Source: Haemophilus parainfluenzae (lineage in GTDB: Bacteria > Pseudomonadota > Gammaproteobacteria > Enterobacterales > Pasteurellaceae). From it: a stretch of 64,000 bases of DNA. The notes below the pieces were generated by a model. The model ran no database searches. It had not been told where the DNA came from and was given only the letters and a program-made list of their open reading frames with translations. Every line of letters starts with the position of its first letter. The first letter of the stretch is position 1. Shown here in pieces: positions 1 through 64,000 of the stretch. The translations under genes and the position numbers were made by a program. The stretch is from assembly GCF_036288925.1 (NCBI RefSeq), contig NZ_CP127167.1:310001-374000 (forward strand), given 5' to 3'.

Positions 1-1
1 A

Positions 2-238
2 GTCTTTTCTGGTGTGATTGCTTCATATGGTGGGTATCTCTACCTACGTTTACGTCAAAGCCAAAAGCAAGCAGCCACTTTACAAAAAGAAAAAGAACAG
101 TTGAAAACTCAAAAAGCTGTTGCCGAAACTAAAGTTAAAAATTACCAAGTGAAACAGAAAAATGAAGAAAACCTTATTAGCCGTAACCGTACTAGCCTAC
201 TTGAGCGGATGCACCACGACGGCGACCTCCGTGATTAA
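2..238 (+). CDS. Phage i-spanin (Rz-like), 5' end outside window
   Basis: Inner-membrane spanin subunit that joins the outer-membrane partner to disrupt the outer membrane at lysis. The reading frame is open from the first bases, so the true start lies upstream. The visible part begins with the end of a membrane segment (VFSGVIASYGGYLYL) and continues as a charged Lys/Gln/Glu-rich coiled coil, the usual Rz layout. The o-spanin gene begins inside its 3' end in another frame, the classical overlapping Rz/Rz1 arrangement. Assignment rests on architecture and position in a Mu-like late operon; sequence similarity among spanins is weak. Confidence 0.75.
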   Translation, partial: VFSGVIASYGGYLYLRLRQSQKQAATLQKEKEQLKTQKAVAETKVKNYQVKQKNEENLISRNRTSLLERMHHDGDLRD

Positions 239-356
239 CCCTAGCTGTGCCGGTTTTAGCTTAATCAAAGCCAGCCGACAAGATACCACTGAAACCCTGC
301 GACAGGTTGCCGTGCATAACGCCACCTATCGCCAAATTTGTGAAGAACAACCCTAA
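162..356 (+). CDS. Phage o-spanin (Rz1-like lipoprotein)
   Basis: A 64-residue outer-membrane lipoprotein predicted to pair with the overlapping i-spanin. It has a lysine-start signal peptide and a lipobox LSGC with the lipidated cysteine at about residue 17, followed by a short periplasmic chain with two further cysteines. It is out of frame with the i-spanin and overlaps it by 77 bp. Its stop codon overlaps the next start (TAATG), so translation is probably coupled to the zinc-finger gene downstream. Confidence 0.8.
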   Translation: MKKTLLAVTVLAYLSGCTTTATSVINPSCAGFSLIKASRQDTTETLRQVAVHNATYRQICEEQP

Positions 357-583
357 TGGCAGATGTATTAGACCAATTAAATGAGCGAGAAGAAACCCTC
401 TTACAAAACATACTCGCCCCACATTTAGATACCGAATTGAGCGATGATGAAGTGGACGCAATTGCCGAAGCTGGTCGCCAATGTAGCGAATGTGGCTTGC
501 CCATTCCCACTGCACGCTTGCGTGCGAATCCATTCGCTCACCGCTGTGTAAGTTGTCAGCAAGACTGGGAGGAAGGACGATGA
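356..583 (+). CDS. DksA/TraR-type C4 zinc finger protein
   Basis: A 75-residue protein of the TraR/DksA family found in the same place in Mu and FluMu-like phages. The C4 zinc finger is visible as CSECG followed about 20 residues later by CVSCQ, after an acidic helical N-terminus. Family members bind RNA polymerase through the secondary channel; the role in Mu-like phages is not settled. The stop overlaps the next start (ATGA), which indicates translational coupling. Confidence 0.85.
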   Translation: MADVLDQLNEREETLLQNILAPHLDTELSDDEVDAIAEAGRQCSECGLPIPTARLRANPFAHRCVSCQQDWEEGR

Positions 584-909
584 TTAGCGAATTTTGGGAA
601 TTCGTGCGATCCAATTTTGGTGTTATTTCCACCCTGATTGCGATTTTTATCGGGGCATTTTGGCTCAAACTCGACAGCAAATACGCTAAAAAGCACGATT
701 TAAGCCAACTTGCCAACATTGCCCGCAGCCACGATAACCGCCTAGCAACGCTGGAAAGCAAAGTGGAAAACTTACCGACTGCGGTCGATGTGGAACGCTT
801 AAAAACCTTGGTGACCGATGTCAAAGGCGATACCAAAGCTACCTCACGCCAAGTCGATGCGATGAGCCACCAAATGGGCTTGTTATTAGAAGCAAAATTA
901 AAGGAATGA
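580..909 (+). CDS. DUF2730 family protein (Mu gp25-like)
   Basis: A 109-residue protein with one N-terminal membrane helix (about residues 9-28, FGVISTLIAIFIGAFWL) and a long coiled-coil tail. This matches the Mu gp25/DUF2730 family between the zinc finger and the DNA-packaging genes. The start at 580 overlaps the upstream stop; longer upstream extension in this frame would run through the zinc-finger gene and has no ribosome-binding site. Function unknown, possibly membrane-associated. Confidence 0.8.
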   Translation: MISEFWEFVRSNFGVISTLIAIFIGAFWLKLDSKYAKKHDLSQLANIARSHDNRLATLESKVENLPTAVDVERLKTLVTDVKGDTKATSRQVDAMSHQMGLLLEAKLKE

Positions 910-913
910 TGAA

Positions 914-1210
914 ATGTCGTTTAAAGAATTGATTAAACAAGATCAACGTTTAGTGATTTTACGCTCCCTTGTGGACGCAGGCTATGATGCCAACGAATCT
1001 ATTTTAGATGATTGTTTGGCACTTTATGGGCATAAAATTAGCCGTGATTTAGTCCGCAACCACCTCAACTGGTTAGAAGAGCAAGATTTGGTGAAAATTG
1101 AACGCCTAGGTAATAGTTTTATGATTGCCAAAATCACCCAGCGTGGGCTTGATGTAGCAAATGGCGAAGCCGTGGTGGATGGTGTCAAGAAGCCCGCTCC
1201 TAAAATTTAA
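914..1210 (+). CDS. Mu gp26-like winged-helix protein
   Basis: A 98-residue protein resembling the Mu gp26 family (ArsR-like winged helix). The middle reads as helix-turn-helix plus wing (SRDLVRNHLNWLEEQDLVKIER). It lies between DUF2730 and DUF3486 genes as in other Mu-like phages, suggesting a packaging or regulatory accessory role; no direct function is known. The stop codon is followed by a 33-bp gap made of TTTAAA boxes at 11-bp intervals. Confidence 0.75.
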   Translation: MSFKELIKQDQRLVILRSLVDAGYDANESILDDCLALYGHKISRDLVRNHLNWLEEQDLVKIERLGNSFMIAKITQRGLDVANGEAVVDGVKKPAPKI

Positions 1211-1244
1211 GCCGCATTTAAAGCTGATTTAAAGGAGGTTTAAA
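1206..1244 (+). repeat. TTTAAA boxes at 11-bp spacing, cluster 1
   Basis: TTTAAG at 1206 and TTTAAA at 1217, 1228 and 1239 start exactly 11 bp apart. The third spacer supplies the GGAGG ribosome-binding site, and the last box runs into the ATG of the next gene. Four similar clusters occur in other prophage gaps. Function unknown. Confidence 0.75.
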
Positions 1245-1816
1245 TGAGTGAAAAAAATACCCGAGGGCGTGCAAGTAAAGTCGATTTATTGCCACCGAAC
1301 ATTAAAACCCAACTGGCAATGATGCTGCGGGATAAGCAGTATTCACAGGCGGAAATTTTAGAAGAAATTAACGACTTAATCCGTGACTGTGGTTTGCCTG
1401 AAAATATGCAACTTAGCAAAACAGGCTTAAACCGTTATGCCAGCCGAATGGAGAAAGTGGGTGCGAAAATTCGACAAGCCCGAGAAGTGGCAGAGATTTG
1501 GACAAAGCAATTTGGTGAAGAAAACACAAAAACTGATATTGGCAAACAAGCCATCGAATTAGTGAAATACTTAGCGTGGGATTTGTCTAGCAAATTAAGT
1601 GAATCTGATAACGTTGCGCCAAAAGAATTGGCTATGCTTGCAAATACCGTGCAACGACTGGAACAAGCCGCAAGTTTAAGTTATGAGCGTGAACGCAAAA
1701 TCCGTAAAGAAGTAGCGCAATTAGCGGCAGAAACCGCTGAAAAAGTGGTGATGCAGGCGGGGCTTTCAGCCGATACGGTCGCCCAAATCAAGCAACAAAT
1801 TTTAGGAATTGCCTAA
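1244..1816 (+). CDS. DUF3486 family, Mu gp27-like (likely small terminase)
   Basis: A 190-residue protein of the DUF3486/Mu gp27 family, encoded directly upstream of the large terminase and generally taken as the small terminase or DNA-recognition partner. The N-terminal half has a helix-turn-helix-like stretch (YSQAEILEEINDLIRDCG and following); the C-terminal half is helical. GGAGG lies at a normal distance from the ATG. Stop and next start overlap (TAATG). The small-terminase role is inferred from family and position. Confidence 0.8.
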   Translation: MSEKNTRGRASKVDLLPPNIKTQLAMMLRDKQYSQAEILEEINDLIRDCGLPENMQLSKTGLNRYASRMEKVGAKIRQAREVAEIWTKQFGEENTKTDIGKQAIELVKYLAWDLSSKLSESDNVAPKELAMLANTVQRLEQAASLSYERERKIRKEVAQLAAETAEKVVMQAGLSADTVAQIKQQILGIA

Positions 1817-3342
1817 TGCAAGCCTTACCCGACTTAATCCCCTTTGATCCAAATGCCTTACTGCTTGGCTATCAAAAACGCTGGGTGGCAGATGGCAGTC
1901 AGCTCAAAATTGCCGAAAAATCCCGTCGAACAGGTTTAACCTGGGCGGAAGCAGCCGATGATGTAATGATTGCTAGCCTCGCCAAATCTGAAGGTGGTTC
2001 AGATGTTTTCTATATTGGCTCCAACAAAGAGATGGCACGAGAATTTATTGATGCTTGTGCAATGTGGGCAGCACAATTTAACCGTGCGGCAGGCAAAATC
2101 CAAGAAGAGCTATTACAAGACGAAGACAAAGATATTCTCACTTATGTGATTTACTTTGCTTCAGGCTTCAAAATTAAGGCGTTATCCAGTAACCCGAAAA
2201 ACCTGCGGGGTATGCAAGGGGTCGTCTGTATTGATGAAGCTGCCTTCCATGAAAAATTGGCCGAAGTGTTAAAAGCCGCACTTGCTCTCACGATGTGGGG
2301 GGCAAAAGTGCGGTTAATTTCCACCCATAATGGCGTGGATAACTTATTCAACCAGCTGATACAAGACAGCCGTGCTGGGCGAAAAAGCTACTCGGTGCAT
2401 ACCATCACCCTTGATGATGCTTGTGCGGAGGGCTTATATCAACGTATTTGCCAAGTCAGCAAACAGCCGTGGACGCCTGAAAAAGAAGCTGCATGGAAAG
2501 CTGGTCTGTTGCGTGAAACCGCCACCGAAGACGATGCACTGGAAGAATACTACTGCGTGCCCAAAGCCAGTTCTGGGGCGTATATCCCACGCCCAATGAT
2601 TGAGCATGCAGCGACAGAAGGCAAGGTCAAACTGCGTTTTGAGTGCGACACCAAATTTATGGAATGGACGGAAGACGAACGCACGGTCATCACCAGTGAA
2701 TTTTGCCTTACTCAATTACTACCGCACTTGCAAGCCCTTAATCCTGACCGCCGACACGCCTTTGGGGTGGATTTTGCCCGCAGTGCTGACTTAAGCGTTT
2801 ATGCCGTCTGTGCCGTACAACCTGACACCGCACGCCATTTTGACTTAACGCTGGAAATCAAAAACTGCCCATACAACCAACAAAAACAAATAATGCTGTT
2901 TATGTTGGCAAATCTGCCACGCTTTATTGGTGCTGCCTTTGACGCCACCGGCAACGGCGGCTATTTGGCAGAAGCAGCTTTAATTCGCTACGGCAGTAGT
3001 ATGGTCGAAGCGGTGCAACTGAATGAAAAATGGTATCGGGAGTGGATGCCGAAATATAAAGCCTTGTATGAGTCGGGTTATATCCAAATCCCGAAAGATG
3101 AAGAAATCATCTTAGACCACGGGCATATTCAGGTGATTAACGGCGTACCAAAAATTGACAAAGCCCGATCTAAAGACAAATCAGGCAAACGCCACGGCGA
3201 TAGTGCGGTGGCGTATTGCATGGCAGTGCGTGCCAGTTATATGACAGGCGGTGAAATTGATTTTATCCCACTACCCGACAAACATTCAGACCGCAACAAT
3301 GACGAATTTGATGACTTTATGCCCAACGATTGGGACTGGTAA
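1816..3342 (+). CDS. Terminase large subunit (Mu gp28-like)
   Basis: ATP-driven DNA packaging motor and headful nuclease. Of the 508 residues, the N-terminal ATPase has an atypical Walker A region around residues 35-42 (SRRTGLTWA) and a Walker B VVCIDEAAF near 135-143. The C-terminal RNase H-like nuclease begins at GVDFARSADLSVY (about 316-328), with another acidic site in AFDATGNGGYLAE. Length and gene order match Mu gp28. A complete, apparently functional gene. Confidence 0.92.
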   Translation: MQALPDLIPFDPNALLLGYQKRWVADGSQLKIAEKSRRTGLTWAEAADDVMIASLAKSEGGSDVFYIGSNKEMAREFIDACAMWAAQFNRAAGKIQEELLQDEDKDILTYVIYFASGFKIKALSSNPKNLRGMQGVVCIDEAAFHEKLAEVLKAALALTMWGAKVRLISTHNGVDNLFNQLIQDSRAGRKSYSVHTITLDDACAEGLYQRICQVSKQPWTPEKEAAWKAGLLRETATEDDALEEYYCVPKASSGAYIPRPMIEHAATEGKVKLRFECDTKFMEWTEDERTVITSEFCLTQLLPHLQALNPDRRHAFGVDFARSADLSVYAVCAVQPDTARHFDLTLEIKNCPYNQQKQIMLFMLANLPRFIGAAFDATGNGGYLAEAALIRYGSSMVEAVQLNEKWYREWMPKYKALYESGYIQIPKDEEIILDHGHIQVINGVPKIDKARSKDKSGKRHGDSAVAYCMAVRASYMTGGEIDFIPLPDKHSDRNNDEFDDFMPNDWDW

Positions 3343-3353
3343 GGACAAGCCAA

Positions 3354-4916
3354 ATGCAAAGTAAAATTTTAGATATTCACGGCAACCCATTCCGCTTTGA
3401 AGAGGATATGCAAACGGAAAGCGAAAGTCGCTTAATGCCGCTGCAATACCATTACAGCGATCACCCAGCCAGTGGACTAACCCCTGCTAAAGCAGCTCGT
3501 ATTTTACGAGCGGCTGAACAAGGTGATTTAGTCGCACAGGCAGAACTCGCTGAAGATATGGAAGAGAAAGACACTCATATTCTCTCAGAACTCAGTAAAC
3601 GACGTGGCGCAATCACAGCGGTCGATTGGCAAATCAAGCCCCCACGCAATGCCATGCCGGAAGAACAGCGTGATACTGAAATGTTGCAAGAAATCCTAGA
3701 AGATGCCGTATGGTTAGACGATTGCATTTTTGATGCAACAGACGCTATTTTAAAAGGCTTTTCCTGCCAAGAAATTGAGTGGGAACAAGGCTTAGTGGGC
3801 GGAATGAAGCTGATTAAAAACGTGCATTGGCGTGATCCAGCGTGGTTTATGACACCGGCTTACCAACGCAACAGCCTACGTTTACGCGATGGCACACTCG
3901 AAGGGGCTGAAATGCAACAATTCGGCTGGGTAAAACACGTTTCCCGTGCCAAAACGGGTTATTTAAGCCGCATTGGGCTGGTCCGCACTTTGGTCTGGCC
4001 GTTTATCTTTAAAAATTATTCGGTGCGTGATTTTGCCGAATTTTTGGAAATTTACGGCTTACCGCTGCGCTTGGGTAAATACCCAGAGGGCGCAACCGAT
4101 AAAGAGAAACAAACCTTACTGCGTGCGGTGATGAGTATCGGACACAACGCAGGCGGCATTATTCCGCGTGGTATGGAACTGGAATTTGAAAAAGCAGCAG
4201 ACGGTTCCGACAGCACCTTTATGGCAATGATTGAATGGGCGGAAAAATCAGCCAGTAAAGCTATTTTAGGCGGCACACTCACCAGCCAAGCAGACGGTGC
4301 AACCAGTACCAACGCCTTAGGCAACGTGCATAATGATGTACGGTTAGAAATTCGCAATGCCGATTTAAAACGCCTTGCAGCCACCTTAACCCGTGATTTG
4401 GTCTATCCGCTTTATACGCTCAACTGCAAATCGTTCAACGACGCCCGTCGCATTCCACGCTTTGAATTTGACGTGGCAGAAAGCGAAGATTTGAACGCCT
4501 TTGCCGATGGCTTAAACAAACTGGTGGATATTGGTTTTAGAATCCCGAAACAATGGGCGCACGATAAATTGCAAGTGCCAATCGCTACTGAAAATGAAGA
4601 GGTGTTGGCAAAATCTTTCCAAAATCCGACCGCTTACCTCAATACCAAGTCAGAGGGCAAGATGGCGGTGCTATCGGTGCAACGTGATCTCGAAGAATTG
4701 TTAGAGAACCTTGAGCCAAGTGCGGAAGATTACCAAGCCGTTATCGACCCGCTATTGAAACCCGTGGTCGAAGCCTTGCAAAAAGGTGGTTATGAGTATG
4801 CCCAAGGAAAAGTAGCTACCCTTTATGCTGAAATGAACGATGAAGAGCTAGAAACCTTGCTTACTCGTGCCATTTTTGTCAGCGACCTATTAGGACGAGC
4901 CAATGCCAAACGATAA
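3354..4916 (+). CDS. Portal protein (DUF935, Mu gp29-like)
   Basis: Ring protein at the head vertex through which DNA passes. It has 520 residues from the ATG at 3354, which has AAGGA just upstream and sits 11 bp after the terminase stop; a start at 3330 would overlap the terminase without a ribosome-binding site. Typical DUF935 content includes GFSCQEIEWE, the WP-F-KNY stretch and the LGGTLTSQADG segment. Its 3' end overlaps the MuF gene by 14 bp. Confidence 0.9.
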   Translation: MQSKILDIHGNPFRFEEDMQTESESRLMPLQYHYSDHPASGLTPAKAARILRAAEQGDLVAQAELAEDMEEKDTHILSELSKRRGAITAVDWQIKPPRNAMPEEQRDTEMLQEILEDAVWLDDCIFDATDAILKGFSCQEIEWEQGLVGGMKLIKNVHWRDPAWFMTPAYQRNSLRLRDGTLEGAEMQQFGWVKHVSRAKTGYLSRIGLVRTLVWPFIFKNYSVRDFAEFLEIYGLPLRLGKYPEGATDKEKQTLLRAVMSIGHNAGGIIPRGMELEFEKAADGSDSTFMAMIEWAEKSASKAILGGTLTSQADGATSTNALGNVHNDVRLEIRNADLKRLAATLTRDLVYPLYTLNCKSFNDARRIPRFEFDVAESEDLNAFADGLNKLVDIGFRIPKQWAHDKLQVPIATENEEVLAKSFQNPTAYLNTKSEGKMAVLSVQRDLEELLENLEPSAEDYQAVIDPLLKPVVEALQKGGYEYAQGKVATLYAEMNDEELETLLTRAIFVSDLLGRANAKR

Positions 4917-6252
4917 CAACACACCACCCAAGGGCAACGCCATTGATATGGGCTATGTGCTACGCCTAGAACCTGAGCTTGCGGTGGATTATCTGCGAGC
5001 CAAAGGTGTGAACATTACTTGGAACTGGCACGAACAGTTAGAAAGTGCGCACGCCCGAGCCTTCACCGTGGCAAAAGCCACCAAAGCGGAAGTGCTAGAC
5101 ACTATTCGTTGGGCAACTGAACAAGCGATCGCCAACGGCACCAGTGAGCGGGAATACATTAAAAACCTTGAGCCGATGTTGAAAGAGTTAGGTTGGTGGG
5201 GCAAAGCAATGGACGAAAATGGCAACACGGTGCAACTGGGCAGCCCTCGCCGTTTACGCACGATTTTACGCACCAATAAATCCACCGCCTACCACGCGGC
5301 ACGCTACGCTCAACAAATGGAAAACGTGGACGAACAGCCCTATTGGCGTTATGTTGCCGTTAATGACAGCCGCACCCGAGCCAGCCATTTAGCCCTGCAC
5401 GGTAAAATTTATCGTGCTGATGACCCCATTTGGCAGACAATGTACCCGCCGAATGATTGGGGGTGCCGTTGCCGTGTGGAAGCCTTGAGTGAATATGCCG
5501 TGCAAAGTCGTGGGCTTAAAATTTCAAGTAGCGATGGCGAAATGGAAACGGAAGAAGCGGTGGTAGGTATTGATAAAGACACAGGCGAAAAAATTCGCAC
5601 CACGGTCAGCAAAATCAAAACCGACCAAGGAGAAATGAAAGTCGGTGCAGGTTGGAATTACAATGTGGGGTCAGCCGCATTTGGCACGGATATTGCCGTG
5701 TTGCGTAAATTGCAACAGGTGAAAAATCGAGAGTTAAGACAGCAGACTATTCAGGCGATTAACAACAGCGAAGCACGCCATAAAGCCTTTTCCGATTGGG
5801 TGTTGGCAAATTTGGGCAAGCGAGGGGCAAGTGCAAGATATATGTCGGCAGGGTTAGTCTCTACGGAAATTGCGGAAGCTGTAACAGAAATAACCCAAGG
5901 CGGAAAAAATGCAGAATTGGTTTTAGTAATGTCAGAAAAACGTTTGGCTCACGCAAATAGTGATAAACATCACGAAGGCGGTGTCGGACTAACAACTGAA
6001 GAGTATGCATCTATTTCTCGCATTGTTGCAAATCCAAGCCTTGTTTTATGGGATACCCTAGAGGGGCATAATAATTTGATTTACATCAATCAAGAACGAA
6101 CTATTCAGGTAATTGTTGATGTGCCAAATAAACACTCAATTAAACCTAAGGAAAAAGTAGATGCAATCATCAATGCTTATAAAGTTGATATGAACAACGT
6201 GAAAAGACAGCTTTCAGGTGGGAATTATGTATTGCTTAAAGGAAAACTGTAA
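4903..6252 (+). CDS. MuF/gp30 minor head protein with C-terminal nuclease-like domain
   Basis: A 449-residue head-morphogenesis protein. The MuF/SPP1 gp7 domain covers roughly residues 50-200, ending in the conserved YPPNDWGCRCRVEAL motif. After a linker, about residues 320-449 form a separate domain with scattered His and a TxEEYxxIxxIVxNPxLVLWDT pattern, which I match from memory to the PBECR2 (Barnase-EndoU-ColicinE5/D-RelE-like) fold often fused to MuF proteins. MuF proteins are packaged in small numbers, so such tails may be delivered into the host with the DNA. The nuclease assignment is moderately confident. Confidence 0.82.
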   Translation: MPNDNNTPPKGNAIDMGYVLRLEPELAVDYLRAKGVNITWNWHEQLESAHARAFTVAKATKAEVLDTIRWATEQAIANGTSEREYIKNLEPMLKELGWWGKAMDENGNTVQLGSPRRLRTILRTNKSTAYHAARYAQQMENVDEQPYWRYVAVNDSRTRASHLALHGKIYRADDPIWQTMYPPNDWGCRCRVEALSEYAVQSRGLKISSSDGEMETEEAVVGIDKDTGEKIRTTVSKIKTDQGEMKVGAGWNYNVGSAAFGTDIAVLRKLQQVKNRELRQQTIQAINNSEARHKAFSDWVLANLGKRGASARYMSAGLVSTEIAEAVTEITQGGKNAELVLVMSEKRLAHANSDKHHEGGVGLTTEEYASISRIVANPSLVLWDTLEGHNNLIYINQERTIQVIVDVPNKHSIKPKEKVDAIINAYKVDMNNVKRQLSGGNYVLLKGKL

Positions 6253-6253
6253 G

Positions 6254-6334
6254 TGTTATGGTGGGGGTTGAACCCACGATATACATATGCCATTAAAGAA
6301 TGGGAATGCCGCGTTACCATTTCGCCACATAACA
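6254..6334 (-). tRNA. tRNA-like element, probable pseudo-tRNA
   Basis: Read on the minus strand this 81-nt segment has a perfect 7-bp acceptor stem (TGTTATG/CATAACA), a 3-bp D stem with a GG-containing loop, and a perfect T arm (GTGGG, loop TTCAACC, CCCAC). The anticodon region does not fold normally: GGCATT and AATGGC pair with one mismatch around a 10-nt loop. No CCA follows. The TTCCCAT stretch would suggest anticodon CCC (Gly), but its flanks do not pair. It lies antisense in the gap between the MuF and gpG genes. Confidence 0.5.
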
Positions 6335-6389
6335 CTCACAGTTTTAGTTCCGTTCAATTTACGCCCAAATATCAGGAAAGTCAAATTAT

Positions 6390-6824
6390 ATGCATATTGA
6401 ATATAAATTCGATACCAACGCTATTCAGCAGAAATTTAAAAAGCTAGCGCAGGTGATGGACGGACGAGATATTACCCGCAAAGTAGCAGGCGTATTACGC
6501 CAAGAAGCCGAAAAAGCCTTTGACCAAGAAAAAACGCCCGAAGGAGAAAGCTGGGAAAAATTAAACGAAGATTACAAAAAACGCCGAGACGCGGCAGGCT
6601 ACACCGGCAAAATGTTGCAGGTTACGGGCGATTTGGTGACAAGCCTGAATATCGACTATGGTGACAACTTTGCTGTAATCGGAGCCAGCGAACCCTATGG
6701 GCAATATCACCAACAAGGCACAGAGAAAATGCCGGCACGCCCATTCCTTGGCTTAAGCGATGAGGGCGTGAAAGAAATTAAAGCCATTTTAGACCGTGAA
6801 TTGTCGAAATTAGCCCAAGAATAG
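6390..6824 (+). CDS. Virion morphogenesis protein gpG (Mu gp31-like)
   Basis: A 144-residue member of the phage virion morphogenesis family (Mu G, tail completion or head-tail joining). Visible family features are the RAEAEKAF-like helix, the EGESWEKL segment and the C-terminal YGQYHQQGTEKMPARPFLGL motif, which is highly typical. It follows the tRNA-like element, so the usual tight MuF-gpG spacing is widened by about 135 bp here. Confidence 0.87.
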   Translation: MHIEYKFDTNAIQQKFKKLAQVMDGRDITRKVAGVLRQEAEKAFDQEKTPEGESWEKLNEDYKKRRDAAGYTGKMLQVTGDLVTSLNIDYGDNFAVIGASEPYGQYHQQGTEKMPARPFLGLSDEGVKEIKAILDRELSKLAQE

Positions 6825-7055
6825 GCTAAAATGCTAAATATCGCCACAGAGAGATTTTAAGAGCTGATTAAACTGAATTTATATCATTTTACGTCTCAAA
6901 AAATTTAAACGTGCTTAAACGCATTTAAACGGCATTTAAACGCTATTCTAATTTAAACCTTTCTCTAATTTTCCACCGCTGACTTTCAGCGGTTTTATTT
7001 TAGGCTGATATATCACAAATCCGCCCATTCCTCCCTTTACCGCAAAATAGCGGTT
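6825..7055 (+). promoter_or_regulatory. Regulatory gap upstream of gpI: TTTAAA boxes and terminator
   Basis: A 231-bp gap. It holds TTTAAG at 6856 and ATTAAA 11 bp later, then a box cluster at 6904, 6914 (CTTAAA), 6924, 6935 and 6952. A hairpin terminator follows, and a small hairpin ACCGC/GCGGT (7039-7054) abuts the gpI start. In Mu a late promoter (P_I) precedes gene I, so transcription probably restarts here; I could not identify promoter elements with confidence. Confidence 0.55.
6975..7001 (+). terminator. Rho-independent terminator between gpG and gpI
   Basis: Perfect 8-bp stem ACCGCTGA/TCAGCGGT with a 3-nt loop, followed by TTTATTTT. It would end the head-gene transcript before the protease/scaffold gene. 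Confidence 0.75.
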
Positions 7056-8123
7056 ATGAAAGCAGAAAAAACCTCTTTAGCGGTACTCACCGCCCAACTC
7101 ACTAGCCCCGATGGTTGGCAGCAACTTCTCCCCAAGGGCGAATTTCGCTCACGGGACGGCTCGCCCGCCGACGTGGCGCATTGGTTTATTGATGAAACCA
7201 TTGCCAATCAGCTTATCGAAAAAGCCCGTGGGCTTAAGCAAGATTTGCTGGTTGATTACGATCACGAAACCATTCTCAAAGCCAAAAACGGTATTGATGC
7301 AGGCAACGTGGTGGCGGCAGGTTGGTTTAATGCCGATGAAATTCAATGGTTCGATGATGACGAACGCCAAGGGCTTTACATTAAGCCACGTTGGACACCG
7401 AAAGCCTATCAACAAATCAAAGACGGTGAATTTGCTTTTTTAAGTGCGGTTTTCCCCTATGACGAAAACGGCACGCCTCTTGAACTCCGAATGGCAGCCC
7501 TAACCAATGACCCAGGCATTACTGGTATGCAACGGTTAGCCGTGCTTTCGGCAACCCTTAACCCACAGGAGAACGTCAAAATGCCTGAATCCTTACGCAA
7601 ATTACTGGCAAAACTGGGTGTAGAAATCGCAGAAGGTGTAGAGCTAACCGAAGAGCAAGCCAACACCGCTTTAAATGCCCTTGAAACCTTGCAAACCGAC
7701 AAAACCAAAGCCGATGGGCAAGTGGCAACTTTAAGTGCAAAAAATACTGAAGTGGATCTTTCCCAATATGTACCAAAAGCGACTTATGACGCGGTAATGA
7801 GCCAAGTGGCGGTGTTATCAGCAAAAAACGATGAAGTAGATATCGACAACCACATTTCCAAAGCCCGTAACGAAGGGCGTGCAGTGGAAGCCGAAGTGGA
7901 CTATTTAAAACAATTCGGCAAACAACAAGGCGTGGCAGCGTTATCAGCAATGTTGGAAAAACGCCCACAAATTGCCGTGCTATCGGCGCAACAAACCCAA
8001 ACCACCAAGGTGGAAAAGCCCGTTGAAAAAGGCACTGCTGTGTTAAGTGCTGCCGATAAAGAAGCAGCGAAATTATTGGGTATCTCTGAACAAGATTACG
8101 CAAAAGAACTGGAGGCGAAATAA
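7056..8123 (+). CDS. Head maturation protease gpI with nested scaffold
   Basis: A 355-residue Mu I-like protein: an N-terminal protease (residues 1 to about 170) and a C-terminal scaffold used in prohead assembly. The motif LSA recurs seven times (FAFLSA, LAVLSA, VATLSA, VAVLSA, VAALSA, IAVLSA, TAVLSA), six of them from the protease/scaffold junction onward; these may be processing sites or packing motifs. An internal in-frame start with its own ribosome-binding site begins the scaffold-only product. The 7056 ATG has no clear Shine-Dalgarno and sits beside a small hairpin. Confidence 0.85.
   Translation: MKAEKTSLAVLTAQLTSPDGWQQLLPKGEFRSRDGSPADVAHWFIDETIANQLIEKARGLKQDLLVDYDHETILKAKNGIDAGNVVAAGWFNADEIQWFDDDERQGLYIKPRWTPKAYQQIKDGEFAFLSAVFPYDENGTPLELRMAALTNDPGITGMQRLAVLSATLNPQENVKMPESLRKLLAKLGVEIAEGVELTEEQANTALNALETLQTDKTKADGQVATLSAKNTEVDLSQYVPKATYDAVMSQVAVLSAKNDEVDIDNHISKARNEGRAVEAEVDYLKQFGKQQGVAALSAMLEKRPQIAVLSAQQTQTTKVEKPVEKGTAVLSAADKEAAKLLGISEQDYAKELEAK
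7581..8123 (+). CDS. Scaffold protein gpZ, in-frame internal start within gpI
   Basis: In Mu the scaffold Z is made from an internal start in gene I. Here ATG 7581 is in frame with gpI and preceded by AGGAG at about 8 bp, giving a 180-residue product starting MPESLRKLLAKL. It retains most of the LSA motifs and a coiled-coil-like central part. Independent translation is inferred from the ribosome-binding site and the Mu precedent. Confidence 0.65.
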   Translation: MPESLRKLLAKLGVEIAEGVELTEEQANTALNALETLQTDKTKADGQVATLSAKNTEVDLSQYVPKATYDAVMSQVAVLSAKNDEVDIDNHISKARNEGRAVEAEVDYLKQFGKQQGVAALSAMLEKRPQIAVLSAQQTQTTKVEKPVEKGTAVLSAADKEAAKLLGISEQDYAKELEAK

Positions 8124-9049
8124 TGGCAAACGTAACCCCTGATTTAGTCAAAGCCCTGTTTGTCGGTTTTGGCAAAAACTTTAAAGACGGCTTGGCGAAA
8201 GCTCCAAGCCAATATACCGAAATCGCCACCGTGGTGAAATCAACCACTGCAAGCAACACTTATGCGTGGCTCGGTCAAATGCCGGGGCTAACAGAATGGA
8301 TTGGTGATCGTACTCTCACCGCTATTCAAAGCCACGGCTATTCTATCGTCAATAAAAAATGGGCAAACGGTGTAGAAATCCAACGCACCGATATTGAAGA
8401 CGACAACGTTGGCGTATATAGCCCATTGATTGAAGAATTGGGTCGCTCCGCAGGCGAAAAACCTGATGAGTTGGTCTTTGGTGCTTTAACCTCTGGCTTT
8501 AAAACCGCTTGCTACGACGGGCAATACTTCTTCGATACCGACCACCCTGTGGGGGCAAACGTGGACGGCACTAGCCCGAAATCGGTTAGCAATATCACTG
8601 ATGACAGCACTGGTGTCACCGAAGCGGATGCGTGGTACTTGTTAGACTGCTCACGCAGTTTAAAACCGATTATCTACCAGGAACGCAAAGCCCCAACACC
8701 GGCACAGATTACCGATGCTAACGATGAAAAAGTCTTTATGAAAGACGTGTTCACTTACGGCGTGGATTCTCGCTCAAACGTGGGCTATGGCTTCTGGCAA
8801 ATGGCGCACGCCGTGAAAGGCAAGCTGACTGCAGAAAATCTTTGGAAAGCGATCGAAGCGATGCGTGCGGTGCGTGGTGATGGCGACAAACGCTTGGCAA
8901 TTCGCCCGACACACATTGTGGTGCCACCTTCGCTTGAGCAAGCTGCGACCAAGTTGCTTGAACGTGAATTACGTGCGGAAGATGGCGTAGCAGTCGATAA
9001 CGAGTTTAAACGTATGAACCTCAAATTGATTGTGGGCGATTACCTCTAA
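8123..9049 (+). CDS. Major capsid protein (Mu gpT-like)
   Basis: A 308-residue major head subunit of the Mu T family. Recognisable segments are the N-terminal LVKALFVGFGKNFKDGL, the YAWLGQMPGLTEWIGDR motif and the FFDTDHPVG segment. The start overlaps the gpI stop (TAATGG). Length matches Mu T (about 305). It is followed by a gap with an uptake-signal sequence and a TTTAAA cluster, so the capsid mRNA may have its own 3' processing. Confidence 0.93.
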   Translation: MANVTPDLVKALFVGFGKNFKDGLAKAPSQYTEIATVVKSTTASNTYAWLGQMPGLTEWIGDRTLTAIQSHGYSIVNKKWANGVEIQRTDIEDDNVGVYSPLIEELGRSAGEKPDELVFGALTSGFKTACYDGQYFFDTDHPVGANVDGTSPKSVSNITDDSTGVTEADAWYLLDCSRSLKPIIYQERKAPTPAQITDANDEKVFMKDVFTYGVDSRSNVGYGFWQMAHAVKGKLTAENLWKAIEAMRAVRGDGDKRLAIRPTHIVVPPSLEQAATKLLERELRAEDGVAVDNEFKRMNLKLIVGDYL

Positions 9050-9133
9050 ACTCACCTGTAAGCGGTCGATTTCGACAAAACTTTTGCAAAGTTGACCGCA
9101 CTTTAACCCTGATTTAAAGAGGATTTAAATGAG
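9050..9133 (+). repeat. Uptake signal plus TTTAAA boxes, cluster 2
   Basis: ACCGCACTTT (uptake signal, complement) at 9095-9104 pairs partly with GCGGTC at 9062-9067 across a 26-nt loop. TTTAAC at 9102 and TTTAAA at 9113 and 9124 start exactly 11 bp apart, leading into the next gene. The uptake signal shows the prophage has ameliorated to Haemophilus DNA-uptake bias. Confidence 0.65.
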
Positions 9134-9520
9134 ATGGATAAAACATTTTGTGTTGTGGTGCAAAACCGCATTAAAGAAGGCTATCGCCGTGCTGGTTTCA
9201 GTTTCCACCTTGGGGAGAATTCGCTTGCAACTGTGTCAGCAAGCCAGCTCGCCCAGCTTAAAGCCGACCCACGCTTGGTGGTACAAATCACCGATACAGG
9301 CAGTCAAGATGGTGGCGAAGGGTTATCAAACAAGCCTGCGGGTGGTGATGAACAGAAACAACTTCGTACTGATCCACCACCAGCCGATTTAAACAGCTTC
9401 ACGGTGGAACAACTCAAAGCGCAACTGACAGAACAAGGCATTGCGTTTAAGCAAAGTGCCACTAAAGCGGAATTGATTGCGTTATTTGCTCCTGCCGATG
9501 GTGAAAAAAGTGAGGCATAA
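9134..9520 (+). CDS. HI1506-like phage head protein (Mu gp35 position)
   Basis: A 128-residue protein conserved in FluMu-like prophages directly after the capsid gene. The N-terminus (FCVVVQNRIKEGYRRAGFSF) resembles the family core. The C-terminal 40 residues form a HeH/LEM-like helix-extended loop-helix (FTVEQLKAQLTEQGI...TKAELIALF), often a small nucleic-acid or protein-binding motif in phage proteins. The start at 9134 is preferred; the ATG at 9129 is in a different frame. Confidence 0.75.
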   Translation: MDKTFCVVVQNRIKEGYRRAGFSFHLGENSLATVSASQLAQLKADPRLVVQITDTGSQDGGEGLSNKPAGGDEQKQLRTDPPPADLNSFTVEQLKAQLTEQGIAFKQSATKAELIALFAPADGEKSEA

Positions 9521-9522
9521 CG

Positions 9523-9948
9523 ATGGTGCTATATGCCAACCGTGAAAGCCTGATTAAGCGTTACACCCTCAAGGTGCTTGAGCAAATCGCTTGGCTACCC
9601 GAAGTGCAATCGCTGGACGAAACCAAAGTGCAAGAAGCCTTAGAAGACGCCAGTCAAACCATCGACAGTTATTTGGGCGGTCGTTATATGTTACCACTCA
9701 AAACCGTGCCAGCCGTGTTAGAACGCCATTGTTGCTATATCGCTCGATACTTTTTAGAGAAAAATCGCGCTACCGACCAAGCCCGTCAGGACTATGAAGA
9801 CACACTCCGCTTTTTGGAGAAAGTCGCCAGTGGTGCGATTTCGCTCGGTTTATCCGACGATGATGAAACGGTAGAAAGCGAAAATGGCGCCATGATGGAA
9901 AGTGCCGGCAGCGTATGGGGGCGCAATACCTCAAAAGGGTTTATCTAA
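9523..9948 (+). CDS. DUF1320 head-tail protein (Mu gp36/J-like)
   Basis: A 141-residue DUF1320 protein, a head-completion or connector component. The family signature is clear: the EDASQTIDSYLGGRYMLPL segment followed by the helix LERHCCYIARYFL. It starts 2 bp after the upstream stop, and its stop overlaps the following start (TAATG). Confidence 0.87.
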   Translation: MVLYANRESLIKRYTLKVLEQIAWLPEVQSLDETKVQEALEDASQTIDSYLGGRYMLPLKTVPAVLERHCCYIARYFLEKNRATDQARQDYEDTLRFLEKVASGAISLGLSDDDETVESENGAMMESAGSVWGRNTSKGFI

Positions 9949-10499
9949 TGAGTATCATTGCCGAAACCAACGAGGCACTACTTGCCAAAATCAAAGCCCT
10001 GTGTGGGGATTATCTGCGTGAAGTTGATACTCACCCAGGACAATGGGATGACAGCTCGGTGCGTCGTTTAGTGCGTAATCCGCCTGCCGTTTATGTGGCG
10101 TGGTTGGGGCAACAGCCCAACAATAACCCCCACACAGTGACCGCCCGTTGGGGCGTGTTTGTGGTAGCTGAGGTACTCAACGGGCAACGCCGCAATGCCG
10201 TCGGTATTTACCAAATCGTCGAAACCCTCACTGCAGGGCTACACAAGCAACGCATTGCGCCCAGCGGTATGTTTGAATTGCAAACGGTGCAAAACCTGTG
10301 GTCAGACACCCAAAGCGGAATGGGTGTAGCCGTTTATGGTATGTACTTTAACGCCGTGCAACCTTTGCCGGATATGACAAGCGATGACAATTTGTGTGAT
10401 TTTAAAATTTATGATCACACCTTCAACCAAGACAAAGATGAACACACGATTGACGGCAAAACCCGCCTCATAGTGGAATTGCCAACGCAATCAGATTAA
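9948..10499 (+). CDS. DUF1834 head-tail protein (Mu gp37/K-like)
   Basis: A 183-residue DUF1834 protein (Mu K family), probably a tail terminator or completion protein. Family features include the N-terminal helix with EVDTHPGQWDD, the PAVYVAWLG strand and the RRNAVGIYQIVETL helix. The ATG at 9948 overlaps the previous stop; an upstream ATG at 9915 would overlap the previous gene with no ribosome-binding site. Confidence 0.83.
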   Translation: MSIIAETNEALLAKIKALCGDYLREVDTHPGQWDDSSVRRLVRNPPAVYVAWLGQQPNNNPHTVTARWGVFVVAEVLNGQRRNAVGIYQIVETLTAGLHKQRIAPSGMFELQTVQNLWSDTQSGMGVAVYGMYFNAVQPLPDMTSDDNLCDFKIYDHTFNQDKDEHTIDGKTRLIVELPTQSD

Positions 10500-10511
10500 A
10501 CAGGGGGCAAT

Positions 10512-10706
10512 ATGCCAACATTTAAAATTAAGCCCAAAACAGGGTTGATGATTCGAGACCCAGAGACCTTTGAGTTGTTAAGCGAAAGCGGTGAGGAAAA
10601 GCCCAAAATCAGCTACTGGCTCAATCATTTAAAAAATGGTGATGTGGAAATCGTCACTGAAACGGCGAAAGCCAAAACCAATGCAACCAAAACGGAGCAA
10701 GCCTAA
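10512..10706 (+). CDS. DUF2635 small phage protein (Mu gp38 position)
   Basis: A 64-residue protein of the DUF2635 type, always encoded just upstream of the sheath gene in Mu-like phages. The family core is visible: VRDP-like IRDPETFELLSESGEEK then SYWLNHLKNGDVEI. GGGGGC serves as ribosome-binding site and the stop overlaps the sheath start. Function unknown. Confidence 0.85.
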   Translation: MPTFKIKPKTGLMIRDPETFELLSESGEEKPKISYWLNHLKNGDVEIVTETAKAKTNATKTEQA

Positions 10707-12169
10707 TGTCTATTTCTTTCAATGATATTCCGTCCGATTTGCGTGTACCTTTAACTTACATTGAGTTTGACAACACCACAGCCGTGAGTGGTACCCCCAC
10801 CGCCTTGCACAAAGTGTTGATGTTAGGCACAAAACTTGCCACAGGCTCAGCTAAAGCTGGTGAAGCGGTGCGCGTGTCAAGTTATGGGCAAGCCAAAACT
10901 CTGTTTGGGCGTGGTTCACAACTGGCAGAAATGGTGAAAACCTTTAAAGCCCACAACAGCACGCTAGATTTATGGGTGCTACCGCTTGATGAAGCCTCAA
11001 GCGGTGCGAAAGCTACAGGTTCTGTGCAAATTACCGGCACCGCAACTCAAGCTGGCACTTTTAGCCTGATGATTGCAGGTAACAACTACAAAACAGCCGT
11101 GACCAGTGGCGATACAGCAGATGTGGTTGCTGGAAAACTGCAAAAATTGATTGCTGCCGACCAAGATGTGCCGGTATTGGCAACCGTTGCCGGCAATACC
11201 ATTACGCTCACTTGCCGTTTTAAAGGCGAAACCGGCAATGAGATTGATCTGCGCTGCAATTACTACTCAGGCGAAGCCTTCCCTGAAGGATTAAAAGCCA
11301 CTATCACTGATATGAAAAACGGTGCAGTCAATCCGGATATGTCAGTGGCAATTACTGGTTTAGGCGCAGAATGGTGGAACTACATCATTAACCCGTTCAC
11401 CGATACCGAAAGCCTGAATTTACTGCGTGCCGACTTGGTAAAGCGCTGGGGACCATTAAAACAAATTGACGGCATCTGCTTTATGGCAAAACGTGGTACA
11501 CACGCAGAAGTCACCACCTTTGCTGAGCAACGCAATGACTATTTGTTCAGCTTGCTTGCTACCCATAAAGCCCCACAGCCTGCCTATCTTTGGGCAAGTG
11601 CTTATGCTGCTGTGGTCGCAGGCTCGCTTGCTGTCGACCCTGCGCGCCCTGTGCAAACCTTGGTGATGGATTTACTGCCACCGAGTATGTCAGACCGCTG
11701 GGACTTACCGGAACGTAACACGCTTTTGTATAGCGGTGTTAGCACCTATACGGTCAATGCAGGCAGCCAGCCACAAGTGGAAGCAGCAATCACGATGTAT
11801 CGTAAAAATGCCTTTGGCGATAACGATGAAAGTTATCTCTATGTGGAAACCATTGCCACCTTGAGTTATTTACGCTACGCCATTCGCAGCCGTATTACCC
11901 AGAAATTTCCACGCCATAAATTAGCGAATGACGGCACACGCATTGGACCGGGGCAAGCAATTGTTACGCCAAAAATTATTCGTAATGAACTCTTGGCATT
12001 GTTCACTGAGCTAGAATTTGCCGGCTTAGTCGAAGACTTTGAGCAGTTTAACCAAACCCTCTTGGTAGAACGTGATAGCAATAATCCGTGCCGCGTGAAT
12101 GTGTTATCCAACGAAAACCTGGTTAACCAGTTCCGCATTTATGCACACGCCATTCAATTTATTTTGTAA
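10706..12169 (+). CDS. Contractile tail sheath (Mu gpL-like)
   Basis: A 487-residue contractile sheath subunit. It begins with the typical ISFNDIPSDLRVP, carries a variable outer domain (about residues 105-190), and ends with the conserved core used for inter-subunit handshaking (MYRKNAFGDNDESYLYVET...LRYAIRSRITQKFPRHKLANDG). Length and position match Mu gpL. Followed after 10 bp by the tube gene with a strong AAGGAGTG ribosome-binding site. Confidence 0.94.
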   Translation: MSISFNDIPSDLRVPLTYIEFDNTTAVSGTPTALHKVLMLGTKLATGSAKAGEAVRVSSYGQAKTLFGRGSQLAEMVKTFKAHNSTLDLWVLPLDEASSGAKATGSVQITGTATQAGTFSLMIAGNNYKTAVTSGDTADVVAGKLQKLIAADQDVPVLATVAGNTITLTCRFKGETGNEIDLRCNYYSGEAFPEGLKATITDMKNGAVNPDMSVAITGLGAEWWNYIINPFTDTESLNLLRADLVKRWGPLKQIDGICFMAKRGTHAEVTTFAEQRNDYLFSLLATHKAPQPAYLWASAYAAVVAGSLAVDPARPVQTLVMDLLPPSMSDRWDLPERNTLLYSGVSTYTVNAGSQPQVEAAITMYRKNAFGDNDESYLYVETIATLSYLRYAIRSRITQKFPRHKLANDGTRIGPGQAIVTPKIIRNELLALFTELEFAGLVEDFEQFNQTLLVERDSNNPCRVNVLSNENLVNQFRIYAHAIQFIL

Positions 12170-12179
12170 GGAGTGAGAG

Positions 12180-12536
12180 ATGGCAACACAATTTCAAGGC
12201 TCAGCAATTATTCGCCTTAATGGGAAAGAATGGCCGTCCGACAACGACGGTACGCTCACCCCTGGTGGCAAAGAGCGCGAAACCGTCAAAGGTTCGCGTG
12301 TCTATGGCTTTTCTGAAAAACCTACTGAAGCAATGGTGGAATGTACGGTGTTTAACTGTGCCGAAACCGATGTGATGGAATTACAACATATCACTAACGC
12401 CACAGTGGAGTTTGAAACTGACATTGGTCAAGTTTATTTGCTCCCTGGTGCATGGACGGTAGATGCCGGCACGTTAAGTGCGGACGGCAAAATCAAGCTA
12501 AAAATGGCTGCGATTGAATGTAAACGTGTGAAATAA
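12180..12536 (+). CDS. Tail tube protein (Mu gpM-like)
   Basis: A 118-residue inner tail tube subunit. Features match the Mu gpM tube family: RLNGKEWPSDNDGTLTPGGKERETV at the start and the ECTVFNCAETDV strand in the middle. Adjacent to the sheath gene as in all Mu-like phages. Confidence 0.92.
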   Translation: MATQFQGSAIIRLNGKEWPSDNDGTLTPGGKERETVKGSRVYGFSEKPTEAMVECTVFNCAETDVMELQHITNATVEFETDIGQVYLLPGAWTVDAGTLSADGKIKLKMAAIECKRVK

Positions 12537-12547
12537 GGAAACCGTAA

Positions 12548-12931
12548 ATGAAAGTAATGTTAGAAACTGGCTTAATGTTTGGTGAAGAACGCCAACTTGA
12601 AGTGATTTTGCGCGAACTCACCACCGGTGATTTACTCGATGCTGAAACTGCCGCAGAACGCCTCGTAATGACTGCTGAAGGTGAACCAGTCTTGGTGAAA
12701 TCGCCAGCCTTGTTTGGTTATGAGATTTTACGCCGTCAAATTGCTTCTATTGGCAAAATCAACGGGCCAATATCATTGCGTGAATTGCGCTCACTCACCC
12801 CTGAAGATTTAAACCGCATTAGCCTATTTGTGCAAAACTGGGAAAGTGCAAAAGCCGAACAGGTGGTTTCACGGGGGCGATTGGATGCAGCAGATAGTCA
12901 AGCTCGAAAAGACCTGTCTGCTGTTAGCTAA
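12548..12931 (+). CDS. Tail assembly chaperone (Mu gp41-like), zero-frame product
   Basis: A 127-residue tail assembly chaperone that binds the tape measure during tail growth. Located between tube and tape measure as in other long-tailed phages. Near its 3' end it contains the slippery octamer GGGGGCGA at 12873-12880, known from Mu, where ribosomes slip by -2. The zero-frame product ends at 12931; the frameshifted product is listed separately. Confidence 0.85.
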   Translation: MKVMLETGLMFGEERQLEVILRELTTGDLLDAETAAERLVMTAEGEPVLVKSPALFGYEILRRQIASIGKINGPISLRELRSLTPEDLNRISLFVQNWESAKAEQVVSRGRLDAADSQARKDLSAVS

Positions 12932-13025
12932 GCATTATCAGTGTAACCCTGCGTGGTTGCTTTCTCAACCTATCTTTAACTTGCCACGCTATATTGGCTA
13001 CATAGGAGGCAATGATGGCAAATAA
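12548..13025 (+). CDS. Tail assembly chaperone, -2 frameshift fusion product
   Basis: Predicted G-GT-type fusion. In the zero frame the codons at the slip are CGG GGG CGA. Slipping the GGG tRNA back by two leads to GGC GAT TGG ATG and an open frame to 13025, adding about 49 residues (GDWMQQIVKLEKTC... RYIGYIGGNDGK). The extension contains LLLAKHYQCNPAWLLSQPI, similar in style to P2 E'-like chaperone tails. The octamer and shift direction are those reported for Mu; the ratio made cannot be seen. Confidence 0.8.
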
Positions 13026-14901
13026 CTCTACCTCGTTTTTTGTCAATCTAGCGGGCAACGTCTCACAACAAGCGGCACGATTTAGCAATTCGATTGCCAA
13101 TATGGCAAACAAAAACGTGAGCAGCCTGAACAAGGTAAGTCGTGCTATTTCTGCAGTTTCCAAGGGCTTTAATGGGCTGGGGAACATCACTATCCCTATC
13201 ATTGGTGTCGGCGCTGCCGCTGGCACGGCAATGGTGGGGAAATCAATGTTGCGCACCGCCGCTGATTTCGAGATGGCAAAAATCCGAATGAAGCAAACCT
13301 TTGGTGAGCAAGGCGAAATGGCTGATGCATGGCTTAAAAAGTTTGCCACCGACACCCCTATGGCATTTGCCGACACCCAAGATGCAATGATGCGTCTGAA
13401 AACCGCTGGCATTGACCCGATGAACGGTTCATTGCAAGCCCTTGTGGATTATAACGCCAAAGTGGGCGGCGATAAGGCAAACCTAGACGGCTATATCTCG
13501 GCCATCAGTAAAGGTTTTATCAAAGGCAAGCTTTCCATGGAAGAAATCAACCCTTTGCTTGAACGTAATGTCAAAGTATTTGAAATCCTTGCCAAGGAAA
13601 CAGGTGGTAAATACACCGCCGACCAAATGCAAAAAATGTTACAGGAAGGCAAACTAGGGCGTAAAGCTATCCATGCCTTATTGCGAGGTATGGGACGCGA
13701 TGCTCAAGGGGCAGCCAAGGAACAGATGAAAACCTGGGACGGTTTAGTATCTAACCTTGAAGATACTTGGACGTCGATGCAGGCACGCTTTATGGAACAC
13801 GGTGCTTTTGATGCCTTGAAAAAGGAACTAGGCGATTTTGTTGAGTGGCTTAACGAAAAAATTGATGATGGCACGCTTGATGATTTTGCGAAAACCGTCA
13901 GCGACACGCTGATTGAAGCCCTAAAAAACCTCAAAGAGATGGCAAAAGACGTGAAGCCTGTGTTAGAGAGTATCGGCTCGGTCATGAGCTGGGTCTCTGA
14001 AAAGGCTGGCGGTTACGGCAATTTAGCCAAATTTATGGGGGCATTATATGTCGGCAACAAATTCTTGCGCAGCGAAAAAGTGCAAACTGTGGCAGGTTGG
14101 GGCTGGTCGGCAGGTAAATGGGGTTATAACAAAATCTTCAACCGTAAAAAAGGCGGCGCAGGTGGTTTGGCTGATGGTGTGGCAGGTGCATTAGGAGCTA
14201 CCGTAGGCGTTACCCCTGTTTATGTAACCAACTTCCCGATGGGCTTTGGTGGCGGTGGTGGTTATGGTTATGATGTCATCGAAGATGGGCGTGATAAAGA
14301 TAAGAAAACTAAAAAGAAAAACAAAGCACCAAAACCTAAACGAGGACTTGGTGGCGGGCGTTCCCCTGTTGCGGCAGTGGCGGCTTCTGCAGCTGTTGTG
14401 CCTAAGGTTGCAGCACCTGTTACCTCTGCTTCAAGCGGTGTGGTGCGTTCCGTGGGCAATGGCGTGAAATCTTTAGGGCGTGGTGCATCAAAAGCCGTGC
14501 CTTACCTAGGAACAGGCTTGGCAGTGGCAGAAGGTGTCACCGTGTTGATGGACGATACCACCAACACCAAAGAGAAATCTGAGGCGATTGGTTCTATCGC
14601 AGGTGCCACTGCAGGGGCAATAGTCGGACAAGCCCTGATCCCAATTCCTGTAGTTGGGGCGGCTATAGGCTCTTATGTGGGCGGTTGGCTCGGCGAATGG
14701 TTAGGTTCAGAGGTGGGCGAATATCTCTCTGACCCAGAGCCGATTAAAAACGAGCTCAATGGGACAATTAACATTGCTGTGAAAGCCTCTGACCAACTCA
14801 TTGCTACGGCAACACAAGCCAAAATACAAACCAATCAACAACGGGGTAGCTTAGAAACAGCAGTGCAAATGGGAACATTAGGCATGGGAGGTATGTGGTA
14901 A
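13015..14901 (+). CDS. Tail tape measure protein (Mu gp42-like)
   Basis: A 628-residue tape measure, on the short side for contractile phages. The N-terminal third holds the conserved phage tape measure domain (AKIRMKQTFGEQGEMADAW ... FADTQDAMMRLKTAGI). The middle is helical, followed by a Gly- and Lys-rich linker (about residues 385-450) and hydrophobic glycine-rich segments near residues 535-575 that could insert in the membrane. AGGAGG lies 5 bp before ATG 13015; ATG 13012 is too close to it. The start overlaps the chaperone frameshift extension. Confidence 0.88.
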   Translation: MANNSTSFFVNLAGNVSQQAARFSNSIANMANKNVSSLNKVSRAISAVSKGFNGLGNITIPIIGVGAAAGTAMVGKSMLRTAADFEMAKIRMKQTFGEQGEMADAWLKKFATDTPMAFADTQDAMMRLKTAGIDPMNGSLQALVDYNAKVGGDKANLDGYISAISKGFIKGKLSMEEINPLLERNVKVFEILAKETGGKYTADQMQKMLQEGKLGRKAIHALLRGMGRDAQGAAKEQMKTWDGLVSNLEDTWTSMQARFMEHGAFDALKKELGDFVEWLNEKIDDGTLDDFAKTVSDTLIEALKNLKEMAKDVKPVLESIGSVMSWVSEKAGGYGNLAKFMGALYVGNKFLRSEKVQTVAGWGWSAGKWGYNKIFNRKKGGAGGLADGVAGALGATVGVTPVYVTNFPMGFGGGGGYGYDVIEDGRDKDKKTKKKNKAPKPKRGLGGGRSPVAAVAASAAVVPKVAAPVTSASSGVVRSVGNGVKSLGRGASKAVPYLGTGLAVAEGVTVLMDDTTNTKEKSEAIGSIAGATAGAIVGQALIPIPVVGAAIGSYVGGWLGEWLGSEVGEYLSDPEPIKNELNGTINIAVKASDQLIATATQAKIQTNQQRGSLETAVQMGTLGMGGMW

Positions 14902-16268
14902 TGGCAACCAAAATCAGCGGTAAAGGCAGCTTTCGCGGCGTGCCTTTTCTCATCGAAGAAGAGCAAGGCTTAGACGGCGGTCGCCGTATTGTCTCACACG
15001 AATATCCGTTGCGTGATGAGGGGTTAACCGAAGATATGGGCAAACGCCTGCGCCGTTATCAAGTCTCTTGCTTAGTTATCGGTGACGATCATTTAGCACA
15101 GGCAGAAAAACTGATTGACGCTCTTGAAGCCAGTGGTGCAGGCACGCTCAAGCACCCTTACTTTGGCACTATTGAGGTGCGGGTGGACGACTACCGTGCG
15201 AAAAACTCAACCAACCATCAAAGGGTTACGCGTTTTGACATCAATTTTCTGCCGGCAATCGAAAAAAATGCGCCAGAAATTGCCGAAGATACCGCTTATT
15301 CGGTGTTGTCGGAATATCAAGCAACCCTCAACAGCCTATCGGACGAATTTGCCGAAATGGTGCAAGATGTGTCGGGCTTTATCGAATCGATGGTGGATAA
15401 CCCCTTATTCCGCCTTGCTGATACTACCGCCGCATTTATCGAAAACATCTTTGAGGGCGTGGCAAATACGGTGAGCGGATTAACAGAAGTGAAAGACAAA
15501 GCCCTATCCATTAAAAACCGCTTGGGTAGTCTGCTTTTAACGCCAAAAGTGCTGGCATACGAACTGCAACAGCTAACAAGACTGAACGTGCGAAGTGCGG
15601 TCAATTCGCAACGACAATTTGTACAACACATTGTGATCACCGATTCCATTAGTTCAGCATTAGGCGATTTAACTGCGACTAAAAACGAAATCAGCAAAAG
15701 CACACTGGACGAAATGGTGACAGCCAAAACCAACAATGTGGCTGAAACAGAAATTTTAGCCCGTCAGTTTAAAAACTTACACGAGCAAGAAATTTTTGAC
15801 GCTTTGATGAATAAAACCACGTTTTTATTAAAACGCTTGGTACTCTCCACCCTTGCAGTGGAATATGGCAAAGCGATTTCTGATGCGGTGACTGAGTCTG
15901 TGGCACAGAAAACGGTCACGGAAGAGACAATTGCTACCCTGATTGAATCCAAAGCCGATGTACAGCGTTATATTGCTGAGGTGGACGAACAACTGGAAGC
16001 GGTCATTTTAGACAACGCTGATGCAGAACAGTGGACAAGCTACGCCGCCCTCGAGCAGTATCGCTTAACCTTAATGCGAGATTTACAACAGCGCGGTGAA
16101 CGGCTGGCAAACGCCCGTGAAATCACGCTCAACGACACTTACCCTGCGATTTTGCTCGAATATCAGCATACGGGGAATAGTAAAACGTGGAAACGCTTGG
16201 CGCTGCGTAACGGTATTTCGCACCCGCTCTTTTGTTTAGGTGGTACTACCTTGGAGGTTTTACAGTAA
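14901..16268 (+). CDS. DNA circularisation protein gpN (Mu gp43-like)
   Basis: A 455-residue Mu N-like baseplate/tail protein. The N-terminal DNA-circularisation domain (about residues 5-100) is clear: GSFRGVPFLIEEEQGLDGGRR ... LRRYQVSCLVIGDDH. The rest is helical. Start and stop both overlap neighbours (TAATG at each end), so it is translationally coupled to tape measure and gp44. An uptake signal AAGTGCGGTC lies within the coding region near 15594. Confidence 0.88.
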   Translation: MATKISGKGSFRGVPFLIEEEQGLDGGRRIVSHEYPLRDEGLTEDMGKRLRRYQVSCLVIGDDHLAQAEKLIDALEASGAGTLKHPYFGTIEVRVDDYRAKNSTNHQRVTRFDINFLPAIEKNAPEIAEDTAYSVLSEYQATLNSLSDEFAEMVQDVSGFIESMVDNPLFRLADTTAAFIENIFEGVANTVSGLTEVKDKALSIKNRLGSLLLTPKVLAYELQQLTRLNVRSAVNSQRQFVQHIVITDSISSALGDLTATKNEISKSTLDEMVTAKTNNVAETEILARQFKNLHEQEIFDALMNKTTFLLKRLVLSTLAVEYGKAISDAVTESVAQKTVTEETIATLIESKADVQRYIAEVDEQLEAVILDNADAEQWTSYAALEQYRLTLMRDLQQRGERLANAREITLNDTYPAILLEYQHTGNSKTWKRLALRNGISHPLFCLGGTTLEVLQ

Positions 16269-17032
16269 TGCCAGATAAAAATAACACAGAAACCAATAAT
16301 AAGATCGAACTCTATCTAAATGGCAAAATTTTATCCGGTTGGAAAAGCCTTAACCTGCAACGCTCGCTGGAATCAATGAGTGGTCGTTTTGATTTAGGCA
16401 TTGCTGTGCGACCTGAAGATGATATATCAGTGCTTGCCGCAGGTTCGCCACTGGTGCTGAAAATGGGCGGGCAAACCGTGATTACCGGTTACTTGGACGA
16501 AATCAAACAACGCGTAAGCGGTAACGACAAAACCATCACCATTAGCGGACGGGATAAAACCTGCGACTTGGTGGATTGTGCCATTATTCACAACAGCTAC
16601 CAATTCAAAAACCAAACTGCCAAACAGATTGCTGAAGCAATTTGCAAACCTTTTGGCATTAACGTGGTGTGGCAAGTGCAAGCCCCTGAAGCCAATGAAC
16701 GCATACCTGTGTGGCAAGTGGAACCAGGCGAAACCGCCTTTGATAATTTAAGCAAAATCGCCCGACACAAAGGTGTGTTAGTCACCAGCGACGTGGACGG
16801 CAACTTGCTGTTTACTGAACCCAGCACCAAACAAGTCGGCAACTTAACATTAGGTGAAAACCTGCTCGAACTCGAACAAACCGACAGCTGGTTGCAACGC
16901 TTTTCACTTTATCGCGTGATTGGCGATGCTGAGCAAGGCGGAGCCAAAGGCGACACTCAAACCAAAAACAAAGCAGCAAAAGGCAAAAAAGGAAAAGAAG
17001 AACCTAAAGAATTTGACGGTTTTACGGAGTAA
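16268..17032 (+). CDS. Baseplate hub gp44 (Mu P-like), N-terminal part
   Basis: A 254-residue protein matching the N-terminal two-thirds of the Mu P/gp44 baseplate hub: SLNLQRSLESMSGRFDLG, then GYLDEIKQRVSGNDKTITISGRD. It ends in a Lys-rich tail closing with KEFDGFTE. The rest of gp44 is encoded by the next frame, which has its own ATG 2 bp after this stop and ends in a very similar tail. The hub thus appears to be made as two chains. Confidence 0.83.
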   Translation: MPDKNNTETNNKIELYLNGKILSGWKSLNLQRSLESMSGRFDLGIAVRPEDDISVLAAGSPLVLKMGGQTVITGYLDEIKQRVSGNDKTITISGRDKTCDLVDCAIIHNSYQFKNQTAKQIAEAICKPFGINVVWQVQAPEANERIPVWQVEPGETAFDNLSKIARHKGVLVTSDVDGNLLFTEPSTKQVGNLTLGENLLELEQTDSWLQRFSLYRVIGDAEQGGAKGDTQTKNKAAKGKKGKEEPKEFDGFTE

Positions 17033-17034
17033 AT

Positions 17035-17505
17035 ATGAGTGCAAGCGGTTTAAAAGTAGAAGTCAATGACCAAGCCATCAATCGTTATCGTCCGATGATT
17101 ATTATTGCCGATGACAACATGACAGGCACAAGCGGTTATCAACGAGCCGACTGGGAGCGCAAACGCCGCCAAGCCGAAGGGCAAAAAGCCACTGCACGAG
17201 TGCAAGGCTGGTTCAAGCCTGACGGCACACTGTGGCTACCGAATGAACTAGTGGTACTCGATGCCCCACAATTTGGCATACATAAGGCTGAACGCCTGAT
17301 TGTCGATTGCACTTACACCTTAGATGAGAAAGGTACCATTACCGAAATGACCTTAATGCACCGTGATGCCTTTGATGAACCGGCTGATGACACCCTCGAT
17401 GATGTCAAAGACGGCAAAGGCAAGAAAGGGCAAAAAGGCAAATCAAAGAAAGCAAAAAAATCCGATAAAGATAATGTGAAAGAATTTACTGGCTTTGTCG
17501 AATAA
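17035..17505 (+). CDS. Baseplate hub gp44, C-terminal part with repeated tail
   Basis: A 156-residue protein matching the C-terminal third of Mu gp44: RPMIIIADDNMTGTSGYQRADWE, WKPDGTLW-like WFKPDGTLWLPNEL and the VDCTYTLDEKGTITEMTL strand. It ends with a Lys-rich stretch and KEFTGFVE, matching the tail of the upstream chain (KEFDGFTE). Translation is probably coupled across the 2-bp gap. The downstream gap carries a TTTAAA cluster. Confidence 0.78.
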   Translation: MSASGLKVEVNDQAINRYRPMIIIADDNMTGTSGYQRADWERKRRQAEGQKATARVQGWFKPDGTLWLPNELVVLDAPQFGIHKAERLIVDCTYTLDEKGTITEMTLMHRDAFDEPADDTLDDVKDGKGKKGQKGKSKKAKKSDKDNVKEFTGFVE

Positions 17506-17544
17506 TTTAAACAAGGTTTAAACAGGGTTTAAAAAGACTTTATG
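17506..17544 (+). repeat. TTTAAA boxes at 11-bp spacing, cluster 3
   Basis: TTTAAA at 17506, 17517 and 17528, then TTTATG at 17539, all exactly 11 bp apart. The last variant box contains the ATG (17542) of the spike gene. Spacers are purine-rich (CAAGG, CAGGG). Confidence 0.75.
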
Positions 17545-18090
17545 CAAGCAATAAATCGCATAATTGCCCCACTTAAACGAGGGCTACAACTACTGGTCAG
17601 TCGTGCGGTGGTGTCAGTGGTGAATGATGCCTACGCACGCCAAAATCTCCAGCTACGGCTGCAATCAGACGAAGTGGCCGATGATGTGGAACGCTTTCAA
17701 AACTACGGGCATTATTCTGTGCCTAAAGCCGGTGAAGCCATTGTGGTGTCTGTCGGTAGCAAACGTTCCCACTTGGTTGCCGTGGTGGTTGATGATAAAA
17801 GCGTGCGTCCTGCCGGCTTGATTGCTGGCGACAGCGTGTTGTATCATTTAGAAGGTCATCAACTGCGTTTAACCGAAAATGGTGAAGCGATCCTCTCGTG
17901 TAAAAAATTCACTATCGAAACTGACACTCTCGACTGTTCCGCACAACAAATCACGTTTGATAGTCCGCAAACGACCTTTACCGGCAACGTTGATATTATG
18001 GGAATATCAACAGCAACCGACCACCAGTCAAGCGGAATCAGCGGAAAAAACCACGACCACGAAAAACGTGTGGGCAAACCTGTTCCGTAA
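17542..18090 (+). CDS. Baseplate spike (Mu gp45/V-like)
   Basis: A 182-residue membrane-piercing spike. The N-terminal OB-like region (QNLQLRLQSDEVADDVERFQNYG) is followed by a beta-helix stem. The C-terminus carries a NHDHEK segment, matching the HxH iron-binding tip of Mu gp45 and P2 gpV. Positioned before gp46/gp47 as in Mu. A complete gene. Confidence 0.88.
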   Translation: MQAINRIIAPLKRGLQLLVSRAVVSVVNDAYARQNLQLRLQSDEVADDVERFQNYGHYSVPKAGEAIVVSVGSKRSHLVAVVVDDKSVRPAGLIAGDSVLYHLEGHQLRLTENGEAILSCKKFTIETDTLDCSAQQITFDSPQTTFTGNVDIMGISTATDHQSSGISGKNHDHEKRVGKPVP

Positions 18091-18098
18091 GGAGCAGT

Positions 18099-18506
18099 AT
18101 GTCAGATTTAGCCTTAACGTGGCACAATGGCGAAGGCGACTTGGTGCTAGACACTGAGTCGCTTTTGCTTGATGATACCCTTACCAACGCCATTATCATT
18201 AGCCTGTTCACCGATTTGCGTGTTGAGGGCGAACGTGGCTGGTGGGGCGATTCCTTTAATGACGGCTATCAAACAGGTTCAAAACTTTGGACATTAAGTC
18301 GCTCCAAACAACTTTATGAAATCCTTGACGACGCACAACTTTACGCCAGCCAAGCCTTGCAATGGTTGGTTGATGATGGTGTGGCAAAAAGCGTGCAAGT
18401 GATTGCCACCAATCCGCAAATGTCGGTCTTGCTGTTAGAAATCCTTGTGGTGTTGCCCGACGGGCGCACAGAACAACGCACCTTCCGTGCAAATTGGAGT
18501 CTCTAA
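18099..18506 (+). CDS. Baseplate protein gp46 (Mu W-like)
   Basis: A 135-residue gp46/W25-type baseplate wedge protein. The conserved start DTESLLLDDTLTNAIIISLFTDLR and the GWWGDSF motif identify the family. AAGGAG precedes ATG 18099 at a normal distance; the stop overlaps the next start. Confidence 0.9.
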   Translation: MSDLALTWHNGEGDLVLDTESLLLDDTLTNAIIISLFTDLRVEGERGWWGDSFNDGYQTGSKLWTLSRSKQLYEILDDAQLYASQALQWLVDDGVAKSVQVIATNPQMSVLLLEILVVLPDGRTEQRTFRANWSL

Positions 18507-19573
18507 TGGCATTTAATACCCCGACACTTTCAAGCCTGATTAAACAAGGCGAGCAACAGTTTCAGTATCGTTTCCCAACGCTTAAGCGACACAATGTGAT
18601 TGGCGTGATTAACCGCATTTGTGCAGCATTAAGCGCGGGCGAACATATGCACTTGGACTGGCTCGCACGCCAAATTATTCCAACTACAGCCGAAGAAGAC
18701 TATTTAATTGAATACTGCCTCTATAAAGGCATTGTACGCAAACAAGCCTCTACTGCCACAGGTGTGGTAACGGTGACAGCAGCCAACGATACTACAATCC
18801 CCGAAGGCACAGTGCTTGAAGACTCCAACACAGGGCTGACCTTTATCACCACCCAAGAAACCGTGGTAAAAGCCGGCACCGCTGATATTGCGGTGAAATG
18901 TGAAACCACAGGCGTGGATGGCAATTTGAAAGCCGGTACAAGCCTTTCGCTGACTTCTGCGATTTTAGGCTTATTACCCACCGCAACCGTCAAGGCAATG
19001 AGTGGTGGCGCAGATATTGAGTCGCTCTCGCGTTTATTAGCTCGCTTAATTTACCGTGTGCAAAACCCACCGGCAAACGGTGCGCCCCACGATTATGTAC
19101 GCTGGGCGACCGAAGTGTCAGGCGTAACCCGTGCTTGGTGTTTTGAACGCTACTTAGGGGGTGGCTCGGTGGGTGTGGCTTTCGCTTGTGATGATCGTGA
19201 AGACATTTTACCCACCGCTGAAGACATTGCCCGTGTGCGTGCTTACATCACTGGGCATAAAAACGAAGCCACCGGACAATTTGAGGGTATGCCGGCAAAT
19301 GTGGAACTCTATGTGTTCGCACCACAGTTTCAAGCGGTCAATTTTAAAATCCGTCTTGCACCTGATACTCCAACGCTACGCCAAGCAGTACGCAAGAGCC
19401 TTTCTGCTTATCTTGCTAATGCTGGTGTGGGCGCATTGCTTTATCTCTCCCAAATTCGAGCCACCGTCTCCAACACCGCAGGCGAAGTCGATAACAGCGT
19501 GATTTTTCCGACCGCAGATGTGCAATTGTTAAGCGATAACATCGCCACCCTAGGAGACATCGAATGGCTATGA
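18506..19573 (+). CDS. Baseplate protein J-like (Mu gp47)
   Basis: A 355-residue baseplate J family wedge protein. The N-terminus [19 protein letters not shown], the region [24 protein letters not shown] and the [20 protein letters not shown] motif are characteristic. The start at 18506 overlaps the previous stop. The end overlaps gp48 by 10 bp. Confidence 0.92.
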
Positions 19574-20130
19574 CCCACGTTCAGTATTTAGATGCGGCGA
19601 TTAAGTTGCTCCCCGTGGGTTTAGCGTGGAAACGGGCACTAGACAGCAACCTTGCCAAGGTGCTTGCCGTGCGTTGCGACCAACTAGTGGAAGTCAATGG
19701 CAAAGCCCACGACCTCATCAAAGAGCGTATGCCAGGGCAAGCCACGTTACTGCTGGAAGAATGGGAAAGTTTCTTTGGATTGCCTGAAGCAGGACGACAA
19801 ATTGTTGGTAAAAGCATTGCTGAACGCCAAGCACAGGTAAAAGAGAAAGAGGAAGAGTTAGGCTCTAGTAGCAAAATCTACCTCGAAGAAGCGGCAAAGC
19901 GTGCCGGTTATCAAATTGAGATCGTCAATTACTATCCGCACCACTGCTTGCGTGATTGCCTTTACCCACTCTATGAATATGAAAATGCGTGGCGAATTTT
20001 CATCTACACCGAAAAATTGCCGACCAACCCCACCGATGAGGTGGATAGAAACCAAGAATTGCAACAAATCTTAAAGCGTTACTGCAACGCTGATATTGAG
20101 ATGGTATTTATTTATAAGGACACCGCTTAA
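19564..20130 (+). CDS. DUF2313 baseplate/tail protein (Mu gp48-like)
   Basis: A 188-residue YmfQ/DUF2313 protein linking baseplate wedges to the fibres. Visible family features: [20 protein letters not shown] near the N-terminus, [10 protein letters not shown] and [22 protein letters not shown]. The stop overlaps the tail fibre start. Confidence 0.88.
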
Positions 20131-22499
20131 TGTACGCACTAGATAACAAATCCGGCATTAAACAAATGCCCGAAATCCCGGAAGTCTTCAGCAAAGAACC
20201 ACTTTGGTTTACCGAAGGGCGTGATGGCAACGACCCAAGTTACCCAGGTGCGCACTGGTTTAACATTATCCAAGCTGAATTGCTGAATGTGTTGAAAGAA
20301 GCCGGTATCGAACCTAATAAAACCGACCTTACTCAATTAGCCAAAGCCTTGCAAGTGCTATCGGGTCAAGTGGAAAGCATTGATGCACTGCGTGAGTTTG
20401 AGCCCACCCGAGAAGGACAACGCGTTGTAGTTAAAATGCCCCAAAGCCAATTTGGTTTTGGTTATGCTGTTTACTATTATGATGCCATTGATAATAAGAG
20501 TGCTGACAACAATGGCACCACTATTGTTACAAACAGCGGTAAACGCTGGAAACATCTTGAGCGAACTGGTGGTGGTAACGTTATTTTAGGTGCTGAAAGT
20601 GGTGGTCGTACAATTACCCAAGTAAGTGATCACAATAACCTAGTTGTTATTGGGCGTAAAGCAGCCGCGAATTTAACAAATGCTTATGAAAGTATTGCAA
20701 TAGGCAGTAGAGCGCTAGGTACTGCACAGGTTACACGAGATAACATTGCTATTGGAGCAGATAGTTTATACAACGTAAATGCAGACACCCCTTGGTATAG
20801 TCAATCACAAGTTAATGGTACGCGTAATATCGGTATCGGTGGTAATGCTGGTCGAGGAATTACAAGTGGCTATTCTAATATCGCTATTGGACGTAATGCT
20901 GGGCAAAACCTCGAATCTGGCTCATTAAATGTGGCATTAGGAGCTGGTGCAATTGGAGGTATTGTTCCCATTGGCTTTAGTGGAGACATCGAACATGCTC
21001 ATCCATCCAAAATCAAAGAAAGTGTAGCGGTCGGCGTTAATGCCCTAAATCAATATATTGCCTCATCAAGTAGCGTAGCTGTTGGTGCGTATGCTGCGGA
21101 AAAGCTGAAAAAAGGATTATACAACACCGCCATCGGATTCGGCTCACTCAAAGAACTTGAGGCCGATATCGCCCCTAACGGTGGGAGTATATTGTGGCAA
21201 GGTAATCAACAAGGAACATACAGTCAAAATGGCAATGTAATCACTTTAACTTTTGACAATCTGCAAGGTGCTGATGTTAACTGCATTGTTGGCGTTAGAT
21301 TGTTGGATGGTGCGGCTAAAACGCTTTTGAATGATGTAGTCCCCGCAAAGGTATTAAGCAAAACTGGTAATACTATCACAATACAATCATCAAAAAGCCT
21401 TAATACATCAGGTCAGGCAGAACTACGTTATGTTTACAGTAATACCGATGTTGGTGTGCTTGATACTAACCATAATACAGCAGTTGGTTTTGCTGCAATG
21501 AATAAAGCCACACGCGCTGGATTTTCGGTCGCCATTGGCGCGCATGCCCTAAAATTAGGGCATAGCTTATCCAGAGCCATTGCAATAGGGGCTAGCGCTT
21601 TTGAGCGAGGTAATCACACTAAAAGCATTGGTATCGGTTCGCACGCTGCTAATACTGCGAATACTAACAACGCCATTGTGATTGGTGTGAGCGCTATGGC
21701 AAACGCAAGCGAAGTCAATAACTCAATTATTATTGGCAATGATATCGGCGCGACTGGATCAGTTAACAATAAACTTGCAATTGGCAGTGGTTTTACGGGG
21801 GATTTACACAATAACCGTTACGGCATCAACATCCCTTTAAATCAAAATCCATTAGCAAACTTACATGTGCGACCGAAAGGTAGCCGAGGAAGCGGAAGAT
21901 CACAACCTGTTGATGGATTGTTAGTTGAGCATTCAGGTGTGGCTGTAGCGAAAATCGATGGTGGAAGCGGTGCTGATTTAGACCTTGTTAAAGGCGATGA
22001 TCTGAAATTTAGTATTCGATATCGAGCTGATAGCGATCTCACAACTATTATGGTAGGCAATGAGCATAGTTGGAAATTTTCAGGTTCGCACGAGTTATTC
22101 CCGGATAAAGATAATGTTAATGCCATTGGCAGACCATCCAGACGCTTAAAAAGTGTTTATGTAACCTCTCCTGATAAGCAGGAAAACGGAGATAAAGCAA
22201 TTACAGCAAAATGGTTTAGAGACCAATTTTCTCAAAATCTTGTTGCGAATAACGGCTGGCGCATTTTACCAAATGGTGAAATTGAGCAGTGGGGATTTTT
22301 AGATTTTCCAGAGCGAACATCACAAGCAACAATTCATTTTCCGATTGCATTCAATGAATGTTTTTTTGTAATCCCCATTGATATTAGTAATTCTGCAAGT
22401 GTTGTTGGTCTCAGTGTAGGAAATGTAAACAATACAAGTGCAACCATTAACAGTACAAAATATGCCGGCGGCATTAAATGGTATGCAAAGGGGAGATAA
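20130..22499 (+). CDS. Tail fibre with YadA-like head repeats
   Basis: A 789-residue fibre replacing Mu S. Residues 1-100 form the baseplate-attachment region (WFTEGRDGNDPSYPGAHWFN). From about 165 to 345 and 445 to 540 run 14-residue-scale repeats such as ESIAIGSRAL, DNIAIGADSL, SNIAIGRNAG and SVAVGAYAA, the SxAxG pattern of YadA adhesin heads, which fold as a trimeric left-handed beta-roll. A beta-rich insert lies at about 350-443. The C-terminus (NGWRILPNGEIEQWGFLDF...) resembles the gp53-like receptor-binding tip. No invertible alternative fibre or Gin-type invertase is seen. Confidence 0.88.
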   Translation: MYALDNKSGIKQMPEIPEVFSKEPLWFTEGRDGNDPSYPGAHWFNIIQAELLNVLKEAGIEPNKTDLTQLAKALQVLSGQVESIDALREFEPTREGQRVVVKMPQSQFGFGYAVYYYDAIDNKSADNNGTTIVTNSGKRWKHLERTGGGNVILGAESGGRTITQVSDHNNLVVIGRKAAANLTNAYESIAIGSRALGTAQVTRDNIAIGADSLYNVNADTPWYSQSQVNGTRNIGIGGNAGRGITSGYSNIAIGRNAGQNLESGSLNVALGAGAIGGIVPIGFSGDIEHAHPSKIKESVAVGVNALNQYIASSSSVAVGAYAAEKLKKGLYNTAIGFGSLKELEADIAPNGGSILWQGNQQGTYSQNGNVITLTFDNLQGADVNCIVGVRLLDGAAKTLLNDVVPAKVLSKTGNTITIQSSKSLNTSGQAELRYVYSNTDVGVLDTNHNTAVGFAAMNKATRAGFSVAIGAHALKLGHSLSRAIAIGASAFERGNHTKSIGIGSHAANTANTNNAIVIGVSAMANASEVNNSIIIGNDIGATGSVNNKLAIGSGFTGDLHNNRYGINIPLNQNPLANLHVRPKGSRGSGRSQPVDGLLVEHSGVAVAKIDGGSGADLDLVKGDDLKFSIRYRADSDLTTIMVGNEHSWKFSGSHELFPDKDNVNAIGRPSRRLKSVYVTSPDKQENGDKAITAKWFRDQFSQNLVANNGWRILPNGEIEQWGFLDFPERTSQATIHFPIAFNECFFVIPIDISNSASVVGLSVGNVNNTSATINSTKYAGGIKWYAKGR

Positions 22500-22501
22500 C
22501 A

Positions 22502-23131
22502 ATGAATTATTTTTATGACGTAGAAAATCAATGCTTTCTTGTTGAGGGTATTCACAGTATTCCCCAAGATGCGATTTCGGTGCGAGAAAGCGAATATCAG
22601 TTTTTAGTTGATGGTCGAGCCAAAGGTCGAGAAATTATCCTTTTTAATAATAATCTGACATTAAGCAATGTGAGACCTTCAGACTGCTATGACTTAATAA
22701 ATAATCAATGGGTGTTGAATAAAGAAAAACTTAGTCAGAAACTTATTTTAGAGCGCGACAAAATCCGCCAAGCAATCAACACTAAACGCGACCAAACCGA
22801 TGCAAGCGGTGTATTTGTGCCCCAACTTGGCAAGTGGGTTGATTCGAACGATAAGGCTTACCAAAACATTTTAGGTGTTAAAGCAAGCCTTGATTTGCTC
22901 GGCGATATGGAGATTGAGTGGACATGGGCGGACAACACTAGCAGCACCATCAACCGCCAAACATTAGCCGTAATCGTGGGCGCATTACTGCAAGCCAAAC
23001 AAGCTAACCACGCCAATGCAATTAAACACAAAGAGGCAGTAATGTTGGTAGACAATCCGCTTGAGTATGATTATTCAACGGGCTGGACTAAAACCTATAC
23101 TGATTTTATCAAGGAGCAAGGTAATGAGTAA
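22502..23131 (+). CDS. Tail fibre assembly-like protein (DUF4376-type C-terminus)
   Basis: A 209-residue protein after the fibre gene. It begins MNYFYDVENQCFLVEGIHSIP, followed by a DUF4376-like helical region (ERDKIRQAINTKRDQTDASGV ... WTWADNTSSTINRQTL). Proteins of this shape are annotated as fibre assembly or fibre-associated in Pasteurellaceae Mu-like phages. The start at 22502 lies 2 bp after the fibre stop. The 3' end overlaps the next gene by 8 bp. Confidence 0.75.
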   Translation: MNYFYDVENQCFLVEGIHSIPQDAISVRESEYQFLVDGRAKGREIILFNNNLTLSNVRPSDCYDLINNQWVLNKEKLSQKLILERDKIRQAINTKRDQTDASGVFVPQLGKWVDSNDKAYQNILGVKASLDLLGDMEIEWTWADNTSSTINRQTLAVIVGALLQAKQANHANAIKHKEAVMLVDNPLEYDYSTGWTKTYTDFIKEQGNE

Positions 23132-23561
23132 GATTTCTCTCGCTATGTACAAAGCCCGTGGTAATTGGGTCGATAAAATTATCCGCTTGTTTACGGGTAA
23201 ACCTTATAGCCATTGCGAGGTGGCAATCAAAACAGGTTTAAGCGTTTACCAATGCTATTCCTCAAGCCCTCGTGATGGTGGTGTACGTGTAAAAACAATG
23301 CGACTACCAGCGGATAAGTGGGATTTAATCCCAGTACACACAGATTCAGACATTGTGGACTTTTTTCAGCGTACTGGTGGCAAAAAATACGATTTTATCG
23401 GGGCAATTGGTTGCGTGTTACCGTTTAAGCAAAAGCCAAGTCGATATTATTGTAGTGAGTGGTGTTATGAGGCAATTTTGGGCGAAGCCCCGAAAAAGGC
23501 GTTAAGCCCGAATAAACTAGCTGAGTTGATAAAAGGAGGGTTTACCCTGCACAAAGTTTAG
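23124..23561 (+). CDS. YiiX/YebB-like papain-fold (NlpC/P60 clan) protein
   Basis: A 145-residue protein with the permuted papain-like layout of the YiiX/YebB group: a His in PYSHCEVAIKTG (about residue 30) and a Cys in RYYCSEWCYEAI (about residue 114), with acidic and glycine-rich segments between (YDFIGAIGCVLPF). Members may cleave amide or lipid bonds; the substrate here is unknown. AAGGAG precedes ATG 23124. Placed last in the tail module, it may act on the cell envelope or on virion proteins. Confidence 0.75.
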   Translation: MSKISLAMYKARGNWVDKIIRLFTGKPYSHCEVAIKTGLSVYQCYSSSPRDGGVRVKTMRLPADKWDLIPVHTDSDIVDFFQRTGGKKYDFIGAIGCVLPFKQKPSRYYCSEWCYEAILGEAPKKALSPNKLAELIKGGFTLHKV

Positions 23562-23576
23562 TTCAAAAAAAGAAAA

Positions 23577-23677
23577 GACGGCGATAATAACGGCACGGCA
23601 ATGCGCGTTATTACCAGCTACGCAGAACATGCCTGCATATAGCCATACGCCGCCTACCTTGCGCAAGGCGGGCGGAT
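23577..23677 (+). ncRNA. Structured RNA upstream of com, C4-antisense-RNA-like
   Basis: Three hairpins lie in about 100 nt. TAATAACG/CGTTATTA (23585-23592 with 23606-23613) extends by GCA/TGC. GCTA-GCAG/CTGC-TAGC spans 23617-23643. CCGCCTACCTT/AAGGCGGGCGG with loop GCGC (23650-23675) has one mismatch and one wobble. CGGCG at 23579 can also close the first two by pairing with CGCCG at 23648-23652, which excludes the third hairpin. One frame reads TPPTLRKAGGL, a peptide I associate with the phage Ash/Icd-C4 regions. Class assignment is inference. Confidence 0.5.
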
Positions 23678-23707
23678 TGTAACAAATCTTTTAATTATGG
23701 AGAATAT

Positions 23708-23827
23708 ATGCAGTCAATTAAAACAATCCGTTGCACATTTTGTAACAAATTATTGGCGAAAGTGGGTACAGTTGGTTATTTAGAAATCAAATGCCCACGC
23801 TGCAAAGTAATTAACTTTACTAAATAA
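23708..23827 (+). CDS. com: Com-like zinc finger translational activator
   Basis: A 39-residue protein with two CxxC pairs (C9, C12, C29, C32) matching phage Mu Com: IRCTFCNKLLAKVG ... YLEIKCPRCKVIN. In Mu, Com binds the mom mRNA and opens a hairpin that hides its start site. Here the gene sits at the same place, next to the right end, but the gene after it encodes an adenine methyltransferase. GGAG lies 5 bp before the ATG. Confidence 0.87.
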   Translation: MQSIKTIRCTFCNKLLAKVGTVGYLEIKCPRCKVINFTK

Positions 23828-23864
23828 CTTAATTTGAGTGTCGGAATACCTTGAGTATCAGAAC

Positions 23865-23887
23865 GCCATAGAAGGAAAAACTATGGC
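23865..23887 (+). promoter_or_regulatory. Translation-blocking hairpin at methyltransferase start
   Basis: GCCATAG (23865-23871) pairs perfectly with CTATGGC (23881-23887). The 9-nt loop is AAGGAAAAA, so the Shine-Dalgarno AAGGA sits in the loop and the ATG (23883) sits in the stem. A weaker ATAC/GTAT hairpin lies just upstream (about 23845-23858) and could be the Com-binding site. The layout parallels the Mu mom leader controlled by Com. Confidence 0.7.
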
Positions 23888-24728
23888 AAACAAAAAAACT
23901 TTTAAACAAGCCCCGCTACCGTTTATCGGGCAAAAAAGAATGTTTTTAAAACACGTGGAAATTGTGTTAAACAAACACATTGATGGAGAAGGTGATGGTT
24001 GGACGATTGTGGACGTATTTGGAGGTAGTGGCTTGTTAAGCCATACCGCCAAGCGACTGAAGCCAAAAGCAACCGTAATTTATAACGATTTTGATGGCTA
24101 CGCCGAACGATTAAAGCACATTGACGACATCAACAGATTACGCCAAATTATCTTTAATTACTTACACGGTATTATACCAAAAAACGGACGATTAAGCAAA
24201 GAAATTAAAGCAGAAATTATCAATAAAATCAATGATTTCAAGGGTTATAAAGACCTGAACTGTTTAGCTTCTTGGTTATTATTTTCTGGACAGCAAGTTG
24301 GCAGTATTGAGGCGTTATTTGCCAAAGATTTTTGGCATTGTGTGCGCCAAAGCGATTACCCAACGGCTGAGGGCTATTTAGATGGCATTGAGGTTATAAG
24401 TGAGTCGTTCCATAAGCTAATCCCCCGCTATCAAAATCAAGAAAAGGTGCTACTATTACTTGATCCACCTTATTTATGCACTCGCCAAGAGAGCTACAAA
24501 CAAGGCACTTACTTTGATTTAATTGATTTTTTACGGCTAATCAATTTGACGAAGCCACCTTATATCTTCTTCAGTAGCACGAAAAGTGAGTTTATCCGTT
24601 ATTTGGACTATATGCAGGAGAGTAAAACGGATAATTGGGAGTCGTTTGAAGGATATGAACGAATTGTAGTTAAAGCATCTGCTTCCAAAGATGGGATTTA
24701 TGAAGATAATATGATTTATAAGTTCTAA
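23883..24728 (+). CDS. D12-class DNA adenine methyltransferase in mom position
   Basis: A 281-residue N6-adenine methyltransferase of the Dam/D12 class. Motif X-like PFIGQKRMF lies at the N-terminus, the AdoMet motif DVFGGSGLLSH at about residue 40, and the catalytic DPPY in LLLLDPPYLCTR at about residue 195. ATG 23883 with GAAGGA is preferred over GTG 23838, which lacks a ribosome-binding site. Located after com, it probably modifies phage DNA late in infection to evade restriction. It ends just before the TTTAAA cluster and the phage right end. Confidence 0.87.
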   Translation: MANKKTFKQAPLPFIGQKRMFLKHVEIVLNKHIDGEGDGWTIVDVFGGSGLLSHTAKRLKPKATVIYNDFDGYAERLKHIDDINRLRQIIFNYLHGIIPKNGRLSKEIKAEIINKINDFKGYKDLNCLASWLLFSGQQVGSIEALFAKDFWHCVRQSDYPTAEGYLDGIEVISESFHKLIPRYQNQEKVLLLLDPPYLCTRQESYKQGTYFDLIDFLRLINLTKPPYIFFSSTKSEFIRYLDYMQESKTDNWESFEGYERIVVKASASKDGIYEDNMIYKF

Positions 24729-24729
24729 A

Positions 24730-24757
24730 TTTAAACCTCCTTTAAAGACCGTTTAAA
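24730..24757 (+). repeat. TTTAAA boxes at 11-bp spacing, cluster 4
   Basis: TTTAAA at 24730, 24741 and 24752, each exactly 11 bp apart, immediately after the methyltransferase stop and before the prophage end. This cluster has no gene start after it, so the pattern is not simply a ribosome-binding feature. Confidence 0.75.
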
Positions 24758-24765
24758 TATACAAA

Positions 24766-24848
24766 TGAGCCATTAAAACAACGAAAAAATCTCAAGGTTT
24801 TATTTTCGCAGTTTTAATGGCTTTTTTTCGCAGTTTTTTTGGCTCGCA
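24766..24848 (+). mobile_element. Mu-like prophage right end with transposase-site repeats
   Basis: Two copies of TTTTCGCAG start at 24803 and 24825, 22 bp apart, matching the 22-bp pitch of MuA sites R1/R2. Read inward from the end they give ACTGCGAAAA, close to the CGAAA core of MuA sites. An inverted related site lies at 24766-24788 (GAGCCATTAAAAC). The end is placed at the CA at about 24848 (GGCTCGCA); the exact base is uncertain and the left end is outside the window. Confidence 0.6.
24769..24828 (+). terminator. Terminator of the com-methyltransferase transcript
   Basis: A perfect 11-bp inverted repeat GCCATTAAAAC (24769-24779)/GTTTTAATGGC (24811-24821) with a 31-nt loop, followed by seven T. 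It is built from the two inverted transposase-site copies. Long loop, so efficiency is uncertain. Confidence 0.5.
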
Positions 24849-24933
24849 ACATAGGCGTATGATGACTATCAGTTTTACATAAACCCTAAATTTATTTAGG
24901 TAAATATATTATTTCTATTTAATAGGAGATTGA

Positions 24934-25305
24934 ATGATGAAAAAATTATTCACAGCAGTACTTTCTGCGGCAGCGATTGCTGTACCTTTTTTTGCTTCTG
25001 CGAATACTGCGCCACAAACAGAACAAAGTGCAGTACAACTAGAAAAAGCAAAAGGCGTTTGGATTGATGTGCGTTCAGCGGAGGAATTTAACTCTGGACA
25101 TTTACAAGATGCGGTAAATATTCCACATGATAAAATTGTTGAAGGCGTTAAAGCGCTTGGATCAGATAAAGATGCACCAATCAATCTTTATTGTCGTAGT
25201 GGTCGCCGTGCGGAAGCCGCACTCACTGAGTTGAAAAATGCAGGCTATACCAATGTAACCAACCATGGTGGTTATGAAGATTTGGTTAAAAAAGGTTTGA
25301 AATAA
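24934..25305 (+). CDS. pspE: Periplasmic rhodanese (PspE-like sulfurtransferase)
   Basis: A 123-residue single-domain rhodanese that moves sulfur from thiosulfate to acceptors such as cyanide or thiols. A signal peptide (KKLFTAVLSAAAIAVPFFASA) precedes the domain, so it acts in the periplasm. WIDVRSAEEFNSGHLQDAVNIPH starts the fold, and the active-site loop is YCRSGRRAE with the catalytic Cys near residue 88. GGAG lies just upstream of the paired ATGATG. First host gene after the prophage; a strong terminator follows. Confidence 0.9.
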   Translation: MMKKLFTAVLSAAAIAVPFFASANTAPQTEQSAVQLEKAKGVWIDVRSAEEFNSGHLQDAVNIPHDKIVEGVKALGSDKDAPINLYCRSGRRAEAALTELKNAGYTNVTNHGGYEDLVKKGLK

Positions 25306-25324
25306 ACAACATATTATTTAAAGC

Positions 25325-25354
25325 AAAAATCCCCTAGAGCAGTAGGGGATTTTT
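25325..25354 (+). terminator. Terminator after rhodanese
   Basis: Inverted repeat AAAATCCCCTA/TAGGGGATTTT around a 6-nt loop, followed by T-rich sequence. Confidence 0.85.
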
Positions 25355-25364
25355 ATTATAAAGT

Positions 25365-25664
25365 GATCTGCCCTCCAAAAGTTGGACAGGTTAGTTAACT
25401 TAAATATTGAGCTCGGTATTGCACTGGGCTCAATCCTTTGAAAGCAAGTTTAATGTGTTTTTGGTTGTAATACACTAAATATTCTTCAATTTCAGCCTGT
25501 AATTCAGCGATTGAATGATAAGTTCGTGAGTAAAAACACGCTGATTTTAGTATCGCAAAAAAACTTTCAATCGGCTGGTCTCTTTTGCGCCACGAATAAA
25601 TTCCTTCGCCAGCATATTGGAAGAGCCGTGTTTGTTTCCGCTGCTCTTTAAAACCAGAGTCTTC
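25365..25664 (-). mobile_element. IS3-family (IS150 group) remnant, transposase C-terminus
   Basis: On the minus strand the last ~90 codons of an orfB-type transposase are readable, with PIESFFAILKSACFYSR (catalytic Glu region), EEYLVYYNQKHIKLAFKGLSPVQYRAQ and a stop at 25395. The terminal inverted repeat TGATCTGCCCTCCAAAAGT begins near 25364-25366 and is closely related to the ends of the complete element at 61273. The N-terminal half and other end are missing; the break coincides with the end of the decarboxylase gene. Confidence 0.8.
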
Positions 25665-26424
25665 ATAAGCTCAGATACTCCTCATCGATGACCGGTTCAC
25701 ACCATTCGTTCGAGGCGTTCTCTCCCTCGATCTCAAAGGCAAGATGTGAAAACCAGCTGTCCTTCTGGGCTCCATGCCAATGCTTTACATTCGCCGGAAT
25801 ATGAATCACTGTACCGGGAAGGATCTCCTGCGCAGGCTTACCTTCTTCCTGATACCAGCCTTTTCCGCCGACACCGATCAACATCTGGCCGCCGCCTTTT
25901 GATGCATGATGGATATGCCAGTTGTTTCGGCAGCCCGGTTCGAAGGTCACGTTGAAGATCATCACCTGCTCTGTTGATACGGGAGCCAGATAGCTCTGTC
26001 CGACGAAATACTGAGCAAAGCCGTCGTTGGGGTCGCCAATAGGGAAGAAGATCTCCTTCTGGAATCTTTCCTTCTCCGTCAGCGGTTCCATTCCCTCATC
26101 ATAAATACCGTTCGCTTTCGCAAGATTAAAAACCGCCCAGGCCTTCGGCCAGCCAGCGTAAAAAGCAACATGCGTCACGATGGCCGCAAACTACTGCTTC
26201 GTCACACCGTGTGCTTTCGCGTTCTGAATGTGGTAGACGAGAGAGGAATCCGTTATGCCCTGCGACATCAGTGCCACCATCGTGATTACGCAGCGGGTCT
26301 TCAGATCAATATCCTGATTGTTCCAGTTTTCACCGAATAGCACATCATCATTAAAATGGGCAAACTCCGGAGCGAACTCTCCCAGTGCCTTTCTTCCGGC
26401 TGTTTGTACGATTTTTTCTGACAT
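25663..26424 (-). pseudogene. Carboxymuconolactone decarboxylase-cupin gene with in-frame amber stop
   Basis: Two consecutive frames on the minus strand form one gene interrupted only by TAG at 26191-26193, in the codon run AAG CAG TAG TTT GCG. The N-terminal part (MSEKIVQTAGRKALGEFAPEF) plus the segment after the stop (THVAFYAGWPKAWAVF) is a carboxymuconolactone decarboxylase-like domain. The C-terminal part is a cupin with NNWHIHHA and VKHWHGA metal-ligand motifs. The start at 26424 has GGAGGA upstream. Base composition is GC-richer than the core, indicating acquisition. It could also be restarted or suppressed, or the stop could be a sequencing error. Confidence 0.8.
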
Positions 26425-26480
26425 GAATTTGTCCTCCATATTTCTGTTATGTCTGTTATGGTCAACTTTTTTGAGCGATT

Positions 26481-26515
26481 AAGCCCTTTTCTAGTTGTTA
26501 GAAAAGGGGCTTTCA
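26481..26515. terminator. Bidirectional-looking hairpin terminator
   Basis: AAGCCCTTTTCTA/TTAGAAAAGGGGCTT with one bulged G and a 4-nt loop. It lies between the aldo/keto reductase and decarboxylase genes, both on the minus strand, so it would separate their transcripts. Confidence 0.6.
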
Positions 26516-26580
26516 ACGAAATAAAAACAAGAAAGTAGTTTGAGCCGTTTAGATTTTATCCACTACTATTCTCGCTACTC

Positions 26581-27429
26581 TTATACGCCCGTTTTCCACG
26601 CGTAGATGCGTTTCAAATTATCCACCGTGTCGTGATTTATGATGGCGGCGAACGTACCGTCCAGTTTGGCAATTTCTGCTTTGTCTTCATCGCTGAGGGC
26701 AAAGTCAAAGACATTCAAGTTTTCCGCCATGCGTTCAGGTTTGGTGGATTTTGCCAACACGATGATGTCGCGATCAATCAGCCAGCGGGTAATCACCTGC
26801 GCCACGGATTTGCCGTATTTCACGCCAATTTTGCTTAACACAGGATTGTGGAAAATATCGTTTTGGCCTTCGGCAAACGGCCCCCACGCTTCCACGGCGA
26901 TGCCTTCGGCCTGCAAAGCGGCAACGGCTTCGGTTTTTTGTTGGAACGGATTGATTTCAATCTGATTGGCTTGCGGCATCACTTTATTGAACAGCCCCAA
27001 ATCCACCGCGCGTACGGGCGAAAAATTGCTCACGCCGATGGCGCGGATTTTGCCGGCTGCCTGATATTCTTCCAGCGCGCGCCATGTGCCGTGGCTGTCG
27101 CCGTAAGGCTGATGAATCAGCACCATATCGATATAATCCAAATTCAGACGGCTTAATGAACGATCCAGCGAGGCTTTAGCGGCTTCATAGCCGAAATTTT
27201 CCACCCAAATTTTGGTGGTAACGAACAATTCTTCGCGCGCCACACCGCTGTTTTTAATCCCCAAACCGACTTCGGTTTCATTTATATAAGCCTGCGCGGT
27301 GTCGATGTGACGGTAACCCGCCTTGATGGCGGCAATCACAGCTTGTTCCGTTTCTTCGGGCGGAATTTGAAATACGCCGAAACCGAGCACAGGAATTTTT
27401 ACGCCATTGTTTAATGTGATATTTTGCAT
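26581..27429 (-). CDS. Aldo/keto reductase (DkgA-like)
   Basis: A 282-residue NADPH-dependent reductase of aldehydes or ketones with a TIM-barrel fold. The catalytic tetrad is visible: Asp in HIDTAQAY, Tyr in the same motif, Lys in VTTKIWV and His in VLIHQPYG. IGVSNFSP and the C-terminal AKSTKPERM cofactor loop are typical. Higher G+C than the core genes and the divergent LysR partner suggest a unit acquired with it, probably from Neisseria. Substrate not predictable. Confidence 0.9.
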   Translation of the reverse strand: MQNITLNNGVKIPVLGFGVFQIPPEETEQAVIAAIKAGYRHIDTAQAYINETEVGLGIKNSGVAREELFVTTKIWVENFGYEAAKASLDRSLSRLNLDYIDMVLIHQPYGDSHGTWRALEEYQAAGKIRAIGVSNFSPVRAVDLGLFNKVMPQANQIEINPFQQKTEAVAALQAEGIAVEAWGPFAEGQNDIFHNPVLSKIGVKYGKSVAQVITRWLIDRDIIVLAKSTKPERMAENLNVFDFALSDEDKAEIAKLDGTFAAIINHDTVDNLKRIYAWKTGV

Positions 27430-27557
27430 GATATTGTCTCCTGTTTGTTCTCATGAAAGTGTAGCCATTTTACCCCGCGTTTTTATTGAGATAAATTAGG
27501 CTTTGTTTTATGATGTCGTGAATTAAATTCACTAATCAGCTAAAACGGGGCGGGAAA

Positions 27558-28448
27558 ATGCAGAACTTTAACGAACTGAATTATTTTTTGACACTCGCAC
27601 AAACGCAGAGTTTTGTAAAAGCGGGACAGCTTTTGGGGATTTCTTCTTCGGCGTTGAGCCATAGCATGAAAAATTTAGAAACGCGGCTGAACCTGCGCTT
27701 GTTCAACCGCACGACACGCAATGTGTCACTAACCGAAGCTGGGCAGCAGCTTTTCGACCAACTTTCCCCGCTTTATCAAGCCATAAACCAAGAAGTCGAT
27801 GCATTAAACGATTTTTTGAATACGCCATCGGGATTGATTCGTATCAATGCCTCTGCAGTGGCGGCGGAAGCGGTGTTGTACCCGAAATTAAAGCCGATTT
27901 TGAACCAATACCCGAAAATCCGTTTGGAGATCGTGGTGGACGACCGCTTGGCGGACATTGTGAAAGAAGGGTTTGATATGGGCGTGCGGCTGGGCAACGA
28001 TGTGGCAAAAGAGATGATTGCCGTGCCGATTTCCGCACCGTTCAAAATGGCGTTGGTCGCCTCACCCGATTATTTGGTGCAATACGGTTCGCCGAAAAAT
28101 ATTGACGATTTGCAGAAGCACCGCCTTATCGGCACAAAGCTCTCCGCCGAACACGGCTCGGAGATGCAGTGGGAATTCAAATACAAAAAAGAGCTGATTA
28201 CCTTCACGCCCAAATCGCAGTTTTCCACCAATAATCATCTGCGTCTGCAAGCCGTTTCAGACGGACTCGGCATCACTTGGCTGCCGCATATCATCGCCGC
28301 AGACGCGCTCCATTCCGGGCAACTGGTCGAGCTGTTGCCCGAGTACGCCATCACTTACGATCCGTTTTACCTCTATTACCCCAGCCGTCGCAGGCATTCG
28401 AATGCGTTTAAGTTGATTGTGGATGCGCTAAAAGTAAAAGCCGTCTGA
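27558..28448 (+). CDS. LysR-type transcriptional regulator
   Basis: A 296-residue LysR regulator. The N-terminal winged helix reads FNELNYFLTLAQTQSFVKAGQLLGISSSALSHSMKNLE, and the C-terminal two-thirds are the effector-binding domain. It is divergent from the aldo/keto reductase with a 128-bp shared promoter region, so it most likely controls that gene. Its stop codon lies inside a neisserial uptake sequence that doubles as terminator, strong evidence of neisserial origin. Confidence 0.92.
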   Translation: MQNFNELNYFLTLAQTQSFVKAGQLLGISSSALSHSMKNLETRLNLRLFNRTTRNVSLTEAGQQLFDQLSPLYQAINQEVDALNDFLNTPSGLIRINASAVAAEAVLYPKLKPILNQYPKIRLEIVVDDRLADIVKEGFDMGVRLGNDVAKEMIAVPISAPFKMALVASPDYLVQYGSPKNIDDLQKHRLIGTKLSAEHGSEMQWEFKYKKELITFTPKSQFSTNNHLRLQAVSDGLGITWLPHIIAADALHSGQLVELLPEYAITYDPFYLYYPSRRRHSNAFKLIVDALKVKAV

Positions 28449-28467
28449 AATTTCAGACGGCTTTTTT
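28440..28467 (+). terminator. Terminator made of paired Neisseria uptake sequences
   Basis: GCCGTCTGAAA/TTTCAGACGGC, a perfect 11-bp palindromic pair followed by six T. The 10-mer GCCGTCTGAA is the core of the neisserial DNA uptake sequence, which in Neisseria commonly occurs in this terminator form. It is foreign to Haemophilus, whose signal is AAGTGCGGT. Confidence 0.92.
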
Positions 28468-28497
28468 CATAACAAAGTACGGTCAGATTTTCGTTTA

Positions 28498-29292
28498 CTA
28501 AATACAATAATCTTCCTTTAATAAATGACGATAGGCATAAAGATAAGATGCACCGACAAATGCTGCACCACCCGTGACATTGCCTAAAAAGACAGGAATC
28601 ATATTGAAGAAGAATTGGCTCCAAGTCACATTAGCACCAGCAAAAATCCCGGCAGGAATAATAAACATATTAGCGACAAAGTGTTGTAATCCGATAAGCA
28701 CAAAAATCATCACTGGGAACCACATGGCGAGAATACGACCAGAGGTTTGTTTGGCACCAAAATAGAACCAAATACCCATGCAGACCATCCAGTTACAGGC
28801 AATAGCAGAAATAAAGGCACGACCAAAATCCATTTGCACTTTAGCTTCGGCAATAGCAATGGTTTTAGCAGAGGCAGCACCTTCTGATAAACCGACATAA
28901 TGCCCTAAGAAATAGGCCATAAACAGCGCACCGAGCAGGTTACCCAAACTCACGACAATCCAGTTACGAAATAATTTTTTAAGGCTTACTCTTTTGGTTA
29001 AACGGCCTAATGCCATCATCATCATATTTCCCGTGGCTAATTCACCACCACCGATTAGAATACAAATTAAACAAATCGGAAACACGGCCGCACCAAGTAA
29101 TGTCGCCAGCCCTCCCCACTCAGGAGGAATACCACTCACGACTTTTAAATAGGCCATATAACCAAAACTCACATAGCCGCCACCTAAAAAACTTAAAATA
29201 GAGAGTGTTTTTAGGTGTCCTTGCGACTTAGCATAACTTTTATCAATAACATCTTGTAAGATTTCGTGGGGATAAAGATCGCGATGCTGCAT
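28498..29292 (-). CDS. Formate/nitrite transporter family channel (FocA/NirC type)
   Basis: A 264-residue pentameric anion channel family protein with six membrane helices. Features: YFGYMAYLK-like helix 1 (GGGYVSFGYMAY), GGGELATGNMMMM and NWIVVSLGNLLGALF, plus FVANMFIIPAGIFAG, which matches the NxxxxP-type family signature. The ATG at 29292 with AGAGG is preferred over an upstream extension that reads as non-conserved sequence. Substrate (formate, nitrite or other) cannot be assigned by sight. Confidence 0.85.
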   Translation of the reverse strand: MQHRDLYPHEILQDVIDKSYAKSQGHLKTLSILSFLGGGYVSFGYMAYLKVVSGIPPEWGGLATLLGAAVFPICLICILIGGGELATGNMMMMALGRLTKRVSLKKLFRNWIVVSLGNLLGALFMAYFLGHYVGLSEGAASAKTIAIAEAKVQMDFGRAFISAIACNWMVCMGIWFYFGAKQTSGRILAMWFPVMIFVLIGLQHFVANMFIIPAGIFAGANVTWSQFFFNMIPVFLGNVTGGAAFVGASYLYAYRHLLKEDYCI

Positions 29293-29511
29293 AGTTGTAC
29301 CTCTAGTGAAAATAAGACGGTAAAAATGTAGCAAAGCACATAGCAAAACCGAAAGAATTGTTAAATATATGTACTGATTTTTAGTTATAACGAAATTGAA
29401 TAATAATCCGAACCTAAAATTAGGTGTCTAGGTTCTTTTTTTGAGGGCAAAGTGCGGTCGGTGGGAACAATATCGCCCAAGTTAGAAACGATATAAGGGA
29501 AACATCGTCTA

Positions 29512-30102
29512 TTACATTTTTCTATAAATCAAAATCCGCGTAAATTCAGTCGGGTAGTCCAATCTGAATGTCATACCGGGTGAATGGTAGAGACGAAACT
29601 CAACGGTAACGTTAGGGTATTTATCGATAGAAAATTCATAGGAAGTGAAAAAATATGTGGTCTCATCAAAAGCCGTTTTCAGTGTTTCTGATTTTTCCTC
29701 ACTTTTTTTAAGATTCAGATGAAAGTATTTTGTCAATTCATCTTTGTCAAATAGGATATTTATTGAACCTTCACTTTCATCCCAATAGAGATTAAGTTTT
29801 GTATTCTGTTTTAACTCTTTAGGTACAACCAAATGAACTTTTGATTTTTCCAAAGTGTAGATTGTATAACCGTTTTTCATGTTTGTATGAGTAAGAACCT
29901 TGATATTCCTACGTTTATATTGCAATGAATCAGGATCAATAGATTGTTTTTTCTCCATAATTTCAGATGCTATATCAATCATTTCTGCTAAATAAGCTTT
30001 TTCCAATTGGATTTCTGTTTGTGTCATGGAAAATATATTTTGCGAATAGAACAATAAAAAAATAACAGATAATTTCGAAAGGATTTGTTTAAAATTTTCC
30101 AT
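29512..30102 (-). CDS. Hypothetical secreted protein
   Basis: A 196-residue AT-rich gene. It has a signal peptide (LSKLSVIFLLFYSQNIFS) followed by a mature chain of about 170 residues with alternating charged and aromatic residues, consistent with a small beta-rich exported protein. No family recognised. A ribosome-binding site (AGGAG) precedes the ATG. It is isolated between the anion channel and a gene-poor stretch, and its composition suggests accessory DNA. Confidence 0.65.
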   Translation of the reverse strand: MENFKQILSKLSVIFLLFYSQNIFSMTQTEIQLEKAYLAEMIDIASEIMEKKQSIDPDSLQYKRRNIKVLTHTNMKNGYTIYTLEKSKVHLVVPKELKQNTKLNLYWDESEGSINILFDKDELTKYFHLNLKKSEEKSETLKTAFDETTYFFTSYEFSIDKYPNVTVEFRLYHSPGMTFRLDYPTEFTRILIYRKM

Positions 30103-30652
30103 ATATTCTTACTCCTGAAGATGTTCAAAGGAAATAAAGCAAAGATACATCGTTTTCTTTTTCCTGATTCGAGTGATGTTGCCCATCTAAGAAATGTTCT
30201 CCTTGAGATCTATACTATTTTCCAGTATTCAAATAAAGATATATTAAATTCGGATGCGGTGCAATAAATTGAATATTTATTGCGTTTTAGCGCTTGAACG
30301 AGATAAGGCGCACGAATAATTGATGTCAAAATGAGAGATAAAAAAGAGACCTTTCAATGAAAGGTCTCTCTTCATAAAACAATGTTATATGAATAATTTG
30401 TAAAAAATCTCCAAAATTATGCAGGATTTGGGTGTTTGCAAATTAAAATAACTTATTTTGCCTTCAATTTTTAACCAGTCAAATTTACCATTTTTGCGCC
30501 GTAAAGCCCCGTTCTTCAGGTTGGGGATATAGCTTTTTTGACTTTTTCTCTTGCCCACTCTTCGTATTGGGAAGTTTGATTTTTAACTGGTTTTAAATTC
30601 ATTTTGCTATGATATTCTGTTTAAGGTTTTTATTATTATACCTAATGAATGT
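30103..30652. other. Gene-poor stretch with terminator and IS200/IS605-like hairpin
   Basis: About 550 bp with no convincing complete gene. It contains a strong hairpin at 30344-30372 and the sequence CCCC-GTTCTTCAGGTT-GGGG at 30507-30526, which resembles an IS200/IS605 end hairpin. On the minus strand a 28-codon frame from 30604 (SQYEEWAREKVKKA, then stop) may be a truncated antitoxin-like gene, but I cannot name it. Confidence 0.45.
30345..30372. terminator. Hairpin terminator
   Basis: Perfect 11-bp stem AGAGACCTTTC/GAAAGGTCTCT with a 3-nt loop AAT. It is flanked by AAAA on the left and CTT on the right, so it would work best for leftward transcription. Confidence 0.7.
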
Positions 30653-30796
30653 TTAAATTGGGGTGTTCACGCAAAAACACATTGACTGCTTTAAATCCGT
30701 ATGTGGTACTGTGGTGATGGTTATTTTATTTTCTGATATTTCAAAAGCTTGCGGCTCTCTTGTCCAGACAAGTGATTTGGGATGGAATGTGTGCAT
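30653..30796 (-). pseudogene. Truncated DUF1349-like gene
   Basis: A 47-residue frame with a good AGGAG ribosome-binding site before ATG 30796. It begins MHTFHPKSLVWTREPQAFEI, similar to the start of DUF1349 proteins (normally about 190 residues), then diverges after PHTDL and stops. It appears to be the 5' stub of a deleted gene. Confidence 0.5.
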
Positions 30797-30902
30797 TATT
30801 ACTCCTGAGTAATGAGACTGTATTATAGTAAAGATTTCATACATATTGAAAAACAAGCGGTAGGATTTTGAGAAAAATTTGCAAATTATTTTTTCAAATC
30901 CC

Positions 30903-30933
30903 TTGAGCTTAACCCTAGGTTAAGCTTTAACAT
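30903..30933 (+). promoter_or_regulatory. MerR/CueR-type promoter with 19-bp spacer
   Basis: -35 TTGAGC (30903-30908) and -10 TAACAT (30928-30933) are separated by 19 bp. A perfect dyad CTTAACC-CTA-GGTTAAG (30908-30924) lies between them. An over-long spacer with a central dyad is the hallmark of MerR-family metal-responsive promoters. It drives the copper operon below. No MerR-family regulator is encoded nearby. Confidence 0.75.
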
Positions 30934-30971
30934 GATGTCCATTCAATCTCAATAAAAAATAAGGACATCTT

Positions 30972-31427
30972 ATGAAATTACATAAATTCACCCGCTCATT
31001 GTTGCTTTTAAGTTTAGGCATAACCGCTTTTGCTCAAGCACAAACACTTTCTATGGAAGTGTGGAAAAGCCCGACTTGTGGCTGTTGTAATGAATGGATC
31101 AGCTATATGCAGAAAAACGGTTTTGAGGTTAAAGTCAACGAAACAGGCAATTATGATGCTCATAAGCGCTTTAACATTAAATATGAACATGCTTCTTGCC
31201 ACACAGCCGTGATTGATGGCTATGTGATTGAAGGACATGTACCTGCTGAGGATATCAAACGTTTACTCGCAGAAAAACCCGATGCAATAGGCTTGTCTGC
31301 ACCGGGAATGCCAATTGGTTCACCAGGTATGGACGGTGAAGCATACGGCGGACGCAAAGATCCTTATGATGTTGTTTTGATTAAGAAAAACGGTGAAAGT
31401 GAAGTGTTTAAATCCTATAACCAATAG
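30972..31427 (+). CDS. DUF411 periplasmic copper-associated protein
   Basis: A 151-residue exported protein (signal peptide MKLHKFTRSLLLLSLGITAFAQA). The DUF411 core carries WKSPTCGCCNEW, a CxCC metal- or redox-type motif, plus HASCHTAVIDGYVIEGHVPA. DUF411 proteins accompany copper-resistance genes and are thought to bind or handle copper in the periplasm. It lies 11 bp upstream of the multicopper oxidase, under the same MerR-type promoter. Confidence 0.85.
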   Translation: MKLHKFTRSLLLLSLGITAFAQAQTLSMEVWKSPTCGCCNEWISYMQKNGFEVKVNETGNYDAHKRFNIKYEHASCHTAVIDGYVIEGHVPAEDIKRLLAEKPDAIGLSAPGMPIGSPGMDGEAYGGRKDPYDVVLIKKNGESEVFKSYNQ

Positions 31428-31438
31428 GGGGGGAAAGA

Positions 31439-32986
31439 ATGAAACGTCGAGATTTTTTACGTTATGGAATTGGAATTAGCTTAGCCAGTAGCTCGCTTTA
31501 TAGCCTTGCGAATATGATGAACCACGCACAACATGGCAATATGGCGATGATGCATTCAGTACCTACTGGCCTAATGCCAACTGAGGCAATGCCTTCAGGT
31601 TTATCGCTTAATGGGATATTACCAAAACTTGCTAATCAATCGACTCAAGCTGGACTGTTCAAAGCCACTTTAAAAGCAGAGCCAATTAAAATTCGCCTCG
31701 CAGACAATAAAGAAACGGAATTTTGGGCTTATAACGGACAACTACCAGGGCCACAAATTGAAGTATTTGAAGGCGATGCCGTAGAAATTGAATTTATCAA
31801 TCACCTACCACAACCCTCAACAGTACATTGGCACGGCTTAGATGTACCAAATGAAGCGGATGGTAACCCGATGGATATGGTTGAACCGCAAGGGAAAAAA
31901 GTCTATCGCTTTACGCTACCTCAAGGCAGTGCTGGGACATATTGGTACCACCCTCATCCACATGACCATGTTTCCGAACAAGTCTATAAAGGCTTAGCAG
32001 GCACTTTCGTTGTTAAAGCGAAAAATGATCCGCTTGCACACCTTCCTGAACAACATTGGGTGATTTCCGATCTGCGTTTAAATGCCGATGGCACCATTCC
32101 AGCAAACACGATGTTAGATTGGATGAACGGTCGTGAGGGTGAATTTGTGTTAATCAACGGTCAATATCAGCCCCAGATTCAAGTGAAAACGAATGAAAGA
32201 ATCCGTCTTTGGAATGCCACTAGCGCTCGTTATTTTCGTTTAAACATTCCAGGGGTGAAATGGATTGTGGTGGGTACCGAAGGTGGTTTACTTGAAAAAC
32301 CTCGCTCGCCTGTTGATGAACTGCTACTTACACCAGCCGAACGCGTTGAAGTGATTATGGTGGGTGAAACGCAAGGAACAGTCAATTTACAAAGCGGTTA
32401 TTATGATCGCCGTAAGATGATGGTGCAAGAACAGCCTAAAGATCTCACTTTAGCCACAATTCAGGTGAAATCAGAACCTGTTCAGTTACCTGAAAGCTTA
32501 AGGTCCTTCCCTAACTGGGATGAGCCAAAGCAGGTTCGCCAAATTCGCTTTAGTGAAAAAATGATGAACCATACGAATATGCCAATGATGAATCACGGTA
32601 CACATCACGCTACTACAACACCAACGGACAACCCTATTCCACCAATGATGAATGGTATGTTCTTAATCAACGGTCAAACCTTTGATATGAACCGTATTGA
32701 TTTTGTTGCCAAATTGAATGAAGTGGAACAGTGGGAAATTTTCAATGAAAGCCATATGGATCATCCGTTCCATTTGCACGGCACTCAATTTGAAGTGATT
32801 CAACATACATTAAACGGCAAAACCTTCAAGCCAGAAGGCAGGGCGTTAAAAGATGTAGTCAATTTGCGCCCTTATGAAAAAGTGATTATTCGCTTTAAGC
32901 AAGGACACACTGGGTTGAAAATGTACCATTGCCATATTTTGGAACATGAAAATCTCGGTATGATGGGGATGTTTAAAGTGGAATAG
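31439..32986 (+). CDS. Multicopper oxidase, CopA/CueO-like copper resistance
   Basis: A 515-residue periplasmic Cu(I) oxidase. The N-terminus has a twin-arginine signal (KRRDFLRYGIGISLASSS). Copper ligands are visible in order: HWHGLD (about 130), WYHPHPHDH (about 170), HPFHLHGTQF (about 441) and YHCHILEHENLGMM (about 495). Met-rich segments near the N-terminus and between domains (MMNHTNMPMMNHGTHH) are typical for copper-handling members. Operon with the DUF411 gene. Confidence 0.92.
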   Translation: MKRRDFLRYGIGISLASSSLYSLANMMNHAQHGNMAMMHSVPTGLMPTEAMPSGLSLNGILPKLANQSTQAGLFKATLKAEPIKIRLADNKETEFWAYNGQLPGPQIEVFEGDAVEIEFINHLPQPSTVHWHGLDVPNEADGNPMDMVEPQGKKVYRFTLPQGSAGTYWYHPHPHDHVSEQVYKGLAGTFVVKAKNDPLAHLPEQHWVISDLRLNADGTIPANTMLDWMNGREGEFVLINGQYQPQIQVKTNERIRLWNATSARYFRLNIPGVKWIVVGTEGGLLEKPRSPVDELLLTPAERVEVIMVGETQGTVNLQSGYYDRRKMMVQEQPKDLTLATIQVKSEPVQLPESLRSFPNWDEPKQVRQIRFSEKMMNHTNMPMMNHGTHHATTTPTDNPIPPMMNGMFLINGQTFDMNRIDFVAKLNEVEQWEIFNESHMDHPFHLHGTQFEVIQHTLNGKTFKPEGRALKDVVNLRPYEKVIIRFKQGHTGLKMYHCHILEHENLGMMGMFKVE

Positions 32987-33079
32987 TGGTATCTAACCAT
33001 AAAAAACAGAGGGATTTTCGTGAAAATTTGTAAATCGCGAAAATCCCACTGCGTATTGATAATCTTGTACCAATACAAT

Positions 33080-33547
33080 TCAGAATGGAATGTTATCATC
33101 AAATGCGTCCATTGGTGGCTCAGCTTGTGGCGCTGGCGCAGATTGTGCTGGACGAGATTGATAGCTTGGTTGTGGTGCTGATTGTGCAGGTGTATAACCG
33201 CCCATCTCTTGATTACGACCACCTAACATTTGTAAGTTATCACCCTGGATTTCAGTGGTGTAACGATCTTGGCCGTTGTTATCTTGCCATTTACGGGTTT
33301 TTAAACGACCTTCAACATAAACTTGTGAACCTTTGCGTAAGTATTGACCCGCAATTTCCGCTAAACGACGATATAACACGATGCGGTGCCATTCGGTCAC
33401 TTCACGACGTTCACCTGTGTTTTTATCTGTCCAGCTTTCACTTGTTGCCACGCTGATATTTGCTACCGCTTCGCCATTTGGCATCGTGCGGATTTCAGGA
33501 TCATTACCTAAATTACCCACGATGATTACTTTATTAATACCTGCCAT
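33080..33547 (-). CDS. ssb: Single-stranded DNA-binding protein
   Basis: A 155-residue SSB acting in replication, repair and recombination. The N-terminal OB fold ([20 protein letters not shown] ... [19 protein letters not shown]) covers residues 1-110. A Gln/Pro-rich linker follows, then the acidic tip [10 protein letters not shown] that recruits partner proteins. Divergent from uvrA with a LexA-type box in the shared promoter region, the arrangement found in E. coli. Confidence 0.97.
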
Positions 33548-33628
33548 AGAATCCTCTATATTTTAGAAATAAGATGAAAAATTTTGGCTATTTTGCCTTA
33601 AAAGAAACAAAAGATCCATAAAAATTAA

Positions 33629-33644
33629 CTGGATATTTGCACAG
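33629..33644. promoter_or_regulatory. LexA (SOS) box between ssb and uvrA
   Basis: CTG-N10-CAG (CTGGATATTTGCACAG) located 66 bp before the uvrA start. The spacing fits the gamma-proteobacterial LexA consensus and the position fits SOS control of uvrA. Confidence 0.7.
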
Positions 33645-33709
33645 ATATTGAAATATGCGATAATGGTCACAATTTTTGAATTTATTTTCTTAAGGCAATC
33701 GCTTTTTCT

Positions 33710-36541
33710 ATGGATACTATCGACATTCGTGGGGCTAGAACCCACAACCTCAAAAACATCAATTTAACCATTCCGCGCGATAAATTAATTGTGATTACAG
33801 GCTTGTCTGGTTCGGGCAAATCTTCTTTAGCATTTGATACGCTTTATGCAGAAGGGCAGCGCCGTTATGTGGAATCGCTTTCTGCTTATGCGCGTCAATT
33901 CCTTTCTTTGATGGAAAAGCCGGATGTGGATTCGATTGAGGGCTTGTCGCCAGCGATTTCTATTGAGCAAAAATCCACTTCTCATAACCCGCGTTCAACC
34001 GTGGGCACGATCACCGAAATTTACGATTATCTGCGTTTGCTGTTTGCTCGCGTAGGGGAGCCGCGTTGTCCTGATCATGATGTGCCATTAACGGCACAAA
34101 CCATCAGTCAAATGGTGGATAAAGTTTTAAGTCTGCCTGAAGAAAGCAAAATGATGTTGCTTGCGCCTGTGGTGAAAAACCGTAAAGGTGAGCACGTTAA
34201 GCTGTTAGATAGCTTGGCGGCACAAGGTTATATTCGTGCAAGAATTGATGGTGAGATTTGTGATTTATCCGATCCTCCAGAACTTGCTTTACAGAAAAAG
34301 CATACCATTGAAGTGGTGGTAGATCGCTTTAAAGTGCGGTCAGATTTAGCCACACGTTTAGCAGAATCCTTTGAAACGGCTTTGGAGCTTTCTGGTGGTA
34401 CAGCAGTTGTGGCAGATATGGATAATCCTAACGCTGAAGAATTGGTTTTCTCGGCGAATTTTGCTTGTCCACATTGTGGCTATTCCGTACCGGAATTAGA
34501 GCCTCGCTTGTTCTCATTTAATAACCCAGCAGGGGCGTGTCCGACTTGTGATGGCTTAGGTGTTCAGCAGTTCTTCGATGAAAGCCGTGTGGTGCAAAAT
34601 GAAAGCATTTCCCTCGCAGGTGGTGCGGTGAAAGGTTGGGATCGTCGCAATTTCTATTACTATCAAATGCTTACCTCGTTAGCGAAACATTATAAATTTG
34701 ATATTGAAACGCCATACGAAGATTTGCCTCAAAAAATTAAAGATATTGTGATGCAGGGTTCAGGCAAGGAAGAAATTGAATTCCAATATATGAACGACCG
34801 TGGCGATGTGGTGATCCGTAAGCATCCTTTTGAAGGGATTCTGAATAACATGGCACGCCGTTATAAAGAAACGGAATCCATGTCTGTGCGCGAAGAATTG
34901 GCGAAAAATATCAGTAACCGCCCTTGTGCAGATTGTGGAGGTTCACGTCTTCGCCCTGAAGCTCGAAACGTGTATATCGGCAGCATTAACTTGCCGCAAA
35001 TTTCAGAGAAAAGCATTGGTGAAAGCCTTGAGTTTTTCCAAGGGCTTACCTTAACCGGTCAAAAAGCACAAATTGCGGAAAAAATCCTGAAAGAGATCAG
35101 AGAGCGGTTAGAATTCTTAGTGAATGTGGGTTTGAATTATCTTTCCCTCTCTCGCTCAGCTGAGACCCTTTCGGGCGGTGAAGCACAACGTATTCGTCTT
35201 GCGAGTCAGATTGGTGCGGGCTTAGTAGGCGTCATGTATGTGTTGGATGAACCTTCTATCGGTTTGCACCAACGCGATAATGAGCGTCTGTTAAATACGT
35301 TGATTCATTTGCGTAATTTGGGCAATACCGTGATCGTGGTGGAACACGATGAGGATGCCATTCGAGAAGCCGATCATATTATTGATATTGGCCCAGGAGC
35401 AGGTGTACACGGTGGCCAAGTGATTGCTCAGGGGACAGCCAAAGAGATTATGGCGAACCCAAATTCGATTACGGGTAAGTTCTTATCGGGTGAAGAAAAA
35501 ATCGAAATTCCAAAAAAACGAACCGCACTTGATAAAAGCAAACTTTTAAAATTAAAAGGTGCGACAGGGAACAACCTGAAAGGCGTGAATTTAGAAATTC
35601 CAGTGGGATTATTTACTTGTATCACAGGGGTGTCAGGTTCAGGCAAATCAACGCTAATTAATGATACGTTATTCCCATTGGCACAAAATGCTTTAAATCG
35701 TGCGGAAAAAACGGATTTTGCGCCTTATAAATCCATTGAAGGCTTGGAATATTTCGACAAAGTGATCGATATTAATCAAAGTCCAATAGGTCGTACACCG
35801 CGTTCTAACCCAGCGACTTACACGGGGTTATTTACCCCAATTCGTGAATTATTTGCGGGCGTGCCAGAAGCGCGTGCGCGTGGTTATAACCCTGGTCGTT
35901 TTAGTTTTAATGTGCGTGGTGGACGTTGTGAGGCTTGCCAAGGTGATGGCGTGCTTAAAGTGGAAATGCACTTCTTACCGGATGTGTATGTGCCTTGTGA
36001 TCAATGTAAAGGTAAACGTTATAACCGTGAAACCTTGGAAATCCGCTATAAAGGCAAAACTATTCACCAAGTATTAGATATGACGGTAGAAGAAGCCCGC
36101 GAGTTTTTTGATGCGATCCCAATGATTGCACGTAAATTGCAAACCCTAATGGATGTAGGCTTGTCTTATATTCGTTTAGGTCAGTCTTCTACCACGCTTT
36201 CAGGTGGTGAGGCACAACGTGTTAAGTTAGCGACAGAGCTTTCAAAACGCGATACCGGTAAAACCCTTTATATTTTGGATGAACCGACAACCGGCTTGCA
36301 TTTTGCCGATATTAAACAACTCCTCGACGTGTTACATCGCTTGCGCGATCAAGGTAATACTATCGTGGTGATTGAACACAACTTAGATGTGATTAAAACC
36401 GCAGACTGGATTGTGGATCTTGGTCCAGAAGGGGGCAGTGGCGGTGGGCAAATCATTGCGACAGGCACACCGGAAGACGTGGCCAAAGTCAAAGGTTCAC
36501 ATACTGCGAGATTCTTAAAAGACATCTTAACAAAAGGCTAG
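33710..36541 (+). CDS. uvrA: Excinuclease ABC subunit A
   Basis: A 943-residue damage-recognition ATPase of nucleotide excision repair. Two ABC modules are visible: Walker [10 protein letters not shown] near residue 30 and GVSGSGKST near 640, signature LSGGEAQRI near 490 and LSGGEAQRV near 830. Zinc-finger cysteines occur in CPHCGY...CPTCDG and CEACQG...CDQCKG. Full length. The stop is followed by a terminator made of paired uptake signals. Confidence 0.98.
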
Positions 36542-36548
36542 AAAAATT

Positions 36549-36588
36549 AACCGCACTTTTGAACATCATCAAAGTGCGGTTATTTTTT
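36549..36588. terminator. Uptake-signal pair terminator, uvrA/emrB
   Basis: AACCGCACTTT (36549-36559) pairs with AAAGTGCGGTT (36571-36581), followed by ATTTTTT. Two converging Haemophilus uptake signals form the stem, serving uvrA and, in reverse, emrB. Confidence 0.88.
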
Positions 36589-36596
36589 GGATGTTT

Positions 36597-38123
36597 TTAA
36601 CGCTTGCTACTGAACGGTGGTTTGGCAAACCAAATTACGACAACCAAGGACATAAATGTTATCGCAGAAATTAAGAAGATTTCATTGGCACCCATAATAA
36701 AGCCTTGAGCGGTGATTTGTCTAGCAAGATATGATGCCGTTTGTTCTTCGCTTAAACCAAAACTTCCCATCGTTTGGAAGAATTGTTGGGAAATTGGGTT
36801 GTATGGATTAATGACTTCCGTAAGTTGCGTGTGATGCACGGCTTCGCGGTTATACCACATAAATGTCGTGAGAGATGTACCTATTGAGCCGGCAAGGGTT
36901 CGGAGGAAATTAAATAAGCTCGACGCTGAAGCCATTTTTTCGGGTGGTAAACCTGAAAGGGTAATGGTTGTCAGCGGCATAAAGAAACAAGCAACTGCTA
37001 AGCCTTGCACAAATTGCGGTAATGCCACATCCATAAAGGTCATTTCAGGTTCAAAGGTCACAGCTCGCCAATAAAAGGTCAGCGCATAAACCATAAAGCT
37101 GATGGTGATTAAAATCCGCATATCAATTTTATTGCCAAATTTCCCGATAATCGGTGCAAGTAGAATCGGCAATAATCCCACTGGTGCAGCCGCAAGCCCC
37201 GCCCAGGTGGCGGTATAGTTATAAACCTGTTGGAGCAGAAGCGGGATGAGCACGACCGTTCCTGAATACACCAAGAAAGCAAGACTAGTCGAAACACAAC
37301 CGACGGTGAAATTTCGGGATTTGAATAAGGAGACATCCACAACTGGATTGTCGTCAGTCAGTTCCCAAATGATTAAGGCGATTAAACCTACTGCAGCGAT
37401 AATGGTGAGTACCACAATTTCAGTGGAGTTGAACCAATCTAGCTCACGACCTTGATCCAGCATCAATTGCAACGCACCTACACCGAGTGCTAACAAAATA
37501 AGCCCAATAGTATTAACTGGTTGATGAGAAATTCTACTTTCTCGGCCTTCTAAAAGTTTCCAACTGATTAAGACAACGGCAAGCCCAATCGGGACGTTGA
37601 TAAAGAAAATCCAACCCCAATGAATATTATCGCTGATCCAACCGCCTAAAATAGGCCCACAAATCGGGGCGACGACGATCGTCATTGACCAAAATGCCAA
37701 TGCCATTCCGCGTTTTTCAGGCGGGTAGTTATTTAATAATAAACTTTGAGAAAGGGGGATGATGGGGCCGGCTACCGCACCTTGAAGGACCCGAAAAACG
37801 ATCAGCATTTCCAAGCTATTCGCAATACCACAAAGCCAAGAGGCTAGCACGAATAATAGCGTTGCGATTAAAAATAACCGCACTTCACCAAAACGTTTTG
37901 CCAGCCAGCCTGTAATCGGAATTGAAATCGCATTGGCCACACCAAACGAGGTAATCACCCATGTACCTTGGCTAGACGAGGCACCCAAATCACCTGCGAT
38001 GGTAGGAATGGCGACATTGGCGATGGTTGAATCCAGCACAAGCATAAAAGTAGCAAGGGAGAGTGCCAATGTCAGGATTGCCAACGCTCCGCCTTGTAGT
38101 GGCTTAAAATGAGATTGTGGCAT
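36597..38123 (-). CDS. emrB: DHA2-family multidrug efflux permease
   Basis: A 508-residue inner-membrane major facilitator (14 predicted helices) that exports hydrophobic drugs by proton antiport. Motifs: LDSTIANVAIPTIAGDLGAS at the start, GWLAKRFGEVRLF (motif A) and the helix 5 motif C-like AGPIIPLSQSLL / APICGPILGGW. It lies 8 bp downstream of emrA in an operon; EmrAB works with an outer-membrane TolC-like channel encoded elsewhere. Confidence 0.95.
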   Translation of the reverse strand: MPQSHFKPLQGGALAILTLALSLATFMLVLDSTIANVAIPTIAGDLGASSSQGTWVITSFGVANAISIPITGWLAKRFGEVRLFLIATLLFVLASWLCGIANSLEMLIVFRVLQGAVAGPIIPLSQSLLLNNYPPEKRGMALAFWSMTIVVAPICGPILGGWISDNIHWGWIFFINVPIGLAVVLISWKLLEGRESRISHQPVNTIGLILLALGVGALQLMLDQGRELDWFNSTEIVVLTIIAAVGLIALIIWELTDDNPVVDVSLFKSRNFTVGCVSTSLAFLVYSGTVVLIPLLLQQVYNYTATWAGLAAAPVGLLPILLAPIIGKFGNKIDMRILITISFMVYALTFYWRAVTFEPEMTFMDVALPQFVQGLAVACFFMPLTTITLSGLPPEKMASASSLFNFLRTLAGSIGTSLTTFMWYNREAVHHTQLTEVINPYNPISQQFFQTMGSFGLSEEQTASYLARQITAQGFIMGANEIFLISAITFMSLVVVIWFAKPPFSSKR

Positions 38124-38131
38124 ACCAGAAC

Positions 38132-39301
38132 CTAATAGCTATTATTGCGAATAATAGATTCGATCAAATTATTGACCGCACTTTCATCATATTGCAGCAC
38201 ATTCGTAGAATAAAGCGTTGTCGCTGGCGCTTGGTCACGCAAGGTTTCACCTTGGCTATCACTCACATTTACTTTCACTGTGGCAGAAAGACCGATGCGT
38301 AATGGGTTTTCAGCCAGTTGTTGCGGATCTAATTGAATACGCACAGGCACACGTTGCACCACTTTGATCCAGTTACCCGTCGCATTTTGAGTGGGTAATA
38401 ATGAGAATGCATTGCCTGTACCCATTTCGATTCCCACCACTTTTCCATCAAAAGTTTTATCTTTTCCGTAGAGATCGAAGTGAATTTTAACCGGTTGACC
38501 AATTCGCATATGAGTTAATTGTGTTTCTTTGAAGTTAGCATCTAACCACATTTGATCGGTAGTCACCACTGCCATTAATGCCCCGCCAACAGAAACCGCT
38601 TGCCCGACTTGTGCATTGCGACGAGCCACATAGCCTTTAATTGGACTGCGGATTTTTGTGCGTTCTAAATTCAACCAAGCTTGCTTCAAATTACTGACTG
38701 CACTTTGAATTTGCGGTTGTTCACTTAAAGATCCATCTAACAATAAGGCTTGATTTGCGCCAAGCTGATTTTGTGAAATAGTTAAGTTCGCTTTTGCCAG
38801 TTCAACAGCTTCTTTCGCATGTTGGAACGATTCTTTATCGATCGCCCCATCTTTGACTAATTGCACACGACGGTTTAAGTTTCCTTGTGCTTGAGCAAGG
38901 GTAATTTCATTCGCACGAACGGCCGATTTTAATTGTTTTACGGTGTAATTTAGTTGCGAAACTTGGCGAACCGCATTGGCTAAATTGCTTTTGGCTTGCT
39001 CAAAACTCAATTTGGCATTGGTATCATCCAGTTCTAATAACACGTCACCAGCTTGTACGGGATCCATATTATCGACATTAATTTTCGAAATATTCCCCGC
39101 TACTTGTGCTGATACCATCACCTGATTACCGCTGACATAGGCATCTTCCGTTTCTTCAAAGCCTTTAATAAAGAAAAACCAATAAGCGGCAGAACCGATC
39201 GAAATCAAAAGAAGCAAAAGAATAAAAATAGAAAGCCCTTTTTTACGTTGTTGAGATTTATTATTTGAAGAGTTTTGTGTATCTGTTTGTTGATCGGACA
39301 T
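38132..39301 (-). CDS. emrA: Membrane fusion protein of EmrAB efflux pump
   Basis: A 389-residue periplasmic adaptor with one N-terminal membrane helix (LSIFILLLLLISIGSAAYWFF). The lipoyl/barrel halves are EDAYVSGNQVMVSAQVAGNISKI and the later RSPIKGYVARRNAQVGQAV; a coiled-coil hairpin lies between. First gene of the emrAB operon. No EmrR/MarR-type regulator gene is adjacent. Confidence 0.95.
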   Translation of the reverse strand: MSDQQTDTQNSSNNKSQQRKKGLSIFILLLLLISIGSAAYWFFFIKGFEETEDAYVSGNQVMVSAQVAGNISKINVDNMDPVQAGDVLLELDDTNAKLSFEQAKSNLANAVRQVSQLNYTVKQLKSAVRANEITLAQAQGNLNRRVQLVKDGAIDKESFQHAKEAVELAKANLTISQNQLGANQALLLDGSLSEQPQIQSAVSNLKQAWLNLERTKIRSPIKGYVARRNAQVGQAVSVGGALMAVVTTDQMWLDANFKETQLTHMRIGQPVKIHFDLYGKDKTFDGKVVGIEMGTGNAFSLLPTQNATGNWIKVVQRVPVRIQLDPQQLAENPLRIGLSATVKVNVSDSQGETLRDQAPATTLYSTNVLQYDESAVNNLIESIIRNNSY

Positions 39302-39435
39302 AATGCAAGCCTTATCGGAAAAATGCTGAAGTAAAAAGGCTTCAGTCTATAAAATATGAATGTTTGTTCATTATGAACGTGAATTAGAATTATTTCAAGA
39401 ATGACCTTACTTTAGCACACAAAGTGCGGTCAAAT

Positions 39436-40311
39436 TTAATGATGTTTTTTCATTAAGCCATTTATTCCAAGCAAAATCAAACTTATCCAAATAGGTACAT
39501 AAGTGACGTAATCAGATGGGAAAACTGGCGTATTAAGCCAGAATATTGCAATTAAAAAGAGCAAGGTCGGTTCCAGATAACTGAGTACAGAAAATATACT
39601 GATGGGAATTTGTTGGCTCGATTTTAAATTGGCAGATAAACCAATTGCACTGACTAAACCTAATGCTGGTAATAAATACCAATATCGACTTTCATTCATC
39701 ACAAAAGAAAATTGCTGTTCTTGTATGATCAAATAAATAAGGCAGGGAACGGCAATAATACATGTATCTAGCGTGATGCCTTGTAAGGGAGGTATTCTCA
39801 TTGCTTTACGACTTAAATAATAATAGGGATAGATTAAACATACCCAAAGACTACTCCATGAAAAGGTTTGATTGTGCCACAACTCATGTATTACACCCAA
39901 CGCCGCAATACATAATGCAATAATTTGAATAACCGAAAGTGTTTCTTTTAGCCAGAATCGACCAAGTAATGCCATGACTAATGGGTATAGAAAATATCCT
40001 ATTGCGATATTCACTCCCTCACCATTAACGGGTGCCCACATAAATAACCAAAATTGGCTACCCGCATCGAGTGTACCAAGCAAAAACAGCATCCAGCGTT
40101 TTTTGTCTTTGCCTAAGATTTCATTGACTAACTTTGATAATGAACGACAACCCAATGTAGGAAAAATAATTAAAAATAGCCCAAATACCATCATCACCAT
40201 TCGCCAAGCAAATACATCGGTACCATTAAGGGGCTGTAGCCATAAACTGAACAAATACAGTAAGCCAAATAAAAATTGTGAGATGATTCCTAGAAAGATA
40301 CCTTGAGCCAT
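39436..40311 (-). CDS. rarD: RarD-like EamA-family permease
   Basis: A 291-residue inner-membrane protein of the drug/metabolite transporter superfamily with about ten helices (two EamA repeats). The start MAQGIFLGIISQFLFGLLYLF at 40311 has AAGGA 10 bp upstream; longer forms from 40404 add non-conserved residues. RarD substrates are unclear. It is divergent from an Lrp/AsnC regulator, which may control it. Confidence 0.85.
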   Translation of the reverse strand: MAQGIFLGIISQFLFGLLYLFSLWLQPLNGTDVFAWRMVMMVFGLFLIIFPTLGCRSLSKLVNEILGKDKKRWMLFLLGTLDAGSQFWLFMWAPVNGEGVNIAIGYFLYPLVMALLGRFWLKETLSVIQIIALCIAALGVIHELWHNQTFSWSSLWVCLIYPYYYLSRKAMRIPPLQGITLDTCIIAVPCLIYLIIQEQQFSFVMNESRYWYLLPALGLVSAIGLSANLKSSQQIPISIFSVLSYLEPTLLFLIAIFWLNTPVFPSDYVTYVPIWISLILLGINGLMKKHH

Positions 40312-40443
40312 TTTTATCATTTCCTTACATTGAATAACATCATTATAAAAGTCTGGCGTGGTAAATTTTCTCAATATAGAATAATTTACGATTATTTTTC
40401 TCAAGTTTTAGTGTTATTTGGTATTTATTTTCAAGGATAAAAA

Positions 40444-40902
40444 ATGGAACTAGATAAATTAGATCGAGATATTTTGAATATTCTCCAACAAGACGTAACC
40501 TTACCATTAAAAGAACTCGCTGAAGAGGTTCATAGCTCGGTAGCAACTTGCCAGCGTCGAATTCAATTACTGACAGAGAAAGGTGTAATTACTAAACAAG
40601 TTGCGATCGTATCGCCAAAGGCAGTAGGTAGAGATATTAGTGTTTTTGTGATGGTGGAAATGGATAACCAGCATTCCTGCTTCCAAGAATTATTTGAACG
40701 AAAAATGCGCCAAGAAACCGATGTGGTGAGCTGTTATGAGATTTCTGGTGATTATGATTTTATGTTGCTTATTCATGCTGAAAACATGGAAAGTTATCAT
40801 TCATTTACCCGCCGTGTCCTAACTGGTGAATATCATGTTCGAACTTATAAAAGCTTATTTGTGATGAACTTTACCAAAGCAGAGAGTGGGATCTTATTGT
40901 AA
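40444..40902 (+). CDS. Lrp/AsnC-family transcriptional regulator
   Basis: A 152-residue regulator. The N-terminal helix-turn-helix (LDKLDRDILNILQQDVTLPLKELAEEV ... SVATCQRRIQLL) is followed by a RAM effector domain that binds amino acids. Divergently transcribed from rarD; the roughly 130-bp shared region is AT-rich. A terminator follows. Confidence 0.93.
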   Translation: MELDKLDRDILNILQQDVTLPLKELAEEVHSSVATCQRRIQLLTEKGVITKQVAIVSPKAVGRDISVFVMVEMDNQHSCFQELFERKMRQETDVVSCYEISGDYDFMLLIHAENMESYHSFTRRVLTGEYHVRTYKSLFVMNFTKAESGILL

Positions 40903-40916
40903 GTGTACGAATTCAA

Positions 40917-40950
40917 GAAAATCCTTTGCTAAACTTAGCAAAGGATTTTT
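40917..40950. terminator. Bidirectional terminator, Lrp gene/nhaA
   Basis: AAAATCCTTTGCTAA/TTAGCAAAGGATTTTT, 13-bp stem with a short loop between two convergent genes. Confidence 0.88.
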
Positions 40951-40961
40951 GAGAAGCGCGA

Positions 40962-42146
40962 TTATCTTGGTAATGCTGTTGTTTTTTTCAATGTGATATA
41001 TCCCAAAATCGCAGAAACAGTAGAACCTAATAAGATGCCTAAGCGAGAAAGGGAATTGATGCTTTCTCCCGCATCCGCATTAAATGCAAGACTTGCTAAG
41101 AACATAGACATAGTAAAACCAATACCGCATAAAATGGCTACAGCAAAAATTTGTTTGAAGTTGATGCCTTGTGGAAGTTTTGCAATGCCCAGTTTAACGG
41201 AAAGGTAACTGAAACCAAATACGCCGAGAGGCTTTCCTAGAAGTAATCCAAGAGAAATTGCAAGCAATAATGGTGATGTCAGCATGCTGAAATCAATGCC
41301 ATCAAAGCTTACGCCCGCATTGGCAAAAGCAAATAATGGTAAGATAACAAAGGATGACCAAGGGGCAAGAAGGTGCTCAAAGTCATGTAACGGTGTTTCG
41401 CCATTTTTACCTTTTAATGGAATACAAAATCCGATAATAACACCCGCAAGAGTCGCGTGTACGCCTGATTTTAATACCGAAGCCCACAAGATTGTTCCCA
41501 CTACCATATAGGCACAAAGTGCGGTCACTTTAAAGCGATTTAATGCGATAAGTACAACAATAGCAATTGCAGCAAAGATCAGTGCCTGTACACTCAATCC
41601 GTGTGAGAAAAATAGTGCAATGACGACAATCGCACCTAAGTCATCAATAATGGCTAAAGCAAGTAAAAAGATTTTTAATGGGAGCGGTACTTGTTTACTT
41701 AATAGTGCCATGATACCAAGTGCAAAGGCAATGTCTGTTGCCATTGGAATTGCCCAACCATCGGCTAAAGTGGGATCTTGTTGAGTAATCAAAACATAAA
41801 CTAATGCTGGAATAACCATGCCTCCCACCGCTGCAATAGCTGGGAAAATGGCTTGTTGATAGCTTGAAAGAGACCCCTCAAATAACTCTTTTTTGACTTC
41901 CATTCCGACTAAAACAAAGAATACAGCCATAAAACCATCATTAATCCAGTGGATTAAAGTTTTATCAATTGAAAAAGATCCGACTTTAATGCTAACAGGT
42001 AAATTTAAAAAGTCATTATAGGTTTGATTGAGTGGTGAGTTGGCCAAAAGCATTGCGACCACCGCTGATAAAAGTAATAAAATTCCGCCAGCTGATTCCA
42101 ATTTGAAAAAACGCTGAATTTGTTGAGTCAAACTCAGTTTATGCAT
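40962..42146 (-). CDS. nhaA: Na+/H+ antiporter
   Basis: A 394-residue NhaA-type sodium/proton antiporter for pH and salt homeostasis, 12 membrane helices. The ion-binding Asp pair is visible in [17 protein letters not shown], along with [15 protein letters not shown] and [13 protein letters not shown] [10 protein letters not shown]. Divergent from brnQ; an 18-bp tandem duplication lies in its upstream region. Confidence 0.96.
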
Positions 42147-42179
42147 TCATTCTCTCCTAAAAAATAATAAAAAACTAAT

Positions 42180-42215
42180 AAAGTCTAGATACTATCAAAA
42201 GTCTAGATACTATCA
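42180..42215. repeat. 18-bp perfect tandem duplication upstream of nhaA
   Basis: AAAGTCTAGATACTATCA occurs twice head to tail (42180-42197, 42198-42215), 34 bp before the nhaA start. It includes the rare tetranucleotide CTAG. It may alter promoter spacing or duplicate an operator. Confidence 0.85.
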
Positions 42216-42377
42216 TAAATTGACTGATTTTTGGGAATGCTATCTGTAAATATTCGTTTAATATAGCACTTTATTTGGCTAAAACGATGATTTTTTGCAT
42301 ATTTTTGCTTCCACATTTGGAGTTAATCGTCATTTAGAGTAAAATTCGGCAATTTATTTTGTTTGTCGAGACTACTT

Positions 42378-43679
42378 ATGTTTTCAAAAAAAGACATCAT
42401 CGTGTTAGGTATGATGATTTTTGCTTTATTTTTAGGTGCAGGAAATATCATTTTTCCTCCGATGGAAGGTTACACCGCTGGTAACCAATGGGCAACAGCC
42501 TCCATGGGATTTGTAATAACTGGTGTGTTAATGCCATTTATCACCTTAGTTGTGGTATCGGTATTAGGACGTGGTGAAGAGCTAACAAAGGATTTACCCA
42601 AGTGGGCAGGTGTAGCTTTTTTAACCATTCTTTATTTAGTCATCGGTTCAACTTTTGCCATGCCTCGAATTACCAATGTGGCTTATGAAATGGCATGGTT
42701 ACCATTGGGGCTCGTTGAAGATAGTGCGACGACACGTCTTATTTTCTCTGTGATCTTTAATATTATCGCGATGGGATTCATGATTCGCCCGAGCACAATT
42801 ATTTCAACGGTGGGTGAGGTAATGACCCCAGCATTGTTGGTATTATTACTTGTTGTTGGGGGCACTGTTTTTGTTTCACCGCTTTCTGATATTGTTGCAC
42901 CTTCCCAGGCTTATGCTGAGAATTCAGCATTAACCACAGGGTTAATTAGTGGTTATCAAACGATGGATGTACTTGCAGCGATTGCCTTTGGTGGCATTGT
43001 TGCACGGGCGTTATCTGCAAAAAATGTGACTAATCCCCAAAAGATTGTTAAATATACGATTTCAGCGGGTTTCGTATCTGTCATTTTATTAGGTTGCTTA
43101 TATTTTTCTTTATTCTACTTAGGCGCGACTTCTGATGCGGTGGCACAAGGCGCCACAAATGGCGGACAAATCTTCTCTCGTTATGTGAACAGTTTATTTG
43201 GTTCTGCGGGAACCTGGATTATGGCAGGGATTATTACTTTAGCAAGTTTAACCACATTAGTGGGTGTAACCAGTGCTTGTGGTGATTATTTCTCTAAGTT
43301 TTCGACACGTTTTTCTTATCCATTCTGGATTGTTTTCTTCACAGCAATGACAACAATCATTTCACAGTATGGGCTAACAAAATTACTTCGTGTCACGATT
43401 CCAGCATTATTCTTGATTTATCCGATGGCGATTATGTTGGTGGTTTTACAGCTTGTGCGTAATAAACTGCCTTCTATTCGATTGAGCTATTACACCACTA
43501 TTTTTGTGACAGTTTGTTTTAGTTTAGTTGATAGTTTAAAAAACTTGGATGTTTTGCCGGAAGGCTTACATCAAATCATGACTCATTTCCCCTTCTATTC
43601 GCAGGGATTAGCTTGGCTTGTGCCAGCATTATGTACCTTAGTATTATCCATGATATTAGGGAAAACCATTTCAAAATAA
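42378..43679 (+). CDS. brnQ: Branched-chain amino acid transporter
   Basis: A 433-residue LIVCS-family sodium-coupled importer of Leu, Ile and Val, about 12 helices. The start MFSKKDIIVLGMMIFALFLGAGNIIFPP is the family signature. ATG 42378 is preferred over the TTG at 42363. Ends in a clear terminator. Confidence 0.93.
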   Translation: MFSKKDIIVLGMMIFALFLGAGNIIFPPMEGYTAGNQWATASMGFVITGVLMPFITLVVVSVLGRGEELTKDLPKWAGVAFLTILYLVIGSTFAMPRITNVAYEMAWLPLGLVEDSATTRLIFSVIFNIIAMGFMIRPSTIISTVGEVMTPALLVLLLVVGGTVFVSPLSDIVAPSQAYAENSALTTGLISGYQTMDVLAAIAFGGIVARALSAKNVTNPQKIVKYTISAGFVSVILLGCLYFSLFYLGATSDAVAQGATNGGQIFSRYVNSLFGSAGTWIMAGIITLASLTTLVGVTSACGDYFSKFSTRFSYPFWIVFFTAMTTIISQYGLTKLLRVTIPALFLIYPMAIMLVVLQLVRNKLPSIRLSYYTTIFVTVCFSLVDSLKNLDVLPEGLHQIMTHFPFYSQGLAWLVPALCTLVLSMILGKTISK

Positions 43680-43680
43680 C

Positions 43681-43712
43681 AAAAATGCCGACAATAATTT
43701 GTCGGCATTTTT
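43681..43712 (+). terminator. Terminator after brnQ
   Basis: AAAAATGCCGAC/GTCGGCATTTTTT with an 8-nt loop. Confidence 0.9.
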
Positions 43713-43744
43713 TATATCAAGTGCGGTCATTTTTTCACGTGTTT

Positions 43745-44485
43745 TTAGGCGGCAAGACGCTGTCTCACAATTTCAAATAAACACACGCCTGTTGCAACGG
43801 AAACATTCAGGGATGAAACAGAGCCCGCCATTGGAATACTAATGAGTTGATCACAATGCTCACGAGTAAGACGGCGCATGCCTTCACCTTCGGCTCCCAT
43901 CACTAAGGCAAGAGAACCTGTGAGTTTACTTTGGTAAATGGTTTCTGTTGCTTCGCCAGCTGTACCCACCACCCAAATATTATGATTTTGTTGTAGATCT
44001 CGCAAAGTACGAGCTAAATTGGTTACGCGAATTAATGGCACTGTCTCCGCAGCACCACAAGCCACTTTACGTGCGATAGAAGTGAGTTGAGCGGATTTAT
44101 CTTTTGGCACAATAACAGCGCTCACACCAGCAGCATCTGCAGTACGTAAACAGGCACCCAAGTTATGGGGATCTGTCACACCATCAAGTACTAATAAAAG
44201 TGGATTTTGTTTACGAGTAAGAAGTTCATCCAAATCATGTTCATTCAGCTCTTTCGCTTCTTGCACTCGAGCAATCACACCTTGATGGACTTCACCATTG
44301 GATTTTTTATCTAATGTTTGACGATTAACAAATTGCACCGCAATGCCTAAAGCATAGAGCTCATTGAGTAAGGGTTGTAGGCGTTTATCTTCACGACCTT
44401 TCAGCACAAATACTTCAATTAAACGCTCAGGGCTATTTGCTAAAATGCTGTTTACAGCATGGATACCATAGATATTTTCTGACAT
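43745..44485 (-). CDS. rlmB: 23S rRNA 2'-O-ribose methyltransferase (Gm2251)
   Basis: A 246-residue SPOUT methyltransferase. An N-terminal substrate-binding domain ([17 protein letters not shown]) precedes the knot: [32 protein letters not shown] and [14 protein letters not shown]. It modifies 23S rRNA in the ribosome assembly pathway. Encoded 16 bp after rnr, in the conserved rnr-rlmB operon. Confidence 0.96.
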
Positions 44486-44501
44486 AGTGTTCTCTTATTT
44501 A

Positions 44502-46847
44502 TTATTTCTTCCGTTTTCTAGTCGGTTTCTTAGAAACATCTTTATTTTTGACCGCACTTTTACGTTTTTTTGATACTTTAAGTGGCAGTTCCTTAAAGAC
44601 TTTTTTTGCTTTTTGCTTCGCTGTTTTTCCCACGCGACGCGGTTTTCGTGCGCTTTCGATTAAACTGAAATCCACCATTTTTTGTTCTAAATGAACGGCG
44701 ACCACGCGAATTTTGACTTTATCGCCAAGGCGATAAATCATACCACTATTTTCGCCGATTAAACGTTGTTTTGCCGCATCAAATTGATAGTAGTCGTTAT
44801 CTAAAGTAGAAATATGGACTAAGCCGTCAATGAATAAATCATCTAAACGTACGAATAAGCCAAAGCCCGTTACAGATGAGATCACCCCGCTAAATTCAGC
44901 ACCCACGCGATCTTGCATATATTCACATTTCAGCCAATCTGCTACTTCGCGAGTGGCATCATCGGCACGGCGTTCGGTCATCGAGCAGTGATCACCTAAT
45001 ACATCCATTTCATCAAAGGAATAATGATAGCCTCCAGTATCTGTGGTTTTACGTTTAGCACCTTTTTCTTTTGCTAATAAATATTTAATCCCACGATGAA
45101 GGGTTAAATCCGGATAACGACGAATCGGGGAAGTGAAGTGTGCATATTCTTCTAACGCTAAACCAAAGTGGCCGATATTATCCGCATGATAAACCGCTTG
45201 GCTTAATGAGCGAAGTAGCATGGTTTGGATAAGCTCGTGATCTGGGCGATCTTTCACTTGCTCTAATAATTTCGCATAATCTTTTGTGGTTGGTTTCATG
45301 CCACCTTCAAGGCTTAAACCACATTCACTTAAGAATGCACGGAAAGACGTTAGTTTTTCTTCGCTTGGTGTGGCATGAATACGATAGAGTGCAGGCTCTT
45401 TATGTTTTTCCATAAAGTTTGCTGCTGCAATATTCGCAAGAATCATGCATTCTTCAATGATTTTGTGAGCATCATTTCGCACAACAGGTTCAATGCGATC
45501 AATTCGTCCCATGGCATTGAAAATAAATTTGGTTTCAATGGTTTCAAAATCGATGGCACCACGTTGTTTGCGTGCATTGAGTAATGCTTGATAGAGATGA
45601 TGCAGTTCTTCTAAATGTGGTACTAGCCCTTGATAACGGGTGCGGAGTTCATCATCACCGTCTAAAATCGCCGCGACTTTCGTATAGGTTAAACGTGCAT
45701 GAGAGTTCATTACCGCTTCATAAAAACGATAGTCCGTGAGTTTACCTTTAGCAGAAATGTGCATTTCACACACCATACACAAGCGATCAACTTGTGGATT
45801 CAGTGAACACAATCCGTTTGATAAAATCTCTGGCAGCATTGGCACAACACGATTTGGGAAGTAAACAGAGTTACCTCGGTTATAAGCTTCAGTATCTAAT
45901 GCAGAACGTAAACGCACATAATAGCTGACATCGGCAATTGCTACCCAAAGCTTCCAACCTTTACCGCTTTTTTCGCAATATACGGCATCATCAAAATCAC
46001 GTGCATCTTCGCCATCAATGGTCACCAGTGGCAGATTGCGTAAATCCACACGACCTTTTTTGGCTTCTTCAGGCACTTCTTCCGTGAATTTTTTAACGTA
46101 TTTTTCGACCGCACTTGGGAATTGGTGAGGAATGTCATGATTACGAAGGGCGATCTCCACTTCCATTCCTTTTGCCATATTGTCACCCAGAATTTCGGTG
46201 ATGATGCCAACAGGTTGAGTAAAGGAGGCAGAACGTTCCTGCAATTCAACCACAACAACTTGCCCCATTCGTGCACCATTGCGGTGTTCATTAGGGACTA
46301 AGATATCTCGTCCGATACGACTGTCATCAGGCACCACATAGCTAAAGCCATTTTCTAAGAAGAAACGGCCGACAATTTGTTTTTTACGACTTTCAAGTAC
46401 GCGAACAATACGGACTTCGCGACGACCACGGCGATCTAAGCCTGCAGGTTGCGCTAACACAAAATCACCGTGCATTACACGTTGCATTTGGTGATTAGGA
46501 ATAAAGAGATCCTCTTTTTTGCCTTCGACTTGTAAAAAACCATAGCCTTCACGATGGCCGATGACCATGCCTTTGAATAAATCTAATTTTTCAGGCAAGG
46601 CATAGCGTTTACGTTTAGTAAAAACTAACTGTCCATCATTCTCCATGGCACGCAAGCGACGACGCATGGCTTCTTGTTGTTCGTCACTTTTAATTGAAAG
46701 TGCGGTCAAAATTTCTTCCCGACTCATCGGGGTATTATTTTCACGAATAATTTGCAGAATGTAGTCTCTGCTTGGGATCGGATTACCATATTTGGCTAAT
46801 TCTTTTTGATAATTCGGATCCGCTTTTTTAAAAGATTTTTTGGTCAT
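44502..46847 (-). CDS. rnr: Exoribonuclease R
   Basis: A 781-residue 3'-5' exoribonuclease that digests structured RNA. Order: N-terminal winged-helix ([10 protein letters not shown]...), cold-shock domains, RNB catalytic domain with [16 protein letters not shown], then an S1 domain ([23 protein letters not shown]) and a long Lys/Arg-rich tail. Upstream of rlmB in one transcript. Confidence 0.97.
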
Positions 46848-46963
46848 TTATTATAGTTTATTTTATGATTAATTTTTTAAGTTGTGGGGGTAGTTTACAG
46901 GTTAAAGGGGGGAATGCAAGCTCGTTATAGGGCGTTTGTGGCAGGACGGTTTACGGCAAACAA

Positions 46964-46990
46964 AAACCGCACTAAAGTGCGGTTTATTTT
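46964..46990 (-). terminator. Uptake-signal pair terminator after rpsT
   Basis: AAACCGCACT/AGTGCGGTTT with a 2-nt gap, flanked by AAAA and TATTTT; works for rpsT (minus strand). Confidence 0.85.
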
Positions 46991-47011
46991 TAAGCTGTTT
47001 TAATGCTTTAA

Positions 47012-47281
47012 TTACGCTAATTTTTTGATTTGAGCAGCTAATTTAGCTTTGTGGTTTGCTGCTTTGTTAGCGTGGATTAAGCCTTTAGAAGCCATACGGT
47101 CAACAACTTTTTGCATTTCAACGAATGCTGCTTCAGCTGCTGCTTTTTCACCTGCTGCTACTTGAGCATATACTTTTTTGATGTAAGTACGCATCATAGA
47201 GCGTTGGCTTGCGTTGTGTTGGCGGCGTTTTTCAGATTGAACCGCGCGTTTTTTTGCTGACTTGATATTAGCCAAGGTCAA
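47012..47281 (-). CDS. rpsT: 30S ribosomal protein S20
   Basis: An 89-residue basic, wholly helical primary 16S rRNA-binding protein. The sequence [20 protein letters not shown] is diagnostic. Monocistronic, with a leader of about 150 bp between it and the divergent murJ gene; S20 is usually autoregulated at translation. Confidence 0.98.
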
Positions 47282-47541
47282 ACTCCTAAAATTTCTGTTG
47301 ATTGATAGACAAAATAAAAGGCGTTAATTTGCCGATTTTGTATGTTTTTGTCAATGAAAAATTTGTGTTGATTTCGGTGAGACACAACCGAAAGTAAGCA
47401 TCGTCATTTTTACAAGCTCTTTCAATATGGGCTCACACAAACGATGTGTGGCGGATTTTATCAGTTTTTTTGTTGAGAATATAGCGTAAAAATAAAATTT
47501 CTATACAATTAAGCAAAAATTTTAGGCTTGAGAAGAATATT

Positions 47542-49116
47542 TTGAGTAAACGACTTTTAAAATCTAGCATTGTTGTTAGTTCTATGACTTTATTATCAAG
47601 AGTGTTAGGTCTTGTTCGCGATGTAGTTATCGCGCATCTTATTGGTGCAGGTGCAACAGCAGACGTTTTTTTATTTGCTAATCGTATCCCAAATTTTCTT
47701 CGTCGTTTATTTGCTGAGGGGGCTTTTTCACAGGCTTTTGTCCCTGTTCTCGCAGAATATCAAAAATCTGGCGATATGAATAAAACCCGTGAATTTATTG
47801 GAAAAGTTTCTGGTACGCTTGGGGGATTGGTGAGTATTGTTACGATCCTTGCGATGGTTGGATCGCCTGTCGTTGCCGCTTTATTTGGGATGGGCTGGTT
47901 TACCGATTGGATGAATGATGGCCCTGATGCACATAAATTTGAACAAGCCTCTCTTCTTCTTAAAATAACTTTTCCTTATTTATGGTTTGTTACTTTTGTG
48001 GCATTTTCTGGTGCTGTGCTTAACACGATTGGAAAATTCGGCGTGATGTCCTTTTCACCCGTGTTATTAAATATAGCGATGATTGCCACCGCACTTTTCC
48101 TTGCACCACAAATGGATAACCCAGATCTTGCACTGGCTATCGGGATTTTTCTTGGCGGATTATTACAGTTCTTATTCCAAATTCCATTTATGAAACAAGC
48201 TGGTTTACTGGTGAAACCCAAATGGGCTTGGCGGGATGAAGGCGTAACCAAAATTCGTAAATTAATGATCCCTGCGTTATTTGGTGTATCGGTAAGTCAA
48301 ATTAATCTTTTGCTGGATACAGTGATTGCGAGCTTCTTAATGACGGGCTCTATTAGCTGGTTGTATTATTCCGACCGCTTACTGGAATTTCCTCTCGGTT
48401 TATTTGGCATTGCGATTTCTACCGTAATTTTACCAACGCTTGCTCGCCACCACGTTAATCGTGAAGGCGATTCAGCAAAAAGTGCGGTTGATTTTCATAA
48501 TACAATGGATTGGGGCGTGCGAATGATTTTATTACTTGGCGTTCCAGCCGCCATTGGCATTGCTGTATTGGCTCAGCCAATGTTACTTACGCTCTTTATG
48601 CGTGGAAATTTCATGCTAAATGATGTTTATGCCGCCTCTTATTCTTTATGGGCGTTTAATGCGGGTTTGCTTAGCTTTATGTTGATTAAAATCCTCGCCA
48701 ATGGCTATTACGCTCGCCAAGATACCAAAACGCCAGTAAAAATTGGCATTATTGCCATGGTGAGTAATATGGGCTTTAACCTATTGGCAATTCCTTTCAG
48801 TTATGTGGGTTTAGCCATTGCTTCAGCGATGTCCGCAACTCTTAACGCCTATTTGCTCTATCGCGGCTTAGCCAAAGCGGATGTGTACCATTTTTCACGT
48901 AAAAGTGCGGTCTTTTTTGTCAAAGTTTTATTAGCTGCAATCGCAATGGGTGCGGCAGTTTGGTATTACGTGCCTGAAATCAACCAATGGGCGAAAATGG
49001 ATTTCTTTATGCGTGTTTATTGGCTTGTTTGGTTGATTGTCTTAGCCGCGATAGTTTATGGTGCAACGTTGATTTTATTAGGCGTTCGCAAGCACCATTT
49101 GCTGACAAAAAACTAA
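47542..49116 (+). CDS. murJ: Lipid II flippase
   Basis: A 524-residue MOP-superfamily transporter with 14 membrane helices that moves lipid II across the inner membrane for peptidoglycan synthesis. The start MSKRLLKSSIVVSSMTLLSRVLGLVRDVVIA and the RIPNFLRRLFAEGAFSQAF motif are diagnostic. The initiator is TTG at 47542, preceded by GAGAAG. Followed closely by ribF. Confidence 0.95.
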   Translation: MSKRLLKSSIVVSSMTLLSRVLGLVRDVVIAHLIGAGATADVFLFANRIPNFLRRLFAEGAFSQAFVPVLAEYQKSGDMNKTREFIGKVSGTLGGLVSIVTILAMVGSPVVAALFGMGWFTDWMNDGPDAHKFEQASLLLKITFPYLWFVTFVAFSGAVLNTIGKFGVMSFSPVLLNIAMIATALFLAPQMDNPDLALAIGIFLGGLLQFLFQIPFMKQAGLLVKPKWAWRDEGVTKIRKLMIPALFGVSVSQINLLLDTVIASFLMTGSISWLYYSDRLLEFPLGLFGIAISTVILPTLARHHVNREGDSAKSAVDFHNTMDWGVRMILLLGVPAAIGIAVLAQPMLLTLFMRGNFMLNDVYAASYSLWAFNAGLLSFMLIKILANGYYARQDTKTPVKIGIIAMVSNMGFNLLAIPFSYVGLAIASAMSATLNAYLLYRGLAKADVYHFSRKSAVFFVKVLLAAIAMGAAVWYYVPEINQWAKMDFFMRVYWLVWLIVLAAIVYGATLILLGVRKHHLLTKN

Positions 49117-49150
49117 CTTCTCGCTATAATGCCGAAATTCTCTTATTTTC

Positions 49151-50089
49151 ATGGATAAGGACATGCAATTAATTCGTGGGCTTCATAATGCAAATCGTGT
49201 TTTACAAGGTTGTGCGCTAACGATCGGCAACTTTGATGGCGTGCATTTAGGGCATCAAACCGTCCTTCGCCATTTGCGTCAAAAAGCTGACGAATTAAAT
49301 TTACCCATGGCGGTATTGTTATTTGAATCACAGCCGCGTGAATATTTTATGGGGAAAAATGCACCAGCCCGTTTAATGCGTTTGCGTGACAAAATTTATT
49401 ATCTCGAAAAGGCTAAGGTTGATGTCGTAATTGTGGCGAAATTTGACCGCACTTTTGCCGAACAGCCAGCCGATGTTTTTATTGAACAAACGCTTGTTAA
49501 TCATCTACATGTGAAATTTTTAAGCATTGGCGATGATTTCAAATTCGGCTCAAAACGCCAAGGTAATTTTGCCATGTTGCAAGCAGCTAGTAAGCGTTTT
49601 GGTTTTATTGTTGAAGATAACCGTAGCTTTTGTCTAGATGAACAGAGAATTAGTAGCACGGCAATTCGCGAAGCGTTAGCGAATGATGACTTACAACTTG
49701 CAGAAAATTTACTCGGTAAACCTTATCGTATTTTCGGGCGTGTGATTCATGGAAATAAATTAGGCAGAACAATAGGATTTCCAACGGCCAATATTCGTTT
49801 GCATAGACAAGTAAATCCAATCAAAGGCGTTTATGCCGTAAAAGTGCGGTTAAAATCGGGGGAGATTTTTAACGGCGTGGCAAACATGGGAAAACGCCCA
49901 ACTATAAATGGATTAATGCAATTATTAGAAGTCCATTTATTTGATTTTTCTCAGAATATTTATGGCCAAATGGTGGAAGTGGAATTCTGCCACAAGATTA
50001 GAAACGAGATTAAATTCCCCTCTTTTGATGATTTGAAAGTGCAAATTGAGAAAGACGTAGAAACTGCGAAAGGCTTTTTTAAAGGGTAG
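49151..50089 (+). CDS. ribF: Bifunctional riboflavin kinase/FMN adenylyltransferase
   Basis: A 312-residue enzyme making FMN and then FAD. The N-terminal nucleotidyltransferase has TIGNFDGVHLGHQ (about residues 26-38) and STAIREAL; the C-terminal kinase has GNKLGRTIGFPTANIRL. The start is ambiguous: MQLIRGLHN at 49163 matches the usual N-terminus, but its AAGGA is only 1 bp away, so 49151 is given. The usual ribF-ileS neighbourhood is interrupted here by a 1.4-kb insert. Confidence 0.95.
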   Translation: MDKDMQLIRGLHNANRVLQGCALTIGNFDGVHLGHQTVLRHLRQKADELNLPMAVLLFESQPREYFMGKNAPARLMRLRDKIYYLEKAKVDVVIVAKFDRTFAEQPADVFIEQTLVNHLHVKFLSIGDDFKFGSKRQGNFAMLQAASKRFGFIVEDNRSFCLDEQRISSTAIREALANDDLQLAENLLGKPYRIFGRVIHGNKLGRTIGFPTANIRLHRQVNPIKGVYAVKVRLKSGEIFNGVANMGKRPTINGLMQLLEVHLFDFSQNIYGQMVEVEFCHKIRNEIKFPSFDDLKVQIEKDVETAKGFFKG

Positions 50090-50091
50090 AT

Positions 50092-50289
50092 ATGCCAGTT
50101 ATTTTACGTTTTAGAGGCTATGTTTTTTTCTTTTACTCTGCAGAAATAGACTGCACTTATTTACATGCTTATCGTTTACAATTTGACTATCAAGGACAGG
50201 TGTTTGATATTCAATCATTGCCAAGGTGCGGTCAATTTTTTGAGAGAATCCCGTTAGCAGAGTTATTAGTGGCGTCGGCTAAAGAGTAA
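50092..50289 (+). pseudogene. DUF4160 gene 5' fragment fused to unrelated sequence
   Basis: A 65-residue frame 2 bp after ribF. The first 16 residues (MPVILRFRGYVFFFYS) are the standard start of DUF4160 proteins, which normally continue NEGNPxEPxHIHV. Here they continue into unrelated sequence (AEIDCTYLHAYRLQFDYQG...). The missing continuation occurs about 930 bp downstream, so this seems to be the 5' part of a gene split by an insertion. Could alternatively be a distinct small protein. Confidence 0.55.
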
Positions 50290-50317
50290 GGTGTTATTGA
50301 TACACGAGGAGATTTTT

Positions 50318-50836
50318 ATGCGTCATTATACGAGTAAAACGGCTTTAAAAAATGCGATACAACAAACGTATGAGAAATATTTGTCAGAATTTGAAACCAT
50401 TCCGGAAGATTTAAAAGAGACAGTATGTACAGAGGTTGAGCGAACACCTGTGCAAAACTTAGCTTATCAAGTTGGTTGGACAAGTTTATTGATCAGCTGG
50501 GAACAAGATGAACGAAAGGGATTGCTTGTTAAAACCCCTTCTGAACACTTCAAGTGGAATCAATTAAGTGAACTTTATCAATGGTTTAATCAAACTTATG
50601 CACATTTGTCCTTAGCCGAATTAAAAAGTCGATTAGCACATAATATAGAAACAATTTATTATCTAATTGATACCATGAGTGATGAAGTGCTTTTTTCCCA
50701 ACATCAACGAAAGTGGGCGGATAATGCCACTAAAAATGCCAAATGGACAGTATCTCAATTTATTCATGTGAATACGGTTGCCCCCTTTACGAGCTTTAGA
50801 ACAAAAATAAGAAAATGGAAGAAACACTGTTTATAA
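50318..50836 (+). CDS. ClbS/DfsB family four-helix protein (DUF1706)
   Basis: A 172-residue DUF1706 protein: YTSKTALKNAIQQTYEKYLSEF, RTPVQNLAYQVGWTSLLISWE and WTVSQFIHVNTVAPFTSFRTKIRKWKK are strongly family-like. ClbS hydrolyses the colibactin warhead and protects DNA; DfsB members are otherwise uncharacterised. ATG 50318 with GAGGA is preferred over the upstream ATG. It lies between the two halves of a DUF4160 gene. Confidence 0.85.
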   Translation: MRHYTSKTALKNAIQQTYEKYLSEFETIPEDLKETVCTEVERTPVQNLAYQVGWTSLLISWEQDERKGLLVKTPSEHFKWNQLSELYQWFNQTYAHLSLAELKSRLAHNIETIYYLIDTMSDEVLFSQHQRKWADNATKNAKWTVSQFIHVNTVAPFTSFRTKIRKWKKHCL

Positions 50837-51014
50837 TGACACGATGGTATTAATGCCAATTTCCTTTCTTTCTTATCACTTCACTAAAGGTTAAAGCCTA
50901 ATGGACTTGACCATCATTAAAACACAAAAAACACCAATAAAAACGTGATTTTTAAGGCACTTAGTATTATCATTAACAGTATTTTTCACAGCATAATTGA
51001 ATTTAGAGGAAGGC

Positions 51015-51242
51015 ATGCAAAACCTAGAACAAATTACCGAACAAGCATTGGATGCAATTGCCCGTAATGAAGGAAATCCTCTTGAACCTGCGCATATTCA
51101 TGTGTGCAATGCGGAGTCTGAAGCAAAATTTTGGTTGGAACCCAATATTTCTTTAGCAAGAAACGATGGATTTAATTCAAAAGAATTAAAAGAAATTTTT
51201 GTTATTGTTGAAACACATAGAATGCAATTCACGGAGGCGTGA
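51015..51242 (+). pseudogene. DUF4160 C-terminal part with replaced N-terminus
   Basis: A 75-residue frame. Residues from NEGNPLEPAHIHVCNAE onward are the DUF4160 core, followed by AKFWLEPNISLARNDGF. The first 17 residues (MQNLEQITEQALDAIA) are not DUF4160-like; they resemble the start of phenylalanyl-tRNA synthetase alpha chains, from memory. It has its own AGAGGA, so a shortened chimeric protein may be made. Overlaps nothing but lies 1 bp before DUF2442. Confidence 0.6.
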
Positions 51243-51243
51243 T

Positions 51244-51492
51244 ATGACTATTTCAGCTAAAAGCATTCGCTTTGATGAAAACACTATGTGGGTGGAGTTA
51301 AATGATGCACGTATTTTAGGTGTACCCTTGGTGTGGTTTCCGAAATTATTACATGCAACCCAAAGTGAATTGGAAAACTATGAACTGAGCCGTAGAGGCA
51401 TTCATTGGGATTGTCTTGATGAAGATATCTCTATCGGTGGTTTACTTGCGGGACGTGGAGATGTCACACATAAACCACAAAAAGTTGCTTAA
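51244..51492 (+). CDS. DUF2442 family protein
   Basis: An 82-residue DUF2442 protein: IRFDENTMWVELNDARILGVPLVWFPKLLHAT and GIHWDCLDEDISIGGLLAG are the family core. DUF2442 genes usually follow DUF4160 genes, as here, and the pair is suspected to be toxin-antitoxin-like or phage-related, without established function. Intact, whereas its DUF4160 partner is broken. Confidence 0.88.
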   Translation: MTISAKSIRFDENTMWVELNDARILGVPLVWFPKLLHATQSELENYELSRRGIHWDCLDEDISIGGLLAGRGDVTHKPQKVA

Positions 51493-51518
51493 ATTTAATT
51501 TAAAAATTGGAAAATAAA

Positions 51519-54344
51519 ATGACAGTCGATTACAAAAACACTCTTAACCTACCGGAAACCAGCTTTCCAATGCGCGGTGATTTAGCTAAGCGCGAACCTG
51601 ATATGTTGAAAAATTGGTACGAGAAAAATCTTTACCAAAAAATTCGTAAAGCGAGTAAGGGCAAAAAATCTTTTATTCTGCACGATGGCCCTCCGTATGC
51701 GAACGGCAATATTCATATCGGTCACGCCGTTAATAAAATTCTGAAAGATATTATTGTTAAATCTAAAACTGCATTAGGTTTTGACTCGCCTTATATCCCA
51801 GGTTGGGACTGTCATGGCTTACCAATTGAATTAAAAGTAGAAGGTTTAGTGGGCAAACCAAACGAGAAAATTACAGCAGCTGAATTCCGTCAAAAATGTC
51901 GTGAATATGCAGCGGAACAAGTAGAAGGGCAGAAAAAAGATTTTATCCGTTTAGGCGTATTAGGCGATTGGGATAATCCTTATTTAACGATGAACTTCAA
52001 CACCGAAGCAAACATCATCCGTACACTCGGTAAAGTGATTGCGAATGGCCACCTATATAAAGGTTCAAAACCAGTACACTGGTGTTTAGATTGCGGTTCT
52101 TCTTTAGCAGAAGCAGAAGTGGAATACGAGGACAAAGTTTCTCCGTCTATCTATGTTCGTTTCCCAGCAGTAAGTGCGGTTGAAATTGAAGAGAAATTTA
52201 ACGCAGTAGGCAAAGGCCATGGCAAATTATCTGCGGTGATTTGGACAACCACGCCTTGGACAATGCCATCTAACCGTGCGATTGCGGTAAATGCAGACTT
52301 AGAATACCACTTAGTACAACTTGGCGATGAGCGTGTGATTTTAGCTGCTGAATTAGTTGAATCCGTAGCGAAAGCCGTGGGCGTAGAACAAGTTGAAGTT
52401 TTAGGTTCAGTAAAAGGTCAGGCGCTTGAGTTAGTACGCTTTAACCATCCGTTCTATGATTTCACTGTACCAGTAATTTTAGGTGATCACGTGACCACTG
52501 ATGGCGGTACGGGTTTAGTACATACCGCACCTGATCACGGTTTAGACGACTTTGTCGTGGGTAAACAATATGATTTACCGATGGCGGGTCTTGTATCGAA
52601 TGACGGTAAATTTATTTCAACGACTGAATTCTTTGCAGGCAAAGGTGTGTTTGAAGCGAATCCATTGGTTGTTGAAAAATTGCAAGAAGTAGGTAACTTA
52701 TTAAAAGTTGAGAAAATCAAACACAGTTACCCACACTGCTGGCGTCACAAAACCCCGATTATTTTCCGCGCGACGCCGCAATGGTTTATCGGCATGGAAA
52801 CACAGGGTCTACGCCAACAAGCATTAGGCGAAATCAAACAAGTTCGTTGGATTCCAGATTGGGGTCAAGCACGTATCGAGAAAATGGTTGAGAACCGCCC
52901 TGACTGGTGTATTTCCCGTCAACGTACTTGGGGTGTGCCGATGACCCTATTCGTGCACAAAGAAACCGAAGAACTTCATCCACGTACTTTAGCGTTACTT
53001 GAAGAAGTGGCGAAACGTGTAGAAAGAGCGGGTATTCAAGCGTGGTGGGATTTAGACGAAAAAGAATTATTAGGTACAGACGCAGAAACTTACCGCAAAG
53101 TGCCGGATACTTTGGACGTGTGGTTTGATTCTGGGTCAACCTATTCTTCCGTAGTGGCGAATCGTCCGGAATTTAACGGCCAAGATATCGACATGTATTT
53201 AGAAGGTTCTGACCAACATCGTGGTTGGTTTATGTCTTCTTTAATGCTTTCTACGGCAACAGACAGCAAAGCACCATACAAACAAGTATTAACTCATGGT
53301 TTCACCGTGGATGGTCAAGGTCGTAAGATGTCAAAATCTATCGGTAACATCGTGACACCACAAGAAGTCATGGATAAATTCGGTGGCGACATTTTACGTT
53401 TATGGGTTGCATCTACCGACTATACCGGTGAAATGACTGTTTCTGATGAGATCTTAAAACGTGCTGCGGACAGCTATCGTCGTATTCGTAACACCGCGCG
53501 TTTCTTACTAGCGAACTTGAATGGTTTTGATCCACAACGTGATGCGGTTAAACCGGAAGAAATGATTAGCTTGGATCGTTGGGCGGTAGCTTGTGCCTTA
53601 GATGCACAAAAAGAAATTAAAGACGCGTACGATAACTATCAATTCCACACAGTAGTACAACGTTTAATGCGTTTCTGTTCTGTGGAAATGGGCTCGTTCT
53701 ACCTTGATATTATTAAAGACCGTCAATATACCACCAAAGCAGACAGCCTTGCGCGTCGTAGCTGCCAAACAGCGTTATGGCACATTGCAGAAGCATTGGT
53801 TCGTTGGATGGCACCAATCTTGTCATTCACGGCAGATGAAATTTGGGGTTACTTACCACAAACCGCAACTGCACGTGCAGAATTCGTCTTCACTGAAGAA
53901 TTCTACGAAGGCCTATTTGGCTTAGGCGAGAATGAAAAATTAGATGATGCTTACTGGCAACAACTCATTAAAGTTCGTTCTGAAGTGAACCGTGTATTAG
54001 AAATCGCCCGTAACGACAAAGTGATCGGTGGTGGTTTAGAAGCAGAAGTAACGGTTTATGCTAACGATGCATATCGTGCATTGTTAGAACAATTAGGCAA
54101 TGAATTACGTTTCGTATTAATTACCTCCAAAGCGGAAGTAAAAGCATTAGCAGACAAACCTGCGGATGTGGCTGCGGGTGAGTTAGAGGGAATTGCGGTA
54201 AGTGTAGCTCGTTCTAACGGTGAAAAATGTCCACGTTGTTGGCATTATTCTGACAAGATCGGCGTGAATCCTGAACATCCTACACTTTGTCCACGTTGTG
54301 TGGAAAACGTAGCGGGTAACGGCGAAGTACGTCAGTTCGCATAA
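51519..54344 (+). CDS. ileS: Isoleucyl-tRNA synthetase
   Basis: A 941-residue class I synthetase. The HIGH motif is in [17 protein letters not shown] (about residue 58-68), the editing domain in the middle, KMSKS in [10 protein letters not shown] (about 602), and a C-terminal zinc site CPRCWHY...CPRCV. ATG 51519 fits the family start ([20 protein letters not shown]). In related genomes it directly follows ribF; here accessory genes intervene. Confidence 0.98.
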
Positions 54345-54377
54345 GCTTAATATCATAAAGAAAAAGTGCGGTGAAAT

Positions 54378-54666
54378 TGATCTGCACCTCAAAAGTTGAA
54401 CTAAACAACCAACAATTGAAGTGCAGATTTTTTATGGGTAAACACGACACGATAGTATTTAAATTACAGGTTCTTCAACCCATTCTAAAAGGGGAGATGA
54501 GTATTCAAGAAGCCGCTCCTTTTACAATATCAGTACAATATCAGGGTTAAAGCAAAGACCCCAATTATGGTTATCGACGGATTCAACTAAAATTAAAAGG
54601 ACTGAGTCCGATACAATATTGTCGTCAGCCCTTATGTGAATTGTCCATATTTTGGTGTTCAGATCA
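54378..54666 (+). mobile_element. 289-bp internally deleted derivative of the IS3-type element
   Basis: Both termini match the complete element at 61273 (left TGATCTGCACCTCAAAAGT, right end CAGATCA). The first about 30 codons of orfA remain (GKHDTIVFKLQVLQPILKG), then a jump to pieces of orfB ending near RIQLKLKGLSPIQYC. It cannot encode transposase but keeps both ends, so it could be moved in trans. It sits inside the paired uptake-signal terminator of ileS. Confidence 0.85.
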
Positions 54667-54719
54667 AAAATGACCGCACGTTGATTTTTTTAAAGACATT
54701 ATAAACGCCCTTTTATTTC

Positions 54720-56727
<2,008 letters not shown>

Positions 56728-56867
56728 TGGGATTATAGATCGTAAACGGCAGAAATTTTGGGCGTAATATAGCATATTTACACATTGTTTTGAACTGAAT
56801 CATTAAAAAACGCCTCATCTTTTGTTATCATAGCGCCAATTCAATTTACAGAATGAAAGGATAACCA

Positions 56868-57872
56868 ATGACAAAACCAATTGTATTCAGTGGCGTGCAG
56901 CCTTCCGGCGAATTAACTATCGGGAATTATTTAGGTGCACTTCGCAACTGGGTGAAAATGCAAGAAGATTATGAGTGTATTTTCTGTGTGGTGGATTTAC
57001 ACGCCATCACGGTACGTCAAGATCCTGCGGCGCTTCGTAAGGCGACTCTTGATGTACTCGCACTTTACTTGGCTTGTGGCATTGATCCGAATAAAAGCAC
57101 AATCTTCGTGCAATCTCATGTACCAGAGCATACTCAACTAAGCTGGGTATTAAACTGCTACACTTATTTTGGTGAAATGAGCCGTATGACTCAATTTAAA
57201 GATAAATCAGCACGTTATGCCGAAAATATTAACGTGGGTTTATTTGATTACCCGGTTTTAATGGCAGCAGATATCTTACTTTACCAAGCGAAAAGCGTAC
57301 CGGTAGGGGATGACCAAAAACAACATTTAGAAATCACCCGTGATATTGCGGCTCGTTTTAATGCACTTTACGGTGATATTTTCACGATCCCTGAAATCTT
57401 CTTAGGCAAAGCAGGCGCGCGTATTATGTCTTTGCAAGATCCTGATAAAAAAATGTCAAAATCAGATGATAACCGTAATAACGTGGTGACCTTGCTTGAA
57501 GATCCAAAATCGGTAGCAAAAAAAATCAAACGTGCGGTAACAGATTCTGATGAGCCACCTGTTGTACGTTATGATGTGCAAAATAAAGCGGGTGTGTCTA
57601 ACTTATTAGATATTCTTTCTGCAGTAACCGATAAATCCGTGGCAGAGCTTGAAAAAGAATTTGAAGGCAAAATGTACGGCCACTTAAAAACAGCGGTAGC
57701 TGACGAAGTGTCAAACTTACTTGCCGGTTTACAAGAACGTTTCTATCAATATCGTAACGATGAAGCACTTTTAGACGAAATTTTACGTCAAGGTGCGGAA
57801 AAAGCCCGTGCAAGAGCAAAAGCAACCCTTGACAAAGTGTACGAAGCCGTCGGCTTTGTTGCAGCAAAATAA
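56868..57872 (+). CDS. trpS: Tryptophanyl-tRNA synthetase
   Basis: A 334-residue class I synthetase. The HIGH-equivalent is in [18 protein letters not shown], and KMSKS is in [27 protein letters not shown] is also typical. A hairpin terminator follows. Confidence 0.97.
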
Positions 57873-57887
57873 TTTTAAACTTAATAA

Positions 57888-57910
57888 GCCGTGTTCTGTC
57901 ACGGTTTTTT
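57888..57910 (+). terminator. Terminator after trpS
   Basis: CCGTG/CACGG stem with a 6-nt loop, followed by six T. Confidence 0.65.
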
Positions 57911-57926
57911 AGATAAGGAGAAAAAT

Positions 57927-58217
57927 ATGGCCATTCAAACTGAAAAACCAATTGAATGTGTAGGTTGTAATACTTTCGATATGAAATCATTGTTTGATAA
58001 CAGCGATTGTAGTTTACCTATCGAACAGTTTTACGCCACTCGTCAAGATGCAGAAGGTGCATTGGAATATTTCACGTTAAAAGCACGTGATATCGAAAGT
58101 GAACCTTGTCAAATTCAGTCTGAAATTCAACAGGTTGAAGATGGATACTTGCTTAAAGCGGTTTTCACATTCTGCTGCCAAGCGGAATTAGTGATTTTCC
58201 AAATGAAGCTTGTGTAA
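57927..58217 (+). CDS. YfcZ/YiiS family protein (DUF406)
   Basis: A 96-residue DUF406 protein of unknown function: [22 protein letters not shown] and the acidic [17 protein letters not shown] segment are the family core. GGAG precedes ATG 57927. Between trpS and a radical SAM gene. Confidence 0.83.
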
Positions 58218-58249
58218 GTGATAACTTACTCTAGAAAACAGCGTTTTTT

Positions 58250-59038
58250 GTGACCGCACTTTCTGATATTTATGTTCCCCTGCATCGTATTATTCCTTTC
58301 TCTAATGTGGAAGGGCAGGGGAATCGTACCAGTATTTTCTTACAAGGTTGTAAGCTAAACTGTCTTTATTGCCATAATCCAGAAACGATTCCTCGTTATT
58401 CGGAAGGAGCTAATCAAGTCAGTTTGCAATATTTGTATGAACAAGTTATGGAGGCTGTGCCTTTTATTCGTGGTGTGACGGTTTCTGGTGGCGAGCCTAC
58501 CATTCATCATAAAAAGCTCATTCCATTGTTTCAAAAACTCCGTAAGGAAGGGCTAACTTGCTATTTAGATAGCAGTGGTTTCTTTGAATTTGAGGCAATT
58601 CGTCCTTTAATTGATGTGACTGATAAATTTCTTTTTGATCTGAAGGGAGAAGGGCTTGGTTTACAAAGTTTATGCTTTGATAGACAAAATCGTCAAGGCA
58701 TTGTCCCTCAAACTATCATCCCCATTCATCAACATATCAAGCAAGAAAATTTAGATCGCAATTTAAAGAACTTAGCACAACTTTTGCCATTAAATAAAGT
58801 GGAAGAAGTGCGGTTAGTTTATGTGGCGAATTTTTTTGATTCAGAACAGTTGGTGGAAAAAGTCGCTTCCTTATTGAAAAATTATCAGGATGTTTTGTTC
58901 AAAATTATTCGAATGCACACAAAAGGTGCACGAGACGCTGAAGGGCTCGCTCCTTATGTCCCAACTGTTGAGCAGACCCAAGAACTTGAAAACTATGCGA
59001 AATCTTGTGGTCTGACCAAAATTGTGACCGTTTTATAA
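58250..59038 (+). CDS. yjjW: YjjW-like glycyl radical enzyme activating protein (radical SAM)
   Basis: A 262-residue radical SAM protein with the 4Fe-4S motif CKLNCLYC (about residues 34-41) and the GGEP motif in VTVSGGEPTIHHK. It is expected to install the glycyl radical on a YjjI-type enzyme, but no such partner is in the window. The initiator appears to be GTG 58250, and its first codons (GTG ACC GCA CTT) coincide with an uptake-signal core. Confidence 0.85.
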   Translation: MTALSDIYVPLHRIIPFSNVEGQGNRTSIFLQGCKLNCLYCHNPETIPRYSEGANQVSLQYLYEQVMEAVPFIRGVTVSGGEPTIHHKKLIPLFQKLRKEGLTCYLDSSGFFEFEAIRPLIDVTDKFLFDLKGEGLGLQSLCFDRQNRQGIVPQTIIPIHQHIKQENLDRNLKNLAQLLPLNKVEEVRLVYVANFFDSEQLVEKVASLLKNYQDVLFKIIRMHTKGARDAEGLAPYVPTVEQTQELENYAKSCGLTKIVTVL

Positions 59039-59143
59039 GCAAACATATCGAAAAGTAGCAAAAATATTCCGACTTTTTACTGAAAAACAAGTAGAATAGG
59101 ACAATTTTATTCACTTACTTATAGAACCAATCTAGAGGGAAAA

Positions 59144-60391
59144 ATGGGCATTTTAAGTAGCATTTTAGGCATTGTCGTATTACTGATCATTGCCGTCTTA
59201 TTTTCAAATAATCGTAAGGCGATTAATTTACGTACTGTATTAGGGGCTTTGGCGATCCAAATCGGATTTGCGGCCCTTATTTTGTATGTGCCGTTTGGTC
59301 GAGATGCATTACAAGCGACGGCAAATGGTGTATCAAATGTTATCTCCTATGGTAATGAAGGGATTAACTTCGTCTTTGGTGGCTTAGCGGATCCTTCAAA
59401 TGCCGGCTTTATCTTTGCAGTGAAAGTGTTACCAATCATCGTCTTTTTCTCTGGTTTAATTTCTGTGCTTTATTACTTAGGCATTATGCAAGTTGTCATC
59501 AAAGTGATTGGTGGTGCATTACAAGCCGCATTAGGTACATCAAAAGCAGAATCTATGTCTGCTGCAGCGAACATCTTCGTAGGTCAAACAGAGGCACCGT
59601 TAGTGGTTCGTCCCTACATTAAAAACATGACCCAATCTGAATTATTCGCCATTATGGCCGGTGGTACAGCTTCTATCGCGGGTTCAGTGATGGCTGGTTA
59701 TGCAGAAATGGGCGTGCCGTTGACTTACTTAATCGCAGCATCTTTCATGGCTGCACCAGCAGGTTTATTATTTGCGAAAATTTTATTCCCACAAACTGAA
59801 CAATTTACCGATAAACAACCTGAAACGGATGATAGCGAAAAACCGACTAACGTGCTTGAAGCAATGGCAGGCGGTGCGAGTGCCGGTATGCAATTAGCGT
59901 TAAACGTAGGTGCGATGTTAATCGCATTCGTTGGTTTAATTGCTTTAATTAACGGCATTCTAGGTGGTGTTGGTGGCTGGTTTGGTTATGGCGACTTAAC
60001 CTTACAATCAATCTTAGGTTGGATATTCAAACCATTAGCATACCTAATTGGGGTATCTTGGGATGAATCCGCAATCGCAGGCCAAATGATTGGGATGAAA
60101 TTAGCGGTAAATGAATTTGTAGGTTACCTAGAATTTGCCAAATACTTACAACCCGATACAACCGTTGTGCTAAGTGAAAAAACCAAAGCAATCATTACAT
60201 TTGCTCTATGTGGTTTTGCTAACTTCAGCTCTATCGCAATCTTAATCGGCGGTATCGGTGGTATGGCGCCAAACCGTCGTGGTGATGTTGCACGCTTAGG
60301 TTTAAAAGCAGTTATTGCAGGTACATTAGCTAACTTAATGAGTGCTACTATCGCTGGTTTATTCATCGAATTAAGCGGCGTAGCATTATAA
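59144..60391 (+). CDS. nupC: Concentrative nucleoside transporter NupC-type
   Basis: A 415-residue CNT-family nucleoside/proton symporter, inner membrane. Conserved features include [45 protein letters not shown] and [21 protein letters not shown]. Followed by deoD, so the pair imports and phosphorolyses purine nucleosides. Confidence 0.95.
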
Positions 60392-60426
60392 TTAAAATGT
60401 GGTGAATTTAACCACGCTTTATCTCT

Positions 60427-60453
60427 CAACACCACGAATGATTCGTGGTGTTG
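60427..60453 (+). other. Strong stem-loop between nupC and deoD
   Basis: CAACACCACGAAT/ATTCGTGGTGTTG, a near-perfect 13-bp palindrome without a following T-run. It may be a weak attenuator or an mRNA-stabilising structure that sets the nupC:deoD ratio. Confidence 0.6.
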
Positions 60454-60518
60454 TACTTTAAAACAAGCGAAAACGTTTGCTTGAATGACTTTTTATTTAT
60501 CTACAAGAGGAAAAAACA

Positions 60519-61235
60519 ATGACTCCACATATTAACGCTCCTGAAGGCGAATTTGCTGATGTTGTATTAATGCCTGGCGATCCGCTTCGTGCAAAATACA
60601 TTGCAGAGACATTCTTAGAAGATGCCAAAGAAGTGACCAACGTTCGCAATATGTTGGGTTATACCGGTACTTATAAAGGTCGTCGTATCTCTGTTATGGG
60701 TCACGGTATGGGTATCCCATCTTGCTCAATCTATGCAAAAGAATTAATCACAGAATATGGCGTGAAAAAAATCATCCGTGTTGGTTCTTGTGGTGCCGTA
60801 CGTATGGACGTTAAATTACGTGATGTCGTGATCGGTCTTGGTGCATGTACAGATTCAAAAGTAAACCGCATTCGTTTCAAAGATCATGATTTTGCGGCAA
60901 TCGCTGATTTTGATATGGCACAAGCAGCGGTTCAAGCAGCGAAAGAAAAAAGTAAGCAAGTTCGCGTAGGGAATCTCTTCTCTGCAGACTTATTCTACAC
61001 CCCAGATTTCGAAATGTTTGATGTGATGGAAAAATACGGTATCTTAGGCGTAGAAATGGAAGCAGCGGGTATCTATGGCGTAGCAGCAGAATATGGTGCA
61101 AAAGCACTTTGTATCTGTACCGTTTCAGACCATATTCGTACACACGAACAAACTACAGCAGAAGAACGTCAATTAACCTTCAATGATATGATTGAAATTG
61201 CGTTAGAGTCTGTATTAATTGGTGATAACGCATAA
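60519..61235 (+). CDS. deoD: Purine nucleoside phosphorylase
   Basis: A 238-residue hexameric PNP (DeoD type) cleaving purine (deoxy)nucleosides with phosphate. Markers: [42 protein letters not shown] and [18 protein letters not shown] precedes the ATG. An IS interrupts its downstream terminator. Confidence 0.97.
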
Positions 61236-61329
61236 TCTTTCCGATTAATAGAATAAAAAAGTGCGGTCAAGTTGATCTGCACCCCAAAAGTTGGACTCAA
61301 CAAACCAACAATTGAGGTGCAGATTTTTT

Positions 61330-61683
61330 ATGGGTAAACACTACACAATCGAATTTAAATTACAAATTCTTCAACCTATTTTGAATGGAAAAATGAGTAT
61401 TAGAGAAGCAGCTCGTTTTTACAATATTCCTTCCAACGCCCTAGTCGGGACATGGTTGAAACGGTTTGAAAAAAGTGGCATAAAGGGACTTATTCCCCGT
61501 AAACCATCAGGACGACCGCCTATGAAACCTAAATATGCCAGAATGCCACCGCCACCCAAAACTGAAGAAGACCGTTTACGCCTGAGAATTTTACAGCTTG
61601 AAGCGGAGGTAGCCTACCTAAAGGAGTTGAGAAGGCTCAGACTTCAGGACGAAGCCGAGCAACGGAAATTATCCAAAGGTTAA
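61330..61683 (+). CDS. IS3-family transposase OrfA
   Basis: A 117-residue DNA-binding half of the transposase. A helix-turn-helix (IREAARFYNIPSNALVGTWLKRF) is followed by a basic linker RKPSGRPPMKP and a leucine-zipper-like coiled coil (LRLRILQLEAEVAYLKEL). OrfB overlaps in the -1 frame, so OrfAB is made by ribosomal frameshifting. A strong start context, TTTTTTATGGG, follows the left end. Confidence 0.9.
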   Translation: MGKHYTIEFKLQILQPILNGKMSIREAARFYNIPSNALVGTWLKRFEKSGIKGLIPRKPSGRPPMKPKYARMPPPPKTEEDRLRLRILQLEAEVAYLKELRRLRLQDEAEQRKLSKG

Positions 61684-62489
61684 GAACACGCTATCCGTTA
61701 AAATGGCTTTTAGGCTTTGCACAGTTAGCGCGTAGTACGTTTTTTGCGAAACTTCAGATTAAACCGGATAAGGATGAGGAGCTGAAAAAGGCCATTAAAC
61801 GCATCAAAGCCAATCATCCTGATTATGGCTACCGACGTGTTCATGCCAGCTTGCCAGGCGTGAATCATAAAAAAGTTCAACGTTTAATGCAGACACTTGG
61901 ACTTCAAGTGCGGTCAAGAAAAAGCAAGAAATTTACCACCTATCGAGGCACGATAGGGGTGATAGCACCGAATCATCTTGAACGCGATTTTAGTGCAACG
62001 GCCCCGAAACAAAAATGGGTGACCGATATCACCGAGTTTAAGGCAAAAGATGGGAGTAAAGTCTATTTATCCCCGATTTTAGACTTATTTAACAATGAGA
62101 TAGTCTCCTATAACCTCAGCTATTCCCCAAACTGGGCGCAAGTAGAAGACATGTTAATGCAAGCCGTCAAAGGATTAAATAAAGCTTGTGGTGTCATTTT
62201 ACATTCAGACCAGGGATGGCAATATCAAATGGTAGCTTATCGTCGAATTTTAGCTGAACATGGCATCATTCAAAGTATGTCGAGAAAAGGGAATTGCTTA
62301 GATAACGCCGCAATGGAAAGTTTCTTTGGACGATTAAAAACAGAATGTTTTTATGGTCGGGAATTTAAAACAAAAGAAGAGATAGTTGATGCCGTCAGGG
62401 ATTATTTGGATTACTATAATCATCGACGGATTCAACTAAAATTAAAAGGACTGAGTCCGGTACAATATCGAAAACAATCCTTTAAATAA
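61602..62489 (+). CDS. IS3-family transposase OrfB (DDE, via -1 frameshift)
   Basis: Catalytic half, frame open from 61602. The rve/DDE core is intact: first Asp in WVTDITEFKAKDG, second in ILHSDQGWQYQ, Glu in NAAMESFFGRLKTECF, and the terminal YYNHRRIQLKLKGLSPVQYRK. No good start codon exists early, as expected for an OrfAB frameshift product; the shift site within 61602-61683 was not pinpointed. The element looks functional. Confidence 0.88.
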   Translation, partial: SGGSLPKGVEKAQTSGRSRATEIIQRLRTRYPLKWLLGFAQLARSTFFAKLQIKPDKDEELKKAIKRIKANHPDYGYRRVHASLPGVNHKKVQRLMQTLGLQVRSRKSKKFTTYRGTIGVIAPNHLERDFSATAPKQKWVTDITEFKAKDGSKVYLSPILDLFNNEIVSYNLSYSPNWAQVEDMLMQAVKGLNKACGVILHSDQGWQYQMVAYRRILAEHGIIQSMSRKGNCLDNAAMESFFGRLKTECFYGREFKTKEEIVDAVRDYLDYYNHRRIQLKLKGLSPVQYRKQSFK

Positions 62490-62551
62490 CAGTCTAACTT
62501 TTTGGGGTCAGATCAAGTTTGATCTGACCGCTCTTTTGTTTTCTATACTTG

Positions 62552-63028
62552 CTATTTTTCATACCAAATTTGGTTTACATAGAGCACGACTTTGCCAGAG
62601 GGTGTCTCAACATGGATTTCATCATCAACGCCTTTCCCGATTAAAGCGCGTGCGACGGGAGAATCAATAGAGATCCAGTTTTTAGCGGGATCGAATTCAT
62701 CGCAGCCGACAAGTCGGTATTGCTTCACTTCTCCCTCTTCATCTTCTAATTCAACCCATGCACCGAAAAAAACTTTGCCTTCTTGCTTCGGATGGTAATC
62801 TACGATTTGTAGCACTTCTAAGCGTTTGGAAAGAAAACGTACACGGCGATCAATTTCACGTAAACGACGTTTTCCGTAAATATATTCCGCGTTTTCACTG
62901 CGGTCACCAAGTGCGGCGGCATCTGAAACAGCTTGGGTGACTTTCGGGCGTTCTTCTTTCCACAAAAACTTAAGTTCTTGGTCAAGCGCAAGCCAGCCTT
63001 GACGGGTAATGTAATTTGATTTTGCCAT
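62552..63028 (-). CDS. greB: Transcription elongation factor GreB
   Basis: A 158-residue RNA polymerase cleavage factor that rescues backtracked complexes. N-terminal coiled coil with the acidic tip (VSDAAALGDRSENAEYIYGKRRLREIDRR) enters the secondary channel; the C-terminal FKBP-like domain follows. Divergent from tex with a gap of about 100 bp, the usual Haemophilus arrangement. Confidence 0.96.
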   Translation of the reverse strand: MAKSNYITRQGWLALDQELKFLWKEERPKVTQAVSDAAALGDRSENAEYIYGKRRLREIDRRVRFLSKRLEVLQIVDYHPKQEGKVFFGAWVELEDEEGEVKQYRLVGCDEFDPAKNWISIDSPVARALIGKGVDDEIHVETPSGKVVLYVNQIWYEK

Positions 63029-63127
63029 AATGAAAATAAAAGAAATTTTTTGAATTATATTTGAGCCTGTTGTCTAAAACCAGTATTCTATTCTCGTTTT
63101 TATCAAATCCTTTCATAACAAAGAAGT

Positions 63128-64000
63128 ATGACAATGTTAAATCAACAAATTAGCCAAATTATTGCGGCAGAATTAACCGTTCAACCCCAACAAATCCTCG
63201 CCGCCATTCAATTATTAGATGATGGCAACACCATTCCATTTATCGCCCGTTATCGTAAAGAAGCCACGGGTGGCTTGGATGACACCCAACTTCGTCATTT
63301 TGAAACCCGTTTAATTTATTTACGTGAATTAGAAGATCGTCGTCAAACCATTTTGAAATCTATTGAAGAGCAAGGGAAATTGACTGATGAATTGCGTGAC
63401 AAAATCCATGCGACACAAAGCAAAACCGAATTAGAAGATTTATATTTGCCGTACAAACCAAAACGTCGTACGAAAGGGCAAATTGCGATTGAAGCGGGTC
63501 TTGAACCATTGGCTGATTTACTTTGGAACGAGCCAAAAAATGATCCTGAAACGGCTGCAGCTGAATTTGTGAATGCAGATAAAGGTGTAACAGACACCAA
63601 AGTCGCCCTTGATGGCGCACGCTATATTTTAATGGAGCGTTTTGCTGAGGATGCGGGTTTATTAGCGAAAGTCCGTGATTATTTAGCAAAAAATGCGGTT
63701 ATTGTATCTAAAGTGATTGAAGGCAAAGAAACGGAAGGCGCAAAATTCCAAGATTATTTCGATCACCAAGAATTATTGAAAAATGTGCCTTCTCACCGTG
63801 CATTAGCGATGTTCCGTGGACGTAATGAGGGCATTTTACAATTAAGCTTAAATGCTGATCCAGATGCAGAAGAGGGTAGTCGTCAAAGTTATTGTGAAGA
63901 AATTATTCGTGATTATTTAGATGTGCGTTTCGCTGCTCAGCCAGCGGATAAATGGCGTGAACAAGTGATTGCGTGGACATGGAAAATCAAAGTGTCGTTG
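63128..64000 (+). CDS. tex: Tex-family RNA-binding protein, 3' end outside window
   Basis: First 291 codons of the Tex/YhgF transcription accessory factor (normally about 770 residues). The N-terminal region is diagnostic: [64 protein letters not shown]. The start may be ATG 63128 or ATG 63134, which are in the same frame. The YqgF and S1 domains lie beyond the window. Confidence 0.95.

Follow-up and report, generated by a model that had tools for sequence, protein, structure and literature searches.

In Haemophilus parainfluenzae, the right end of a Mu-like prophage has a com gene before a DNA methyltransferase gene that is not mom, and the locus raises the question of how the start of such an enzyme could be governed by Com, which in phage Mu is a translational activator (PMC6483171). 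We analyzed a window of 64,000 nt (assembly GCF_036288925.1, contig NZ_CP127167.1, positions 310,001-374,000 of the forward strand); coordinates are those of the window unless genome positions are named, and com, the leader elements, and the methyltransferase all lie on its plus strand. From the sequence and its relatives, we consider it very probable that the locus is a Com-controlled translational ON switch for an N6-adenine methyltransferase.

com and the methyltransferase at the prophage right end

The com gene (23708-23827) encodes a C4 zinc-ribbon protein of 39 aa that matches PF10122 (E = 4.4e-10) and phrog_6417, “translational regulator” (E = 3.4e-12), bearing out an earlier note on this DNA, which had recognized a 39-residue Com-like C4 protein ahead of the methyltransferase. 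The protein lacks the C-terminal tail present in Mu Com and is identical at all 39 residues to the Com of Haemophilus sputorum CCUG 13788 (locus L011). The Com residues named in the accessible part of PMC6483171 (Arg8, Asn13, Lys14, and Arg31) correspond to R8, N13, K14, and R31 of the window protein. In a class sample of 369 genomes, PF10122 was matched in 5, with the matches at L240 and L241 looking like unrelated zinc proteins.

Downstream, at 23883-24728, lies the gene for a 281-aa D12-class DNA adenine methyltransferase of the Hia5/Hin1523 kind, with FGGSG and DPPY motifs. Its sole Pfam match is PF02086 (E = 1.2e-5; at 25.6 bits, above the cut-off of 22), in keeping with the class assigned earlier, and it also matches phrog_56, DNA methyltransferase (E = 6.3e-40); Mu mom gives PF25680, so the window gene is not Mom. 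A search for relatives of solved structure returned none at E 0.01. The enzyme is 68% identical to that of H. aegyptius NCTC8502 (L004), which, from the strain, we take to be Hia5, and the L004 gene has a com gene and the same kind of leader. Hin1523, Nma1821, and Hia5 have extremely short adenine targets, according to the accessible part of PMC5399793. The window enzyme has Hia5/Hin1523-type homology and a D12 domain and is probably a promiscuous N6-adenine methyltransferase. An upstream in-frame GTG at 23838 was rejected as the true start: it lies in the first heptad of the hairpin described below, and most com-linked relatives start at the matching ATG. The gene start bears no tetranucleotide tract, so the window gene does not fall among phase-variable (simple-repeat) methyltransferases.

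The two genes are the last at the right end of a Mu-like prophage, as had been proposed: a Mu-transposase-C domain lies at genome positions 302935-303141, about 31 kb to the left of com (genome position 333708), and terminase, head, sheath, tape-measure, and baseplate genes lie between them. In Mu, mom is under Dam control, with upstream GATC sites for Dam-dependent transcription; the window, in contrast, has no GATC site within 22039-24461, and the Dam control known for mom is therefore not part of this locus. To the right of the prophage, 25376-25665 resembles, by eye, a broken transposase-type fragment that ends abruptly before a cupin-like frame (25663-26178).

Two hairpins in the leader

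The leader between the com stop and the methyltransferase ATG is 55 nt long, and 37 nt 3' of the stop begins a perfect 7-bp stem, GCCATAG/CTATGGC (23865-23871 with 23881-23887), whose 3' arm holds the start codon (ATG, 23883-23885), an arrangement kept in relatives. Its loop, AAGGAAAAA, contains a Shine-Dalgarno-like AAGGA (23872-23876) with a calculated mean unpaired probability of 1.00; every element of this translation-inhibiting stem that the earlier note described is present in the sequence. The stem-loop pattern occurs once in the 64 kb and in none of 100 shuffles. As a 33-nt hairpin it is calculated at -9.5 kcal/mol (z of -6.73; 0 of 200 shuffles as good), the 73-nt context still stands out (z of -2.69; 2 of 200), and in the 141-nt context, z is no better than -1.46 and 19 of 200 shuffles fold as well, so folding energy alone is not decisive, and conservation is. 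The unexceptional 141-nt fold is also what would favor a chance hairpin or a terminator with no regulatory role, but no U-run follows the stem, as a terminator would have, and the comparison of leaders presented below speaks against chance.

Immediately 5' of the start-codon stem, and in part overlapping it, lies an element absent from the earlier note, a two-tier hairpin of four GANNNNC heptads (23836-23867) that was recognized by pattern search and by covariation in 42 leaders and that we regard as the Com-recognition hairpin. The heptads GAGTGTC (23836-23842), GAATACC (23844-23850), GAGTATC (23853-23859), and GAACGCC (23861-23867) are separated by G, TT, and A, respectively, and pair through their positions 3-6: heptads 2 and 3 form the inner stem (23846-23849 with 23855-23858), which closes a CUUGA loop and carries the CC(N)2GAG Com motif, and heptads 1 and 4 form the outer stem (23838-23841 with 23863-23866), whose 3' strand shares 23865-23866 with the start-codon stem. 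The four-heptad pattern has a single match in the window and none in 100 window shuffles.

The inner tier agrees with what is known of Com recognition. SELEX with Haemophilus sputorum Com gave NGAGNNCC(N)2-3GAGNNCCNN, with a CC(N)2-3GAG loop motif, a closing C-G pair, and core repeats that flank a 3-4-nt stem (PMC6483171). Heptads 2 and 3 of the window (GAATACC-TT-GAGTATC) match this motif except at one compensated pair (A-U for G-C), and the loop sequence CC-UU-GAG (23849-23855) stands 5' of the inhibiting stem. The accessible part of PMC6483171 compares the SELEX motif with Mu mom RNA and does not mention a native leader. By analogy, the Com of this prophage would bind the four-heptad leader RNA. 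Taken from the window alone, the inner and outer stems together amount to only -3.3 kcal/mol, and the lowest-energy fold has a different 5' hairpin in place of the heptad pairing; we set that fold aside because the alignment favors the heptad pairing.

Covariation, com linkage, and gene exchange

Relatives of the methyltransferase were drawn from genome_contigs (65 loci), viral_contigs (80 of 125 kept), and 140 Pasteurellaceae genomes (65 with a match, giving 30 loci). In the search for their leaders, all stem positions were free, and each heptad was fixed at its G, A, and C alone. Of 99 pattern matches, 9 were dropped for want of an acceptable start (L042, L064, and L146, with six more from the L162 repeat tract), and the unique leaders obtained number 40, of which 33 precede D12 genes and 7 another methylase. 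The inner stem is fully paired in 15 of 16 distinct heptad combinations (shuffled-partner mean, 6.4; 0 of 5,000 as high) and the outer stem in 7 of 8 (4.2 on average in shuffles, a fraction of 0.027 of which reach 7 or more), the latter support coming from only 8 distinct combinations. Outer-stem pairing is complete in 39 of the 40 leaders, and in most, its 3' strand is also the base of the start-codon stem.

In an alignment of 42 rows (the 40 unique leaders together with L006 and L015), 94.2% of cells are paired and 105 have changed on both sides, compared with 38.9 in shuffles (0 of 500); pairing falls to 17-50% when partners are slid, further pair types are not above shuffles (19 versus 19.1), and RNAalifold recovers the same helices unprompted. 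Mapped by parsimony onto a methyltransferase tree of 30 tips, the inner stem shows 24 compensated double changes, 6 single changes that keep pairing, and 0 breaks, and the outer stem shows 5 double changes, 8 single kept changes, and 0 breaks. The tree covers 30 of the 42 rows, omitting 8 before the other methylase, L052 and L053 with truncated D12 frames, and L085 and L185, which failed at the expected start; the count of zero breaks accordingly excludes L053, in which one inner pair is broken.

Counted upward from the G of ATG, the start-codon stem has 5 bp or more in 38 of the 40 unique leaders, the exceptions being L009, with 4 bp, and L024, which pairs in a shifted register. Its columns 41-43 hardly vary in the alignment, and its covariation thus rests on column pair 44-61 (on the tree, 3 compensated double changes, 0 single kept, and 2 breaks) and on the extensions beyond CAU:AUG, which covary over 28 distinct spacers (79 versus a shuffle mean of 52.2; 0 of 5,000). 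The earlier note had proposed a search for compensatory changes in the leaders of other loci and had held that a stem not conserved in homologous loci would tell against its reading; the start-codon stem is kept, with changed extensions, and the Com-recognition stems covary strongly, so the reading survives this test. Covariation of this extent, together with the rarity of the stem-loop in shuffled sequence, leads us to reject a chance hairpin.

An Rfam search gave one sub-threshold match (11.5 bits), and R1, the model built from the leaders, matched 8 genomes in the class sample of 369, its own genome included (best outside it, 30.6 bits); no com was found in the 8 rows examined.

Within the methyltransferase family, com and leader occur together. 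Among 82 distinct D12 loci (identity of about 57% or more and at least 450 nt of upstream sequence; com detected by an HMM of alignment A1 and the leader by R1, with the 42 source rows of R1 among the positives), 48 have both com and leader, 0 have com only, 0 have the leader only, and 34 have neither. This tally leaves out loci below about 57% identity (30 of 180 collected, several with com), repeats of the window locus, and L067, and 4 of 86 distinct loci were dropped for too little upstream sequence. The com gene and leader stand directly before the D12 gene in 38 of the 82 loci and about 720-810 nt upstream, before another methylase or a remnant, in 10. Outside the tally, L235 is an exception, in which an 84-aa D12 frame is preceded by a partial leader (32.6 bits) and no com was found in the stretch examined, and in com-linked D12 loci below 57% identity, the two-tier leader is mostly missing. 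A leader linked to com in 48 of 48 cases, against 0 of 34 among the other loci, makes a chance or terminator hairpin scarcely credible.

Ordinary translational coupling, in which ribosomes ending com open the downstream start and the Com protein has no role, would draw on the position of com directly upstream on the same strand. The 55 nt from the com stop to the ATG and the 37 nt before the stem begins both speak against it, the covariation of the heptads and their match to the SELEX motif would be left unexplained, and in 10 distinct loci, the leader precedes a gene other than D12; we therefore judge coupling very unlikely.

The com-less loci have a feature of their own: 20 of the 34 carry a tetranucleotide repeat at the gene start, although some of the 34 match only from enzyme residue 13 to 59 (e.g., L022, L087, and L152), so that their true start may be elsewhere. 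The genome analyzed here contains, besides the window copy, a second com-leader copy (L067) and a third methyltransferase copy behind a long (ACAA)n tract (L237; genome positions 1509700-1511400), which is probably phase-variable; the only two PF10122 matches in the genome both lie away from L237.

Four-heptad hairpins were also seen away from com. Those at L228:1079-1130, L229:1693-1744, L230:1039-1090, and L232:1616-1679 have no com, start-codon stem, or gene start; they are followed, after 126-184 nt, by antirepressor-like genes (PF08346 AntA in L228 and L230, with a Mor-family gene further on in L228) and directly precede matches to Rfam sRNA-Xcc1 (RF02221; 67.0, 66.2, and 63.9 bits, and in L228, 49.4 bits, under the cut-off). 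Com may have a second target in these hairpins, or they may be palindromes with no connection to it. Another such hairpin, at L233:1679-1743, follows closely on a 332-aa open frame, and neither a gene start nor com was found there.

The other methylase behind the leader is C5-type (PF00145, E = 4.8e-6; phrog_2882, E = 1.9e-108) and has no significant similarity to the D12 enzyme. It is up to 59% identical to a “putative C5 methylase” of Streptococcus phages, and for the gene at L012:1762-2517 and its relatives, 114 of 119 matched phage records are named Streptococcus, Enterococcus, or Lactococcus, which suggests transfer between distant phages. L025 (D12) and L133 (C5-type) are identical over 95 nt upstream and 58 nt from heptad 1 through the start codon (153 nt) and then diverge, and between L011 and the window, com is 100% and the leader 96.9% identical, with the methyltransferase DNA at only 68-78%. 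The idea that the switch was kept while the gene behind it was exchanged is thus borne out by identical leaders before unrelated genes.

Across the 140 Pasteurellaceae genomes, R1 has 60 matches in 38 genomes. Fifteen of them, chosen mostly for the absence of an adjoining full-length D12 gene, were examined singly. Behind 5 stands the C5-type gene (in one case only as a 39-aa remnant), behind 4 a D12 frame (short in three cases), and behind 1 a D12 gene whose start is damaged; the remaining 5 lack a gene start. L231:899-2373 has the tandem order com, leader, C5-type methylase, com, leader, and D12 frame (94 aa), so that both genes have a com and a heptad leader to themselves; the start-codon stem of the second leader is weak.

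A model for the switch and its relation to known systems

In the OFF state of our model, the 7-bp stem would keep the AUG paired, with the Shine-Dalgarno sequence ready in the loop. Com, made from the gene just upstream, would bind the GA-containing loops of the four-heptad hairpin, and the hairpin so held would weaken the start-codon stem, with which its 3' strand shares 23865-23866, and free the AUG. The enzyme would be made only after Com has built up, late in the lytic cycle, and would methylate progeny DNA against restriction while the lysogen chromosome is left unmarked. That Com activates translation at this locus, we infer from Mu. The opposite sign, a Com-repressed OFF switch or an autoregulatory site, is highly improbable: Mu Com activates (PMC6483171), and further repression would be redundant where the stem already hides the AUG.

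Calculated folds suggest strand competition between the outer stem and the start-codon stem. The probability that the AUG is unpaired is calculated at 3e-5 to 1e-3 and reaches 0.13-0.29 with the two-tier hairpin enforced, because the start-codon stem loses two base pairs to the outer stem and goes from -9.5 to -2.8 kcal/mol. Such competition could not be universal, since the stem base shares no pairs with the outer stem in L016 and only one in L005, L015, L035, L036, L051, and L140. L016, which nevertheless keeps com and the leader, would suit a different mechanism, proposed for Mu, in which Com itself melts the stem and the outer stem merely presents the binding loops; in Mu, Com binding destabilizes the inhibiting stem (PMC6483171). 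Against melting by Com stand the near-constant outer stem, whose 3' strand doubles as the stem base in most leaders, and the lack in the window Com of the tail that, in a suggestion made in the accessible part of PMC6483171, may be needed for RNA rearrangement in Mu. We regard such melting as possible but somewhat doubtful.

We are evenly divided over a broader form of the strand-competition model, a portable, protein-triggered strand-exchange switch in which tail-less Com would clamp the two-tier hairpin and pull the base off the start-codon stem. Such a switch would be a plug-in for unrelated DNA-modifying enzymes, including the C5-type methylase shared with phages of Gram-positive bacteria, and com with its leader and the tetranucleotide tract would be alternative ways to silence one dangerous enzyme.

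A simpler hairpin recurs at more distant com loci. At 21 com loci of other groups (among them Mu, B3, UMP151, GEC_PNG14, Smp131, KS5, phiARM81ld, ST2-1pr, Chuche, Moraxella, Neisseria, and Dichelobacter), a four-pair hairpin of the form N4-[C/T]N2-3GA-N4 was found no more than 110 nt from the start in 19 (shuffles predict 2.0), all but L038 and Chuche, whereas among com-less D12 controls, it is present in 1 of 25 (1.3 expected). Most of these loci have one hairpin, the two-tier form being mostly missing, and the downstream genes examined encode Mom, D12, or PF01555 enzymes. Over 42 loci outside the model (distant com and com-less), R1 has 20 matches at E values of up to 10, of which 3 are at or near 0.01 (L158 and L048 twice); the best at a leader is L158 (21.9 bits), and the Mu leader is matched at the right place with 13.7 bits (E = 0.34). 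From reading the leaders, some distant stems seem to hide the Shine-Dalgarno sequence instead of the start codon. In L075 (phiARM81ld) and L039 (Dichelobacter), by eye, the Com hairpin and a stem hiding the Shine-Dalgarno sequence (CUCCGAG/CUCGGAG and GCAUCC/GGAUGC, respectively) share bases within about 35 nt before the start, so that only one of the two could form.

The closest described system is com-mom of Mu, whose leader has the hairpin ATGC-CTGCGA-GCAT followed by a stem with CCCAC/GTGGG that holds the GTG start. Both loci have a C4 Com gene and a hairpin with a CC(N)2-3GAG loop directly 5' of a start-codon stem, with the Shine-Dalgarno sequence toward the loop of that stem. They differ in the target (a D12 methyltransferase rather than Mom), in the end of com, which precedes the leader in the window but overlaps mom in Mu, and in the two nested heptad pairs and tail-less Com of the window, compared with one pair and a tailed Com in Mu.

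That FluMu-like prophages can carry a methyltransferase where mom would stand, and that Com is linked to other genes in Pseudomonas, is already known. Drozdz et al. reportedly described, in 2012, such a non-mom enzyme at the mom position in FluMu-type prophages and Hia5, Hin1523, and Nma1821 as non-specific adenine methyltransferases; by sequence, the window enzyme belongs to the same family. In Pseudomonas, com-like genes precede lectin-like bacteriocin, tailocin-cargo, and other genes, a likewise varied downstream set, and the general role of Com is left to explore (PMC6240691); the cargo there is not a methyltransferase, and no RNA element is described in the accessible part of that paper. 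B3, KS5, Smp131, phiARM81ld, UMP151, and Chuche share with the window a com frame, which in some has gone unannotated, with a DNA methylase gene after it, but their methylases are D12 of other kinds (UMP151 and B3) or PF01555, com overlaps the methylase in 5 of the 6, and some of their stems appear to hide the Shine-Dalgarno sequence and not the start codon. In the full-text literature searched, which left most subscription papers aside, we found no description of the two-tier covarying leader, of its tie to com, of its occurrence before methylases unrelated to one another, or of the alternation with repeat tracts, nor of the regulation of enzymes of the Hia5/Hin1523/Nma1821 kind by such a leader.

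The mom switch is known mainly from Mu, and more than 40 natural leaders now give a recognition rule by covariation, in agreement with the published SELEX for H. sputorum Com (PMC6483171). The covariation series and this agreement together make a decades-old mechanism testable in a compact, tail-less, and non-overlapping format. The leader suggests a way for a phage to hold a near-non-specific adenine methylase silent until it is required (enzymes of this Hia5 kind serve in chromatin mapping; PMC9789962), and the leader series predicts which genes Com may control in other phages.
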